Shown: positions 1-64,000 of the stretch, one piece after another
Position numbering within the stretch: position 1 is the first letter of the stretch
Layout of the letters: each line of letters starts with the position of its first letter
Made by a program: the position numbers and the translations under genes
Notes under the pieces: model-generated
Seen by the model: only the letters and a program-made list of their open reading frames with translations
Database searches by the model: none
Told to the model about the DNA's origin: nothing
Assembly (NCBI GenBank): GCA_022496805.1
Contig: CM040099.1
Span: forward strand, 2,048,501 to 2,112,500
Origin: Pohlia nutans
Lineage: Eukaryota > Streptophyta > Bryopsida > Bryales > Mniaceae
Direction: 5' to 3'
DNA length: 64,000 nt

Positions 1-329
1 TTTGTTGAAATTTTGAAATTTTTAATTCTAGCAATTTCAACTTATGTTTCTCATCATTTTAGCAAGTTCAACCATATTCTTCAGACCCATGTTGCCATCA
101 CAACACTAGTAGGAAAGTCACGGTACACTTTGGCACCTAGGAATAGTATCATAGCATGACCCATATTGGCAACATGCTTGCCTAGTGTTAATATGGGCCT
201 TGTGTACCATGCTCTGATACTATTTGTTGATGCCCAAAGACCATCTTGCTTGTGCAATTAAGGACTTAGAACCATTTAACTCATAAACACTCAAAGGATC
301 AATTTTTTTGGTTGCTGTCTCAATCTAAT

Positions 330-640
330 GAGTTGCTTGGAACAAAAAAAAAAAGGTTTTTGAACAAATAAAAAAAAGGTTTTAAAATATGATATCAAGT
401 CTACTTTTCAACGCAATTTGAATTATGTCAATGTGAGTTAAACTCTACCGGGGAGAGTGAATCACCTCAACATTATCGTAGTGTTATAAAATTTTATATT
501 TGGGAGAAGTAATGATGTTCCCTCTATCATTTCTTTTGCTTTTTTGAAGTTTACAATAAATAAACCAACTCTAAACTATCATGCTAAATTTCAAACTTTA
601 AAAGTTAAAATTATAATTTATACAATTTTTTTTCAAATTT
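330..640. repeat. Fragment of TTAA-type MITE family C
   Basis: The text around AAGTCTACTTTTCAACGCA and the following ATTATCGTAGTGTTAT stretch recur in the element at 31884-32418 and, inverted, in 29479-30026. No clean termini survive here, so this is a decayed or truncated copy. Confidence 0.6.
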
Positions 641-2321
641 CAATTTTTTTCCAATTTGGATGAAATTTACCACAATATTTTCAAAAAATAATTATTAGCA
701 AAGCCTCTTGTAAATACTGTGGGTCACAATATATGGCAATGTCGGTCTAGTGAGAACATAATTGCGGGGTTACGGCCAGCTTGCAACAGCTGTCTTCTTG
801 CGATTGTCGCATTACCAAACATTGGTCAAATGATACTAACGAGAGAAAATGGATGTGAAAAATTGTATACCCAAAAATGAGGGCATCCCTTTGGAGGCAC
901 AAGCTACAAACGCTGGAAACAGAGGCGTGTGTGTCCGGTCCAGGAAACACAGTGGCTCGCAACACGTTTGTTGTTGTAAAGGGCCATTTCTTACAGTTCC
1001 ACTTTTCCCATCACATGTGGCCATTTGAAATTCAAACACTCATTGTTGTGCCCAGCCAATGTTTTTGGGCAAATTTTTCGCCAGAATCTTACCTGATTTT
1101 CGGAGTGGCTACTTTAGAAATAACAAGCGAAAAAGCGGATGAAATTGTCAAAGGTAGATATACAAAAAATCTTGAGGACCTCATGAACTAGACTCTACGG
1201 AAATATCCTTCCCTTATGTCGGAGAATGTTTGACGATTCTAGGTACAAAGTGTGATGTTTTTTTAACCCAATTAATTGGAGGAATTGATAGGAAATTGGA
1301 TATGCACGGTTTATGAGCATAATGGTCTATTGGTTTTGGGTGATTCCTTGCACAAAAATTTCTATCATAATACTTTGTTAGTGAAGAGATTAGGACATGG
1401 TTTCAGGGTTTGTATAAAAATTTGAATAAAATTTGAGAATTTGTATAAAATTATCTACTTGGAATAAATATGAAATTGGATTGCCTCTTCGTGATTTTTC
1501 CGGCTTCTCTCTCTATGAAAAGATAAGTCCTTACAAGAACTACCATTATAATTATGCAAGATTTCTTTATTTTATTGGTTTACTGTGTTTCTACCTTAGT
1601 TAGTATGGCCATGTGCTTGTGGCTGAAGTGTTCCCCATTGGTTTAGCCACGCTTTATCTTTTTTACTTTTATTTTAGTTTTAGAATACCGGAATTTAAGG
1701 GCAACTTCATCGACTCTTCGTTGAATAATTGGTATTTAAAAAAAACAAATTTCGGCAAAATGAATATACTTTGAAATCTGTTGTTTTCTCCTTACAATTT
1801 TTTTTGAAAAATAATTTCCCAAAACTTTTGGAATCTATATTTAGAATTAGTTTTACCAAACTTGACCTTATAGTATGGTAATCTATTCATTATTTAATTA
1901 AATTTATGATGACAAAATTTGATTTAAATGCATACCTTCCACACTGTAGGTCCGAAGCCACGAAACAACTTTGGCCGAGACTTTGGTGCACCCCTTCTCG
2001 TCAAGAGCTTTCTGACGATACCAAGAACACAAGATTTGGGAGATCTCAATGTAATATACTAATATACAAACGAACAAAACAAACTACTTTCTAGTAAGAT
2101 ATTAAAATTGCCAATTTTTGAATGAAAGTGCCTCATAATAGATATTTATATGGATGGACACACACAATATATATCCATGTTTTCCTTACCTGGCTACATT
2201 CTAGGGTGCGTGTTGTGAGGATATCTGAAGTGTAATAATTTCTTTTCTTTTTAATTTGCCAAAACAATGTCAAACTCTATGAATATTCTTCAAGATTATT
2301 TTTTTCACCATATGAAATGGA

Positions 2322-2438
2322 TTTTTGTTGGAAAAATAATTTCCTAAAGATTTGGGACTTTCTTGTTTTATTTAATTTTTGTTGGAAAAATAATTTTCTA
2401 AAGATTTGGGACTTTCTTGTTTTATTTAATTTTTGTTG
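2322..2438. repeat. 54-bp tandem duplication
   Basis: Two nearly identical 54-bp units containing AAAGATTTGGGACTTTCTTG follow each other directly, with the start of a third. They differ at about one position, which suggests a recent duplication. Confidence 0.85.
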
Positions 2439-3260
2439 ATCCTCATGGCCAGATAAAAAAACAAAAAAACAAATATGGCTGGTTGTGCTGGCATTGTACC
2501 GGCATTGTAGCAAGATTTATGTGTATATGTCAACCAAAAGTTGGACATAACCCAAATGCCATGTGAAAGCCATGATTGCGTGTATTCTGGAGCGTAGACT
2601 TGCGTGTATAGACGACAAATGTACGGCATCGTAGAATATACTTATTGTAATTTCTCACATGCACAGATTTTTGGTTTTTGGGTTTTTATTGAAAATAAAT
2701 AAAAATACAGTAGCTGGATGGCAGGTTCAGTTGAAAAATTATAATTACTTTTAAAAAATATAGAATAAAATTTTCTATGGTGGAAAGGGTATACGCTACG
2801 CTATTCTCAGATTTGACATACATTAGTTAAAATACAAGATGTTAATTTTTTTCAGAAATTCAAAAGGAGAATTGTCAAAAGTGTACAAAATTACAAGACA
2901 ACATTGCCAAATTTTCATAAGAAACTCCACTGAAAAATTTCAAGCTACACACTTTGCTATAGAAGAAATCACAAACAAGAGAGGTCAATGGAAGTGATTG
3001 AAATACACAAGCGCACAAAGTTCTTTAGCCCTTCTATAGTTGATTTCAAAATCTTGGTTGCTATTCCCAAATCATTGTGGGAGATTCAGAATCATGGACA
3101 AGTCCACATCATCTTTAGTTAAAGTTGGGTGGTGAGACATTGTATTTAATGTTAAAAGCTTCTTTGGTTAATGCTATTGTTGAATAGGGTATACTCCACT
3201 AACTGTTGAAATATTCAGATTCACGTTTAAACAAAAGTGAAAATCCTCAATTGAATGTGG

Positions 3261-3590
3261 TTAACCTCTAAACGTCCCGACGTTCAAAAACTGAATCACG
3301 AACAGAGTCAAAGCCTTGTAACTTTCTCATACAACCTCGGATGATTTTCATCCAAGTTACATTTGAAAACCTATCAAATTCTTTACCAATCACAATAAAT
3401 CTCTTGTGATGGGTATAGGTTGATAATAGTGGAGAGGCCTCCAACTACAAGTATGGTTAATTTGTTAGATAGACTTTATGCTTGCAATGGTCCTCTCATG
3501 TACACCCCATGTACATATGAGCCATGCTAATATCTACTTTTGAGGCTAAAATCTACTTCTCTTCAAAGAGTTGGTATGTTTAGGGGTTAA
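3261..3590. mobile_element. TTAA-flanked MITE
   Basis: A TTAA lies at each end. The termini are CCTCTAAACGTCCC on the left and the complement of CCCCTAAACATACC on the right. No coding capacity, so a non-autonomous element resembling the other TTAA-bounded elements of the window. Confidence 0.6.
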
Positions 3591-3869
3591 AGGACCCCTA
3601 CTCTAAAATTAATTCAATTTGTCACTTGCTTGCAGTATATGTCACAGTAGGGTCCGTATTGGAAGGGTAATTTGGATTTTTGCCATTTGGCTTAAACAAA
3701 GCTTTCAAAAGAGTTAATTATTTGGTTTGAACCTTATAGGTACCTCCAATCTTTAGCCTGGTGGGCACTGGGTCATTGACATTACGAACAAACACTTTAT
3801 TCATGTTGGCCCTAAATAGGAACCGGAGTTTCTATCTATCTACCTCCAATCTTTGACTATATGGTATTA

Positions 3870-4401
3870 GAGCATCCGCACCGGGACTCGCTGTAAGCGG
3901 CCGCGATGCTCTTTTGCGGGCCCGCGTAGGAAAAACTCCCTCACCGCGCCACTGGGAACTGCCTTGTTCGTCCCGGCCTCGCCAAAAATCGACTTCGACT
4001 CGCCAACGTCCGGAGTCCCTCGTTTTCTCTAGCGCGCCCAATCCACGGAGATATCGACAAAGATTGAGAGGCTTTTCAGGCTTTGGATTACATTCTTGTT
4101 TATTTTTGGGCTGTGGGCGAGTCGTGGCGCACTGGCGCTTCTCGAATCCGCGGAGTCAACGGGCGACGGCTGGGGAAGGAAGAAAGCGAGAGAGACAACA
4201 CGAGCTTCGAAGCTTTTTGCGGAAGCAGAAATGCAGGGGATGCCGTGTCAGACCCCCGAATCCGGGCAGATCAGCAGTCACCAGGGCCGCTTCACAGGGT
4301 GCCGGTGAGGGAGAGCGAATTTCCCGAGTCTCAAGAGTGATGAAGAGCCCTGGAAACACCGTTTAGCGAGCCGCTTTTAGCGAGCAACGGTGCAGATGCT
4401 C
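3870..4401. mobile_element. GC-rich PIF/Harbinger-like MITE
   Basis: The termini GAGCATCCGCACCG and CGGTGCAGATGCTC are inverted repeats flanked by TTA on both sides, the target duplication typical of PIF/Harbinger (Tourist-like) elements. The interior is strongly GC-rich and reads open in several frames by composition alone; no protein family is recognised. Confidence 0.6.
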
Positions 4402-4404
4402 TTA

Positions 4405-4542
4405 GAGCCTCTTTACACTAGAAGCAAGAAGTCGTGATGAGAGAAATTAAGCCAAGTAGAGGGTTAGAAATCTAGAAGACCAATTTTTCATTGGTTGAAA
4501 TTTCTCTCCTCACGGCTTCTTGCCTCTAGTGTAAAGAGGCCC
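4405..4542. mobile_element. 138-bp foldback MITE
   Basis: Nearly the whole element is two inverted arms of about 43 bp containing CCTCTTTACACTAGAAGCAA, flanked by TTA. Its left TTA is shared with the element at 3870-4401. A transcript would fold into one long hairpin. Confidence 0.7.
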
Positions 4543-5505
4543 TTAGTTGGAAGTTGCAATATGGAAAACATCCAAAAATTCATATAGAAAAACGACAGGA
4601 AGTGTAGAAATTCCAATAATTACATTGACAACTGCCATTTGCATGTGTAGCGTAATGAATACTTTGTCCCCATATTATGCTTCATGTAATCCAAAAATAA
4701 AAGACTGAACTTCTCAAATGATGTGGACCTTGAGCACAATGGTGTGGATCCTGAGTACAATGGTGTCGACCCTAAAGGCCTCCTTCCATGCAGAGTCAGG
4801 TAAGTCGTGATAATTATCTCTTTACAAATAAAAAAAAAGCACAAACCACTTCTATGCATGGTCGGGTCAGTCTCGATAATTAGCTCTCTACCAATAAATA
4901 AAACACATACCACTTCCATGCACATCTCGATAGAGCAATCAAGTAGTTAAGGTTAGAAACTCTCTACAAAGCAACCAATCACGTAGCCCACCGATGGCAT
5001 GGTGATCCCAACACTCCTTTAGATATTCGTGCTAGATTGAAGGAGCAGCACGTAGCTAGTGATGAAGGTCAGGCTGAAGGAATACAATCATCAGAGAGGA
5101 TTCCAGAGACCCCCGAGTAGTATTCTTATGTAGAGTATAGCTTAGTGCAAGTACTTGCACTTCTCATATTTTACTTAGACATTTTATCATATGTATTGAT
5201 TTTATTATATATACATGTTTGGATTTGGTTTTATGTGGACACTTAGAGTAATTATAGTATTGTGTGAGAATGCACGATGGACTGTAATGGACTGTAAACA
5301 AAAAAATTGAAAAATTACGATTGAATGAATGCAGAATTTTTGTTTTCTACACCATTCACAAAGGATTTTTTTAAAAGAAATTTGCATTTATAAATATAAA
5401 TGAAATTCTAAAATTTTCTATGAAAATTTTGAAATATACATGTTTTATTACAAAACACAACATGCTTCAAAATAAACAAAAGTTGACATTTCTTCCATTT
5501 TTTTT

Positions 5506-5507
<2 letters not shown>

Positions 5508-5551
<44 letters not shown>
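5508..5551. repeat. (TA)n microsatellite
   Basis: About 22 uninterrupted TA dinucleotides followed by a T run. Confidence 0.95.
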
Positions 5552-5559
<8 letters not shown>

Positions 5560-5639
5560 TTCACAATTAGGTCCCGGAATGATTGCACTTGGCCAAGTGC
5601 AAAAATAGGGAACTGGGTGTTGCTGTAGTGATTCACCCA

Positions 5640-6018
5640 ATTTTTTAAAATTTTCATTGTAGAAACTTTTAAAACGGTCAACTCATAAAATTAAGCAACC
5701 AAAAAGTCTCCAAAAACCACTACACTCAATATTATATTTCAACCAAACACAACAAATTTTATGTACAAATTGTTAATATCTCATTTGTAATCAATTTACA
5801 AAAGAATTTTCAATATCAAGTTTACACATTTTATACAAAAATATTGGTCATAGCAATCGTAGATCTATTTGCTTGGATAGAATCCAAAATTGATAATGTA
5901 CAACTTTCATCTATATATCAAGTTCAAAATACCCCTCTTAGTTACATTTAAAAAAATATCTTTGAAATTCTCCAAATTTAAAGAGGGGTGAGGACATTTA
6001 GGGATTAAACCCTTTGGA
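5640..6018. repeat. Fragment of TTAA-type MITE family D
   Basis: The interior (AAGCAACCAAAAAGTCTCCA and following) matches the interior of 12237-12812. The right end reads GAGGACATTTAGGGATTAA like that element; the left end is missing. Confidence 0.55.
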
Positions 6019-7159
6019 TTTTGAGAGGCTAGTTCTATAATATTCATGTGACCACTTAGTAGTCCTTCATTGTAAGTCAACAAGTCTACTTCACTTCCTA
6101 AACCTTTAATATTTCTGAGATGCTTTGTTTAGCACTTTTCTAAATTTGTATGTTTAGATGTCGACATTGTGTGTAACTTTCACAATTTATGAAAATGTTC
6201 TCTCTATTTGGTTGATGATTAAAAGAAGACACCCCCAAAATTTTCATTTTTAGAGACAAAGAATACAATTTGAGTCAAGGTAGTTTATTAAAAGAAGACT
6301 TTACAAAGAGAACTTGATGGCCTTGACGCATGCACAAGGGATAGTCTTTTAGTCCATCATCTAACTATTGATTGAGGAAAGATTCTTGCTTGATGTGAGT
6401 AATTTGCTTGCACCACATCTTTTGTAGATGACAGGATAGAATGCAAAATATGGTGCTGCCACCTCATCATGGTGTGAGGCTCAGTGCTGTTGGGGACACA
6501 ATTGAACCCCATTAGGGTTGGATAACCTATTACCACCACCTCCCCCAATTATAACAAGTAGATATTTTTTGGGGCCACCACAGTTGAGACTCAAAACCAC
6601 CAATTTCACTATTGAAGTAGACCAATGGCACGTCAAGCATTGCAAAGAAATAGTTGGTGGTTTTGGGTATCATTATGAGTGAAAATTAGTACCACATGGT
6701 GTGGACATGGGAAAACCTAGTGGTTTGATTTGGGTAAAAGGTTGCTTTCCACTTTGTAATTTTGTATAAAATTGAAAAATGTGAATTAGATGTTACAATT
6801 TTTTGCAATCCTCATCAAAATCTATTTCGAATGCGGTCATATTTTTTTTTTGGAATTTAGCTCTGCCAGAAATAGGCCAGATTGCTTAAGTTGGTGGTTA
6901 TAGGTTATCCAACCTTAGCCAAAGCTACCTCCAAAGTCCATGAAATTGCATGCTGCTGACCATGATCTAATGTAAAGTGGACCTTCTTACAGACCTCTAC
7001 TTAGAGCTTTCTAAACCTATGCCATCCTTCATCCTCCAAAAGAACCCCAACTCCATGGACAAGCTCATCTTCCAACTGAAAATTGAGGATCAAGGCACAA
7101 TTCTTTGTTTGCAATTTAAAAAACATTTAGATGTCATCTCTGCAAGCTCACATGTACAG

Positions 7160-8300
7160 AAGTGTTGAAATCAAGCCCTACTCATTTCTAAAAGACAAGA
7201 CAAATGCTGTGCACAATCACACCTTGTTTTGCAAATAAAATATCCAAACCTCTCCTGATTGTTGCTCAGAAAACCCTAAAACAATGACCAAATTCCCACA
7301 GGAATTGCTTGATTTCACGGTAGTAATTCAGCCCTACTCATTTCTAAAAGCCAAGACAGATGTATGGTAAAATCACAAAACGTAACAGCAGATACAGTAT
7401 CCAAACCTTTGGCACACACGAGATTCAGTTTCTCTATAAATATGAGGTTAAAAGGACAATGTTCATTAAACCACAACTCTCCTGATCGTTGCTCAGAAAA
7501 CCCTAAAATAGTGACCAAATTTGATTCCCACAGAAATTCCAACAGAAATTCCAGAGATTCCCACAGAAATTCCAACAGTTCACATTACTAAAGAACGGAT
7601 CCTGATACTAGTGTCCATGAAACCACAACTTACCTGATTGATGTTAAGAAACCCTAAAATAGTGACCATGCCTGCTCAAATTTCCCGAATGCCACCACAA
7701 GCAAGTACAGAAATTGCAAGAGTTCACATTACTAATCCAACCCTACTCATTTCCATGGAGTACTCTATCTAGTACAAAGATAAGAAAATGCCCTGAACAA
7801 TCATAAAACGCAACACCTTGTTTTGCAAATAAAATATCCAAACCTCTCACAATCATTTAGTTTTGTACACGAGAGGTTGAAAGTGGGAAAAATACTTGTG
7901 TCCATTAAACCACAACTCTCCTGATTGATGTTCAGCCTGTTCAGAAACCCTAAAATAGTGATCATACCTGCTCAAATTCCCGAATGTCACGACAAGCAAT
8001 TACAGAAATCACATTACAAATCTCATTTCTAAAAGGCAAGACAGATGTGTGGCAAAATCATGAAACGCAAAATCTGGTTATGCAGATACATACCAAACCT
8101 CTCGCACACAGTTTTTTCTGTAAATGTGAGGTTAAAAGTAGGAAAGATACTTACAGTGCTGATTGTTGCTCAGAAAACCTAAATGACATGAAACACTTTA
8201 ATTCAAGTCCAAATTGATTGTTGCTCAGAAAACCCTAAAAAAGTGACCAAATTTGATTCCCACAGGAGTTTCATGATTTAACATTACTAAAGAACGGATC
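7160..8300. repeat. Degenerate repeat field downstream of the FKBP gene
   Basis: Blocks such as GATTGTTGCTCAGAAAACCC (about 7255, 7485, 7634, 7920, 8160, 8215) and CCCTACTCATTTCTAAAAG (about 7172, 7333, 8019) recur at irregular spacing and in the same order. It looks like a decayed tandem array of unknown origin lying 3' of the FKBP coding region. Confidence 0.7.
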
Positions 8301-8307
8301 AAGGTAC

Positions 8308-8357
8308 ACATAAAGCTAATCTAACAGACTATGAGGAAGAGTAGATTAGCTTTATGT
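8308..8357 (-). terminator. Perfect 16-bp hairpin directly after the FKBP stop codon
   Basis: The arms ACATAAAGCTAATCTA (8308-8323) and TAGATTAGCTTTATGT (8342-8357) are perfect inverted repeats with an 18-nt loop. The hairpin begins at the base next to the stop codon, so it would form at the start of the 3' UTR. A role in mRNA 3' processing or stability is only inferred; it could instead be a relic of a small transposon. Confidence 0.5.
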
Positions 8358-8861
8358 CTACAACTCCTCATCGTCTTCAGCGTCTTCCTCGTCAAGCTCC
8401 ACGGGAAGCTCCGTCGGGGGCTTGACGGGGGCAGATCCCGAGCCACTCCTCCCGTTGACGGCCACGAGCTCCGTCTCGAAGATGAGAGTAGCGCCACCGG
8501 GGATCTTGGGCGGGGCACCGCCGTCGCCGTAGCCGAGCTTGGCGGGGATCTTGAGCTTCCGCTTCTCCCCGACGCACATTCCCAGAATGCCCTGGTCCCA
8601 GCCCTTGATGACGGATCCCTGGCCGAGCGTGAAGTCCAGAGGCTGGCCCCGGCCGTAGCTCTCGTCGAACAACGTGCCGTCGGTGAGAGTTCCCCGGTAG
8701 TGCACGGACACTTGATCGCCCTTGTGCGCCTTCACCGCGCAGCTCTTCGGCTTGAATTTCACCCCGATCTGAAGCTCCGTGACCTCTTTCGCGGCATCCA
8801 CGGCTAGAAGAATCGCCAAACAGGCCACGGCCATCAATGCTGCCCTCATTGTGATCGCCAT
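8358..8861 (-). CDS. ER-type FKBP peptidyl-prolyl cis-trans isomerase
   Basis: Single-exon gene for a 167-residue FK506-binding immunophilin that catalyses proline cis-trans isomerisation during folding. Residues 1-24 form a signal peptide with a hydrophobic core, so the protein enters the secretory pathway. The FKBP domain (about 45-135) keeps the usual pocket residues in [26 protein letters not shown] and PGGATLIFE. The Pro-rich, acidic tail ends in DDEEL; plant FKBP15-type relatives usually end in a KDEL-like ER retrieval signal, so retention is uncertain. Start: first Met of the frame; a Met five residues later is also possible. The gene is much richer in GC than its surroundings and lacks introns, which could mean a retrocopy, but the frame is intact. 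Confidence 0.93.
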
Positions 8862-9032
8862 CGCCGTCCGAGTTCCTTCAAGCTCCGTGTTCGTGTAACT
8901 AAACCCCAGCGAGGTGCGAGATGACGATTATTGTGAACGATTCTTCTTTCGTCAATCGTGATTTGGACGAATTCTACTTTAGTCGTGGGTTGGCAGAACC
9001 TCATTGGCTCGGGGAAGCGTTCGGTCCCGCCC

Positions 9033-9050
9033 ATTGGTCACACGTCGTGG
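9033..9050 (-). promoter_or_regulatory. ER-stress (P-UPRE-like) promoter motif
   Basis: ATTGGTCACACGTCGTGG, about 170 bp upstream of the FKBP start, resembles the plant unfolded-protein-response element ATTGGTCCACGTCATC, with a one-base insertion and changes at its end. A further CCAAT box (ATTGG at 9003-9007) lies closer to the gene. A secreted FKBP is a plausible ER-stress target. Match by eye only. Confidence 0.4.
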
Positions 9051-9177
9051 GAGGACGAACGTTTGAGCTTCGTTCCTCCAAAACACGACGAGCATTTCTT
9101 CGTCCTTTTGTGTAATGTTGTGTACCGACAGTTGATATAAATCATCGGTGGCAGATCCACATTTATAAGAACACTTA

Positions 9178-9599
9178 AGGTGGTTACCCCATTCCCAACT
9201 GAATAAGAAATATGGATATGAGGCATCAATACTATTTAGTATTTTTTTAATTTTTTTTAGAGGTAGGCAAGAAGAAATAGATTCCAACACAAGTTGAAAC
9301 ATAATTTTTGGATGAAGAATGAATTAGTTATAAATTTTCAAAGTTGAAGTATGACACATCTCATTCACGTCATGTAGGTACACCTCTTTCTGTCTAAAGA
9401 AGATTTGTATTGCACACACTAAAGATGCTTAAACCAACAACAACGAATTCATAACCACACTTACATATACTAAAACCAACAAGAGTGAACCCATTACCAA
9501 CTGTAACTCATGCTACAACCAACATCATTACAGCATTGATTGCAGATAATGCCCCTAGTTGTTGGTGAAAAGAACCAGTTGGTAATGGGATAACCACCT
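9178..9599. mobile_element. MITE with AGGTGGTTA termini
   Basis: The left end AGGTGGTTACCCCATTCCCA is mirrored by the right end TGGTAATGGGATAACCACCT, flanked by TA. It sits just upstream of the FKBP promoter region. No coding capacity. Confidence 0.65.
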
Positions 9600-9601
9600 T
9601 A

Positions 9602-10083
9602 GGGCATCTTCAATGCATCTGGCAATTCAACCCAGTATATTAAAATATATGTTTTGGTTGAAGAATGCCGAATTTTAGAATCACATTTTAAAACTATATA
9701 GAATAGACCCAAAAAATCTTTGATTTGGACAAAGACGCACCCCATTAAAAGTTAGGGTAATTAATTACCAAAAAAATTAAAGGAATTTTAAAATCAGGTT
9801 TAAAAAGGGAAAATTTAGTCAAAGGTGTGACACACGTGTCGTGCCTTTTGCTCAATTTTTCTTTAGACCTGATTTGAAAAGCCCTCTAAATATTTTGGAA
9901 GTTGGCAAACATTTGATGGATATGTTTATATTAACCAATGTTCAAATCCAAAATTTCTTATTCTTTCATTGTGTAATTTTAAATGCACTTCTCAAATAGT
10001 ATTTTAGTGGTCTAATTTCTTGTCTATTAAAAAATATGATTTAATATGCAGGGCTTGTTTTACCGGGTAGACCGAGGATGCTC
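9602..10083. mobile_element. PIF/Harbinger-like MITE
   Basis: Flanked by TTA on both sides, with termini GGGCATCTTCAATGC and CCGAGGATGCTC resembling those of 3870-4401. It abuts the MITE at 9178-9599. Non-coding. Confidence 0.5.
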
Positions 10084-12236
10084 TTATATCAAAACATCTT
10101 AGGACACTTTGCATATGAAGTCAATGTTGTTTTGATGTATAAGAGGGCTCAAATCCTCATCTTTCATAGGTCAAAATCCCAAAATCAATCCAACCCCTTG
10201 CATCAAGACTTGAGGCCAAATTTTAGAAACTGGTTTTTTAATTTTTAAAAAAAAACAACAAGGTTTGGCATTGCCCCAACTTGAAAATTTGGGTGCACTC
10301 ATAATGGAAGGAGAATTTGTGACTTTGGAGCCGTTTCCAAATTTCAAGAAAAAAAATACTTTTTTTTTGGTTGAATTTTTATTCCAGCAATTAGTACTCT
10401 AGATTGTTTGCAAATTTGAACAACTCTTTTTGGTCTCTTCTTCCTTTCGTTTTTTGGCCCCAAATAGCCTAAGATATAATCTTATTATATTGAGTACTAA
10501 AGCTGGCTTTATGGCTAATATTGGCTGAAATTCGTTTGAATTGACCCCTACGAAAAAACAACCTCGACTTCATATGTAAAGCAACATTTAATACAAATAT
10601 AAGTGGACCTAATTTTTTAAAGAGGAAGAAATTCCATCAGATATATAAACATTGCTTTGCAGCTTAGTAAATGAATTAGAAAGTAATCATGAAGTACTCA
10701 CCTGGTACTTGGGCAAATATCAAGAAACAAAGAATTCATTATTTGAACCTCTCAAAGTTCAATAATGTCCTTTATGAGTTTTTAGGTTGTCCTCACGAGT
10801 GTCATCAGGTTTAGGGTGATTTGAAGTAAATGACATTGTACACTCCTAACATTAAGCTTCAACATATCAAGATTTCACATTTACAAAAGAACAAGGTGAT
10901 TGTGTCAAGATATTATAGTAAATGAATATTAATTCCTGCATGATCAAACATAAGGTACACAATAGGATCCACTATGTACAAGAATCATTGATAAACCATA
11001 TTCAACAACATAATCACACCCACACAAGAAATGAATATACATCTATACATCATCATAATTATTATTGGTATTATCATTACTATTATATTGTTTTTGGAAT
11101 AATTGAGAAGAAATACCAATTCTTTTTGTGGTGCCAACTTCAATGAAAAATTTGTTTGTTTGATACTTTACACCAAAGTGCAAAAAATATGTTAATTACA
11201 ATGAGCCAAAATCATCTTCTTATGAACTTGAGTTGGATAGAAAAATCCAATTTGATTAATAATAGTAATATAGGGTTCATTAATAAGATAATATGAAATT
11301 GCAAGGACGTGTAAAGTGTTTTCGTCATGTATTTTGAATTATTGTACTTAAAGGTCTCTTTTGACACATTTAATAATCCATATTTGGAAATCTAAAAATC
11401 ATGATTAGGATAATAAGTATTCATTTAACCTTCAAGTACAATACTTATGCTAATTATTTCTTAGTATAGTGAATATTTGACAATCTAAAAATCATAATTT
11501 CAGTGCTATGACATAACAAGATACAACTTGTTATAAGTGAGGCTCTCTATACAATATTGAACAAAAGCTTGTGTCGATAATTTTCATAAAATTTCAAACA
11601 CGTTCTGGATTTTTTTTGAAATTTTTTGAGGGTAAAAAAAGATTCATACATTAAAAATATATAAATTCCTTCATTTTTTTTTAGGGAATTTATATATGTT
11701 TTGAAAGAATTCATATATTTTTATGAAGGAATGTTTTCATAGTATTCCTTTTTTTGTGAAGAATTCATATATTTTGAATATGACCGTTGCGTAAGGTAAA
11801 TAACTTACCAAAAACAATCTCAGTAATTAATTACCAAAGATGGAGGAGGGTACAATCAACAAAAAATATCTCTTCAACCCCTAACGGCCTGAGCAACCAA
11901 ATACGATTGCCCAAAAATTTGAGCTCAAATTTGTGAAGGCAATATAATTCCCTTGATTGGTTTCAATTTTTTTACAAGCAATACTAAGAGTTAAATTTTA
12001 GAATCTTATATTTTCAATCAAAAAAGGTAAATTTTTTTAGTTTAGGGAGAGACTCAAAGGCACTTATGTCTCAACTCCTAACTGCTTAACCGACAATATT
12101 GGTCCATCAAAATTTCAAGATTATCAAAATTTCAGCCGACTTAAATGTCCATATCTTATGCAAAAAAAACAATTTTTTAGCGTGATTTTTTCCCTTGTAG
12201 ATATTCAAATTGATCAACCTTTCCAAATGAAGACTT
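10084..12236. other. AT-rich intergenic DNA
   Basis: No supported gene. A possible element end lies near 11875 (CAACCCCTAACGGCC) and another near 12070 (CAACTCCTAACTGC), but neither pairs convincingly. Confidence 0.5.
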
Positions 12237-12812
12237 TTAACCCTTAACTGCCCAAGCAGGCGTTTTTGGCCTGATGTACAGATTTCATCCGTATTTTCTC
12301 ATCCATCATGCACTTTTTGTGGTGTGATTTTTTTACTGAATTTTTTATAGGAAGTTAGCTTCATGTATGTGTGATTCGATAGAAAAGGAAATAATTTTTG
12401 AAAAAATTATGCCTCATTTTGTGTTGTAGTGTTTCACCGAAAATCTTGAAGATTTTGGTCTAAAAGTGTTCTTGAAAAAAAAACTATTAAAATCAAGCAT
12501 CCAAAAAATCTCCAAAAATCACTACACCTAAAGTACTACATTATAACCCATCACAACAAATTTCATCCACATATTGTCAATATCTTATTCGTAATTGAAT
12601 TACAAAATAATTTTTTATTTTATGTTTCAAAATTTATAAAAAAAGATTAGTGATAGCAGTCATAGATCTAACCGTATAGATAGAATCTAAAATTAAAAAT
12701 GTATAACTTTTATTCATACATCAAGTTCTAAATATTCATATTAATTGCATTTTATACTGCATCTTTGCAAAACTGCCTAAATTGGACATAGGTGAGGACG
12801 TTTAGGGGTTAA
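12237..12812. mobile_element. TTAA-flanked MITE, family D
   Basis: TTAA lies at both ends. The left terminus is CCCTTAACTGCCCAAGC; the right is GACGTTTAGGGG. Related copies lie at 33600-33937 (internally deleted), 5640-6018 and, inverted and decayed, 26838-27085. Non-coding. Confidence 0.7.
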
Positions 12813-13235
12813 AAATATTTATTGATATCTTCTAAAGTCCTCAAAGTGAGAGTATCCCAAATTGTCATAAATTTGAAAACTTTCTTGAAATGAAATCTTT
12901 CGGTTTCAATTTATCAAATAAGATTAGCTCTAACATGAACAAGGCAACTACCATGAACAAGGTAACTACCGTATAAAACCAATGTTTTTTGACCTATCAT
13001 ACTTGATTCCAAGATAAAATGAGAAAACGTGCATTTTTTATGAATTTTCAAAGATAATTCTTATAAATTGATTATTAAATAATTCATATAATTTTTCCAA
13101 AATAAAATTGTATGCATGTTGTCTTATTGTTGTGCTCTACATATATTTAAGGTTTGTAAGTCATAAAAGTTGAGTACAATGAACATTATAACACTTTTAG
13201 TTTCTTAAAAAAACCCTTGGGCACTTAGGGGTTAA
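12813..13235. mobile_element. Truncated inverted copy of the MITE at 23821-24398
   Basis: It ends CTTGGGCACTTAGGGG-TTAA, and its interior (AACCAATGTTTTTTGACCTA) is the reverse complement of 23821-24398. Its other end is lost where it meets the TTAA of 12237-12812. Confidence 0.6.
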
Positions 13236-14500
13236 AATAAATATCTAAATTTATTTTGTATGGTAGAAAAGACAATATTGACGAATATTTGTGAATATAT
13301 CATTTTCTAAATCTCAATTTTCAAATAGTAAAGCCTTGAAAATATTGTGCCACAAAGATAGCATGGGTTACAAAATCTTCAAATCATGCAAGATTTTCTC
13401 ATGATTTTTATAACTTCTAGAAGTAAATTTTAGTGAAAGAGAAGTGGGTTTTTAAATCAATGTGGTTCTAGTGAGTTATTGAGATCCCACTTTAGATTTT
13501 CTTGTTGATAGCATATCCCAATCATATAACATTGTATATACTATCCCCGTGGGAATTTTAGGGGTTAAATTAGTAATGTGTTGTTCTTAAATTGATATAT
13601 GGGTGTCTTGTTATTCTACCCAAAATAGGGCAAACACAAGAAGCCAATCGGTTGACACTAATCTCCCAAAAAATAGTTTAAGATCATTGACAATCTATAA
13701 CATGATTCTTGGCGGTGTCTCAATTTATGATGTTTGTACGTTATTCTCTAAAAAACCAAGAAGTCCAAATTAGGTCTCATATTTTTTTAGGAATTTTGAG
13801 CAAGCTCTATGTGAACTTCATTTTGTTCAAATTTATTTGTTTCTTGACCATCATAAGCATCATTCTTCACTGATTCTAGTGATACAAAAATTAGTCTCAT
13901 GTGAAATATATTTCACAATGGAATTAATTGAAATTTTCATTTTTGAAACCATGAATACTTGATACTTTAGGGCTTATGTAAGATGCAAATGACTGAAATT
14001 AAGCCATGTTACCTCTACAGAAAATGTCCCATCTATTTGAGGTGCACTAATGCCTACTGCAATAAGCGGTTGTGCATCAACTCACAATTACAGTAATTGA
14101 ATGTGATAACTTAAGTAATAATTTATCACTTCATGCCTGAGCTGTGTGTTGAATGATTTTGATACGCATGATATGCATGGCAAACGTTTCCGAGTCCCTA
14201 GGACTTCTTGGAGAGGGAGTTTCTCATTATTTTCACCATTTACATTTATTCAAATTTAAACCCTGAAGAATCAGCTGAAGCCAAAATTTTCTTTTATTTT
14301 TATTTAAATTGACCCAGACAAAAGAACCTTCTTGAAAAACCAACGTGAGGGTATCCTTGCAAGCCGGCAAGTGAGTCCAACTGTCCAAGCATTGGCTCAC
14401 ATATGACATTGTTCACCTGGGCGCTTTAATATTAATATGAAAGAAAGAAACATTGTTGTTCAAGTGACATGTAAGGTAAACCATCCTGTTTGTGCTATGT
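13236..14500. other. Intergenic DNA with element fragments
   Basis: It contains an end of the GGATAGTATATAC-type element (up to about 13568), a MITE A fragment (13745-13975) and a block (about 14340-14420) that recurs inverted at 27850-27950. No gene seen. Confidence 0.5.
13745..13975. mobile_element. MITE family A fragment
   Basis: Shares CCAAGAAGTCCAAATT, a GATTCTAGTGATA core and a CTTTAGGG end with the better-kept copy at 60509-60741. Confidence 0.6.
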
Positions 14501-14519
14501 GAGGGCTGCTTAGACATTG

Positions 14520-14640
14520 AAGTTGAGACCGTTTTGATGTGTATATTACAGTCTCACATATTACAGTCTCACAAAGTTGAGACCGTTTTGATGAGGTATC
14601 TGTGCGGTATCTGTTTGGTATCTGTTCGGTAGCGTTCCCG
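14520..14640. repeat. Short direct repeats in a GC-richer segment
   Basis: GTTGAGACCGTTTTGATG occurs twice (about 14523 and 14575), ATTACAGTCTCAC twice between them, and GGTATCTGT three times just after. The segment begins a GC-richer island (14580-15430) upstream of the B3 gene. Confidence 0.75.
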
Positions 14641-15333
14641 TCACGTTCCCAATGCAAATTCTCATTGTTCCCACGACGACAGCGTTGGATGATACCCGTT
14701 CATCGCTTCTGTCGTTTGAGATTATCCGTGTCCGTGCGAGCGTTTTGTCCGGTTGCTGTGCGGTCCGTGGGCCGTGACCGGTCATTGGCGTGCTTACCTT
14801 AGTACCGTATATTATAAAACTAACAGTACACTGCATTAATCAGACTGACTGTTAAGATGACTCAGGGAGTCACATCAAGTCCCCGCCGCCACTTTCTCGT
14901 CAGTCAGTCATTTCGACTCTCTTCTCGTCAGTCCGTCACTCCTTGCTTGAGTTTTTACAAACTTCTGCTCCATAGACTGTCTTGTGCGGCCGGGAACTTG
15001 AGTAACTGAGCATCAGTATTAGAAGGTCCTGTTCATCAGGGAGCACGTTTCTCTTCGTTTTCTTGAATGTATGTGGATTCATCATGCAATTGTGCGGATT
15101 GTTGCAATATATTGTGTTAAGTTTGTTGCACAGGACAATTCATTGAAGCGTTAGTGGATTCAAGCTGCACCGGGTTAGAAAATTAGAGCGAAATCCTCTT
15201 GCCGTTCTTGACTTTTTGTGTCTGTGAGTATTTTGGTTAGCTTGATTCAACTTGTGTAGCTAGACCTCCTCCGTTATTGTTCTTTCTTTTAACTTGGAAG
15301 TGCTGATGATTCTTCATTTTTTGCGCTCTGCAG

Positions 15334-15411
15334 TATTATCAGCAGTAGCCGGCGCGGCTGCTTCGACCAAGTTGCCGGAATTAAAGCTGCTTCGACCAAG
15401 TTGTATAGCAG
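15334..15411 (+). other. Candidate non-coding 5' exon upstream of the B3 gene
   Basis: A 78-bp GC-rich segment is bounded by a pyrimidine-rich acceptor (CTCTGCAG) and a consensus donor (GCAG followed by GTAAGT). It carries GCTGCTTCGACCAAGTTG twice with a 29-bp period. It lies about 2 kb before the first coding exon of the B3 gene and in the same orientation, so it may be a leader exon of that gene; an unrelated non-coding RNA is equally possible. Confidence 0.35.
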
Positions 15412-17437
15412 GTAAGTGTTTGAATCAGATCGACTCACATTGAATCAGTTAGTATACATGTAGCATTTCTTTCCTTTAGTGTTGACTGTCTTTTTCTTTC
15501 AAGGCAGTTATTCGGTTTTCATGAGTTATTCAGTATTCGGTGTGCATTGGTTATTGAGTTATTTCATAAGTTCTGTCATCACACTCTTCCACGTTAGGTT
15601 TTCAGGATAGATTTCTGGAGTTTTTTCAAGGATTTATATTTTTTCAAGGATTTCTGGAGTTTTTTCAAGGATTTATGTTTCTGTGGTCTGCAGGGTTTTA
15701 GACAGTTTAATTCTCTCTTCACTCATTTTAGAATCAATTTAAATCTCTCTTTACATATGGAATAAACAAACCAAACCTCTTCTCCTTTATCTACTAGTAT
15801 AAACAACCTAAATCAAACTTTATCTGATCAAACTTTTGATTGAACCTAAACCTTATCTAATCAAACTTTCGATTAATAGAGGGGCTCGTATGAGACGCAT
15901 ATCCAATGCAGCAGATAGATAAGTCGAGCTAATGAGTATGAATTTCAAGCCGTCAAAAATAGTGAAGACTCAAATGCTTTTATCAATATTCGAAGTTGCA
16001 GTCTTGCAGATCGGGGCAGAGACGGCCTGTAAATTCTGTGCTCTTTTGTGTTGGCCTTTTGTTGTGACTCTTGTTCTTCAGTCTTGCTTTCAAGTGCTTC
16101 CAAATCATTTTGATTCTCTTGCGCGTCTCTTGATTGTATTATATATAATTGGCCCATGTATTATATCTTCGTGCTGGTATTTCTTTAGACTTGTAGGTTT
16201 AGAATGTAGTGAAGAATAGGTTGACATTACAGAACTACGTTCGTTGAGTAGTTTAGAGCTTCACCGCCGAGCTCTGGCGTTTTTTTTTTTTTTTTGGGGG
16301 ACACAAAGCACCTTATATTAATTCACTGCGAATGAATACAACGGCCAGGCAAGAAGCTTAACTTCAAAGTTCTGATGGGATCTGGGCCTAGCTCTGGCTT
16401 TCTCTTCGATATCTGTCCTCATCCTAGCTTAATTCTGTCCCATGATTGTTGCTGCCTTGATTGTAGCTGGTTTTATTTTTCCGTGCTCTTGATCGACATT
16501 GTTGTAGGCAAAGAGGGCCAGAACGGGTGCTAAGGCGAAGTCCTGAAGAGTACAGAAAGCATTAGAGCTTCAGTTTCAGAAAAAGAGCTTCATGTTTCGG
16601 AGTCTATCGTGGGAGGGGCTGTTTTTTGTTTGATAATTGGGGGAAAGGAGCTGTGCAACAATCTTGAGGTTTTGTGAGTGTTGATTAGAATGGAGGGTTT
16701 GTTCAATTGTTGCGGTGGTTTGAGAGTTTCTGGGATGCTGAGGAGTTGCAACTGCGGGGTTTCCAAAATGTGAACTTATCGCCCGGTTGTAATCTCACGA
16801 CCAAAATGCAAGCGTTGACCTGTCAGATAATGATATATAATGTACCACAGGGAAAAAATATTTAGGACGTAGAGAAATCAAAGCACTTACTTCCATTTTT
16901 GGTTTGCTTTTAAGTATCACTTTGATGACTGAGTTGTGTGCTAAGTCTTTTTGGTGTTGATTTTGCTAGTGTTTGTTGTGAATGTAATGCAGGGAGGTGG
17001 TGGTAGTGGTACTTCAATCTGGAATATATACGAGAAGCCCAGATTCCTCCTTTCAAAGGTTTTTATGATTTCTAAATAAAACTTTAGTAGATAATCCAAG
17101 CCTTAGTTCTGATGCTGATTTTAACACTTCTTAAAAAATTGGTGACCAATGATGAGCGGTGATAGGAACCAGAATGAACAATGAGAGGAGCAACAAAATT
17201 GAGCACCATTTCTAACTCATGTACAAATTGAAGCAATTGGAGAATACATGCACTTTTAACAATAGCATTTTGTTAAGTAATAAATGTTTACTTGATTCTT
17301 TACATTTTTGTGAATTTTTTTTTGATTTGATAGTTGTGAACAAAATAGAAACACTAAGATGAAATAGTTGTGAGGATTAATAATACGGCTACACTAACTG
17401 TTTCAACATGACAACAGCAGAAATTCCTAATCCATCC
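15412..17437. other. Probable leader intron or intergenic DNA before the B3 gene
   Basis: No supported coding region. It contains a 26-bp direct repeat near 15610-15680 and a T run at 16280-16295. If the segment 15334-15411 is an exon, this is an intron. Confidence 0.4.
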
Positions 17438-20350
17438 ATGGCGAGACGCAAGGAGTTTACGTCATTGAGTGCCAAAGTGCTTCCCAAATTGCAAAAGAAG
17501 ATTTATTTTGAAAAGACCCTCCCAGCTACAGCGGTGGTGCGCAAGGGGTTTGATAAATCTGAGCTGGTAAACAAAAAATTGCTTCTTGTCAAATCTTGAC
17601 TGTTCTTACAAGATTTTGCATGGATATGTTAATTGTTACAATTGATGATTCATGAGGTTAAACACCATATTCATTGTAATGGGAAAACTCCATGATTTTG
17701 GGAAGATACAGTTTAGCTCGACTTGAGCTAAATTGTACCCACTGAGTGGGTACTTCACTAATACTGAACAAAACAACCAATCGTCGAAATTTTCAAATGG
17801 CCACAACTTACTCAAATCTTGTCCAAAATGGACATATGAGGTGTTTTTTGACATCTACATTTTCTGTAGATGTCAAAAAACACCTCATATGCCCAATTTG
17901 GACAAAATTTGAGTAAGTTATGGCCATTCAAAAATTTCAACCATTGGTTGTTTTGATCAGTTTCAGTGAAGTATTCACTCAGTGGTTACAATTTAGCTCG
18001 ACTCGAGCTAAATTGTCATTAAGTTGGGAGGTTACAATTTAGGTCGAGTCGAGCTAAACTCTACCCACTGAGTAGATACTTCACTGAAACTGAACAAAAC
18101 AACCAATCATCGAAATTTTCAAATGGCCACAACTTCCTCAAATTTTGTCCAAAGTGGACATATGAGATGTTTTTTGACATCTACAGAAAAAGTAGATGTC
18201 AAAAAACACCTCATATGCCCAATTTGGACAAAATTTGAGTAAGTTATGGCCATTCAAAAATTTCAACCATTGGGTGTTTTGATCAGTTTCAGTGAAGTAC
18301 CCACTCATTGGGTACAATTTAGCTCGACTCGAGCTAAATTGTCATTAAATTGGGTGGTTACAATTTAGGTCGAGTCGAGCTAAACTCTACCCACTGAGTG
18401 GATACTGCACTGAAACTGGACAAAACAACCAATCGTCGAAATTTTCAAATGGTCACAACTTACTCAAATTTTGTCCAAATTGGGCATATGACGTGTTTTT
18501 TGACATCTACAGAAAAAGTAGATGTCAAAAAACACCTCATATGTCCAATTTGGACAAAATTTGAGTAAGTTATGGCCATTCGAAAATTTAAATGATTGGT
18601 TGTTTTGATCAGTTTCAAAAAGTACCCACTTAGTGAGTATATTTTAGGTCGACTCGACCTAAACTATCATAAAAAAGATTGGAAATTTCCCAAAATAACG
18701 AATATATTATACTTATAGTGTAGTTGCTTTGAAAATACTTAGAACCTTGACATGCATAATAAGTGTTAGATGGTCTATTTCATATTCTTTTAATGTTTTT
18801 GGATTGCATAGCAAGATTGATTGTTTTCTCATGTAGTTTCTTCTTGTTTTTTTTTGCAGAATTTGCCATCACGTTTTATAAGAATGCATGGACAAAAACT
18901 TGGAGAACGTGCTATACTTAGATACCAATCATCGATATGGAGTGTGAAGGTCATCACTCATTATTTATCTTCAAGACCAGTAGCAGTTCGATTTGGGAGT
19001 GGTTGGAGAGATTTTGCAACTTTCCATTCACTTTTGGAAGGTGATAGGTTGGTGTTTTCTCTTGTTGCAAATTCGGAATTCGAAGTGTACCTGAAGGGTG
19101 GGAGCTCTTGTCAATTGACGAAAAAAGGCCCAAGTGATTTTCAAATTGCACAGAAGAAAAAAAAGTCATCTCATCAAAGCATAGGCTTAACTTCTGGCCA
19201 TAGTGCTTCATCTTGCAGTTTGTCGAAAGCACATCTTGTTAAACCGGTGAGAAATTTGAATCTCATGATCAAAAATTTAGAATTTGTAAGATACAATGCA
19301 TGCAATAAGCTATTTGAATATGTACCTATTGAATGACACAAAAGTTGACAAAGTTTCTATTTGTCATTGACAGGAAATTGAAGGAGATTCTTCCTCTGCA
19401 CATTGCCATGACTCACATACTGTCTATGAATCTGCAATGTCAAATTTTGACACAGAGGATGAGTGCGCACAACACTCTGATGCAAAAATGCAGAAAGTTA
19501 ATGAGAACAAAGCATTTGCACATGAGAAGAAAAATTCAGAGAATTCTCAACTTCCTTGCTTTTTCAAGAAGCTCACAATCAGTGACATCTACAGGTCTGT
19601 CTTGGTAAGAGCATCTCCACGAACACTTTATATTATTCCCTAGCTCTAGAAAAAATGGATGTGCATGGGTTGGTTCACAATTTATTTGAAGGGAGACACT
19701 GAATACAACAACCAAGTTCAGGGCCTTCAAAACGGCTCTAAAAGTTGATATATTTTCCCTTAGTTAATATTAATTGCACATTATGATTGCACAATCTATG
19801 CGTGGTGATTTGTGAGTGACTTACTTATTATATTTAAAGTTAGATAATTGAGTGATATTGGTCGGGAACTACACGGTATGCCCTGTAATCTTTTGATGAC
19901 CTTCATAATGCATTTAGAGTTGCTGGAAGAGGTGCTCTAAGCTCTCCACGGCCAAAATTTTGGTTGACCTGCTATAAATAACCAACATGATTCAATTATT
20001 ATTTGCCTTTTTGGAACAATATGATTCACAACCTCCATGCATAAGACTCTGCAAGGAATTTGTGATTTATTTTGTGTTCTAAGAATTAAGACTTGTTATT
20101 TTTTTTTGTCTTGCAGTGGATTCCTTCTTCTTTTTGGAAGCCATACAGTAACCGACTTCACGCTAGAGTCAAGCTTCAGGGGATTCAGGACGCTCTCATG
20201 TGCAAACCATGGTTTGTCGACCGACATTTCATCGAACGCAAACGCGGGTCAGATTGCAAGGTGGATGGAAGAAGTTTGTTGAAGAGAACAACCTTAAAGT
20301 TGGACAAGAGCTTTCGTTCACTCTCACCAACGACTCATTCTTTGTTGTGA
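17438..20350 (+). CDS. Double-B3-domain (REM-like) transcription factor, second domain frameshifted
   Basis: Four coding exons with clean GT-AG borders: 17438-17566, 18860-19246, 19374-19604, 20117-20350, giving 326 residues as read. B3 domains are plant DNA-binding folds; two in one protein is typical of REM proteins, which act in the nucleus. First B3, about 17-120: YFEKTLPATAVV, LPSRFIRMHG, VRFGSGWRDFA and LLEGDRLVFSL. A Lys-rich nuclear-localisation-like stretch follows. The second B3 starts at CFFKKLTISDIY (about 232). Between about 20235 and 20250 the B3 match jumps frame: GWKKFVEENNLKVGQELSF continues in another frame, ending at 20385. So the reading here ends in non-B3 residues, by a one-base indel or sequence error. 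The start is the Met shared with the paralogue at 36426; an in-frame Met exists ten codons upstream (17408). Confidence 0.8.
17695..18670. repeat. Three tandem long foldbacks inside the B3 intron 1
   Basis: Three units of about 325 bp, centred near 17862, 18190 and 18516, are each nearly palindromic. The stems contain ATGTCAAAAAACACCTCATA and its complement around a short loop, and each unit is bordered by TTTAGCTCGA/TCGAGCTAAA palindromes. All lie within intron 1 (17567-18859). Each could fold into a hairpin with a stem of about 150 bp. They may be foldback-type MITEs that were tandemly amplified. Confidence 0.9.
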
Positions 20351-20990
20351 GAGTTGTTTTGCGGCCACCTACGAAAGGACGATAGGGCAAATGAATTTTG
20401 TGAAGATCGGATAGTCAAATTACAAAGGTGCAAGAAATTTGAATCTGAAAGCTTAGAGTTTTGAGAAATAGGTGCACGGGATATGTCAAAGTCATCAACT
20501 TGCATTCACTCACATCTACACGCTTAGCAAATGACGTTTGGTCTTATGAATTTAAGCTTTCTATAAAGGTAGAAAGTTAGAACACTTGTGTTTTTGTTTT
20601 TTTTTGTGTAAATAGGGTTTTCAATACTCTTGGTTTTAGTTTTAGTGTGAACTTCTTTGGAGTTTTTGATGTCAAATTCTAAAGTAGTTTAAAACGGTTA
20701 GGAAGTTAAGTTGATTAGACCGGTTTTGGGAAGTTGCTTTGAGCTTGTAGCTTAGTATTAAAGGAGTTATGTTTCTCTTTCTCTCTCTCATTATTTTTGA
20801 GCTTGGAGCAGTAAGAGATGTGAAATCTGACTTCAATTTTTGTGCAAGTATACTTTGTTGAATTTTGTGCAAAGACCATCATTTTGTAATAAGAAAGCTT
20901 GAAGCAATTATTTTGATACAGTCTGTGTGTTTGTGAAGTTGTGTAAGTCCTAGTGATTGGGCAAGTGGTTGTATTTCCAGTAAAAAGAGT
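20351..20990. other. Probable 3' untranslated region of the B3 gene and flank
   Basis: AT-rich, no gene. A good splice acceptor far downstream (pyrimidine tract then TTTTGCAG, ending at 22194) leaves open a spliced 3' UTR. Nothing else recognised. Confidence 0.35.
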
Positions 20991-20999
20991 TGTTTAGTT

Positions 21000-21915
21000 A
21001 TCAATGCTTAAAGAAATTATGTTATTTCAGTGCTTAAAGAAATTTATGTATATGTGCTTGACAGCAACTGGAGTCTGCTTAAAGCATAGTTAGTAATTGT
21101 ACGTGCTTAAGGCTATACAATGTTTGTTTGTTTAAGGAAACTGCAGTGGCTCTAAAGCAGCATTTGTGAATGTATGTATGCTTAAAGTAATTGTTTAAGT
21201 CATTGAAATTTGTGTGTATGTAACCACAAGTTGATCTTGTGTAAGAAATTGATTAAGGCTTTGAGCAATTAATTTAGTGGTTGTTACTGCTTTAAAGCAA
21301 CTGTTCAGTATAGTCAAAATACATGCTTTAGCAATAATTGATGTGAATAAATGAGTGTATGCAATAGTATTTGCAGTGATTTTATAAACTCCAGAGTTGA
21401 GGCAGTTGAGGAAGAAGGAATTATTTGGGTTAACTTGTGGAATGAAAGCACCTTAAAACTAATCGTAGTCTGTTAGTGCTATAAGCAATAAGCTGTGTTG
21501 TTGTACCTTTGATGAATGAACTGGTCAAGTTTAAAGCACTTAAGTCTGTTGTGTATGTTGAAAGCAATGTATAACAGTGAGTTAGAATTATTGAAACCAG
21601 TATTTTATAAAGCCTTGAGCAGATGAGTAAAAAGAATGCTATAAGCAAAACAATATACAAACTGCCTTGAGCAATAGGAAGATCATAATGCTAAAAGCAA
21701 TTTTACAAGTATAAAGTTATACAATAGTTGGGACACATTGCCTTGAGCAAATTAGTAACCGGTTCAATGCTATAAGCAATAATTTAATATTTAACAGATG
21801 GTTGAGTGATGAATGAGTGATGCTACAAGCAAACTTGGTGAGGTTATGCCTTGAGCAATTGTTGTTACTTTCGTGCCTTGATCTATATATTTTGTAATCC
21901 CTTCATGCTAAAAGC
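21000..21915. repeat. Interspersed GCTTAAAGCAA / GCCTTGAGCAA motif array
   Basis: About 25 variants of an 11-base word (consensus GCYWWRAGCAA) occur at roughly 25-60-bp spacing on the + strand. From about 21610 on, CCTTGAGCA and GCTATAAGCAA forms alternate nearly strictly. The DNA between words is not conserved, so this is not a simple satellite. Function unknown. Confidence 0.7.
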
Positions 21916-22207
21916 TGCCTTTGTCTATAAGCCAACATACTAGGATAAGACAAAGACTGCATATTTGTATTGTTGTATCTATAAGTCATGGACATGGATT
22001 AGAGATAGGCTAAAGAGTGTAACCTATCCTCATATCTAACGGGCTAATTTATCTTAGTTCCTTGTAATAATCCAACTACAATAGAAAACCACGTCATAAC
22101 TGACCTTAATTGTCCACTAAGCTTTTTCGACTAAGTAACACTTTCTGATTTACATGTTTCAAAAAGTCTAAGCTTTTTTTTTTTCTTTTGCAGGTTGGAG
22201 TTACCCT

Positions 22208-22331
22208 CTATGCTTGAAACTGCGACTCAAGGATGATGTAGGGCATGTGATGTATTTGCTGTTCATCGTCTATGCTTGAAACTGCGACTCAAGGATGATG
22301 TAGGGCATGTGATGTATTTGTTGTTCATCGT
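22208..22331. repeat. 62-bp tandem duplication
   Basis: Two copies of a unit containing TGAAACTGCGACTCAAGGAT, differing at about one base, lie just after a splice-acceptor-like TTTTGCAG (ending at 22194). Could be within a 3' UTR exon. Confidence 0.9.
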
Positions 22332-22484
22332 AGTAGCTTCAAAGATGGTTTGTAGATGAATTAAAATTCGAGGATAATTGTATATGACAGGATATATGCA
22401 TGAATGAATGCTTGAGTTTTTTTTAACTTGGCAGTAAGCTGGACAAGGGGTTATGAGGGAATTGCTATGGTAGATGTCAGCAAG

Positions 22485-23295
22485 TTAACCCTTTAGTGCC
22501 CAGTTGACCACATTATGGTCACTACAACGTCCGAAATGCAAATAGCAGAGAATCCGTGAAGAATTGGAACTTCAGTTCTGAAGTTCAGATTTGCGCACAT
22601 ACATTACGCAACTTCCAGAAAAAGAAATTTTCAATTTGGAATTATACAACTATCAAAATACCTATCAACAGAACGCGAAAATACTGCAAATACTTGAAAA
22701 TACAGTAAATACTTACAAATACAACATATGCATTGTGTAGTATTTCTTGTGTTTGGAAGTTTGTTATCTTGTTTTATTTTTTTGGATTGTGTTCTCTTCT
22801 TCATCTTCCATTAGTGTGTGTAATCCAATCTTGACTAATGTACCCACTCCTGTCAATTTTCAACGTATAAAATTTTGTCCTAAACCGTACATGGACAAGT
22901 CACTTTCACTTATAAATCTCACAATAATTATGTGTGAGTCTATTTTTGATATGAAAGATTGCAACGGAGAGGTGTTGACATAGGGCATAGCTGAACTTCT
23001 TTGCTTTTATTTTTGAAAATTTTCCTCAAATTATATTTAACTTTGAAGTCACACACCCCCCAAAATCTCGTTTTTGAGCGTGCATTATACAGTTCAAATA
23101 CATACTATAATCTTCCGATCCCACCATCGGATGATTCTCAAATTTTAATAAAATGTGTGCTCTCGAGTTGAGAATAGAATTGTACGGTTACTTTCTAATT
23201 TAACCCATTCTATTTTTGGTAGTCTCAACCACAGTGGAAAAGTCTACTGAAATCCAGGGCTCTGAGCTACAGTACCCTGGGCACTAAAGGGTTAA
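22485..23295. mobile_element. TTAA-flanked MITE, family F, copy 1
   Basis: TTAA at both ends, with termini CCCTTTAGTGCCCAG and CTGGGCACTAAAGGG, a perfect 15-bp inverted repeat. A nearly identical copy lies at 54215-55024 and an inverted one at 62880-63896. Open stretches inside have no known domain. The TTAA target plus CCC start is the hallmark of piggyBac-type elements. Confidence 0.85.
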
Positions 23296-23820
23296 AGGTG
23301 GTGTCGAATGTTCATCATATGCATACAGCCCCATACTTTCCACGGTCTTCTGTCGTAGAACTCAATTTACAATCTCACAATGCCTTGCTAGCTGTAGAGC
23401 AGGCTTGTGCTGCTCCAGGTTCCATGATGCAATTGAAATGTAGAGTGTCGTTAGGCTATGTTCAGTTGCGAGATGTTTCTTTTTCTTTTTCCTTTTTCTT
23501 TTGACATAGAAGAAGCTTAATTAATTCCAATGCAAAGTTACTGGATCAGAAGAAAACAATACATGAACCAGCTGAACACACACAAAGACCAGCGTTGAGA
23601 GATGTTTCTCAAGGCATGGATGTGTTGATTCGTAAATGAATGACTGTTGGCATTCGTTGAGGACTAGCTCTTCTTGTCCAGAGAGCATAGCGCCATTTCT
23701 TTAATAAGAGACTTTTTCCCTCCATATTGCAAGGATTTATGGAGGGAATGGTTTGAGACTTTTGAGGATTTATGGAGGGAATGGTTTTTGACTTCTGAGG
23801 CCCACTATTTTTGTACTTTC

Positions 23821-24398
23821 TTAACCCCTAAGTGCCCAAGGGTTTTCTTGAAATGCTAGATGTGTCATAATGTCCATCTTACTCAACTTTTATGAGCTCC
23901 AATTTTTAACATGGGTAGAACACAATAGGAAGACAACATCCATATGGTTAAATTTTGGAAAAATGCTATGAATTATTTAATAATCAATTTATAAGAATTT
24001 TCTTTGAAAATTTATAAAAACTACATGTTTAGTCATTTTGACTTGGAATCAAGTATGATAGGTCAAAAACATTGGTTTTATATGGTGGTTACCTTGTTCA
24101 TGTTAGAACTAATTTTATTTGGTAGAAAACTTAAAGATTCCATTCCGGGCAGATTTTCAAAATTGTGACAATTTGAGATGCTGTCACTTCGAGGGCTTTA
24201 GAGGAAAATCAATAAAAGTTTTTTCAAAAATTCTTTTTGGAAAAGATGCTCAGTTTCAATATCTACAAGTAAAAAAACATTACGCTCAAAAATTGTTATT
24301 TTTGCAAAAGTTATGGGCGTTTAAAGTGGGCTGAACTTTTTTTTAACTCTGAAATTTTTGAGCGACCATATATGGTCGCTTAGGCAGTTAGGGGTTAA
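23821..24398. mobile_element. TTAA-flanked MITE
   Basis: Left end TTAA-CCCCTAAGTGCCCAAGGG, right end GCTTAGGCAGTTAGGGG-TTAA. A truncated inverted copy sits at 12813-13235. The PIF-like element at 24399-24794 begins in the last bases of its TTAA. Confidence 0.75.
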
Positions 24399-24794
24399 GA
24401 GCACCTCCACTGCTGGAAGGCCCGCAGGCCCTAGGAACCATGTCAGAGCGGGCCCAAAATAAGAACAAGGGCCCTGGCAAAAAGCTTTGCCCCACCGGCT
24501 GCAGAATAGCCGGCCCTCTCAAACTGACATTGGTCAAACTACAAGCCTGATTTGCATGATTTGTCTGCGTGGCACTTTGACTTTGGCACAATGCAAAACT
24601 CTTTACTCCAGAATTGATGGCGAGAGGGCACGCTCAAAAATGAAAGGAAACGCTGTCATGAAGAGCCCTGAAGCAAGAAGCCAGTGGCCGCGACCAACGG
24701 GCTCCAGGAAAGGTTGCCGCTCGGTCGGCCACCCTGGCCAGGGCCCTTCACAACTGCTTACGGGCCCTGGAAAGCCTCTGCGGTGGAACTGCTC
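24399..24794. mobile_element. GC-rich PIF/Harbinger-like MITE
   Basis: Termini GAGCACCTCCACTGC and GGTGGAACTGCTC, flanked by TAA on both sides. GC-rich interior like 3870-4401. A 136-codon reading frame across it has no recognisable domain and is attributed to base composition. Confidence 0.55.
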
Positions 24795-24797
24795 TAA

Positions 24798-25037
24798 CCC
24801 AAGAAGGACCAAGAAAGCTCAAATTGGGCTTTGTGATTTATTTATTTTTATAGTTTTGAGTAGGTCCTATGTGGACTTCCTTTCATTCATTTTTTAATTT
24901 AATTTTTTTACCAACACATGCATTGTTTTTCATTGATTCTAGTGATATAAAATTTGATCCCATCTAAAATAAATTTAATAAAATATGATTGATTAAATTT
25001 GTCATTTTAAATGCATGAATCCTTGGTACTTTAGGGG
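24798..25037. mobile_element. MITE family A
   Basis: It contains AAGGACCAAGAAAGCTC at the left, the GATTCTAGTGATATAAAA core, and CCTTGGTACTTTAGGGG at the right. Directly abuts the PIF-like element. Confidence 0.65.
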
Positions 25038-25039
25038 CC

Positions 25040-25860
25040 AATTTGAGAATATTCTTGTTTAGTGTTGAAACAATCGTAGTCAGCATTTTGACCCTGCCTG
25101 GGTACTTTACATGGTAAATGTTCTTGCAAGGGTCAATGTTGCGAGTAGGTTCTTAGATAGTTAGGGAACATGCAAGAGTGCTTTACTTTGAATTGGTCTT
25201 GCGTGTTGGAAATTTTTTATCACGTCTTTAGAAATCTGACTAGAGATCCAATTTTTGGGGAATAGGCTACAGTAGGTGAAATATATAATTAAGATGAGAT
25301 TAAATTTTATATCACTGGAATTAGTGAAGAATAATGCATATGATGATCAAGAAACAAACAAATTTGTTCTCCACATAGAACATACTCAAAACTGCTAAAA
25401 AAAAATACAAGGCACAATTTGGACTTCTTGGTCGTTTACGGGTTAGATACTTCTTTTTGAACCCACGTGGAATAACGGTTTCAGTGTTCTGAACTTTAAC
25501 TTTGTTGTTGCTTAACTCAAAAATTGGAACTCAGAGCGCACGTTTGATTCAAACTTGTTTAATAACCCTGCATATAATTCTTAGGAGCAAAGTACCAGAG
25601 CTACTGTCGAGACAACCTTGCTTGCATTTCGCAAATCGTCTCACGTAATACCAGTATGCCAATACATACTTGGTCTGGAATCTTGCCCTATCTGAAGCTC
25701 CTTTTATCATTATCAAAATTCAATAGCTAAATCCAGTTTGTTCCGTATGGAGTGAAGTAGGATATCATTCATATGAATCATGTTGCGTAGATACAACATT
25801 CACTTGTGCAAGAGGTAGGATGAACATCAGGTCTTGTGTTGTATAAGTGTAGTGGTTTTT
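25040..25860. repeat. Segmental duplication block, also at 37480-38190
   Basis: Matching stretches such as TATGGAGTGAAGTAGGAT and GAGGTAGGATGAACATCAGG appear in the same order here and 3' of the second B3 gene. It marks the downstream part of a duplication that produced the two B3 genes. An inverted MITE A fragment (about 25270-25445) lies inside. Confidence 0.7.
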
Positions 25861-25881
25861 TTTTGGAGATTTTGTGGTTGC

Positions 25882-26827
25882 TTAACCCCTAAATTTCCTT
25901 GTGTTTTTGGGAGCTTGAAACCTCAAAACTGCGATTTTCTACCTCTATGTACTCCCGGGGATGTGAACCAAGTTTTTTTACTTCTTTTAGAATTCCAACC
26001 GTAAAATCTTGTACCTAAGCCTATTCATAGCTACTGTTTCAAAAATTGACCGTTGGATGTTTATCATTTGCAAGATCATAACATCCAAAGTTTGTGCAAA
26101 AGTTTTTCGGGGCATTGCTTGGGAGGCATTGTCTCCATAGTGCAAAGGGGGACTTGAAGATTGTTACTCCAAACATTTTGCTCATATTTTTTTCCATGTA
26201 GATAACTAAGTTGGGTACGCTCATGCAAAATTTTAGAGACTCATTACGCGTTTCAAACCTTCATCCAAATTAATTTCCGGAAGTAGGTATAAAAATGGCA
26301 ATTTGGTGAAACATGCATCACATTAATTGTATTTGATTTTTGGAAAAAATGAACGGTGATTAGGTGCCTCTATGATTTTATAAATTTTAGGCGAAATTAT
26401 TTTTAAAAAATTTCAAAATCTCAAATTTTGACAAATTTCGAAAGAAATGGATGTGAAATTACAAAAATCCTTGGAGGTTGCTGTTCTTTATTTTGGAGGC
26501 TGCCCTTGTCAAGCCAAGAATATAATCAACATGGGTCACTTCAAATTCTGAGCCTAAATGTGGTGAAGAGCATGTCTCCAAAAAAAAAATTTGAAAAAAT
26601 GATTATAATAAAAAGTTTTTTTCTGCCCCAGTTGGACTTGAACCAAAAATTTCAATAAAAAAATTATAAAATCCGAATTTGACTTTGTAATTTTTACCCC
26701 ACACACCTTGTATGTATGACCACGCCCACGCCAAATTATAGTCTAAAATTCTTAATTTAGACCTTCCATCTAAGCTGCCCGAAACAGCAAAAAGCCATTT
26801 TGGCTTTTAAGGGCCTTTAGGGGTTAA
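25882..26827. mobile_element. TTAA-flanked non-autonomous element (946 bp)
   Basis: Left TTAA-CCCCTAAATTTCC, right GGGCCTTTAGGGG-TTAA. Short chance frames inside; no transposase. The inner right end carries an AAAAGCCATTTTGGCTTTT palindrome. Confidence 0.65.
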
Positions 26828-26837
26828 TTTCACGAGT

Positions 26838-27085
26838 TTATTTTTTGCAAGAGCACATTCAGACTAAAATCCTCAATTTTTTTGGAGAATTACTACAACA
26901 TGAAATGAGGTATAAATTTTTCATAAATCATCCCCTTTCTAATTGGATCACACGTGTATGAAGCTATCTTATCATAGAATTTTTTTGAATTTGTTTTCCT
27001 TGCAAAAAGTGCATGGTGGGTGAGTAAACGTGGATAGAATGTGTACATTGTTCAAAAAATGAATGGTTGGATAGTAAGGGGTTAA
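26838..27085. repeat. Decayed inverted copy of MITE family D
   Basis: GATCACACGTGTATGAAGC and neighbouring words are the reverse complement of the 12237-12812 and 33600-33937 interiors. It ends at AAGGGG-TTAA. Confidence 0.55.
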
Positions 27086-27830
27086 CTCCTAAACGTTGAG
27101 CCTATGACTATGGAATCTTGCTTTACTTATCATACTCAATTTTGACACTTTTAATAAGGTAAGAATCAACTTCATATTTTAAGTAGATGAAGCCATGTGT
27201 CTACTACAAATTTTGGTGAAATTATATTGAATTTTTATGGACATTTTTTATAAATTTTGGTGAAATTATGAAGTTGCTATGATTTATTGATGTGATTGTA
27301 AAGAAAATTCATATCAATTACAAAATGTACTCAAAACTTCTAATTGTTTACTCAAGGTGTAAATAAATGAAGAATAATACAATAAATGCAAACCATCCGT
27401 GTATCTAAACTTTAAACCATTTCCTACACCATCATAATATCCACCAAACTTGTAATTGTACAACAAAACACTCGATTTTCATATTTTTCCAAAAATTCAA
27501 AATAGAGTAGAAACTAGACTTTGTAAGCTTTATTTGTTAATTCAGCTCAAATGAAATAGAACTTGTTTTTCATGGCATAGTTTAAACAAGGAAAAATAGA
27601 AAAACCCAATTGAAAATATACTACATGGTGCACGGTTTTTACTACTCCTTTTATAGTTGGGACCCCATGTAAAATCCAAAAGTGGCTTAAAAGAACTTAA
27701 TTTAATTTGAAAAGGTGGCATGACCAACGAAGAGCTTTCACAAAAATAATTGGATGAAAAATACTTCATCTACTATTTGATACTTCAATTCACTTTGGAT
27801 GAATTGCTTTGCCATTATGTGGCTGCAACA
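27086..27830. repeat. Repeat shared, inverted, with 38590-39060
   Basis: It begins with TTAACTCCTAAACGTTG at 27082 and contains text such as CAAAACACTCGATTTTCATA that corresponds in the opposite orientation to 38590-39060. Non-coding element of unknown class. Confidence 0.45.
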
Positions 27831-27839
27831 ACATTTGAG

Positions 27840-27960
27840 GATTAATTTTAAAGCGCCCTGGTGAACAATGTCATATGTGAGCGGATGCTTGAACAGTTGG
27901 ACTCACTTGCCGGCTTGCAAGGTTACCCTCGTGTTGGTTGTTCAGAAAGTGGTTCTTAAT
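27840..27960. repeat. Repeat shared, inverted, with 14320-14420
   Basis: AAGTGAGTCCAACTGT and GACATTGTTCACC occur in both places in opposite orientations. Confidence 0.6.
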
Positions 27961-27996
27961 TATGTGTCAAAAATTTAAAAATATGATTTACAGGAT

Positions 27997-28229
27997 TTAA
28001 CCCTGAAAGGGTGGATGGGGATCCTATATACGTTGGTGTATATTTGGCATTTGTTGTAAATAGAAAATTTCAAATTGAGACCCTAATGGCTCTTTAAAAT
28101 CATGTTGACGTGAATTTTAATTTCACTTTTGATCTTAAACTCATAGGAGGTCTGGAACTATGCCAAATACAATGGAATATTGGTATATTATACTGGTCGA
28201 AAAGCACTCTTTAAACCTACAAGGGTTAA
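27997..28229. mobile_element. TTAA-flanked MITE (233 bp)
   Basis: TTAA-CCCTGAAAGGG at the left and CCTACAAGGG-TTAA at the right. In inverted orientation it matches the 231-bp element at 61400-61630 (shared core around CCATTGTATTTGG). Confidence 0.7.
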
Positions 28230-29237
28230 ATTTGAATATATTGTATGTAAATTATGAAAATAATGAGAAACAATTTGAGCCTACACTGTCCAAGAAATTG
28301 TAGGGAAAGCTTTGTTGCATCGTGTATGTCAACACCATTCAACATACTACTTATCACATTCAACTGCTGTGATAGAGAGCGATGTACCGAGTACTGAGGT
28401 TTAATTACGAGGTAGCCGAATTTTTTTTTGAAATTTTTGAATGACAGTGAGGAAAGTAAGATGAGGTACTGAATTAAAATTGTGCATTTCAGGAACTGTC
28501 CAGTTGGCTCTACAAAAGATGGGAAATATGCCCCCACTAGACCATGATGAGGTTGAATATTTACTGTCCTGGAAAATGTGACATTAGCACGCAGTCGATT
28601 ATACGGACAATAGGTAATAATTTTTTAATAGAAACCTACAAATTATTTGGAGAGGTAAGTGGAAAGGGCCACTATGGCCTTGAATTAGAATTGTTTTGGA
28701 AAGGATGAATGAGGACTTTGATAATATCATTGAAGATGACATCTTTTGTGGAAGAATGGAACAAAGTACCGGTTTCTAATCCCCTCACGTTACTTGTGCT
28801 ATGCAAGTGATGCTTCTTGTCTGAACATGTTTGTTGATTGTGAGGATAGCAAGTTGCCTTGATGTTGTATGTTTTAACTTGTACTAACCATCCTCTGAAA
28901 AATGTATGGATTGATACATTTTTTGAAGGTTATATCCTTGGCTACATCCTTGGCTCCAAGACGGTCGGGCTTGGCCAAGTTCAACTCCTGCCAAGAACAC
29001 TTGAAGTTTTGAAATTGGGTTTCTTTCAACAAAAATAAACCCCCTTAAAAGCATAACACCAAACCAAAAAGAACAAAACAAAAAAATTAAACCATTCTAC
29101 AAAAGTTTGGAAATATGCCGAAGTAAAATTCAAAAATTAAGAAATTTATTGAATGATAACCGTACAAATGTAGGATTTTGATTGAGAAAAAAACGTGACT
29201 TTTAGTAAATTTTGGACTAAAAATTAAATTTGAACCT

Positions 29238-29277
<40 letters not shown>

Positions 29278-29478
29278 AAGAGATAGTCGCGAAGTCTCGA
29301 CCTTAGTATTTACCTTGAATTTACTTCTGTAGCTTGTTTATACTATTCAGCCATATAAATCCCTAAAAATGATGTGTTTTCATAGCCCCGACTCCATGCA
29401 AATTTGGGACCTTTGGCCTAATTTTGGTCTAGGGGGACCCCTTGGGAGTTTTAAACCCTTAGAAGAGGGATTTATTTT
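28230..29478. other. Intergenic DNA
   Basis: No supported gene. The only clear feature is the A run at 29239-29275; the DNA before it could be the 3' end of an old retrocopy, but no source gene is recognised. Confidence 0.4.
29239..29275. repeat. Poly(A) run of 37 bases
   Basis: Uninterrupted A run; possibly the tail of a + strand retroposed copy or a simple homopolymer. Confidence 0.95.
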
Positions 29479-30026
29479 TTAACCCCTAAAAGCCCGAGGG
29501 GTATTGGACAAAACATAGATGTGTTATAATATGTGCCTTCCATATGTTTGGTGAAGGTTGGTTCAATAGACAAAATGTAGAGTATCATCTTTACAAATTA
29601 TCCATACGGTCAAACTTCCAAAATAATCTATAGATCATTTTTTAATGAATTTAAAAGCATTAACCTTCGAAAATTTGTATAAATTATAATTTTCAATTTT
29701 AGAGTTCAAAATTTAGTACCATTGGTTAAAGTTGGGCTATCTATCGTAAACTTCAAAAAAGCAAGAGAAATGATGGAGGAATCATCATTACTTTCCCCAA
29801 ATAGCAAATTTTGTAACACTAAGACAATGTTGAGGTGATCTACTTTGAAAAATTCTCCCGGGTGGAGTTTAACTCGGATTGCCATAATTCAAATTGGGTT
29901 GGAAAGTAGACTTGATGTAGTATTTTAAAATATTTTTTATTTTTTCAAAAAAATATTTTTTGTTCCGGGCAGCCCTTTTTTCCGGGCAGCGACCAAAAAA
30001 TGGTCGCTCGGGAGCTTAGGGGTTAA
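29479..30026. mobile_element. TTAA-flanked MITE, family C
   Basis: TTAA-CCCCTAAAAGCCCGAGG at the left and CTCGGGAGCTTAGGGG-TTAA at the right. The inverted copy is 31884-32418; a fragment is at 330-640. Near the right end, GGTCGCTCGG follows an imperfect hairpin. Confidence 0.75.
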
Positions 30027-30273
30027 AGTGACCCTACATGTTCAAAATAGGGGCAGTTTGCCCTCTTGCAGTAACCTCTGGTGATTTAGAAAAAATTGTT
30101 TCCATACTCTCTCCCCTGGTGGGGCAGAGACAATAAAAAAAAGAAGAAGGTGGGAAATGTACTGATTTCCAGTACAGAACTCCCCAAACTATGAGTGATG
30201 GAGAGATGATGCACATTGGCTTATTGTAGTTATGCAAGTAGGCATTAATGCAATGCTGGGGATGACATTTTCT

Positions 30274-31270
30274 GTACAGTGGGGTGACACCGAAATTGTC
30301 CCCTTGTGCAATTCCAGGGAAAGTGCCCACAATGCTGCCAACTTTGACGCCCTCCCGAGCGCTGGAAAATTGTTATTTATACATGAAATTTTAGACACAA
30401 AATCATTGTTATGTTGACAACATGTGTACCAAATTTCAAAGCTAGAAGATTGATTAAAAAAAAGATATTCAAGATTTACTAACAATGGGTAGCTGTAAGA
30501 AATGTTTCACAGCTGCCAACTTTGACACCCTCCCAAGGATTGAAGAATTTTTTTTTTCGCATGGGATTTTGGGAGTAGGAACATCTTCATGTTGTTTACA
30601 CATGTGAAAAAATTCAAGTCCAAAAGACCCACGAAAAATATGATATTCCAAATCTACCAACAGGTGTAGTTGTAAGAAACAAAGTTGCTTCACAACTTCC
30701 AACTTTGACAGCCTCCCTAGGACTGAGAATTTGTTATTTCAATATGAAATTTTTTTCACATGATCTTTATGATGTTGATCACATGTATGAAAATTTTCAA
30801 GGCCAAAAGATACACACAAAAATAGTTATTCTATATCTAACAACATAGTTGTGAAGCAACTTTGTTTCTCACAACTACACATATTGGTAGATTTGGAATA
30901 TCATTTTTTTTGTGGGTCTTTTGGACTTGAATTTTTTCTCATGTGTAAACAACATAAAGATGTTCCTACTCCCAAAATCGCATGCGAAATTTTTTTTCTT
31001 CAATCCTTGGGAGGGTGTCAAAGTTGGCAGCTGTGAAACATTTCTTACAGCTACCCCTTGTTAGTAAATCTTGAATATCTTTTTTTTAATCAATCTTCTA
31101 GCTTTGAAATTTGGTACACATGTTGTCAACATAACAATGATTTTGTGTCTAAAATTTCATGTATAAATAACAATTTTCCAGCGCTCGGGAGGGCGTCAAA
31201 GTTGGCAGCAGTGTGGGCACTTTCCCTGGAATTGCACAAGGGGACAATTTCGGTGTCACCCCACTGTACA
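30274..31270. repeat. About 1-kb palindrome with 420-bp arms
   Basis: The left arm (about 30274-30692) is repeated inverted at about 30850-31270, separated by about 155 bp. The outer ends read TGTACAGTGGGGTGACACC and its complement. Each arm holds diverged tandem units beginning GCTGCCAACTTTGACGCCCT (about 30328, 30512 and, in the spacer, 30697). A transcript across it would make long double-stranded RNA. No coding capacity is convincing. Confidence 0.9.
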
Positions 31271-31883
31271 GTAAAATTAACATGACTTCATTTCAGTCAT
31301 TTGTACCTCACTCATGTCTAGCCGTCACCCCCACATACAGTACACCGTAATTACCACATACAGGAGGCTTTGCTAATAATTATGTTTTCAAAATACTATA
31401 ATAAACTTCATCCAATTTGGATGAAAATTTGTCCAATTGGATGAATGTGTCCACGCCATTCACTCACCTACAATAATGATGATTGATCTTGGTGTACTTC
31501 TTGGGATTTCTTTAAATCCCCCGGTGATCTTCAATGAATGGGGACAAAAGTGTACCCTATTTTTGTCTAGTTCAGGGCCCACCTTAAAAAATAACCCCCT
31601 CCTCCAATGGTTTTTTATTCCCAAATAGGTCCTCAGTGGGCAATTTAGGACCATAGGCCCCAAATTTTCAAAAAAAAATTCCAAAAAATGCACCGAAGGT
31701 GCCCAAAATGGAAATTTCAGAAAATGGAGGGGTGGATGAATAGTGCCCCGCATTGAAGACTAGCGGGGGATTTAGAGACGGGGTACTTCTTGGTGCTGCA
31801 AGATACTGCTGGAAAAAGTGCAAATAGAATGGGTACAACTAATTGCTTTTATCCCAATAAAATTTATTTCTGGAAGTTTTAAG

Positions 31884-32418
31884 CTAACCCCTAAACATTC
31901 AAACGACCATTTTGTAGTCGTTGCCTGAATCTAACGGGTTGCATGAAACCAAATGAATTTGAAAAAATAAAAAATATTTTAAAATACTACATTAAGTCTA
32001 CTTTTCAACACCATCTGAATTATGTTAATCCAAGTTAAACTTCACTCGGAATAATTTTTCAAAGTGGATCACTTCAACATTATCTTAGTGTTATCAAATT
32101 TTCTATTTGGCGAAAGAAATAATGTTCCCTCCATTTCTTTTGCTTTTTTGAAGTTTACAATATATACACTAACTTTAATCAATCCTGCTAAATTCTAAAC
32201 TCTAAAAGTGAAAGTTGTAGTTTATACAAATTTTCAAAGATTAATTCTTTTGAATTCATGAATCTAAAGTTATTTTTGGAAGTTTGATCATACGGATAAT
32301 TTGTGGAGATGATGCCCTACATTTTATCTATTGAACCAAACTTCATCAAACATATGGAAGGCACATATTATAACACATCTATGTTTTGTCTAATACCCCT
32401 TAGACTATCAAGGGTTAA
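31884..32418. mobile_element. TTAA-type MITE, family C, inverted copy
   Basis: The interior is the reverse complement of 29479-30026 (TTAAGTCTACTTTTCAACAC and ATTATCTTAGTGTTATC). The left border reads CTAA-CCCCTAAAC; the right border ends AAGGG-TTAA. Confidence 0.7.
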
Positions 32419-33599
32419 AACCGATGAGAAAATTTTGCATGATTTGAAGATTTTGTAACCCATGTTATCTATGTGGCACAATATTTTTGAGTCCTCATCC
32501 TTTGAAAAATAAGATTTGACAAGTGGAATATTCACAAATATTTGTCAAGATTGTTTTTTCCACCATACAAAATACAAATAAAATCCAAATACGTTGATAT
32601 TTGTTTTAAACCTAAAGGACCAAGTGTCCTAAATGAAACATTTCAATGTTTGAGTAGGTTCTCATGGTGTCAATTTGATCCTGGTTTTCTTTAAAACATT
32701 ATGTGAACTTAGTATAAATGTACAAAAATGGAGATCCAATTCTTCTTGGTTCTGACTTTGTGAATGGAAGATATGGAGAGAAAGAGTTTTTTTTTTTGGT
32801 AGAATAGGCACTGTAGGCAAGGCTTGAAATTAACCTTAGAAAAGATTTTTGCATCTCTAAATGTAGGATCTTGTTTTAGATTACCAAAAGATTGTTTGGT
32901 AAACCTTTCATGGGATTTGACCGTACAAATTGGCAAGTTTATAGCCTTTGAAGTGAAAAAATGAAATGACAATCTTTTTTCACATGTTATGACCGTCTTT
33001 GGAGGCATGGGAAAAATCATTGAATAGGTCAAAAAGTTCTTTAATTTTTTTAAATGTTCAAATTGGTATTAGCTATCAACAACAACAAAACATATCATTA
33101 GAAAATGAATAGAAAGAAGCAAAAATGATGCTCAAAAACAAGAAAAACCTCACTTATAACAAAGCCGTAACTTCTTGTGTCAAAGTACTGCAATTATGAT
33201 TTGTAGATTGCCAAATATTCATTATTCATAAAAAGAAAATTAGTGTAATTATTGTACTTGAGGGTCTAATGAATATTCATTATAATCCTAAGTATGGTTT
33301 TTAGATTGCCAAATATTCACTACCCAATGTGTCAAAAAAGACCTTTATCTACAATCATTCAAGTACACATAATGAAGACACTCTACACAAGTCCTTTTGG
33401 TTACATATTGTCTTATTTATGAGTCTTATTTTACTACAATTAATCACATTGGGTTTGTCCTATCTATCTCAAGTTAATAACAAGATGATTTTTCTTTATT
33501 GTAATTAACGTCTCTTGTGAACTTTGGTGTGGGGTTTTGAACAAATGCACTTTTCATTGAAGTTGGTACCACCAAAAGAATCACACTTCTTCCTTTTAG
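32419..33599. other. AT-rich intergenic DNA
   Basis: No supported gene; the reading frame on the - strand near 32709-33032 has no recognisable domain. Confidence 0.45.
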
Positions 33600-33937
33600 T
33601 TAACCGCTAACTGCCCAGCCAAGCACTTTTTGCTTAATATACATAAGCAAAATCTGTATTTTCATCCGCCATGTACTTTGTGCAGCTTAAATTTTTTACT
33701 AGATTTATTTTATTGGAAATTAGCTTCATGCATGTGTAATCCGATTAGAAAGGGGGTGATTTGTGAAAATTCTATGCCTCATTTCATGTTTCAGTGATTC
33801 ATCAAAAATATCTAAAATTCTAGTCTAAATATGCTCTTGAAAAAACAAACTCATGAACTTAAGCAACCAAAACATCTCCAGAAAGCATCTCTACAAAATT
33901 GCCAAATTTGGAGGGAGGTGAAGACATTAGGAGTTAA
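33600..33937. mobile_element. TTAA-flanked MITE, family D, internally deleted
   Basis: TTAA-CCGCTAACTGCCCAGCC at the left and GAAGACATTAGGAG-TTAA at the right; the interior matches parts of 12237-12812 but is about 240 bp shorter. Confidence 0.65.
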
Positions 33938-33989
33938 CCCATAAAGGCCAATGGATTCATGGTTCTAGAATGATAAACTCAATCGCTCA

Positions 33990-34215
33990 TAATATAAAAA
34001 ACGTAGCTAAGGTGGGACCAAAATTTACATCATCGGAATCAATAAAGAATATTGCATGTGTCGGTCAAAAAAAAAAAAAAGATTTGTTAAAAAAAAAGTT
34101 CACATAAAACCTACTCAAAAGTGCATTAATGAAAATGAGGCCAAAATTGGATTCCATGGTCCTTGATGTACTTCAATTGTATGAAAAACGTTCTTGTTCA
34201 TGCTTAACCCCCTAA
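33990..34215. repeat. Inverted MITE family A fragment
   Basis: It contains ACATAAAACCTACTCAAAA and the complement of the GATTCC...GATATAAA core, interrupted by an A run; ends near TTAACCCCC. Confidence 0.55.
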
Positions 34216-35176
34216 ACAATATGTAAGGTAAACCATCCTATTTGTGCTATATGGAGTTGCTTTACATATAAAGTTGAAACCGTTTTGTTGTATAAAAGGG
34301 CTCAAATCTTCACCTCTCATTGGTCCAAATGCGGAAATCAACCCCAACTTCCTTTTAATTAGCTCAAAATTTCGAAACTAATTTATAAAGTAAAATTAAA
34401 GACGACAAGGTCTGAGGACAACTCTGAGTCAAAAAATTGGGTGCACCATAAAATGGGAGACCAATTTGAAGCCTTGGGGCTATTTCCAAATTTTATCAAA
34501 AAAAAATTAATTGAAGAAAACTGTTTCTTGGTTTTTTTGTCTTTATTTTTACTTTTACTTTTTATTTTTAAATTAATTCTTTTTGTAATTTGATTACACA
34601 ATTAGCACCTTTGGATTGTGGGATATGAGTTGAAATATTCACGAATTTATATACAAGTCTTGTGACTTATAATTATGTATAATTAGTGTAACTTGAGAGC
34701 CAGAAGGTTTGCGAGAATTAATGCCAGATTGTTCTACTCCATCACGATCTAATGCTCCTTCAAGCATTCAGATATTCTTTTCACAGAGGAAAATGGTTGA
34801 CAGTTAGTGCATTTAAGGTGCACCTGAAGGTTTGTGGCTAAAGATCTTCTCATCTGAGAGGTAAGCAAGCTGGCTCTGATTATGGACAGATGGAGTTTCA
34901 AATCGATTTATAAAGAGCTATCCTTTGAGTTTTCAAAGGATTGAATTTGAATTTTGAATTTTGAGATAGGAAAATTTTGAGCTCTTCCACATCACAAGGA
35001 TGCTCTAGCTCTCGTTTCCTCAAGACTAGAACAGAATGATCATCAGGTAAAGGACACTTGGTTGAGGAGTGGTCATCCCGAGCACTTGAATCTTCTTTTG
35101 AAAAAGAGTTGTTACTTTCCAAAAGCAAGTCTCTTTTGAAACTCTCATCTCCACGCATATTCAATTGAGACTGTAA
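34216..35176. other. Intergenic DNA
   Basis: Starts with GTAAGGTAAACCATCCTATT, which recurs at 14470. No supported gene. Confidence 0.4.
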
Positions 35177-35505
35177 TCACTGGTTGACAAATACTGGGCC
35201 AAACAGAAGTTGACGAGCTCTGTGAGGAGGTCTGGAGCAGAAATTGGCGTCGTGTTTGTGCAGAAACTCCATGGCGCTATATATCAGACGACGAGGCAAC
35301 GATATATGTAGAGCGCTTGGCCAGCTTTGCCAAGCTCCGGTGCGGCAACGGCGCCAGCAAGGGCAGCAAGCCCACTTGGCCCCGGCGGTAGATTATTTCC
35401 ACTTGCTCTTCTCCTCACCAGCCATATGATCATGACCGACGCCACCGTCGTCGTTGCCAACATCTGAAATTCAACAGGATTAATTGCTGCAACCATTTCG
35501 ATCAT
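35177..35505 (-). pseudogene. Cytochrome P450 N-terminal relic
   Basis: On the - strand a hydrophobic anchor (MLATTTVASVMIIWLVRRR) is followed by the proline hinge NNLPPGPSG and PELGKAGQALY, the standard start of a microsomal P450. About 30 codons of the usual sequence are then missing. In another frame MEFLHKHDANFCSRPPHRA appears, a P450 segment that normally lies some 40 residues further on, and it stops soon after. No haem-binding Cys motif or later exons are seen on this strand. A frameshift plus internal deletion makes this a dead fragment; the substrate of the parent enzyme cannot be inferred. Confidence 0.65.
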
Positions 35506-36425
35506 ATATATTTGTTATCGTCTCACATGCGCATTCGTACGTCACAGGTACCAGACTTCTCGTTTCTTTCAATTTCTGCTGCAACTCGATGTAATACGTA
35601 GATGTTCGGAATGGGTCCAACTCTGGGTCATTATAAAGACACACAATGAGCACTAATCTCAAAATTAAGAAGAACTTCATCTTGTGCTCTGGGTCTGTGA
35701 GAGTTTGTTTTAACTGGAGTATATGCAGCGAAGGTGCATGCCTGGGTTGGGTTGTTGATGTACGTAGGCTTTGTCGTTTGCACCTTGGTCGTCGGCAGTG
35801 GGGGTTCACAGGTTTGTGGGAGATCGAATGCTTACTTGTGTAGAGGAATTTTCTGATCGAACCGTGTGTACGTGATCGACCAGGTTTCTAAGGATTCGCT
35901 ACTTTCTCCGTCTAGACTGCATGTCGAGGACTTGGGTTCCGAAGTAATCACTGAGTGTTATCCACAGGGAACCTTGACCGATTCACTGCCAAGTAAATAT
36001 TACTGCCAAACTCACTGCAGTTTATAGCACTGAAGTTTTGCAAGTGGTTGTTCATCAAGAATTCACCATCATTCTTGTACCATTTACTACCTGGTGAATG
36101 TGTCAAGGTGCCCTGTGATCCGTTTTGTATTTAATTGTGAGTGCACGCCATTGAGAGCACTGGTTCATAGTTTGAAAGTTTTGAATATTTACAGTCTTGC
36201 AACAATATTTGCATGTTGTCCACCAGCTTGCTGAACTTTTGATTCACATCCTATACTAGATTTGGAGGTACAGGTTCAAAGCCACTGACATACATTGGAA
36301 GAGATAATTTGAACTTGTGTCATGCGAATAGAAGTTTTGAAATACCGTAGTTGTGAGCAGTATCAAACTGGAACGGCTAACCAAACTGTTTCAATGCTAC
36401 AGGGTCAGAAACTACTGGTTCATCA

Positions 36426-37318
36426 ATGGCCAAACACGAGAAGCTTATACCATTGAGTGCCAAAGCGTTTCACAAATTGAAAAAGGGGATTTATTTTGAG
36501 AAGACCCTCCCAGCGTCAGCAGTGGTGCGCAAGGGTGTCGATAAATCTGAGCTGGTAAACACTAAGATTTTGCATTGGTCAGCTAGTTGCTCATTACAGC
36601 TGTTTGTAATTCATGAAGTTATTGCGGATTAAAACTTGGAACTGCTATTTGTATAAGAAATGCTAAATGATTTACTTCACATTTGTTTAATGCCTTTCGA
36701 TGATTTACTTTACATTTTTCTGATGCCTTTGGATTGCACGATAGGATTGATTGTTTTCTCATGCAATTTCTTATTTTTTAATTTTTTTTTGCAGGTGCTG
36801 CCATCATGGTTCATTAAAAAGTATGAAAATAACATTCGAGAGCGTGCCGTTCTTCTATGTCAATCATCAATATGGACTGTGAAGGTCATCATTCATATTG
36901 TGCGTTCAAAATATGTATCAGTTCGATGCGGCAGTGGTTGGAGAGACTTTGCAACTTACTATGGGCTCTTGGAAGGCGATACATTGTTGTTCTCTCTTAC
37001 AGCAGATTCCAATTTTAAAGTGTACCTAAAGGCTGGTCAACCATTGAGAAAGCGGGCATGTGATTCTAAACTTGCACAAAAGAAAGAAAAGACATCGTGC
37101 AGATTGTCAAAATTGTATCTCGTCAAGTCGGTAAGCAATTTGAAAATTTATTCAATTTTTTTTGGTTTTGTTAGCAACTATGCATAAAAAAAAGTTACTT
37201 GATTATGTACCTAGCACTTAAATTATTGAATAACGCAAAAGATAACAAAATTTCCTTTGCATATTGCTAGGAAAATGGCCGAGATTCTTCCTCCGAGGAT
37301 AGCCATGACTCTCATTGA
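36426..37318 (+). CDS. Truncated single-B3 paralogue of the B3 gene at 17438-20350
   Basis: Three exons, 36426-36554, 36795-37130 and 37271-37318, encode 170 residues. Exon 1 has the same length (129 bp) and phase as in the paralogue and encodes YFEKTLPASAVVRKGVDKSE. Exon 2 completes one B3 domain: VLPSWFIKKYENN, VRCGSGWRDFA, LLEGDTLLFSL and FKVYL. Exon 3 aligns with the paralogue's third exon (GDSSS/RDSSS, then HDSH) but meets TGA there. The sequence after that stop still resembles the paralogue to about 37371, then homology is lost; the second B3 domain is absent. It may make a one-domain B3 protein or be a decaying duplicate. The start is the Met conserved between both copies. Confidence 0.75.
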
Positions 37319-37479
37319 GACGTCTACAAATTTGCAATGGACATCATGTCAAAGGAGGATGATCGTGCACAGGTCTAAGTTAAGAAGGGGATGGTTTGAG
37401 ATTTTGAGAGTGTTTCACTTATACAAAAATAGCATGCATTATATTTTGGATAGTAAATGGACCATCTTTGTATTTTCTT

Positions 37480-38190
37480 AATTTGAGAATGTTTTTGTGT
37501 AGTGTTGAGACAGTCATGGTCTGAACTCGACTTCAGGGTGGGAAAATCTATGTCATGTCCTTAAAAACTTGACTGGAGATTCAATTTTTTGGGGAGTAGG
37601 CTACAAAAGTTGAGTTAACTCCTAATGCACTGAGAAGCATGAATTCGCCCTTATGTTGTTTTAGGCAACTTTTGAGTAGATTTTAGGTGGAGTTCCTTTT
37701 ATTCAAATTTATTCATGTTTTGATCAATGCATACACTGTTCTTCACTGGTTCTGACAATATGAAATGTGGTCTAATCTGAATTATACTTTTCACAATATG
37801 ATCGATTAAATTTGACATTTTAAAACCATAAATTCTTGATTAATTACTTCTTTTGAGCCCACGTGGAACGCTGTAGAATAGAGGTTTCAAGGTTCTAAAC
37901 TTTAACTGTGTCTTTGGTAAGTGACATAATCTTAGCTCGAAAATTTTGAACTTGGAATGTTTGATTCAAGCCTTTTTGATGTCCTTGTACATGATTGTCA
38001 AGAGCTGCTGCCGAGACAACTTTGCTTGCGTTTTGCAAATCATGTCAACCAATAGCAGCATGCCAATACATATCCCGTATGTTTGTCCCGTATGGAGTGA
38101 AGTAGGATGTCATTCATATGAATTATGTTGTGTAGATAGAACATTTACTTGCGTAAGAGGTAGGATGAACATCAGGTCTTGTTCGGAATC
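37480..38190. repeat. Segmental duplication block, also at 25040-25860
   Basis: Shares in order the segments seen 3' of the first B3 gene, including TATGGAGTGAAGTAGGAT. A MITE A copy (about 37619-37850, after TTAACTCCTAATGCAC) is inserted. Confidence 0.7.
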
Positions 38191-39243
38191 AATTAACCCA
38201 AAAAACTTGTTGCAGCCATATACCGGTACTAGCAGATGGATGTAATTCATCCAAAGTGAACTAAAGAATCATAGAGTAAATGAAGGAATTTTTATTCAAT
38301 TCTTTTTGTGAAGGCTCTTTGTTGATCATGCCATTTCTTCAAGTTAAATTAAGGTCATTCAAGCCATTTTTGGATTTTACATGAGGTCCCAATTACACAA
38401 AGACATAACATTTTAGTAGCCTTTGTGTCCACTGCCTTTCCTTCATGCATTGTGCTCATCACCTTGAGCTTTCACTTGTCCACTTAGCTACTCATGAAGT
38501 ACTGTTGGGTGTCGGATATTCCACACCATCTATTGTAGAGCCAAGGTAGAGACAATGCGTGCTATTGAATGTTATGAAGTTGCAAAAAGGGTTCACCATA
38601 TACTGTATTTTGGATTTTTCTATTTTTTCCTATTTAAATTAAATTCAACTATGAAAATGAATTCTATTGCATTTGGGTTTAAGTAAAAAAAATGAAGCTT
38701 ACCAAGTTTAGTTTCTATTCCACTTTGAATTTTGGAAAACTCTAAAAATTGAGTACTTTATTGAAGTTTCATTGTTTTGGTGGATATTACTATGGTGTAA
38801 CAATTATTCTAAATTTAGATACATTGATGCTTTTCATTTACTATTATTTTTTCATTGTAATTTACACCTTTAGTAAAAAAAATTGAAATCTTTAAGTATA
38901 TTTTGTAATTGATATGAATTTCCTTTACAATCACTTCAAAAGATCATAGTAATTTCAAATTTTCACCAAAATTTGTGAAAAATGGTTTGTAGTAGACACA
39001 TGGCTTTATCGACTAAAAATAAATTTTTGAATTTATATTGTATTTATAGTGGCAAAATTGAGTGTGATATGATAGATGATAGAAACACCAACCCAAATAT
39101 GGGCCGGCGTGAATAAAGTGTCCGTTCGTAATGTCAATGACCCGATGCCCACCGGACAAAGGGACATTGGAACAATACTACTCTCCTCTTTCGAGGATGG
39201 ACACTATAGTAACCAAGATAAAGTAACAGTAACAGTAACTAAG
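38191..39243. other. Intergenic DNA with repeats
   Basis: 38590-39060 is the inverted counterpart of 27086-27830. 39105-39160 (ATAAAGTGTCCGTTCGTAAT) recurs inverted at 3755-3820. An AGTAAC simple repeat and an A run close the segment. No gene. Confidence 0.5.
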
Positions 39244-39272
39244 AAAAAAAAAAAAAAAAAAAAAAAAAAAAA
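39244..39272. repeat. Poly(A) run next to (AGTAAC)n
   Basis: 29 A residues preceded by three AGTAAC units. On the - strand this would be a T run followed by GTTACT repeats, possibly the 3' tail of the retrotransposon read on that strand; unproven. Confidence 0.9.
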
Positions 39273-39334
39273 CGAAGTAATGATGGGTGAATGTTAGTTT
39301 GTATAAAGGTATGTTTAGTGTTAAGTTTTATCAC

Positions 39335-39410
39335 CAAGTCATGAGTTCTTGGTTGGTTGGTGAAGGGCGTTGTAACACAATTATGTGGTCCGGGTTCGAA
39401 ATCTGTTGGG
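39335..39410 (+). other. tRNA-like segment, possible SINE head
   Basis: TTGGTTGGTTGGTGAAGGGC resembles a pol III A box region. GGTCCGGGTTCGAA, about 40 bp later, matches the B box and T-arm of tRNAs, and GTTGTAACACAA occupies the anticodon-arm place. It does not fold into a full functional tRNA by eye, so it is more likely the head of a tRNA-derived SINE on the + strand, in the 3' flank of the retrotransposon. Confidence 0.4.
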
Positions 39411-39744
39411 CTCGTTGAGCAGTGGTGTGATACACATAACTTGGTGCTGCTAGTGAGTTCTCATGGCAGGAAAGTTGTACCAACCAATCGGCCCGTCCTA
39501 TCCCCTGAGACAAGTTGAGCTAGTTGTTTTGAAAAGAGTGGCTAGCAGTGGTTTTCACCACTACCCCCCCCCCTCTTTTAATGTACTACGTCTGTTGGTA
39601 TTGTTTGATTATTTTCTATACGTCTTTTATGTAGAAGGATTGATCCGGCATACTGTATGGCAATGGTATTTATTGCTTTGAATGTGTGTTTTATGGAGGT
39701 TTCACAAATTTTAAATTTTGTTTCCAGTAGTTTCATTGAGGGGA

Positions 39745-40252
39745 TGTGTGTGGTTCCTCTGGCTCCAGCTGTAATGACTATGATGGGATCTACTTTCCAG
39801 CCTTGTTGTATGATATTGTTAATTAGAGGTTGGTATTTTATAATTTTCCTGCCAATTGTTTCTGGTGAAAATCTGTCGTTTGTGTATGTGAATTCTATGA
39901 ATTGTATGGTTAGGTTATCATCGGGGTATAGAGGCGGTGGGCTTTGGTATGGGAGGCCTTTAATGCATAGTATATCTGGTTTGAATCTGGCATTACATTG
40001 ACATCTTTGTCGATTACAAGTACATGGTAATAACCATGGAGGAACTGTGTTCTCTTGTGGGTTATTGTTGAATGTGCCTGCATTCATAAGAGTGTAGCAT
40101 CTTGATTTATTTGAGGATAGTATTAATTTTCTTAATTCCCATACTGCTTTGTTGTGTCTTTTGGTTCTAAGTGCGTGTATATGGTGTTGTTTGCATATTA
40201 AAAGTACATGTAGCCATGTATCTGCGTCTTGTGAATTACATATGGGACATGT
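39745..40252 (-). other. CCHC finger plus KPD...E restriction-like endonuclease candidate
   Basis: A C-x2-C-x9-H-x4-C finger is followed by KPDIL, then about 25 residues later IEFT, then KYQPL, GWKV and GARG. R2-type restriction-like endonucleases have a CCHC finger followed by a (K/R)PD motif and a further acidic residue, and similar PD...E...KYxPL...GxxG tails occur in other LINEs. The spacing is longer than in R2, so the call is tentative. Confidence 0.5.
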
Positions 40253-40599
40253 TTTTGAGGGGAATCTTTGTATGCCGAAAATTAATTGTTTTCTGGCATT
40301 ACCCATGTATTGACCGGTTCTAAATTTTAGTATGCTTGTTTTTTGTGCGTCTGTTATTTCTGGGTATTTCCAAAAGTCATTGGACATTTCGTTATCTATG
40401 ATGGGGTTTGTTGTCCATTTGTTGATGTTGGGGAAGTGTTCTGCCAGTAGTTCGAGGTTATGTTCACGGTCATGTTTCTTGATGTATTCTTCCAAACATC
40501 TAACTGGACCTTTGTCTGGTCGTTTGATACGGCCGGGCCAGGTATCTTTTTGGAAGTAGTAAGGTGTGGTATGTGCATATTCGTGTGGGTTTGATGCTG

Positions 40600-41050
40600 G
40601 TTGATAGCCTCTTTTCATGGTTCCTTCTTTTGCGAGTTGATGTGCGTGTTCATTTCCGTTGATTTTCGTGTGTGCTTTAACTTTGTAGATTGTGGTGGGT
40701 TGTGTACGCTTTTGTAGCATTTCAACCATTTCTTTTAATATGGTTTTATCTGCGTGGTTATTTTGTTGGGTAGGGTGTTTTAGTTGTGTGTTTAGAACAT
40801 GTATACAATTGAGACAATCAGTAAAAATATGTGCAGGTTCGTTTATATATCGAGTGGTGATTATTGAAAGTGTTTCGTGTATGGCCATTAATTCTGCTCT
40901 GAAGCATGTTTGTAGTCCAGGCAGTCTTTTGGATATTTGTACATCTGGTTTTGTTGAGTTGTATATGCCATATCCAGCTTTTTCTTTTTTCCAATGGCCA
41001 TCATCCGCTTCTTTAGGTGGAAAAAATGATCCATCTGTGTAATAGCTGTA
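40600..41050 (-). other. RNase H domain of ORF2
   Basis: Would remove the RNA strand during reverse transcription. Asp in TDGS (about 41030), Glu in FRAELMAI (about 40895) and Asp in FTDCLN (about 40820) are visible. The fourth acidic position, normally in GNE-x-AD, is His in GNEHAH (about 40640-40660). This may reduce activity or be a lineage variant. Confidence 0.8.
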
Positions 41051-42903
41051 TTGTGGTAGAAATTTTAGTGTAGTGTTTATTTCGAAGTTTGGAAGGGGAT
41101 CGATCCACATGTTTTGTAGATTGTTATAGGGTGGGTATAGAAGTTTGTTCCATTTTGTGCTTTTGTTAACTTTTGTGTTTAATGGTGTTGGTGGTGCTGT
41201 TTGTGTAAAGTATTGTGTAATTTGTAGATTTTCAATTGCTTTGTTTATGGTATATATTTGGTTTATTGTACCAATATTGTTGTTTTGATGATGAATACAC
41301 CATACGTGTATTGCAAGTGGTTCGTTTCGGGTTTTGTTGGGTATTAGTGGGATTGTTGGTTCGTCATATGTAATGGTGTCCGCGGTAAAGTGTATAATGG
41401 CGTGTGTATCCGGAAAGGGTCCGTTGTACGGTGATAGGTTTTGGTACCAGTTGGTGTCTGGTATTGCTAAGATGGTGACAGTTTCTGGGTCTTGTTTTGC
41501 TGCTAGTCTAGCCCAATGTATTGCTTGTTGTGCTGTTTCGGCGTCATTTGGATGAGCATATCCAATGCCTTTCCATTTGTATTGAAAGGCTGTTCCTAGT
41601 GAGCCAAAAATCCTATCTCTAGCGAATGTAGAGAAGAATTGGGTAGATTTCATGGAACATGTGATTGGTGAGGAAAAGTATGAGTGTGTTATATTAAATG
41701 TTGTTATTAGTGTGTTTAGAATGTTGGATGGAATGGTATGGTGTGGTTTTTTTATTGTATTTTTTTTGTGGTTTTTGTGTTCGTATCTTTGGTATAACCA
41801 GACTACTTCCGTTTCAAATGATTGTATAGCAGGTATTAGTCTGTGGATGTTGTATTTGTTGTTGTTATATTGTTGCCATAACCATTTTATTCTTGTAGTG
41901 GGAATGGTGGTGATATATTTACCTGTGTCATTATATATGTGGGTTTTATCATTTTGTGTTTGAATGGTGCACTTGTTTGTGTCTATGTCTTTTTCTGGGT
42001 TGCATTCAATTGTGGATGTTTTGATGTAGGGAGTTATTGTTGGGGGTGGGATGTGTCTAGTGTCTCTATTTTGTTCGGGTGTAAATTGTGTATTTATAAT
42101 ATTTTGATAGTGTTTGTTTTTAAGATTTGTATAGTATTTTGTAAGTAGGTTTATATTATGATGTATTACTGTTGGTAGATTTAGTGGGAATAGTTCGCGT
42201 TGTACTAACCATTTATTGTATGTTATGTGGTTTGGGTCTATCCATTGACATAGATAGGTGTTGTATTTTTTCGGTATTTTATATTTGTCTTTAGTTGTAA
42301 TTGTTTTGTGGTTTAATATTGTGTGGATGGGGAATCTTGTGGGGTCGTTTTCTATGTTTTGTGGTGGGGCTGGTTGTTGTGGAGGTTGAGGGATTTGTAT
42401 GGGATTTATTGGTGTTCTTGGTATTATTCTGTGGTCGTATATTTTGTATTTTTCTTTTAGTGTACGGGGTGGTAAGTGTAATTGACATGGATTTGGGCAA
42501 TCCTCGTCACATTTTGGTTCACAAAAGAGTTGTTCTGCTATGTTTAATGCACTTTTGTCTAGTTTAGTTGGATTTTGATAATATATTTTAAAATCTTCTG
42601 GTGACATTAGTTTTGTGCCGTTGGGAAGGATGATTTGGTTAATATTGTAAATTTTGTGTGCCATTAATTTATATAATAATTTGATGGAGAGTTTCGGGTC
42701 TAATTGTGGAAGGTCATTTATGACTGCTGAACGCCATTCTTTTTCTAGTTCAGTCATGTAGAGTTGAAAATTCTCTTCTGTGCTTTTAAGGTGTATACCA
42801 ACTTCTATTTTCAGAAGGAATAGTGTTCGTGTCGTAGGTGATGTAATGCAGTCTTGTCGTTTAATTCTTGGGATGGCATCGGCACCTCCGGCTTTGACAA
42901 GTA

Positions 42904-42932
42904 CAGTGACCTTCAAAACTGTCCCAATGTTT
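42904..42932. repeat. Left terminal inverted repeat of the Tc1 element
   Basis: Begins CAGTGACCTTCAAAACTG right after a TA; pairs with 44472-44500. Confidence 0.95.
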
Positions 42933-43131
42933 GTACATATTACATTCAAAAAACAATGTAGGTAAGAGAAACTCATGGAATGGAAGGTAATAAATTTACT
43001 GAAATAGTACATACAATGTACTAATTGTTTACAGAAATTCCAACAAAATTGAAGCACTCAATGAGAAGGGAAAAAAACCTAAAGCTACTATGTATATTGG
43101 GACACTTTTGAAGGTCCAACATGGAAATCCC

Positions 43132-44151
43132 TCACCACTTTGTCCATTTTCCTTTGGATTTTAATACAGCTGCTATTCGTCTGGGCATTGATTCTATAAG
43201 TCTCATGCAATCATCAACAGTGATAGAAGGGAAGGTTTCTTCTACACGAGACCATAATTCAAGTATCCCTTTTGGTGGTGTATCATATCGGTTTAATCTC
43301 CTTTTCAAAATCGCCCATAGATTTTCTATAGGATTCAAATCTGGAGACTGAGGAGGCCAAGATAAGACACCAAAAGGTTGCCTAGAAAACCATTGTTTCA
43401 TACTATTACTGCTATGTATAGGTGCATTATCTTGTTGAAAGATGACTTCTGATACATCTAAATTATATTTTTGAATTGTACCATAGAGATGCTCCTCCAA
43501 GATTTTTTGATAACCATACTGATTGAGGCGACCTTCAATTCTATACATCATGCCAGGTCCATGTGTACACATACATCCCCATATCATCACAGAACCGCCA
43601 CCATGCTTAACAGTCGGAATAACAATCCGCTCTGAAAGTTCTTGTGGATCACGAACCCAACACCAAACTCTCCCATCTGAAGAAAATCTATTAATTTTAG
43701 TCTCATCTGAGAATATCACGTGACTCCAATCGTCAATAGTCCAGTGCTGATACTTTCTGGCAAATTCTAAGCGAGCCCTAATATTATTGCTTGACAAATG
43801 TGGTTTCTTTTCTTTCACATGCGATTGCAAACCTGCTCTACAAAGTCCACGACGTACAGTAACTTCACTGACTTGTACTCCAAAAACTTCTTGCACTTGT
43901 TTAGTAGCTTCTCTTGCAGTAGACACCTTCCCTCTAGTTACACTAGTTACACAAGACCGCTCCATTGCACTTGTCAACTTGCGTGGTCTACCTCCAACTG
44001 AAAGCTTTGCATCTGGAAAATGCTTCTGACAGAGCCTCTGTACACTTGATTTACCAACATGCAAAGACTTTGCTATCTCTCTCACACTACAACCTTTTTG
44101 AAGCAAAGAGAGTACGTTCTGTTGCTTCCCTTGGGACAATGGTCTCACCAT
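43132..44151 (-). CDS. Tc1-like DD34E transposase
   Basis: 339 residues, the normal length for Tc1 transposases; cuts and pastes the element at TA sites. The N-terminal part (about 1-110) has paired helix-turn-helix features: LSQGKQQNVLSLLQKGCSVREIA, then KSLHVGKSSVQRLC, then a GGRPRKLT AT-hook-like GRPR motif. Catalytic residues: Asp in VIFSDETKINRF, Asp in IFQQDNAPIHSS, and Glu in SPDLNPIENLW exactly 34 residues after the second Asp. The start is the Met of MVRPLSQGKQQ; the frame is open further upstream, but that stretch looks like untranslated terminal DNA. No stop or frameshift. Plant mariner-like transposases are usually DD39D, so DD34E stands out and hints at transfer from an animal, fungal or protist source. 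Confidence 0.95.
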   Translation of the reverse strand: MVRPLSQGKQQNVLSLLQKGCSVREIAKSLHVGKSSVQRLCQKHFPDAKLSVGGRPRKLTSAMERSCVTSVTRGKVSTAREATKQVQEVFGVQVSEVTVRRGLCRAGLQSHVKEKKPHLSSNNIRARLEFARKYQHWTIDDWSHVIFSDETKINRFSSDGRVWCWVRDPQELSERIVIPTVKHGGGSVMIWGCMCTHGPGMMYRIEGRLNQYGYQKILEEHLYGTIQKYNLDVSEVIFQQDNAPIHSSNSMKQWFSRQPFGVLSWPPQSPDLNPIENLWAILKRRLNRYDTPPKGILELWSRVEETFPSITVDDCMRLIESMPRRIAAVLKSKGKWTKW

Positions 44152-44471
44152 TTTCACTTGTGAAGTTAAACACGAAAAAAACAAATATATGACGCAAGAA
44201 GAACAGATACACACAACAGAACATAAACCAAGCAATTCACAATGCATGTACACTTCACTTGCTATGCACACAAGACTCACTCATATGGACTTTCAAAACT
44301 GTCCCAATGAAGAGGAAATATCTAGAGCTTCAATCCATGCACATGCATGTAGAGACAAGTGGCAAGACTTGCTCCTGAATTACCTTACTGATAATAGCAT
44401 GTAACTAAATTGATGCCATGTCAGTCTAGCATGCAATCACTATTTGGTGACTCACCAAACTTCCAAATTAG

Positions 44472-44500
44472 AAACATTGGGACACTTTTGAAGGTCACTG
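44472..44500. repeat. Right terminal inverted repeat of the Tc1 element
   Basis: Ends CTTTTGAAGGTCACTG followed by TA; one mismatch to the left repeat over 29 bp. Confidence 0.95.
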
Positions 44501-46612
44501 TATGTGTTGTATGAGTCCTTTATATATTATTCCTAGTCTTCCTTTGTCGTTAAGTGCATTACGAAGTTGTTCCCCAATACATCTAAGGTAGGCATTTTTT
44601 AGAGAGAAGGCTTCTAGTCCAAATAAATCATGAGGAAGTTGAGTTATTATGTTTGCGGTGCTTTTAGGTAGTCCGCATATTATTTTTTGGATTGCAATAA
44701 TTTTCTTGTCAAGTTTTTTAATGGTTGGTAGTGAGTATGGGACTACAAAAAAGGTGTAGGCTATGCCTGCTCTGATTACTGTGTCCACCATACTGATTCT
44801 TTGTTTGATGGTGGCAGGGCATTTTGATAATTGTTTACATTGGTTTATTATTTTAGTTGTGGTGATATGTGTTTGAAGTTTCCATTTTAGTGATGGAACT
44901 AATTGTATACCTAAGTATACATACGGTTCATTTTGATGGAGTACTGGTAAAGTCTGGTTTCTGTAATTGATTTTTTGGTTTGTGATGTAGGTTTTAAATT
45001 TGTTTGGTGGTATTTTGGATTTATTTGGACAACCGGTAACGGCGCATTTTGTGACTCCCAAGTCTATGCCCGCCCATTCACAGAATTTGTCAATTTTGTT
45101 TAGTTGTATTTGTAGTGATTTTGTATTGTTTGATATAGCTGCTAGATCGTCCGCGTATGCTGCAGAGCTAATTTGGATTTTTGATGTACTAAATTTGTAG
45201 CCATTTTCCCCTCTTTGTAGCCATCTCAAGAGTGGTTCGAGAAAAATTATGAAAAGATATGGGCTAAGTGTATCTCCCTGTATGGTTCCTCTTTGAATCG
45301 GTATTGGTTTTGTTTTGCCAAAGTGTTCACCGGTAAAGATGGTGTTTGAATGGGAGTATATGTTGCCAACTAACATAATTGCATCTTCTGGGTATCCCAG
45401 GTCTTTCATTATAGTTAGTAGTCTTGGATGATCTAGAGAGCCAAATGCGTTTTTGAAGTCTATATAAAGTAGATATATATCCTGGTTTGTAAATTTTGCA
45501 TCTTCTAGTGCTGCTATGAGGAGTTGTAATTGTCTTGCTGTACTTCTTTCTGCTCTGAATCCTTCTTGACTATCGTGTAGGATTTGATATTTTTCACCGT
45601 ATGCTGATAGTATGTATGTTAGCGTACTGGTGAAGAGTTTGTATATTGTGTTTGCAAGTGCTATTGGTCTGTGGTTTGGCAGTTGTGCTGGATTTCCTTT
45701 TTTATAAAGTAGTATAGTTAAACTAATTTTCCATGAGGCTGGGATTTGTTTTTGTTTGTAGCAATGAGTGAAAAATAGAAAGAGTAGTTTTTGGAAGTTT
45801 TCGGGCATGTTTTTTAGTATTGAGTTGGAAATTTTGTCTGGTCCTGGTGCTTTGTTGTTGGATAGGTTTTTAAGACAAATTTCATATGTTTCTTTATCAA
45901 AGTGTTTATAAAGTGGTGTTTGTGGATGTCCTCTTTTTTCTATTACAAAACCATCCAGGTCGTGCCATGGGTATTGTCTAACTCCGCAAGTACATTGTAC
46001 TGCGTGTTCGGGTTGGTAGTAGCATGTTGGTACTGTAGGTCTATTGCTAATTGATTGTTGTATGTGGATTTCATTTGCTATGTCTTCTGGGTTCGTCAGC
46101 ATGTTGTTGTTTCTGTCCACAATGCAGTCTAGTGGTGGTGTTTCTTGATTTTTGAAAACTTTCTTGTTTATTTTCTTTGGGCTTTTATCGTATAGTCGTC
46201 TGTATTTTTGAATTGCCTTTTTTATACAACTTTGGGTATATTTTGTAGTGATTTTACGTGCTTGTATTTTTGCTGTTTTGGCTATTTCTACTAATGATTG
46301 GATCCATTCTATTTGGTCATGTTCTTGGGATGGGAGTGGTGGAATGTTTACATTTATATGGGTTTTTAATTCTTCAATTATTGGATGTGTTTGCCAGTTT
46401 TGTGTATTTTTTGTTATGTAAATTGTTTTTCGAATTAGATGGTAGGTGGATAAGTGTTTTTTCCATGATTTTTGTAGTTTTCTTGGTAAGAAGCCTCCTT
46501 GTTTAGCAGTGCGATTTGTTAGTATTGGGAGTGGTGGTGCACTGCAAGTTTCTTGAATTTTGTCTGAAATTTTTTGTATCAAGTGATCTAGTTTTGAACA
46601 TGATGTTTGCCA
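44501..46612 (-). pseudogene. Retrotransposon ORF2, middle part: reverse transcriptase
   Basis: Continues the ORF2 frame after the internal TAA at 46613-46615 and ends in the Tc1 element. It contains a complete LINE-type RT (about 44900-45900): NKAPGPDKIS, SWKISLTILLYKKG, HRPIALANTIYK, SQEGFRAERSTARQ, LLYIDFKNAFGSLDH, RGTIQGDTLSPYLF, the catalytic AYADD (45146-45157) and a following thumb region. Copies RNA into DNA at the nicked target. The first in-frame codons after the stop (WQTSCSKLDHL) read on without change, so the stop looks like a point mutation rather than a gene border, unless it is suppressed in translation. Confidence 0.85.
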
Positions 46613-49255
46613 TTAGACGTCTGTTAGTTGATCATTTGATAATATTGTGACAAGTTCATTTATTTCTAGAGCATTTTCTTCAAAATATTCTATTTTGAAT
46701 TTTTCCATATTTTTTTGTGGTATGGGGTTTAGAATTCTTGTTGTTTTGTTTGTTATTGGAATGGGTCTTGCCAATAAGGCGTTCGGTGGTATGTGTAGTG
46801 TTACTGGTGAGTGGTCAGAGTTAAGGTTGTGGTCGTTGTCTGTGGTTGATGTGTATAGAGTATTATCTGGTGTTTTAATATAATATCCATCTATTAGACT
46901 GGTTTGATTATAGTTTTGACCCCCTTGTCTGGAATATGGGCAATTTGTTGGGATATATTCTAATTGTAGATTATTTGTGAATGTTCTCCATTCTATATCT
47001 TCCATTTGTGGTGGAGTTGTGTCAGTATTATTTTTCCGTCCAATAAGTGCTATGTCTCTATTAAAATCTCCACATAGTATGTATGTGGTATTTGGATGTG
47101 TATTGATTTGTTGTGTTATGTTTTGTTGGATCAATGGTATATATTGTGTATCTTCTACATGAGACGGCATATACATGTGAATAATTAGCCAAGTTTGTAG
47201 TGGATTATTGTCTATTTTTATTATTTGTAAATAGGGTGATATTTCCTTAGGAGTTGGAATTTTAGTGATGTTGCCGGGATATGCGTATTTTTGGTGTATT
47301 AGTGTGATGAGGCCTCCTCTTGCGGGTACATATGGTATACGTTGTTGCATGCATCTTGTTAGGGTATGTGTGTTGTTAAAGATTAATTTGTATTTTGGAA
47401 ATAAGTTTTGTATGTATTTGGTGGATTTAGTAGCAGTTATTTTAGTTTCTTGTATTGTGATGATAGCGGGTTGGTCCGGTGTGTTGATTAGTTCCTGTAG
47501 ATTTGGAAGGGCCGTATTTAGTGACGAGGCATTCCATGTAATAAATCTCGTATTATGGTTTGTTGTACGTATTTCTTGTGGTTGTAATATAGGTATGTTT
47601 GGAAGTGGTGGGGGGTGGGTGTATTCTTGTATTGGTTCATGTATTTTTAATGTTTCTTTTAACAAATTAATGGGGAGGAATGGGAATTCATCGATCATGG
47701 TTTGGAGGGTTATTGGACCATTATATTGATATAAAAAATCATATATTTCTTCATGAATTGTATTTGGTGGGTTTATTATATTTTGATTTTTGTTTGTAAA
47801 TTCTGTATATGGGTGTCTAGTTAATATGTGTCTTTCTGGTGGGTTTTGGAGTAAGGATATTTTTTCTAGCAGTAATGTTGTCCAATCAGGGTTGGGAATT
47901 TGTATTAAAAGTTGATCACATGTTTCTTTTGATGGACTTATTGTAACTATGAGTGCGTATAAAATTCTTGGTGATGGATGATGTTGATTTTGGTGAATAT
48001 AATTTGATATGTGTGGATAGTCGTTGCTGGCTTCCGCATGATTTGGATGGGTTATATTTAGGATAGGTGCGAATTGTTTTGCTAAATGTTGGTACTCTGG
48101 TTGTAATTTAATCGTGCTTGGTATAAAGTATGTTTTGGATCTTCTTTTATGTGTAGGTGGATGTGTTTTTAGTAAGTCGGGCATGGGCCCGGGGTTGGAT
48201 TCGATGTCCCCGCATAATATTAATAATTGGTGTACAAAGTTTCTTTTTAGGGGAGTTTTTTGGGCTATTTCTTTTTTCTTTTTTCTTTGTCTATTTTGGA
48301 CGAGGCCGTTAGGCCGAGTCCGTTTATTTTGTTTGGTTTTATTTTTGTTGGGTTTTGTATTTCTTCTTTTTTTTGTTTTATGTGTTATGTGTTTTGTATT
48401 TTGATTGTTTTTATTTATTTTGTCATGGTTGTTTGGTTTATTTTTGTTTTTGGTATTGATTTTGGGTTTGGTATTTGTGTTGGTATTGGTATTTGTATTG
48501 GTATTGGTATTTGTGTTGGTATTGGTATTTGTATTGGTATTGGTATTTGTGTTGATATTTGTTTTGGTATTTGTGTTGGTATTTGTATAGGTATTTGTTG
48601 AATTTACTATGGTATTTCTTGATGATAATATGTTTTGGTTTGTGTTGTGATTTAGGTGGTTTTTGTCTATGTTTTTTGGTCCGGAGTTAGTTTCAGTATC
48701 TCCACTAAGTAGTATTGAAAGGTGGGGATAGAAAGTGTTGTTTGTTTTGAAGATATGGGTTTTTTCTTTGTATTTTGTGTTGTTAGTATTGGTATTGTTA
48801 TTTAGTTTGGTATTGGTATGTGTATTGGTGTTTGTGTTGGTGTTTGTGTTGGTGTTTGTATTGGTATTTGTATTGGTATTAGTATTGGTATTGGTATTGG
48901 TATTGGTATTGGTATTTGAATTTGTGTTTGTACAAAAAGGTATTGTATAATCGTATATGTATTTTTTGGTATTAGTATATACCTTTTTATTCTTGGTGCA
49001 TAGTATTCGTACAGTATATGTATACCAATAAGGTATATATATGTATTTGGTATTTTTATCCTGTATAATACTCTGTAGTCTATCATATAAATACTGTATA
49101 AATACTGCCGTATTATATTGCAAAGTAGTATTCCTAGAAATACTAGTGTATTGGAATATGTATACTGTAGGTATTTTGTACTTATAAACCGTACAAAGTA
49201 TTGTAACTATATACTTATTGAATACTAAGTATTCTGCTGTGTGGTCCTTTGTCAA
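46613..49255 (-). CDS. Retrotransposon ORF2, N-terminal part: 2A-like peptides and APE endonuclease
   Basis: About 880 codons. N-terminal region: low complexity, then two Asn-Thr repeat tracts; a degenerate 2A-like motif GDTETNSGP between them; a strongly basic Lys/Arg/Asn region; and an intact 2A-like LLILCGDIESNPGP. The APE-type endonuclease (about 46800-47560) nicks target DNA for target-primed reverse transcription. It has WNASS, IQETKI, MYMPSH, GDFNRD (47060-47071), SLIDGYYI and SDHSPV, so all expected catalytic motifs are present. The frame overlaps the ORF1 stop and has no obvious ATG at its beginning; the first codon shown is TTG at 49253-49255, so initiation may depend on frameshifting or reinitiation. 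Ends at TAA 46613-46615. Confidence 0.85.
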   Translation of the reverse strand: MTKDHTAEYLVFNKYIVTILCTVYKYKIPTVYIFQYTSISRNTTLQYNTAVFIQYLYDRLQSIIQDKNTKYIYIPYWYTYTVRILCTKNKKVYTNTKKYIYDYTIPFCTNTNSNTNTNTNTNTNTNTNTNTNTNTNTNTNTNTNTHTNTKLNNNTNTNNTKYKEKTHIFKTNNTFYPHLSILLSGDTETNSGPKNIDKNHLNHNTNQNILSSRNTIVNSTNTYTNTNTNTKTNINTNTNTNTNTNTNTNTNTNTNTNTNTNTKPKINTKNKNKPNNHDKINKNNQNTKHITHKTKKRRNTKPNKNKTKQNKRTRPNGLVQNRQRKKKKEIAQKTPLKRNFVHQLLILCGDIESNPGPMPDLLKTHPPTHKRRSKTYFIPSTIKLQPEYQHLAKQFAPILNITHPNHAEASNDYPHISNYIHQNQHHPSPRILYALIVTISPSKETCDQLLIQIPNPDWTTLLLEKISLLQNPPERHILTRHPYTEFTNKNQNIINPPNTIHEEIYDFLYQYNGPITLQTMIDEFPFLPINLLKETLKIHEPIQEYTHPPPLPNIPILQPQEIRTTNHNTRFITWNASSLNTALPNLQELINTPDQPAIITIQETKITATKSTKYIQNLFPKYKLIFNNTHTLTRCMQQRIPYVPARGGLITLIHQKYAYPGNITKIPTPKEISPYLQIIKIDNNPLQTWLIIHMYMPSHVEDTQYIPLIQQNITQQINTHPNTTYILCGDFNRDIALIGRKNNTDTTPPQMEDIEWRTFTNNLQLEYIPTNCPYSRQGGQNYNQTSLIDGYYIKTPDNTLYTSTTDNDHNLNSDHSPVTLHIPPNALLARPIPITNKTTRILNPIPQKNMEKFKIEYFEENALEINELVTILSNDQLTDV
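48185..48226 (-). other. Intact 2A-like ribosome-skipping motif
   Basis: LLILCGDIESNPGP fits the 2A consensus D-(V/I)-E-x-N-P-G-P with hydrophobic residues before it. 2A peptides make the ribosome skip the Gly-Pro bond, releasing an upstream protein and restarting with Pro. Here the basic N-terminal protein would be separated from the endonuclease-RT polyprotein. 2A sequences are known in trypanosome and sea-urchin non-LTR elements. Confidence 0.85.
48466..48600 (-). repeat. Asn-Thr coding microsatellite, downstream tract
   Basis: Imperfect AATACC/AATACA hexamers on the - strand encode alternating Asn and Thr between the two 2A-like motifs. Length is likely to vary between copies. Confidence 0.9.
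48677..48700 (-). other. Degenerate 2A-like motif
   Basis: LLSGDTETNSGP differs from the 2A consensus by Ser in place of the first Pro and Thr in place of Val/Ile. These residues matter for skipping, so it is probably inactive. It lies about 160 codons upstream of the intact motif. Confidence 0.7.
48785..48930 (-). repeat. Asn-Thr coding microsatellite, upstream tract
   Basis: Same AATACC/AATACA type as the other tract, preceding the degenerate 2A-like motif. Confidence 0.9.
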
Positions 49256-51021
49256 TCCACGTTTCTATGGGAAGTATTTTTGTTGATGTTTTGGATGCTT
49301 TGGAGAGCTTGTAGAAGTGAGTTTTGAACAAAGGTAATTTGTTGCTTGAGTTCTTCATGCTTGGCTTCATTGTGGAATCTATCTTCCTTTCTTTTTGCTT
49401 CAATTGTCTTCTCCATTTCCTCCCTTATCTTCATGTTTTCTTCTTTGATGGCCTTGTGATTCACTTCCATGATTGATAGGACGTCTTCTTTGGTGATGGA
49501 TGATGTTGTGGTTGCAAGTGTTGTCACCTTGTTCAATCCTTCAATTTCTTCTCTAATCTTCTTGTGCTCCTCTCTCATCTCTTTGTTGCTAGTCTCCATG
49601 ATAGACATCACCTCCTCCTTGGTTATAATTGGTGTTGAAGCAACTAAAGTGGTCACCGTATTGATCAAAGCTTTGTTAACATCATTGAACCCCCATTCTT
49701 CTACTTTCTCCTTGGAAGGAGGTTCCAATCCATCCAAGCTCCTCCTATGAGGAGCAAACCTAACATAGTGTCCACCGATAATGTGTGTCTTGTTCACAAA
49801 AGATCTATAGACGATTGGGTTAGTACATTGCACATTAGCGCTACCGTTATGCATAGTTCCCAATTCTCTATGAAACCATATTGAAGCCACATTCTTGCTA
49901 TCCATAGTCTTAACAATGGCCTCGGTAGTATCCACAATTGACATCAAAATAGGCAAATGAGAAAGAGTAAGGGAGAGGGCGTCTTTCTTAGCTTTGACTT
50001 CGGGGGAGATGCGTGGAGTAGAGTGGAACTTCCTTTGAGGAGCGATGATTTCTTGATTGGCCGCCACGTGGTGAAGTCGTATTTTCTCCGCTTGCTTCAG
50101 TGTTGGCGCCATGATAAAGGCATGGCATTCGTGGGTCTTCTTTTGGACATCAACAATTTCAAGGTCATGCTTTCTACGAAAGCTATTCCTCAAAATGTCG
50201 TAAAAAAGAGCACCTGGGGTCATGTCAATCAAGTTCTCACTCTTGATCTTAACAGAAAGGTTCTCATTGCTAGCTACACTATGGTAGCTCTTACAAACCT
50301 TTCCTAAGAAGGTTTTAGGGAAAGGGAAATTAGTTTTCTCATCAATAGTGTTGTAGGATAAAATAAAGGAACGTAGCCCCTTTAACATTTTGATACCATC
50401 AATTTCAGGGTTTAGAAGGTGTAGTTTTACTACACCGTTCCAAACCCCTCTTTGTCCTCCTCTTTTGGCGCTAAAACAAAGCACCGCAACGGGGTCTATA
50501 ATACCCGTGCCGAGGGGGATTTTCATGTCAATGAGCCTCTTAGTGATCAATTCTTTAGCCTCATCATGAAGAATGGGACAATCAATATGCATTTCGAAAT
50601 GCACTTCCACGTGAAAGTCTAGGACTAGTCCCGTATCCGGGTTAGTTGGTATATCAAAAGGAATTTGAGTGAGATTGTAGTGTTGTCCTACAATCCCATC
50701 ATCTCTTTCCTTTGGATATAGCAATTGCGGTGTACGTGGGTATGCCACGGTTGCCTCTATCATTTCTAGGGCTTCGTTATGGGGGACACCTCTAGTAACC
50801 ATGTCATCTACTATTTCCCCCATAAAAATTTCCTCCTCATTGTTATCAATACCCAATTTTTCCATGGTTTTGAAACCAAGCCAAAAATTGGGGTTACGTG
50901 GGCCAAGGGTTATTTTATTGTTACCTTTGTTAGAGCTCTCAGGTTTTTGATGGCTGGGAGGGTCGGAGTCACTGGCTTGGGTGTCTTCTTCCTCTCCTGT
51001 TCCGTTGCCGTCATGCTGCAT
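49252..51021 (-). CDS. Retrotransposon ORF1 (putative nucleic-acid-binding protein)
   Basis: 589 codons. I recognise no named domain and no CCHC knuckle. The N-terminus is acidic (GEEEDTQASDSD). The middle part has a folded, globular look with conserved-looking blocks such as HRELGTMHNGSANVQCTNP and YVRFAPHRRSLDGLEPP. The last 150 residues are helical and charged, with an internal repeat (ITKEEVMSIMETSNKEMREE, later ITKEDVLSIMEVNHKAIKEE), likely a coiled coil for oligomerisation. By position it is the ORF1 of a LINE, which usually packages element RNA. Its TGA (49252-49254) overlaps the first codon of the ORF2 frame. Confidence 0.75.
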   Translation of the reverse strand: MQHDGNGTGEEEDTQASDSDPPSHQKPESSNKGNNKITLGPRNPNFWLGFKTMEKLGIDNNEEEIFMGEIVDDMVTRGVPHNEALEMIEATVAYPRTPQLLYPKERDDGIVGQHYNLTQIPFDIPTNPDTGLVLDFHVEVHFEMHIDCPILHDEAKELITKRLIDMKIPLGTGIIDPVAVLCFSAKRGGQRGVWNGVVKLHLLNPEIDGIKMLKGLRSFILSYNTIDEKTNFPFPKTFLGKVCKSYHSVASNENLSVKIKSENLIDMTPGALFYDILRNSFRRKHDLEIVDVQKKTHECHAFIMAPTLKQAEKIRLHHVAANQEIIAPQRKFHSTPRISPEVKAKKDALSLTLSHLPILMSIVDTTEAIVKTMDSKNVASIWFHRELGTMHNGSANVQCTNPIVYRSFVNKTHIIGGHYVRFAPHRRSLDGLEPPSKEKVEEWGFNDVNKALINTVTTLVASTPIITKEEVMSIMETSNKEMREEHKKIREEIEGLNKVTTLATTTSSITKEDVLSIMEVNHKAIKEENMKIREEMEKTIEAKRKEDRFHNEAKHEELKQQITFVQNSLLQALQSIQNINKNTSHRNVD

Positions 51022-51075
51022 GTGCTCATGCTGCTCCTTTGTAGTATTCCTCTCTCCTTTTGATCGTTCCGGTCC

Positions 51076-51789
51076 CTAGGTGCTTGCGTCTTTGCTGCTG
51101 TCGCCTGTGGTGTTGTGGTCGCTACCGTTTTGTCTGCCTGATGCTAGGGTGTCTTTGCTTGTTGTCCTCTTTGTAGGGCTGCGCGTTCTACCTCTGGAGC
51201 TGCTCCTGAGTTTATTCTTCCTCGAACTGTTGGGGCTGCTCTCTCTGTTCTTGACTCCGTTGGGGTTGGGGCTTCGCTGATTGTCGTTGGGGCTCCGTCT
51301 CCTCGTGCTGGGGCTACGGCCTCTGCCGTTCGTGCTTAGGCTGCGGCCTCTGTTGTTGCTAGGACTTCTAGTGTCGGAACTACACTCTCTCCGACAGTCT
51401 TTGGCGGCAGACTCCTCATTTTGTTTTTGCTTACTCGCGCTCCTAGTGCGCACGTTCCAGTTGGCGTTGTTCGTGTCTTCATCGCCGGCCTTTGCAATTC
51501 TGTCGCTGCTATCTCCGGCTTGCTTTGGGATGCCTTCAGTTTGCTTGGCGCCCGGTGTTTTGTCACGCTGGCCGTCGGCGCCTCTTTCTCTTTGGCTATC
51601 TTGCGGCTGGCTCTTGTCATTGGTGCGGGCGCTGTCTTCGTTGCTCTGCTTCTGGGCGGCGGCTTCTGCTTTCTTGGCTTCACGGGCCTCTTTGACTGCA
51701 AGTAGCTTTTGAAGGTGCGTGGTATGCGAGTCGATGTCCATGCTGATAGTTTCTCCATCCATGATCCAGGCTGATAGCCGCGGCTCCAT
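51076..51789 (-). CDS. Retrotransposon SR-rich ORF
   Basis: 237 codons, low complexity, highly charged: a short helical start (LLAVKEAREAKKAEAAAQKQ), then Ser/Arg/Pro repeats such as RGRSPSTRRRSPN resembling SR-protein tails. No folded domain is recognised. It begins with ATG immediately after an in-frame TAA, and the frame upstream stays open for 336 codons. It ends 54 bp before ORF1. RNA binding is a reasonable guess from composition only. It could also be a broken-off N-terminal part of ORF1. Confidence 0.5.
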   Translation of the reverse strand: MEPRLSAWIMDGETISMDIDSHTTHLQKLLAVKEAREAKKAEAAAQKQSNEDSARTNDKSQPQDSQRERGADGQRDKTPGAKQTEGIPKQAGDSSDRIAKAGDEDTNNANWNVRTRSASKQKQNEESAAKDCRRECSSDTRSPSNNRGRSLSTNGRGRSPSTRRRSPNDNQRSPNPNGVKNRESSPNSSRKNKLRSSSRGRTRSPTKRTTSKDTLASGRQNGSDHNTTGDSSKDAST

Positions 51790-53280
51790 TTATCTGGTTT
51801 TGGTACCTGTACTAGGGCTACCAATGGAGCAACTGTCTATGGACAAATACCGATGGGTGTAATGCTTGTAGTCACAAGGGTTAAGGATAAAAATAAGGTA
51901 GTGGAAAGCAGAAAAGGGTTTGGGTTTGGGATACTTACCTGTGATTTGCCGCGGGGATTGTTGAAGCGTAAAGTTGGAGCAAATATCAAAAAGGGGAGAG
52001 ATACATAGGATGGGGGAATTTGGGTGAGGGGGATTACCTGAATTGTGCTGATCGTTCCGGGTCGGTTTGTTGCTATTTGAATCTAGCTTGTTAGTGGAGC
52101 AATTCTTGATGCAGAGGTGCCTGTAGAGTACAAAATTTTGAGATTTGGGTAGGGTTTCAGGAACCTTACCTGCGTTGGGGGGCAATGACGATTCTGGCTG
52201 CTGTTGGCTGTTAACACGGGCGAAGAGATCGTCGGTGTGGTCGTTGGCAGTAGATTGGGATGCCTTGACTCTAGCGTTGGCTATGCTCCGAAAAGCAGGG
52301 ATTTCTTGAGATCTGTTGCGGGTGCTTCTAGCAGGGCTTGTTACAGAGCAGATCCGATGCAGGGCAGTCCGAGTGAGATTTGCGCTGGTGAGTTTGACTG
52401 CCGCAGACACGTTTTTGATGTAGATCTTGTGCTGTAATTCTCGGCTGCTACTGGGATTCTTGCACACTGCGGCTGTTGGGGTGAGGTAGCGTTTGGCAGT
52501 GTTGTGGATGTTTCGGAGGCTGTTCCGATCTGCAGGCTTAGCACTAATACTACGAATCGAAATGGCAATGCAGGTAAGGACTGTACTACTGGAACTATGG
52601 AGGTTAGGAGGGGGGACCAGATCTATCCGATCTATGAAAATATTATCAATGGTATTCCGATCCGTGGAGTAGAGATTGTAAGCTATGAATTGATGGAAAA
52701 ATGCGGAAAAAACATGAGGAAGGGTTTGGAAGTTGTGACCGTGATGTAAGCTGTGGATGGGGGTGTACAATTTGCTGAAGGTTGTGAGTTGAGATTGCAT
52801 ATGTTGCTCATGCGGGGGCAGATCCAGAGATTGATGCAGTCGTCATTAGAGCAGTCAATTGCGTAGCCGTTGTGTGTGAGTATGCGCAGCAGTGGGACGA
52901 GCAGTGCCTGTAGCTGAGAGATCTGTATTGAGCATTCAAGTCTCCAACACTATGAGCACCTTCTAGCTCGCCTTAGTACTTAGAAGTGTGTGTGCTCCCC
53001 AAGTGACTCTAGATCCAACACGATCTTAACCACAGCCCGCAAGAAAGAAGGTTACTGCACGATACCACTCCCAGATCAGGAACTGTCTGTCTCGCTCTTG
53101 AGCAAATCTAACACACACGCTCCACAATGACACACATAGGTTTGGAATCACCCTCTATGCGCTTGCTTAATGGCGTAAACGATCTAGTCCTGCATCAGCC
53201 TCCTTCCCTGCCGATCTGAAAACTTCAGAGCTCCGGCATCTCCCTCTCACGCTTCCCCACCTCGAGTACCGTGTGATATG
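51790..53280 (-). other. Probable 5' leader of the retrotransposon
   Basis: GC-richer than the flank, with composition changing sharply near 53280. The frame from 52800 to 51790 (336 codons) is open but Ser/Asn/Thr-rich without a domain, and one TAA separates it from the SR-rich ORF. Three donor-like CAG-GTAA(G/T) sites on the - strand (about 51945, 52040 and 52170) hint at splicing or at internal repeats. The exact 5' end is not visible. Confidence 0.4.
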
Positions 53281-54214
53281 TAAAGCTTGATTCTATGGTC
53301 ATGAGTCCAATGTTTAAGGGTGAAGCATAGAGTCCAATTTTGGCTTCCAAGCATTGGGAACGCTAACGGTACACTATAATTTTGCTCTTTGAAATACAGT
53401 TAACCCTTAGCCCTTTAATGTCTTGATTCAACATTGTTTTCAAAGGTTTGTTATAAAATGTTTGATGAAAAAAAAACTGGAGTTGATGTTCAAAGAATAG
53501 TTGTAAATGTCAATGTGAAGATCACATTTGTACGGTTGGATTCATCATATTTTTTATTGATAAATTTTAATGAATTTTACAAGGTTTTTTTTTTTTTAAA
53601 TTCAATTAAAAATCCAAAACTAGCACATTTTTTTTTAGAAAATATTGTAATGAAATTGGAATAACATGCACTACAAGATGGTAAGGTTTCTATTATTTGA
53701 TTCTACTTATTTTGGAGAATCATGTTTAAGGTCTCACTTTTTGAATTAAGAATGAAACTTGACATAAACCAATTGTGTTTTTTTTCCAAAATCACAACAT
53801 CTTATTTTGAAGATCCATACCGTATAAATGATAGTCAACTAGCACAAGAGCCAAAATAAATTTGGATGAATGAAAAATTCTATAGGATGTAGTATTGAGA
53901 AAAGTTGCAATCTATTTGTCGTCCATTATATGAATGCACTCGTGTTAAGGGCTAAGCGTCCACACTAAAGTTATTCAATTAAACCCTAAAAAATTTAATT
54001 AAGATGAGACTCAATTTTATACCACTGGAATCAATGAAAAACAATGTATATGTTGATAAAAACAAACAACTTTAACCCCTAAACGTCTAAACGTGCCATG
54101 GCGACCAACAGAATACAATGTATTTTGGTTGTATTTGGAATGAACTCACACCTTTAATGGATTTGAGTTCATAAGAGAAGCTGAAATTTAGATCAATGCA
54201 GTTCTAATGAGCTA
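53281..54214. other. AT-rich intergenic DNA with element fragments
   Basis: Starts of TTAA-type elements are visible at 53400 (TTAACCCTTAGCCC) and 54072 (TTAACCCCTAAACGTC), plus an inverted MITE A fragment at about 53995-54074. No gene. Confidence 0.5.
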
Positions 54215-55024
54215 TTAATCCTTTAGTGCCCAGCTGACCACATTATGGTCACTACAACGTCCGCAATGCAATTAGCAGAGAATCCGTGAAGAATTAGAAT
54301 TTCAGTTTTGAAGTTCAGATTTGCCCACATACATTACGCACCTTCCTGAAAAAGAAATTTTCAATTTGGAATTCTACAACTATCAAAATACCTATCAACA
54401 GAACGCAAAAATACTGCAAATACTTGAAAATACAGTAAATACTTACAAATACAACATATGTATTGTGTAGTATTTCTTGTGTTTGGAAGTTTGTTATCTT
54501 GTTTTATTTTTTGGATTGTGTTCTCTTCTTCATCTTCCATTAGTGTGTGTAATCTGATCTTGACTAATGTACCCACTCCTGTCAGTTTTCAACGTATAAA
54601 ATTTTGTCCTAAACCGTACATGGATAAGTCACTTTCACTTATAAATCTCACAATAATTATGTGTGAGTCTATTTTTGATATGAAAGATTGCAACGGAGAG
54701 GTATTGACATAGGGTATAGCTGAACTTCTTTACTTTTATTTTTGAAAATATACCTCAAATTATATTTAACTTTGAAGTCACACACCCCCCAAAATCTCGT
54801 TTTTGAGCGTGCATTATATAGTTCAAATACATACTATAATCTTCCGATCCCACCATCGGATGATTCTCAAATTTTAATAAAATGTGTGCTCTCAAGTTGA
54901 GAATAGAATTGTACGGTTACTTTCTAATTTAACCCATTCTATTTTTGGTAGTCTCAACCACAGTGGAAAAATCTACTGAAATCCAAGGCTCTGAGCTACA
55001 GTACCCTTGGCACTAAAGGGTTAA
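54215..55024. mobile_element. TTAA-flanked MITE, family F, copy 2
   Basis: Almost the same sequence and length (810 bp) as 22485-23295, same orientation, TTAA at both ends; the first terminal C is T here. Its right TTAA is also the left TTAA of the next element. Confidence 0.85.
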
Positions 55025-55998
55025 CCCCTAAGTGCGCAGTGACCATAAATTGTCCACATTCAATTTTATACTGAGAATTGCACTAGGACCGTCAACGATT
55101 TGAGCTGCACATGCCAAATGAAGTTTGTGAGCCTTCTTATGATAATAATTGTGGAATTTTTTTTGTTTTTTTGGAATGTCGACGTGGATTTGGTGCCCTA
55201 CGAAAGTCTAGTATTCTTGTATTCTATTACCATTCTGAGGACATACGGTGTAGTTGGGCATTAGATTTCCGTCTTGTGGGAAAGATTGCATATGCTTACG
55301 CGCGACTTGCTAAGCCGGTTGAAAGTGGACGATAGTGACGTCGTGAGGACGTTTCCGTGCAAGCTTGAGGATCACTCTCCCTTTGAGCTCTTGTGATTGG
55401 TCTGGGCACCTTCACCCGTCGTGGTTAACACCGGCCAACCGGGGAATAACGTCATTGTTTCGTCCTCACACAACCGGATGACCTGGAACGTTGTCCCTGT
55501 CGATCTGAGCATGAGGGGAAGTGCCTTCAAAAGGGTATAGGTGGAGGGCTGTATACCTTGCAGACCTCGTAATTCACCTGGTATTTGTATTTCCTAATGC
55601 CTTGGTTTGAATCTTTTTGGTAGTTCGCCCTTCTTGCGAAAATGAAAAACTCATTGTACATTTCTGTAAACAGTTCAATTCTCTAAAAGCAGCAAAACTC
55701 CACACTGAAATCGCCCCATTTCCGTGGATTTGGCGCCCTGACCTTCGTGTAAAGTATCCCAGAATCCCTCATTCTTGACTACTTCTTACATACACCATTT
55801 TTGAAATGTGATTTTGAGGGCTCCAAAAATGTGGAAAAAATTTTACAAACTCCATTGCCATAACATGGACAACCACAAAAAATCTTAGCCTCAGCGGACA
55901 ATTCCTTCCCATGAAACATAGGCTTCGTATTTAAAAACCATGCCATCACCGCTTGAAGCTCACTCTCCTTTTCAAATACCTGCGCGCTTAGGGGTTAA
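55021..55998. mobile_element. TTAA-flanked non-autonomous element (978 bp)
   Basis: TTAA-CCCCTAAGTGCGCAG at the left and CTGCGCGCTTAGGGG-TTAA at the right. The interior is GC-richer than its neighbours and contains no transposase. Shares its left TTAA with family F copy 2. Confidence 0.75.
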
Positions 55999-56086
55999 GA
56001 TCCTAATTTAGAGTTTTGGTGGGCAACAAATCTCAATTATACAACAACGTATATACTATCCCCATGGGACGTTTAAGGGTTAAACA

Positions 56087-56185
56087 AAAGAAAAATCCAC
56101 ATAGAACCTTCTCAAAACTGCTTATAAAAAATTTAAAAAAAACATGAGGCCAAATTCAGGCTGCTCGGTCCTTTTTAGGGGTGGT
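56087..56185. repeat. Inverted MITE family A fragment
   Basis: CACATAGAACCTTCTCAAAA and GAGGCCAAATTCAGGCTGCT followed by TCGGTCCTTTTTAGGGG correspond to the left part of family A in reverse. Confidence 0.55.
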
Positions 56186-56296
56186 TCCAAGTGTAAAAAG
56201 GGTTCAATAAAATCTCATTCCATATAGACAGTGTGAACGGGGCACTCCGGTGGGGTTCTCTCGTCTCCTCCGTCGTTGAGGAAGAAGCTCGTTGCG

Positions 56297-56421
56297 ATGG
56301 CGATTCCAAACCTCACTCGCGATGGATTAGACAGGGCACCTTGCAAGCGACGATGGTGAAGAAGAAGAAGAAGAAAAAGAATCGAAGGCGGAGACAGCAT
56401 CGATCGAGGGTTTCGGAATGA
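56297..56421 (+). promoter_or_regulatory. Leader upstream ORFs of the O-fucosyltransferase gene
   Basis: Before the main ATG (56439) the presumed leader holds four upstream ATGs: a 20-codon uORF (56297-56359), a two-codon ATG-GAT-TAG (about 56323), a 22-codon Lys/Arg-rich uORF (56353-56421), and ATG-AAG-TAG (about 56418). If the transcript starts upstream of them they should lower translation of the main frame. Confidence 0.4.
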
Positions 56422-56438
56422 AGTAGCTGGTGGGATCA

Positions 56439-59400
56439 ATGGGGCGATTCAGCTGGGGAGTGAGGGCGAAGAGCCGCAAGGAGACTCTACTGTCGCCGGT
56501 GGAAGCCAAAACAACAACAACAGACCACGAGGGAGAACAGCCGACGACGGGGAAAGGCGATTCTTCTGCTTTGGCTTCAACCACAGTATTCATCAAGCTC
56601 CTGTGGGTTCTTGCATTGTGCGCCGCAGCGCTTTTTGGCTACTGCATCGAAGCCACGCCTGTGCGCCTCAGCAATGCCATGTTCACTAACCATCTCTTCT
56701 CCGTAAGAATCATGAATTTCTTGAAGTCTACTTTCTACTCTAGTGTACAAATTTTGAAGATTTTTGGTTTTTTTATATGCTCAGTAGGTCAAGGGTTCCA
56801 TCTACACCACAAACTGTAATTACTATGAGTACTACCAATGACGAAGAAGTTTCTTTCCATTACACAAATCTCTACTTATGTGGAAGAAATATTAGACAAG
56901 GAACCCTGACCATATTACCAGGCAGTAATGGGTACTCCCTCCGTCCCAAAGTTATTGTCATGTTGTTTGAAAGTGCTTTTTTAAGTAGGTCAAAAAAATA
57001 CTTCATTGTGGCTAATTTTATTTAGGTTGCAATGGACACATGCAATGTTCTTCAATCATTCTAAGTGACATAATTTCGAACCTTTTTTAATCATGTTTCT
57101 GACAATATGATCAATGAAATTGGCTCAAAGAAATACCAAGCAAACAAGTTGGACAAAAACTTTGGGAGGGAGGGAGTACAAAAAATGATGGAAAATTCTT
57201 GGTTATCACTTGCTAAATTGAGTAACTACTTGCAAAACTTGCTATAAACAGCAGTTTGGCAGTTTGGCAGTAATGTTTAGTTCCCAGTGAATTGGACAAG
57301 GTTCCCTGTGAAATCTTGTAACCCTGGCCTTGGAATTCCAAACCCACAGTAACTGCAGTTATGTTTTTCTATTGGATTTTCATAGTTAGAGTCCTACTCA
57401 TTGAACAACCTTACTGTAGTGATATTTTTGTACCTATACTACTGAATTTGTAGATTTTTTGAGGCTTTCGTAGTTTTTTGATGTTTCAGCTTACGATTTC
57501 TTTCCATTATTAAAAATTATGAAATGTCTTGAGTATGCGAAATATGTGCTGGGCTTCATAGATGTAACAAATCTGATGGTGAAAGTGAGAGTGCAAAGAT
57601 GGAAATAAAGCTTGTGCAAATAGTGAAGAACAATTTTACGATGTTGCTTTTTGGAAATCATTGTCGTGCAGGAATACAAACCTCCCCGTCGTTTACATAT
57701 GAATCTTCTACACAGCCGGAGGTCCTCGTTTTCCATGGTCAGTGAACAGAGAGTTTCGTGTATGGCATTGTAGCATTGTTTTCCAGTTCGACGTTCAGGG
57801 TTTAGGGTTTAGCTCTTCGTATGATTGTAGGGACTAGTAATGATTTTGAATTGAAATTGGGCAAGCGACGGTTGGTGTAGCAGAATGTTGTGGACCCTGT
57901 CAGCCTGTGGAGCTCTCCTTCCGACAATGGATGGAAACCTTGTTTAAACTACACTCTTGGTAAGCCTGAACTGCAATCTACATGAATTCGTTACTACTAC
58001 CTCCGTCCCAAAGTTATTGTCATGTTTGAAAGTCATGTTTGAAAGTGCTTTTTTTAAGTAGGTCAAAAAAATACTTCCTTGTGGCTAATTTTATTTAGGT
58101 TGCAATGAACACATGCTATGTTCTTCAATCATTCTAGTGACATAATTTGGAACCTCTTTTAATCATGTTTCTTAAAATATGATCAATGAAATTGGCTCAA
58201 AGAAATACCAAGCAAACAAGTTGGACAATAACTTTGGGACGGAGGGAGTACTAAAAATTTAGCAATGGACAGAATTGTGGCAGTCATAAAAACTAGGCTA
58301 TGATTCTTGGTCTCAGGATAAATAATGCAGCTCTTTTCTGTTTGAACAAGGTGGTGAATCCTCGGCTCCAGCATCTGGCTACCTGCAAGTGATGTGCTCT
58401 GGAGGCCTGTTTCAAATTCACATCTGTGTATGCAACACTTACCTTACACTTCTGTATATATTGTTGACACAATCGATCATGACAGACACTGACTGCTTGT
58501 AACAGGTCTGCAACGCTGTGGCAGTTGCAAAGCTGGTGAATGCAACGCTGCTGATCCCCTATTTCAGAGGATCATTAGTATGGAAAGACCCGAGGTAAGG
58601 ATTCTAAACCCTAAACCCGGTGCCCATAGTCGGCAATGAAGATGTGTGTTTGTCAACATTTTGCCGTCAGATTGATTTGTTGTGTGTCTGCATGTCAGTC
58701 AATTCGGCGACATATATGACATTGGCCATTTTATTTCCTACTTCAAGACTGATATACAAATAAACACCACAATCATTTGTATTTATAAACCCTAAACCCT
58801 AAACCTTGTGCCCATAGTCGGCAATGGAGATGTATGTTTGTCAACGTTTTTGACGTCAGATTGATTTGTGTGTGTCTGCGTGTTATTCAATTTGGCGACA
58901 TATATGATATTGACCATTTTATTTCCTACTTCAAGAATGATATACAAATAAATACCACAACCATTTGTATTTATAAACCCTAAAACCCTAAACCTTGTGC
59001 CCATAGTCGGCAATGGAGATGTGTGTTTGCCTGCCGATTTGAACGTTGTTGTTGCCGTTAAATTGATTTGGTGTGTGTCTGCATGCCAGTCAATTCGGCG
59101 ACATATATGACACGGACCATTTTATTTCCTACTTCAAGAATGACGTACAAATAATACGACAATTGCCAGATGAGTATGCCTGGAGCACTGTCGACCTGTA
59201 CGCGGAACACTGCCTAGAAAGGCCCAACTGCTTGACGTATGTCGCTAAGCATAGTACCATGAGCTGGTACCTTGAGAAGCTGCCACCTCTATTAGAAAGG
59301 TAAACATTCTGCTTTGCAAAATCAATTCACTAAACCCTAAACCCTAGAACCCTAACCTGACCTGCTTTGCATCCAGGCATGGTGTGGCTGTTCTAGATGG

Positions 59401-62100
59401 ACCTACTCAATACTCTGGTTGGGACCACAAGCTGACGTTCGAGGGCCTCCCTGTGCACATCACGAAACTACGATGCAGAGCCAATTTTGAGGGCCTTAAA
59501 TTTGTGCCTGCTATTCAAGAGCTTGGGAAGAGGCTGGTAGACCGAATCAGAGGCAAGGGTTTCCAGAGTCCAATGGTGGCTCCAAGCCAAACGACTGCAC
59601 CTCAGCCATGGTGGTCTGCACAGGACGACGAAATTCTTTCAGGTATGTGAATTATTGTTCTCTGGAAGTTCATCAGCTTGCAAAATAGTGCTGGTGGTGC
59701 TAATAAGCAATCCAGAATGGCTATAAGGTCGAGGCACCTAAAACCGATGGATGAATCGATATTTTGAGTATTTTCCTCTTTTAGCAATAAGAAATTAAGA
59801 AGTTTTCATTTTTTGATAATTATTTGAATAAGTACAAATTTTCAAAGTGGAAGTTGTAGGTTTACCAAAAACTGATCAAATGTACAAATGAGGTACATCT
59901 TCCCTTTCAAAATCTAGAAACTAGGCAAGAATCTAGGGTGGTTGGTTTTGTGTACATGGTCGGGAATGGGTGTCTCAACCTTACTGGTGTTCCTTTGATC
60001 AACCAAGTTGGGCCTCATGTTTTTTTAGCAGTTTTGAGTAGGTCCTATGTGGGTTTCTTTTTGTTAGAATTTATTTATTTATCGACCAACACGTGCAATG
60101 TTCTTCACTGATTCTAGTGATATAAAATTTGGTATCATCTGAATTATATTTTTCTCAGTATGATCAATTGAATTTGGCATTTTAAAATCATGAATTCTTG
60201 GTCCTTAAGATGAGGGAAAGATTGCAGGCAGGACCCATGGGGACTCAGTGGGAGGCCGATACCTTGGTCTGCATGTGCGTTTTGAGAAAGACATGATTGC
60301 GCACTCGGCTTGTTACTACGGGGGAGGTCGTGCTGAGAAGCGTGCCCTTGCGGCTTTCCGAGCTAAAGTCTGGAAGTATTTTTTCTAACCTTTTATCAGG
60401 ATGTTTTGGCATATTTGAAGTAACCCCCTCCTACCTTAATCAACGAGCCAATTAGTTTTTACAACTAGGCACTTAGCTAGACAAATAGTCAATAATGACA
60501 GATATTAGCCCCAAAAGGACCAAGAAGCCCAAATTGCGTCTCATGTTTTTTTTTAGCAATTTTGAGTAGGTCATGTGTATACTTCCTTTTGTTCAAATTT
60601 ATTTATTTTTTGACCAACACATGCAATGTTCTTCACTCATTCAGTAGATATAAAAATCTGGTCCCATCTTAATTATATTTTTTACAATATGATTGATTGA
60701 ATTTTTCATTTTAAAACCATGAATCCTTGGTCCTTTAGGGGTTAGATACTTCTCGTAAATTCCTCCCTGTCTTGGCGGGTTTAAATCCACTATCAGATCT
60801 CTTCGGGTTTAGGGTTTAAGACTTTAGGGTTTAGGGCTTGTGAACATGATTTTTGTTGACAGTTGGGGGGCTTTCTCACAGGAGAGGAGTGAGCAAGACT
60901 CAGTATAAGCCGGAGAATTTACGCATGAATGGAAGCTGCCCTCTTACACCAGATGAGATGGGGCTTCTGCTGGCCGGGCTGGGCTTCCCAACTACTACTC
61001 CCATATATATGGCGAGCAAGGTAACTAATTCATCATGTCCTGCAGCAAAAAATTCCGCTTTTTATCTCCTTTTAATTGCACCTCAATGGCAATAGCTTGA
61101 TGGTTGTGTTGAGTTAAAACTTACAGTGCTGTATAATTCGGTTTGCAGGACTTGTATGGAGGGCAAGCTCGGATCAAGCCCTTGAGAGAGATATTTCCTT
61201 CGCTTGAGAGTAAATATACCTTGGCCACAAAGAAAGAGCTTCGGCCTTTCCTACCTTACGCCCACAAGCTTGCAGCCTTGGACTTCCTGGTCCTCCTCAA
61301 TAGTGATGTCTTCATGTCCAACGCTGCTGGCAACTTTCCCAACGTTCTGGTGAGCAAATGGATGTATTTTTTGAGGACTGCTGTGTCCATTCAAACATCT
61401 TAACCCTTAAAGGTCCAGATTGGCCATTCCAGCCAGTATTATACGGCCGTATTTCATTGTATTTGGAATGGTTCTACACCTCCTCTGAGTCTCATATCAA
61501 AAGTGAAGTTAAAATTCATGTCTACATGGTTTTAAAAGCTATTGGGGTCTCAATTTGGAACTTTCTACTTACAACAAATGTTAAATATACGGCAACGTAT
61601 CTACTATGCCCTAAAACCTTTAAGGGTTAACCCCTAAAGGACTAAGAAGCCCAAATTGAACCTCATTTTTTTTTTTGGTTTTGAGTAGGTCCTATGTGGA
61701 CTTCATTTTGTCCAAATTTATATGTTTTTTGACCAACACATGCAATATTCTTCACTGATTGTTGTGATAAAAAATTTGGTCCTATCTGAATTATATTTTC
61801 CACAATGTGATTGATTGAATTTGTCGTTTGGAAACCATAGTTTAACTCTAGTGGTTGTGTATGGTGCAGAGCGGGCAGCGGACATTCTATGGGCCTCGGA
61901 AGTCCATTCATGCTGACAAGAGGCTGTTAGCCAACCTTTTTGCAAACACCTCCATTGGCTGGCCTGAGTTTTCAACCAGAGTTATTGAAGGTCATCACAA
62001 CAGGCTGGGTGCTCCGGCACGCCGGATGCCGAAATATTCTATTTTCAGGTACCCTGCTCCTGATTGTATGTGTCAAGAACCCATCACAGCTATGGAATAA
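56439..62100 (+). CDS. Plant O-fucosyltransferase family protein
   Basis: Eleven exons: 56439-56702, 57672-57737, 57884-57959, 58351-58427, 58506-58594, 59090-59299, 59377-59642, 60228-60375, 60882-61020, 61149-61349, 61870-62100. All borders are GT-AG and phases join to 588 residues plus stop. Probable Golgi type II membrane enzyme transferring fucose or a related sugar from a GDP-sugar. The single anchor is at about 50-69. Then SLWSSPSDNGWKPC, GYLQVMCSGGL (145-155), AVAVAKLVNATLL, FGDIYDTDHFI, LRCRANFEGLKF, LHVRFEKDM (364-372), CPLTPDEMGLLL, SDVFMSNAAGNF (497-508), GQRTFYGPRKSI and C-terminal PAPDCMC, in the order of plant family members. The usual GGLNQ reads GGLFQ. The acceptor substrate cannot be told. 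Introns carry several MITEs. Confidence 0.93.
56935..57176. mobile_element. Stowaway MITE in intron 1 of the O-fucosyltransferase gene
   Basis: Termini CTCCCTCCGTCCCAAAG and the complement, flanked by TA. Related copies lie at 57997-58248 and 62990-63240. Tc1/mariner-type non-autonomous element. Confidence 0.9.
57997..58248. mobile_element. Stowaway MITE in intron 3
   Basis: Left end CTACCTCCGTCCCAAAG (one change from the consensus), right end CTTTGGGACGGAGGGAG, flanked by TA. Confidence 0.9.
58600..59165 (+). repeat. Three tandem copies of the intron 5 end plus start of exon 6
   Basis: A unit of about 185 bp beginning with AAACCCTAAACC-type repeats and GCCCATAGTCGGCAATG, and ending in the first 60 or so bases of exon 6 (TTCGGCGACATATATGA), occurs at about 58600-58780, 58785-58970 and 58975-59160. 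Only the last copy continues into the full exon 6. Copy 1 keeps an AG acceptor; copy 2 has lost it (TAT in place of CAG). Confidence 0.9.
60000..60212. mobile_element. MITE family A in intron 7
   Basis: AGTTTTGAGTAGGTCCTATG, the GATTCTAGTGATATAAAA core and CTTGGTCCTTAAG end; left end truncated. It stops about 15 bp before the exon 8 acceptor. Confidence 0.65.
60509..60741. mobile_element. MITE family A in intron 8 (best-kept copy)
   Basis: CCCCAAAAGGACCAAG at the left and CTTGGTCCTTTAGGGG at the right form a 16-bp inverted repeat with one mismatch, flanked by TTAG on both sides, a variant of the TTAA target. Confidence 0.8.
61400..61630. mobile_element. TTAA-flanked MITE in intron 10
   Basis: TTAA-CCCTTAAAGGTCC at the left and AAACCTTTAAGGG-TTAA at the right; inverted relative to the related 27997-28229 element. 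Confidence 0.75.
61627..61845. mobile_element. MITE family A in intron 10
   Basis: Begins TTAA-CCCCTAAAGGACTAAG at the TTAA shared with the preceding element; family A core follows (GTTTTGAGTAGGTCCTATG). Right end decayed just before the exon 11 acceptor. Confidence 0.7.
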
Positions 62101-62179
62101 GAGATCCTCAAATTTCTTGCTAGAAATTGAGTTCCCGATTTGACTTGGGAAGACTTTTTCCCAGCTATAGCGTTCAAGG

Positions 62180-62380
62180 CTGGTATATTGCTTGTGGATA
62201 CCAACCAAACTTCTCTTATTTGGCAAAGTTTAGGTCTGGGCTAGCATATTAGGTTTGGAAAATAGGGATACCAATGTCACTGGTATATTGCTTGTGGATA
62301 CCAGCTAGACTCTTCTTCTTTGACAAAATTTAGGTCTAGGCTAGTATATTAGGTTTGGAAAATAGGGATACCAATGTTAC
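62180..62380. repeat. 100-bp tandem duplication
   Basis: Two 100-bp units starting CTGGTATATTGCTTGTGG, about 90% alike, lie just 3' of the O-fucosyltransferase coding region, probably in or near its 3' UTR. Confidence 0.9.
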
Positions 62381-62879
62381 TGGTGGGCATGCTCTAAGGT
62401 AGAGCATATTATAACCCTCAAAAGGCACTTGATTCTATATTTACCTCTGTTACCAACTGCAACTCATCTTTTGTACACGAGGATCAAATTCAGACAACCT
62501 GGTGTCAAAATTGGATTACCCTCCATCAATCACTCCCAAGTCAAATTGGGAACTCGATTTTTATCATAGAAAATAAATAAATTGAAAACGAACAAAACCT
62601 TGAGAATCTCGCCATCCAGTTCATTACTCATTAGGGATTAGGGATTGTTTCCATGTTGAACCCAACCTGACATTGATTGACGGGTTGGGTGGCTTCCATG
62701 CTAATTTGTAGAACCCAACTCACCATAAACAATGTCGGGTTCCATTACAAGTCTTCACAACAACAACTCAAACAAAAGACAGCTTGGAAGACTTGACATT
62801 GACCGAAAATGAAGCCAAATTGTGCCATGTGTCTTAAAGGTGATTTTCAACCAAATGCGTGCATCATTGCAAAGGTCAT
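62381..62879. other. Intergenic DNA
   Basis: No gene or clear element seen. Confidence 0.4.
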
Positions 62880-63896
62880 TTAACCTTTTAGTGCCAAGGG
62901 TGGTTATGGAGAAACCACAATTTTTTTGATGATATATTTTTTAAACTTTCCCTCTTGAAATTAGGGATATTATTAATAGGATTAAACTACTCCCTCCGTC
63001 CCAAAGTTACTGTCATGTTTGAAAGTCATGTTTGAAAGTGCTTTTTTAAGTAGGTAAAAAAAATACTCCCTTGTGGCTAATTTTATTTAGGTTGCAGTGA
63101 ACACATGCTATGTTCTTCAATCATTCTAGTGACATAATTTGGAACCTTTTTTAACCATGTTTCTTACAATATGATCAATGAAATTGGCTCAAAGAAATAC
63201 CAAGCAAACAAGTTGGACAATAACTTTGGGACGGAGGGAGTATAAAATTGTAAGCATAGCTTAATGAAACAAGTGTCAATTAAATATTGGTAAGATTAAA
63301 CCATTGGATTGGAAAATTATAGTATGTCTTTGAACCAAATAATGTTCACTCAAAAATGAGATTTTGGAGGGTGTGACTTCAAAGTTAAATAGAATTTGGA
63401 TTAAATTTTCAAAAATAAAAGTGAAGAGGTTCATATCAAGAATAGATTCACACATGAGTATTGTGAATTTTATAAGTGAGTGACTTATCCATATATAGTT
63501 TAGGACAATGATTCATACGTTAAAATAAGAAAAGAATTAGTACATTGATCAAGATCTGAATACATACATTAATGGAACATGAACAAGTGAACACAATCCA
63601 AAAAAAATTACAAGATAACAAACTTTCAAACACATGAAATACTGCATAATACATGTGCTATATTTGTACGTATTTGTTGTATTTTGAGGTATTTGTAATA
63701 TTTTGTGTTTTGTACATAAGTATTTAGATATTTAAGAAAATCTTATTCCAAATTTTCATTTTGCATCAATTGCAAAATCAAAAGTCACACATCTAAACTT
63801 CAAACACGTCATTGAGATGGTTCACATATTTTACAACATTTCATTTTCTGGTGATCTAGTGACCGCTTATTGGTTACATGGGCACTAAAGGGTTAA
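62880..63896. mobile_element. TTAA-flanked MITE, family F, copy 3 (inverted, with nested Stowaway)
   Basis: TTAA-CCTTTTAGTGCCAAGGG at the left and GGGCACTAAAGGG-TTAA at the right. The interior is the reverse complement of 22485-23295 (shared AAGTTTGTTATCTTGT). A Stowaway element at 62990-63240 is inserted in it. Confidence 0.8.
62990..63240. mobile_element. Stowaway MITE nested in family F copy 3
   Basis: CTCCCTCCGTCCCAAAG start, CTTTGGGACGGAGGGAG end, TA on both sides. Confidence 0.92.
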
Positions 63897-64000
63897 GTTA
63901 AATGTGCTTTCCAAACAAGCCTTTGTGGCACAATATTTGTTTTGCACACACATGTCAGTAGTAGAAAAGTGTAGTTACTATTCCTAATTGAAGAAATCAA

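Follow-up and report, generated by a model that had tools for sequence, protein, structure and literature searches.

A degenerate giant non-LTR retrotransposon in Pohlia nutans with two ORFs and a probable Dualen/RandI-like architecture

A dead LINE-type copy spanning roughly 14 kb, with every feature on the minus strand, was identified in the window (the whole 64-kb stretch of DNA that was analysed), and it is probably best explained as a decayed copy of a giant non-LTR retrotransposon with two ORFs and a Dualen/RandI-like architecture (Table 1). ORF2 was found by sequence or fold match to encode a 2A motif, an APE endonuclease, a reverse transcriptase (RT), a CAPAM/PCIF1-like domain, RNase H, a zinc knuckle and an R2-type restriction-like endonuclease (RLE), and there is moderate support for a chromodomain-like domain ahead of the CAPAM-like one. 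The chromodomain-like domain, which resembles readers of histone marks, and the CAPAM-like one, which resembles an mRNA-cap methylating enzyme, lie between the RT and RNase H and look as if they had been borrowed from host proteins. A chance origin was excluded because 426 proteins matched the RT piece at E<=1e-3 (the best 120 of the 426 are listed) and relatives aligned colinearly along the rest.

Table 1. Features of the element and of the transposon inserted in it (window positions)
Feature	Position	Strand	Basis or remark
Candidate TSD, 5' copy, CATATCACAC	53271-53280	-	exact 10-bp match with 39062-39071
Presumed 5' untranslated leader	51790-53270	-	inferred from candidate TSD and composition
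ORF1	49252-51789	-	separate ORF; in-frame stop at 51076-51078
ORF2 N-terminal piece	46616-49264	-	carries Asn-Thr tracts, 2A motifs, APE
Decayed 2A-like motif GDTETNSGP	48677-48703	-	sequence reading
Predicted 2A (StopGo) motif GDIESNPGP	48185-48211	-	first Met of ORF2 frame directly after
APE (exonuclease III-type) endonuclease	46793-47542	-	five motifs read
In-frame stop in ORF2	46613-46615	-	ORF reading
Reverse transcriptase	44645-45883	-	PF00078, E 1.2e-27; YADD near 45146-45157
Tc1 transposon inserted in ORF2	42904-44500	-	inverted ends and TA duplication read
Tc1 transposase frame	43132-44280	-	Pfam DDE_3 and HTH_Tnp_Tc3_2
Chromodomain-like domain	42113-42364	-	precedes CAPAM-like domain
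CAPAM/PCIF1-like methyltransferase-fold domain	41231-41977	-	Pfam and fold match
AHPN at presumed place of catalytic NPPF	41546-41557	-	flanking FGS-x-G and spacing
RNase H	40622-41047	-	PF00075, E 1.2e-13; motifs read
R2-like linker, CCHC zinc knuckle (from about 40249), RLE	39602-40519	-	fold match
Presumed 3' untranslated region	39072-39577	-	sequence read directly
Candidate TSD, 3' copy	39062-39071	-	pairs with 53271-53280

Reading frames and ends of the element

An earlier note had described positions 39578-51789 as one frame, which holds for 49264-39578; the remainder belongs to another reading frame, ORF1, for which 15 homologous proteins were found (E<=0.001), 13 of them being taken into the ORF1 alignment. 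ORF2 comprises 883, 705 and about 1,107 codons (the last figure excludes the codons that Tc1 contributes at the beginning of that piece), in agreement with the roughly 2,690 codons, single stop and single Tc1 insertion given earlier. No Pfam family and no PDB sequence match (E<=1) was found for ORF1, the C-terminal segment of which contains many charged heptad-like stretches that look by eye like a coiled coil. The two ORFs overlap by 13 bases (49252-49264), and the ORF2 frame contains no ATG before the 2A motif. Ribosomes could enter this frame by, for example, a -1 shift out of ORF1; no classic slippery heptamer was seen by eye.

The N-terminal piece of ORF2 carries the expected Asn-Thr tracts (48450-48598 and 48786-48932) and 2A-like motif, the latter accompanied by a second, decayed one. 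GDIESNPGP agrees with the D(V/I)ExNPGP 2A/StopGo consensus and is a predicted 2A, and similar motifs (GDIEPNPGP and GDIQPNPGP) are carried by P0076 and P0098, the two relatives whose alignment starts upstream of the motif.

A candidate TSD was identified at the presumed ends, its 5' copy sitting at the start of a CpG-rich 5' leader. It was one of six matches of 10-11 bp between the searched flanks, and is weak on its own because block shuffling of narrower flanks also produced a 10-mer match in 108 of 2000 trials. The presumed 3' untranslated region holds T29 (A29 on the plus strand) and, in reverse orientation, part of a tRNA-like SINE; neither a tRNA scan nor an Rfam scan of the 64-kb window gave a match. 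The window also contains two B3 domains (Pfam), which are plant-specific, and the earlier placement of a giant non-LTR element in a plant is supported.

Enzymatic domains and relatives

All five APE motifs were read, while the N-terminal piece alone had no Pfam match; the relatives P0098 and P0107 match PF03372/PF14529 above the cut-off, and profile A9 aligns with exonuclease III chains over 43 positions, with a best E of 5.2e-4. The RT with its YADD box and the RNase H were both borne out by Pfam, although the last catalytic Asp of the RNase H is His in this copy. The CCHC finger and KPD...E tail noted earlier proved to be a zinc knuckle and an R2-type RLE at the C-terminus, with KPD, E and K..KY as signature residues.

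Twelve proteins were 49-63% identical to the last ORF2 piece, and according to precomputed annotations PF12237 was present in nine of them and RNase H in nine. Single proteins of relatives combine the linker domains, RNase H and RLE in colinear alignment, and the distant P0016 retains the RT, RNase H, zinc knuckle and RLE together with a CAPAM-like region, the last at a Pfam E of 0.006 that falls short of the cut-off. In an RT tree with three R2 sequences as the only references (16 relatives offered, P0023 and P0086 dropped by a length rule), P0016 grouped with the present family against R2. No relatives were found in scans of viral contigs with A1, P0016 and P0002, or of genome contigs with P0016 and A8.

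Linker domains between the RT and RNase H

The long linker described earlier is present, and two domains that had gone unnamed lie inside it. As relatives retain the linker, a foreign insertion was rejected. The chromodomain-like region aligned to 23 of 150 fetched proteins. Solved chromodomains have a sheet of three strands and a helix at the C-terminal end, and Foldseek alone gave nothing significant for the model of this region. The CAPAM-like region aligned to 18 of the 150, and its fold match covers the catalytic core of CAPAM (417-668). The conserved SPxxC and FGSxG stretches, with a role in SAM binding, are shared with CAPAM. NPPF, the catalytic motif of CAPAM/PCIF1, is not kept: in the sequences covering the site AHP-x was found in 13 of 14 and AYPT in one (P0136). 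Judged by the flanking FGS-x-G and the spacing, AHPN probably corresponds to NPPF. The Pfam name PCIF1_WW suggests a WW domain, which was rejected on the fold match and on PMC7641849, which describes the family as a CAPAM-like methyltransferase and not a WW domain.

The domain could still methylate caps by way of its unusual motif, in which case the element would mark its own mRNA (m6Am or other cap adenosine methylation) for stability or escape from host sensing. The fold match, the SPxxC and FGSxG stretches and the conservation of the AHP motif itself, unlike random decay, argue for this, but with the Asn of NPPF replaced by His (Tyr in P0136), and with no biochemical precedent known to us, it was considered unlikely. 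More improbable still is an inert linker, in which ancient captured sequence would serve as a spacer between the RT and RNase H: the altered catalytic motif and the low-pLDDT stretches around the domains are consistent with it, whereas FGS, AHP, IHWAR and other residues are retained in most rows over 22-63% identity and the CAPAM-like region recurs in the distant P0016.

It was also asked whether the C-terminal part is separate or nested and the true LINE an ordinary APE-type (L1-like) element. This was judged highly improbable. Tc1 does interrupt this copy just where the RT piece gives way to the linker, but the parts are joined in single proteins in P0136 (RT plus PF12237), P0004 and P0005 (from where the RT region ends through to the RLE) and P0016 (2001 aa, RT through RLE), and P0019, P0029 and P0073, with precomputed RT domains, also align to the chromodomain-like region. 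The RT is moreover nearer R2 than LINE-1 (among PDB chains, an R2 scored 112.9 bits and the highest-scoring LINE-1 67.6, no plant L1 being among them); with the C-terminal RLE, which L1 lacks, this led to rejection of an ordinary plant L1. A new clade beside Dualen, with APE, RLE, RNase H and captured domains acquired independently, was considered unlikely. Dualen, reportedly described by Kojima and Fujiwara in 2005, is said to encode a cysteine protease, and Pfam gave none for the pieces of ORF1 or for the N-terminal part of ORF2; against independent acquisition, APE, RLE and RNase H occur together in Dualen too, an unusual set, as far as the sources consulted describe it.

For the Dualen/RandI-like element, a working model can be proposed. 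The ORF1 protein would coat the element RNA, and ribosomes entering the ORF2 frame would skip at the 2A, freeing the enzyme part. The CAPAM-like domain would most likely grip the element's own RNA by its capped 5' end rather than methylate it, which could favour cis preference and full-length copying, while the chromodomain-like part may tether the complex to methylated histones. Either APE or RLE would nick the target for target-primed reverse transcription, the remaining endonuclease may cut the second strand, and RNase H would clear the RNA. We tentatively suggest a plant LINE lineage with its own chromatin reader and mRNA-cap module in the polymerase protein, combining histone-mark reading, gripping or modifying of the capped 5' end, cutting by two unrelated endonucleases and 2A release from an ORF1-ORF2 fusion, the cap module being so old that a distant GC-rich relative shares it. 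A cap-methyltransferase fold in a LINE polymerase, if true, would offer a testable answer to how LINEs recognise their own full-length RNA, and a chromodomain, if true, would tie a LINE to histone marks in the way known from chromoviruses. Dual-endonuclease LINEs also bear on the origin of APE-type from RLE-type elements, for which this family, large, associated with plants and counting its relatives in the hundreds, provides test material.

Comparison with known systems

Dualen/RandI, named earlier as the closest described architecture, remains so because a Dualen element, in the accounts consulted, codes for an APE as well as an RLE, with RNase H in ORF2 as here. Those accounts place Dualen/RandI in Chlamydomonas and relatives and do not mention chromodomain-like or CAPAM-like domains or a 2A, all present in the Pohlia element; the elements described are from green algae, whereas the present one lies in a plant with B3 genes. 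No report of Dualen in a land plant, or of PCIF1/CAPAM in a retrotransposon-encoded protein, was found among the literature records listed, where an absence carries little weight.

R2 is the best PDB match of the RT and shares the C-terminal fold of linker, zinc knuckle and RLE, but it lacks APE, RNase H, 2A, a second ORF and linker domains; membership of R2 (a single ORF, RLE only, no APE) was rejected, the element having two ORFs and an APE. The D(V/I)ExNPGP motif is shared with APE-type LINEs of Trypanosoma and sea urchin, which lack RLE, and the literature consulted on 2A-bearing LINEs names no plant example. With CAPAM/PCIF1, a cap-specific adenosine methyltransferase, the element has in common the catalytic-core fold, SPxxC and FGSxG, but NPPF is replaced and the domain is embedded in a retrotransposon protein. 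Chromodomains occur in LTR elements such as chromoviruses and Chronos (PMC5348765), whereas here the element is of the non-LTR kind and has its chromodomain-like domain between RT and RNase H.

Layout and decay of the element

Features of the retrotransposon copy and of the transposon inserted in it
Feature	Position	Strand	Basis or remarks
Large non-LTR retrotransposon copy	about 53270 to 39072	minus	ends from weak 10-bp repeat
ORF1	49252 to about 51789	minus	stop at 51076-51078
ORF2	49264-39578	minus	stop at 46613-46615; Tc1 insertion
Tc1 element inside ORF2	42904-44500	minus	inverted ends and TA duplication read; transposase by Pfam (DDE_3, HTH_Tnp_Tc3_2)

The element copy is dead. The single stop and the Tc1 insertion described for ORF2 in the earlier note were both located; the stretch 39578-51789, which had been presented as one frame, was found to hold ORF1 and ORF2 in different frames. 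Tc1 proper is unusual in plants, and horizontal transfer is possible for this Tc1-type transposon. In the 3' region of the element a reversed tRNA-like stretch (39330-39420), with a B-box-like GGGTTCGAAATC on the plus strand, resembles a SINE fragment; it was not called by tRNA or Rfam scans of the window. The ORF2 coding strand is strongly biased at 46000-50000, being poor in G and T: on the plus strand the GC skew reaches 0.43 and the AT skew is about -0.36. In the window Pfam also identified two B3 domains, which are plant-specific, and one FKBP domain, a set that indicates a plant genome.

The genome (697.8 Mb in 332 contigs) was searched with the element's RT, and the 150 of 3,458 candidates that were scored all lay above the score of the element RT, with none inside the window. 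RT matches of near-identical score, mostly in 1188-aa open frames and mostly 5,964 or 5,965 bases apart, were observed on contigs C17 (13365624-13400743), C81, C110 and C312, and reflect either an assembly artefact or a single retroelement of roughly 6 kb repeated in tandem.

Domains of ORF2 and entry into its frame

The APE endonuclease, RT, RNase H and 2A-like motif previously proposed from the sequence were all recovered. All five APE motifs were read in the ORF2 N-terminal piece; by itself this piece of the window gave no Pfam match, while its relatives P0098 and P0107 exceed the Pfam cut-offs and the APE profile matches exonuclease III chains at 43 positions (E 5.2e-4 to 8.8e-4). The RT (Pfam E 1.2e-27) has R2 chains as its best PDB matches (112.9 bits, against 67.6 bits for the best LINE-1 chain). 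In the RNase H (Pfam E 1.2e-13) the last catalytic Asp is His in the window copy; among nine pattern-matched relatives this position is Asp in eight and Asn in one.

In ORF2 the first in-frame Met comes immediately after the 2A motif, GDIESNPGP; a second, decayed 2A-like motif (GDTETNSGP) lies upstream of the 2A. A 2A motif also occurs in both relatives (P0076 and P0098) that align to the N-terminal piece from upstream of this site, the remaining relatives matched to this piece aligning only downstream. ORF1 and ORF2 share 13 bases (49252-49264) and stand in a -1 relation; in the window copy the ORF2 frame has no ATG upstream of the 2A (about 360 codons). Either the 2A is reached by a -1 shift from ORF1 in the overlap, or translation begins at a non-AUG start, or the 2A is a relic and ORF2 starts at the following Met. 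ORF1 of several relatives terminates in NV(D/E), and ORF1 of the homologue P0141 continues in a frame resembling the ORF2 start. A 2026 paper reports no evidence of natural StopGo use in plant viruses (PMC12846837), and no plant LINE with a 2A is named in the portions of the StopGo/2A literature examined.

Linker domains and conservation

The domain order and its conservation were established for the element. The chromodomain-like and CAPAM-like (PF12237) regions between RT and RNase H are aligned by 23 and 18, respectively, of 150 other proteins compared, the former including proteins with a precomputed RT (e.g. P0019, P0029, P0060, P0073). The last ORF2 piece matched 13 proteins (E<=0.001), of which twelve share 49-63% identity with it and P0016 shares 22%; among the 12, several of which are short fragments, precomputed PF12237 occurs in nine, RNase H in nine and both in six. 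The RT piece matched 426 proteins (best 120 listed) and ORF1 15. In P0136 the RT and PF12237 occur in a single protein (E 2.8e-6, just under the curated cut-off). P0076 comprises 2A, APE and the start of RT, and P0004 the end of RT to RLE; the contig given for each is 13377 bases long, so the two could be parts of a single element.

The distant relative P0016 (2001 aa, Ala/Gly/Arg rich, GC-rich-looking) has the order RT, CAPAM-like region, RNase H, zinc knuckle, RLE. Its RT is 32% identical to the element RT, its CAPAM-like region falls under the Pfam cut-off (E 0.006), and it gave no alignment to the chromodomain-like region. In a tree with few references, long branches and flagged composition, P0016 clusters with the element family as against three R2 sequences.

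Where the methyltransferase motif NPPF would presumably be expected in the CAPAM-like region, 13 of the 14 sequences covering the site read AHP-x and one AYPT; judged by this motif, binding of the cap or the 5' end is therefore more probable than methylation of the cap. Since the AHP motif is conserved in its turn, the domain may still be an altered enzyme. The element would combine target-primed reverse transcription, using two endonucleases, with 2A recoding, tethering to chromatin and cap handling.

Comparison with Dualen/RandI

According to published descriptions, Dualen/RandI encodes APE and RLE (PMC4640811, PMC3636483) and is counted among RNase H carriers, and Dualen is reported from Chlamydomonas and relatives (PMC8226300). 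Among the literature matches listed, none showed a retrotransposon-borne CAPAM/PCIF1; chromodomains are known in LTR elements (PMC5348765). The element shares with Dualen/RandI the joint presence of APE and RLE, and RNase H, two of the four features considered. For the other two, the RT was compared with R2 sequences and LINE-1 chains, and Pfam gave no family, and thus no cysteine protease, in the ORF1 pieces or the ORF2 N-terminal piece. It is therefore termed Dualen/RandI-like and not a proven member, a likeness drawn from published description. As far as could be seen, the chromodomain-like and CAPAM-like linker domains are what is new in the element, and because of them it is counted as a new variant.
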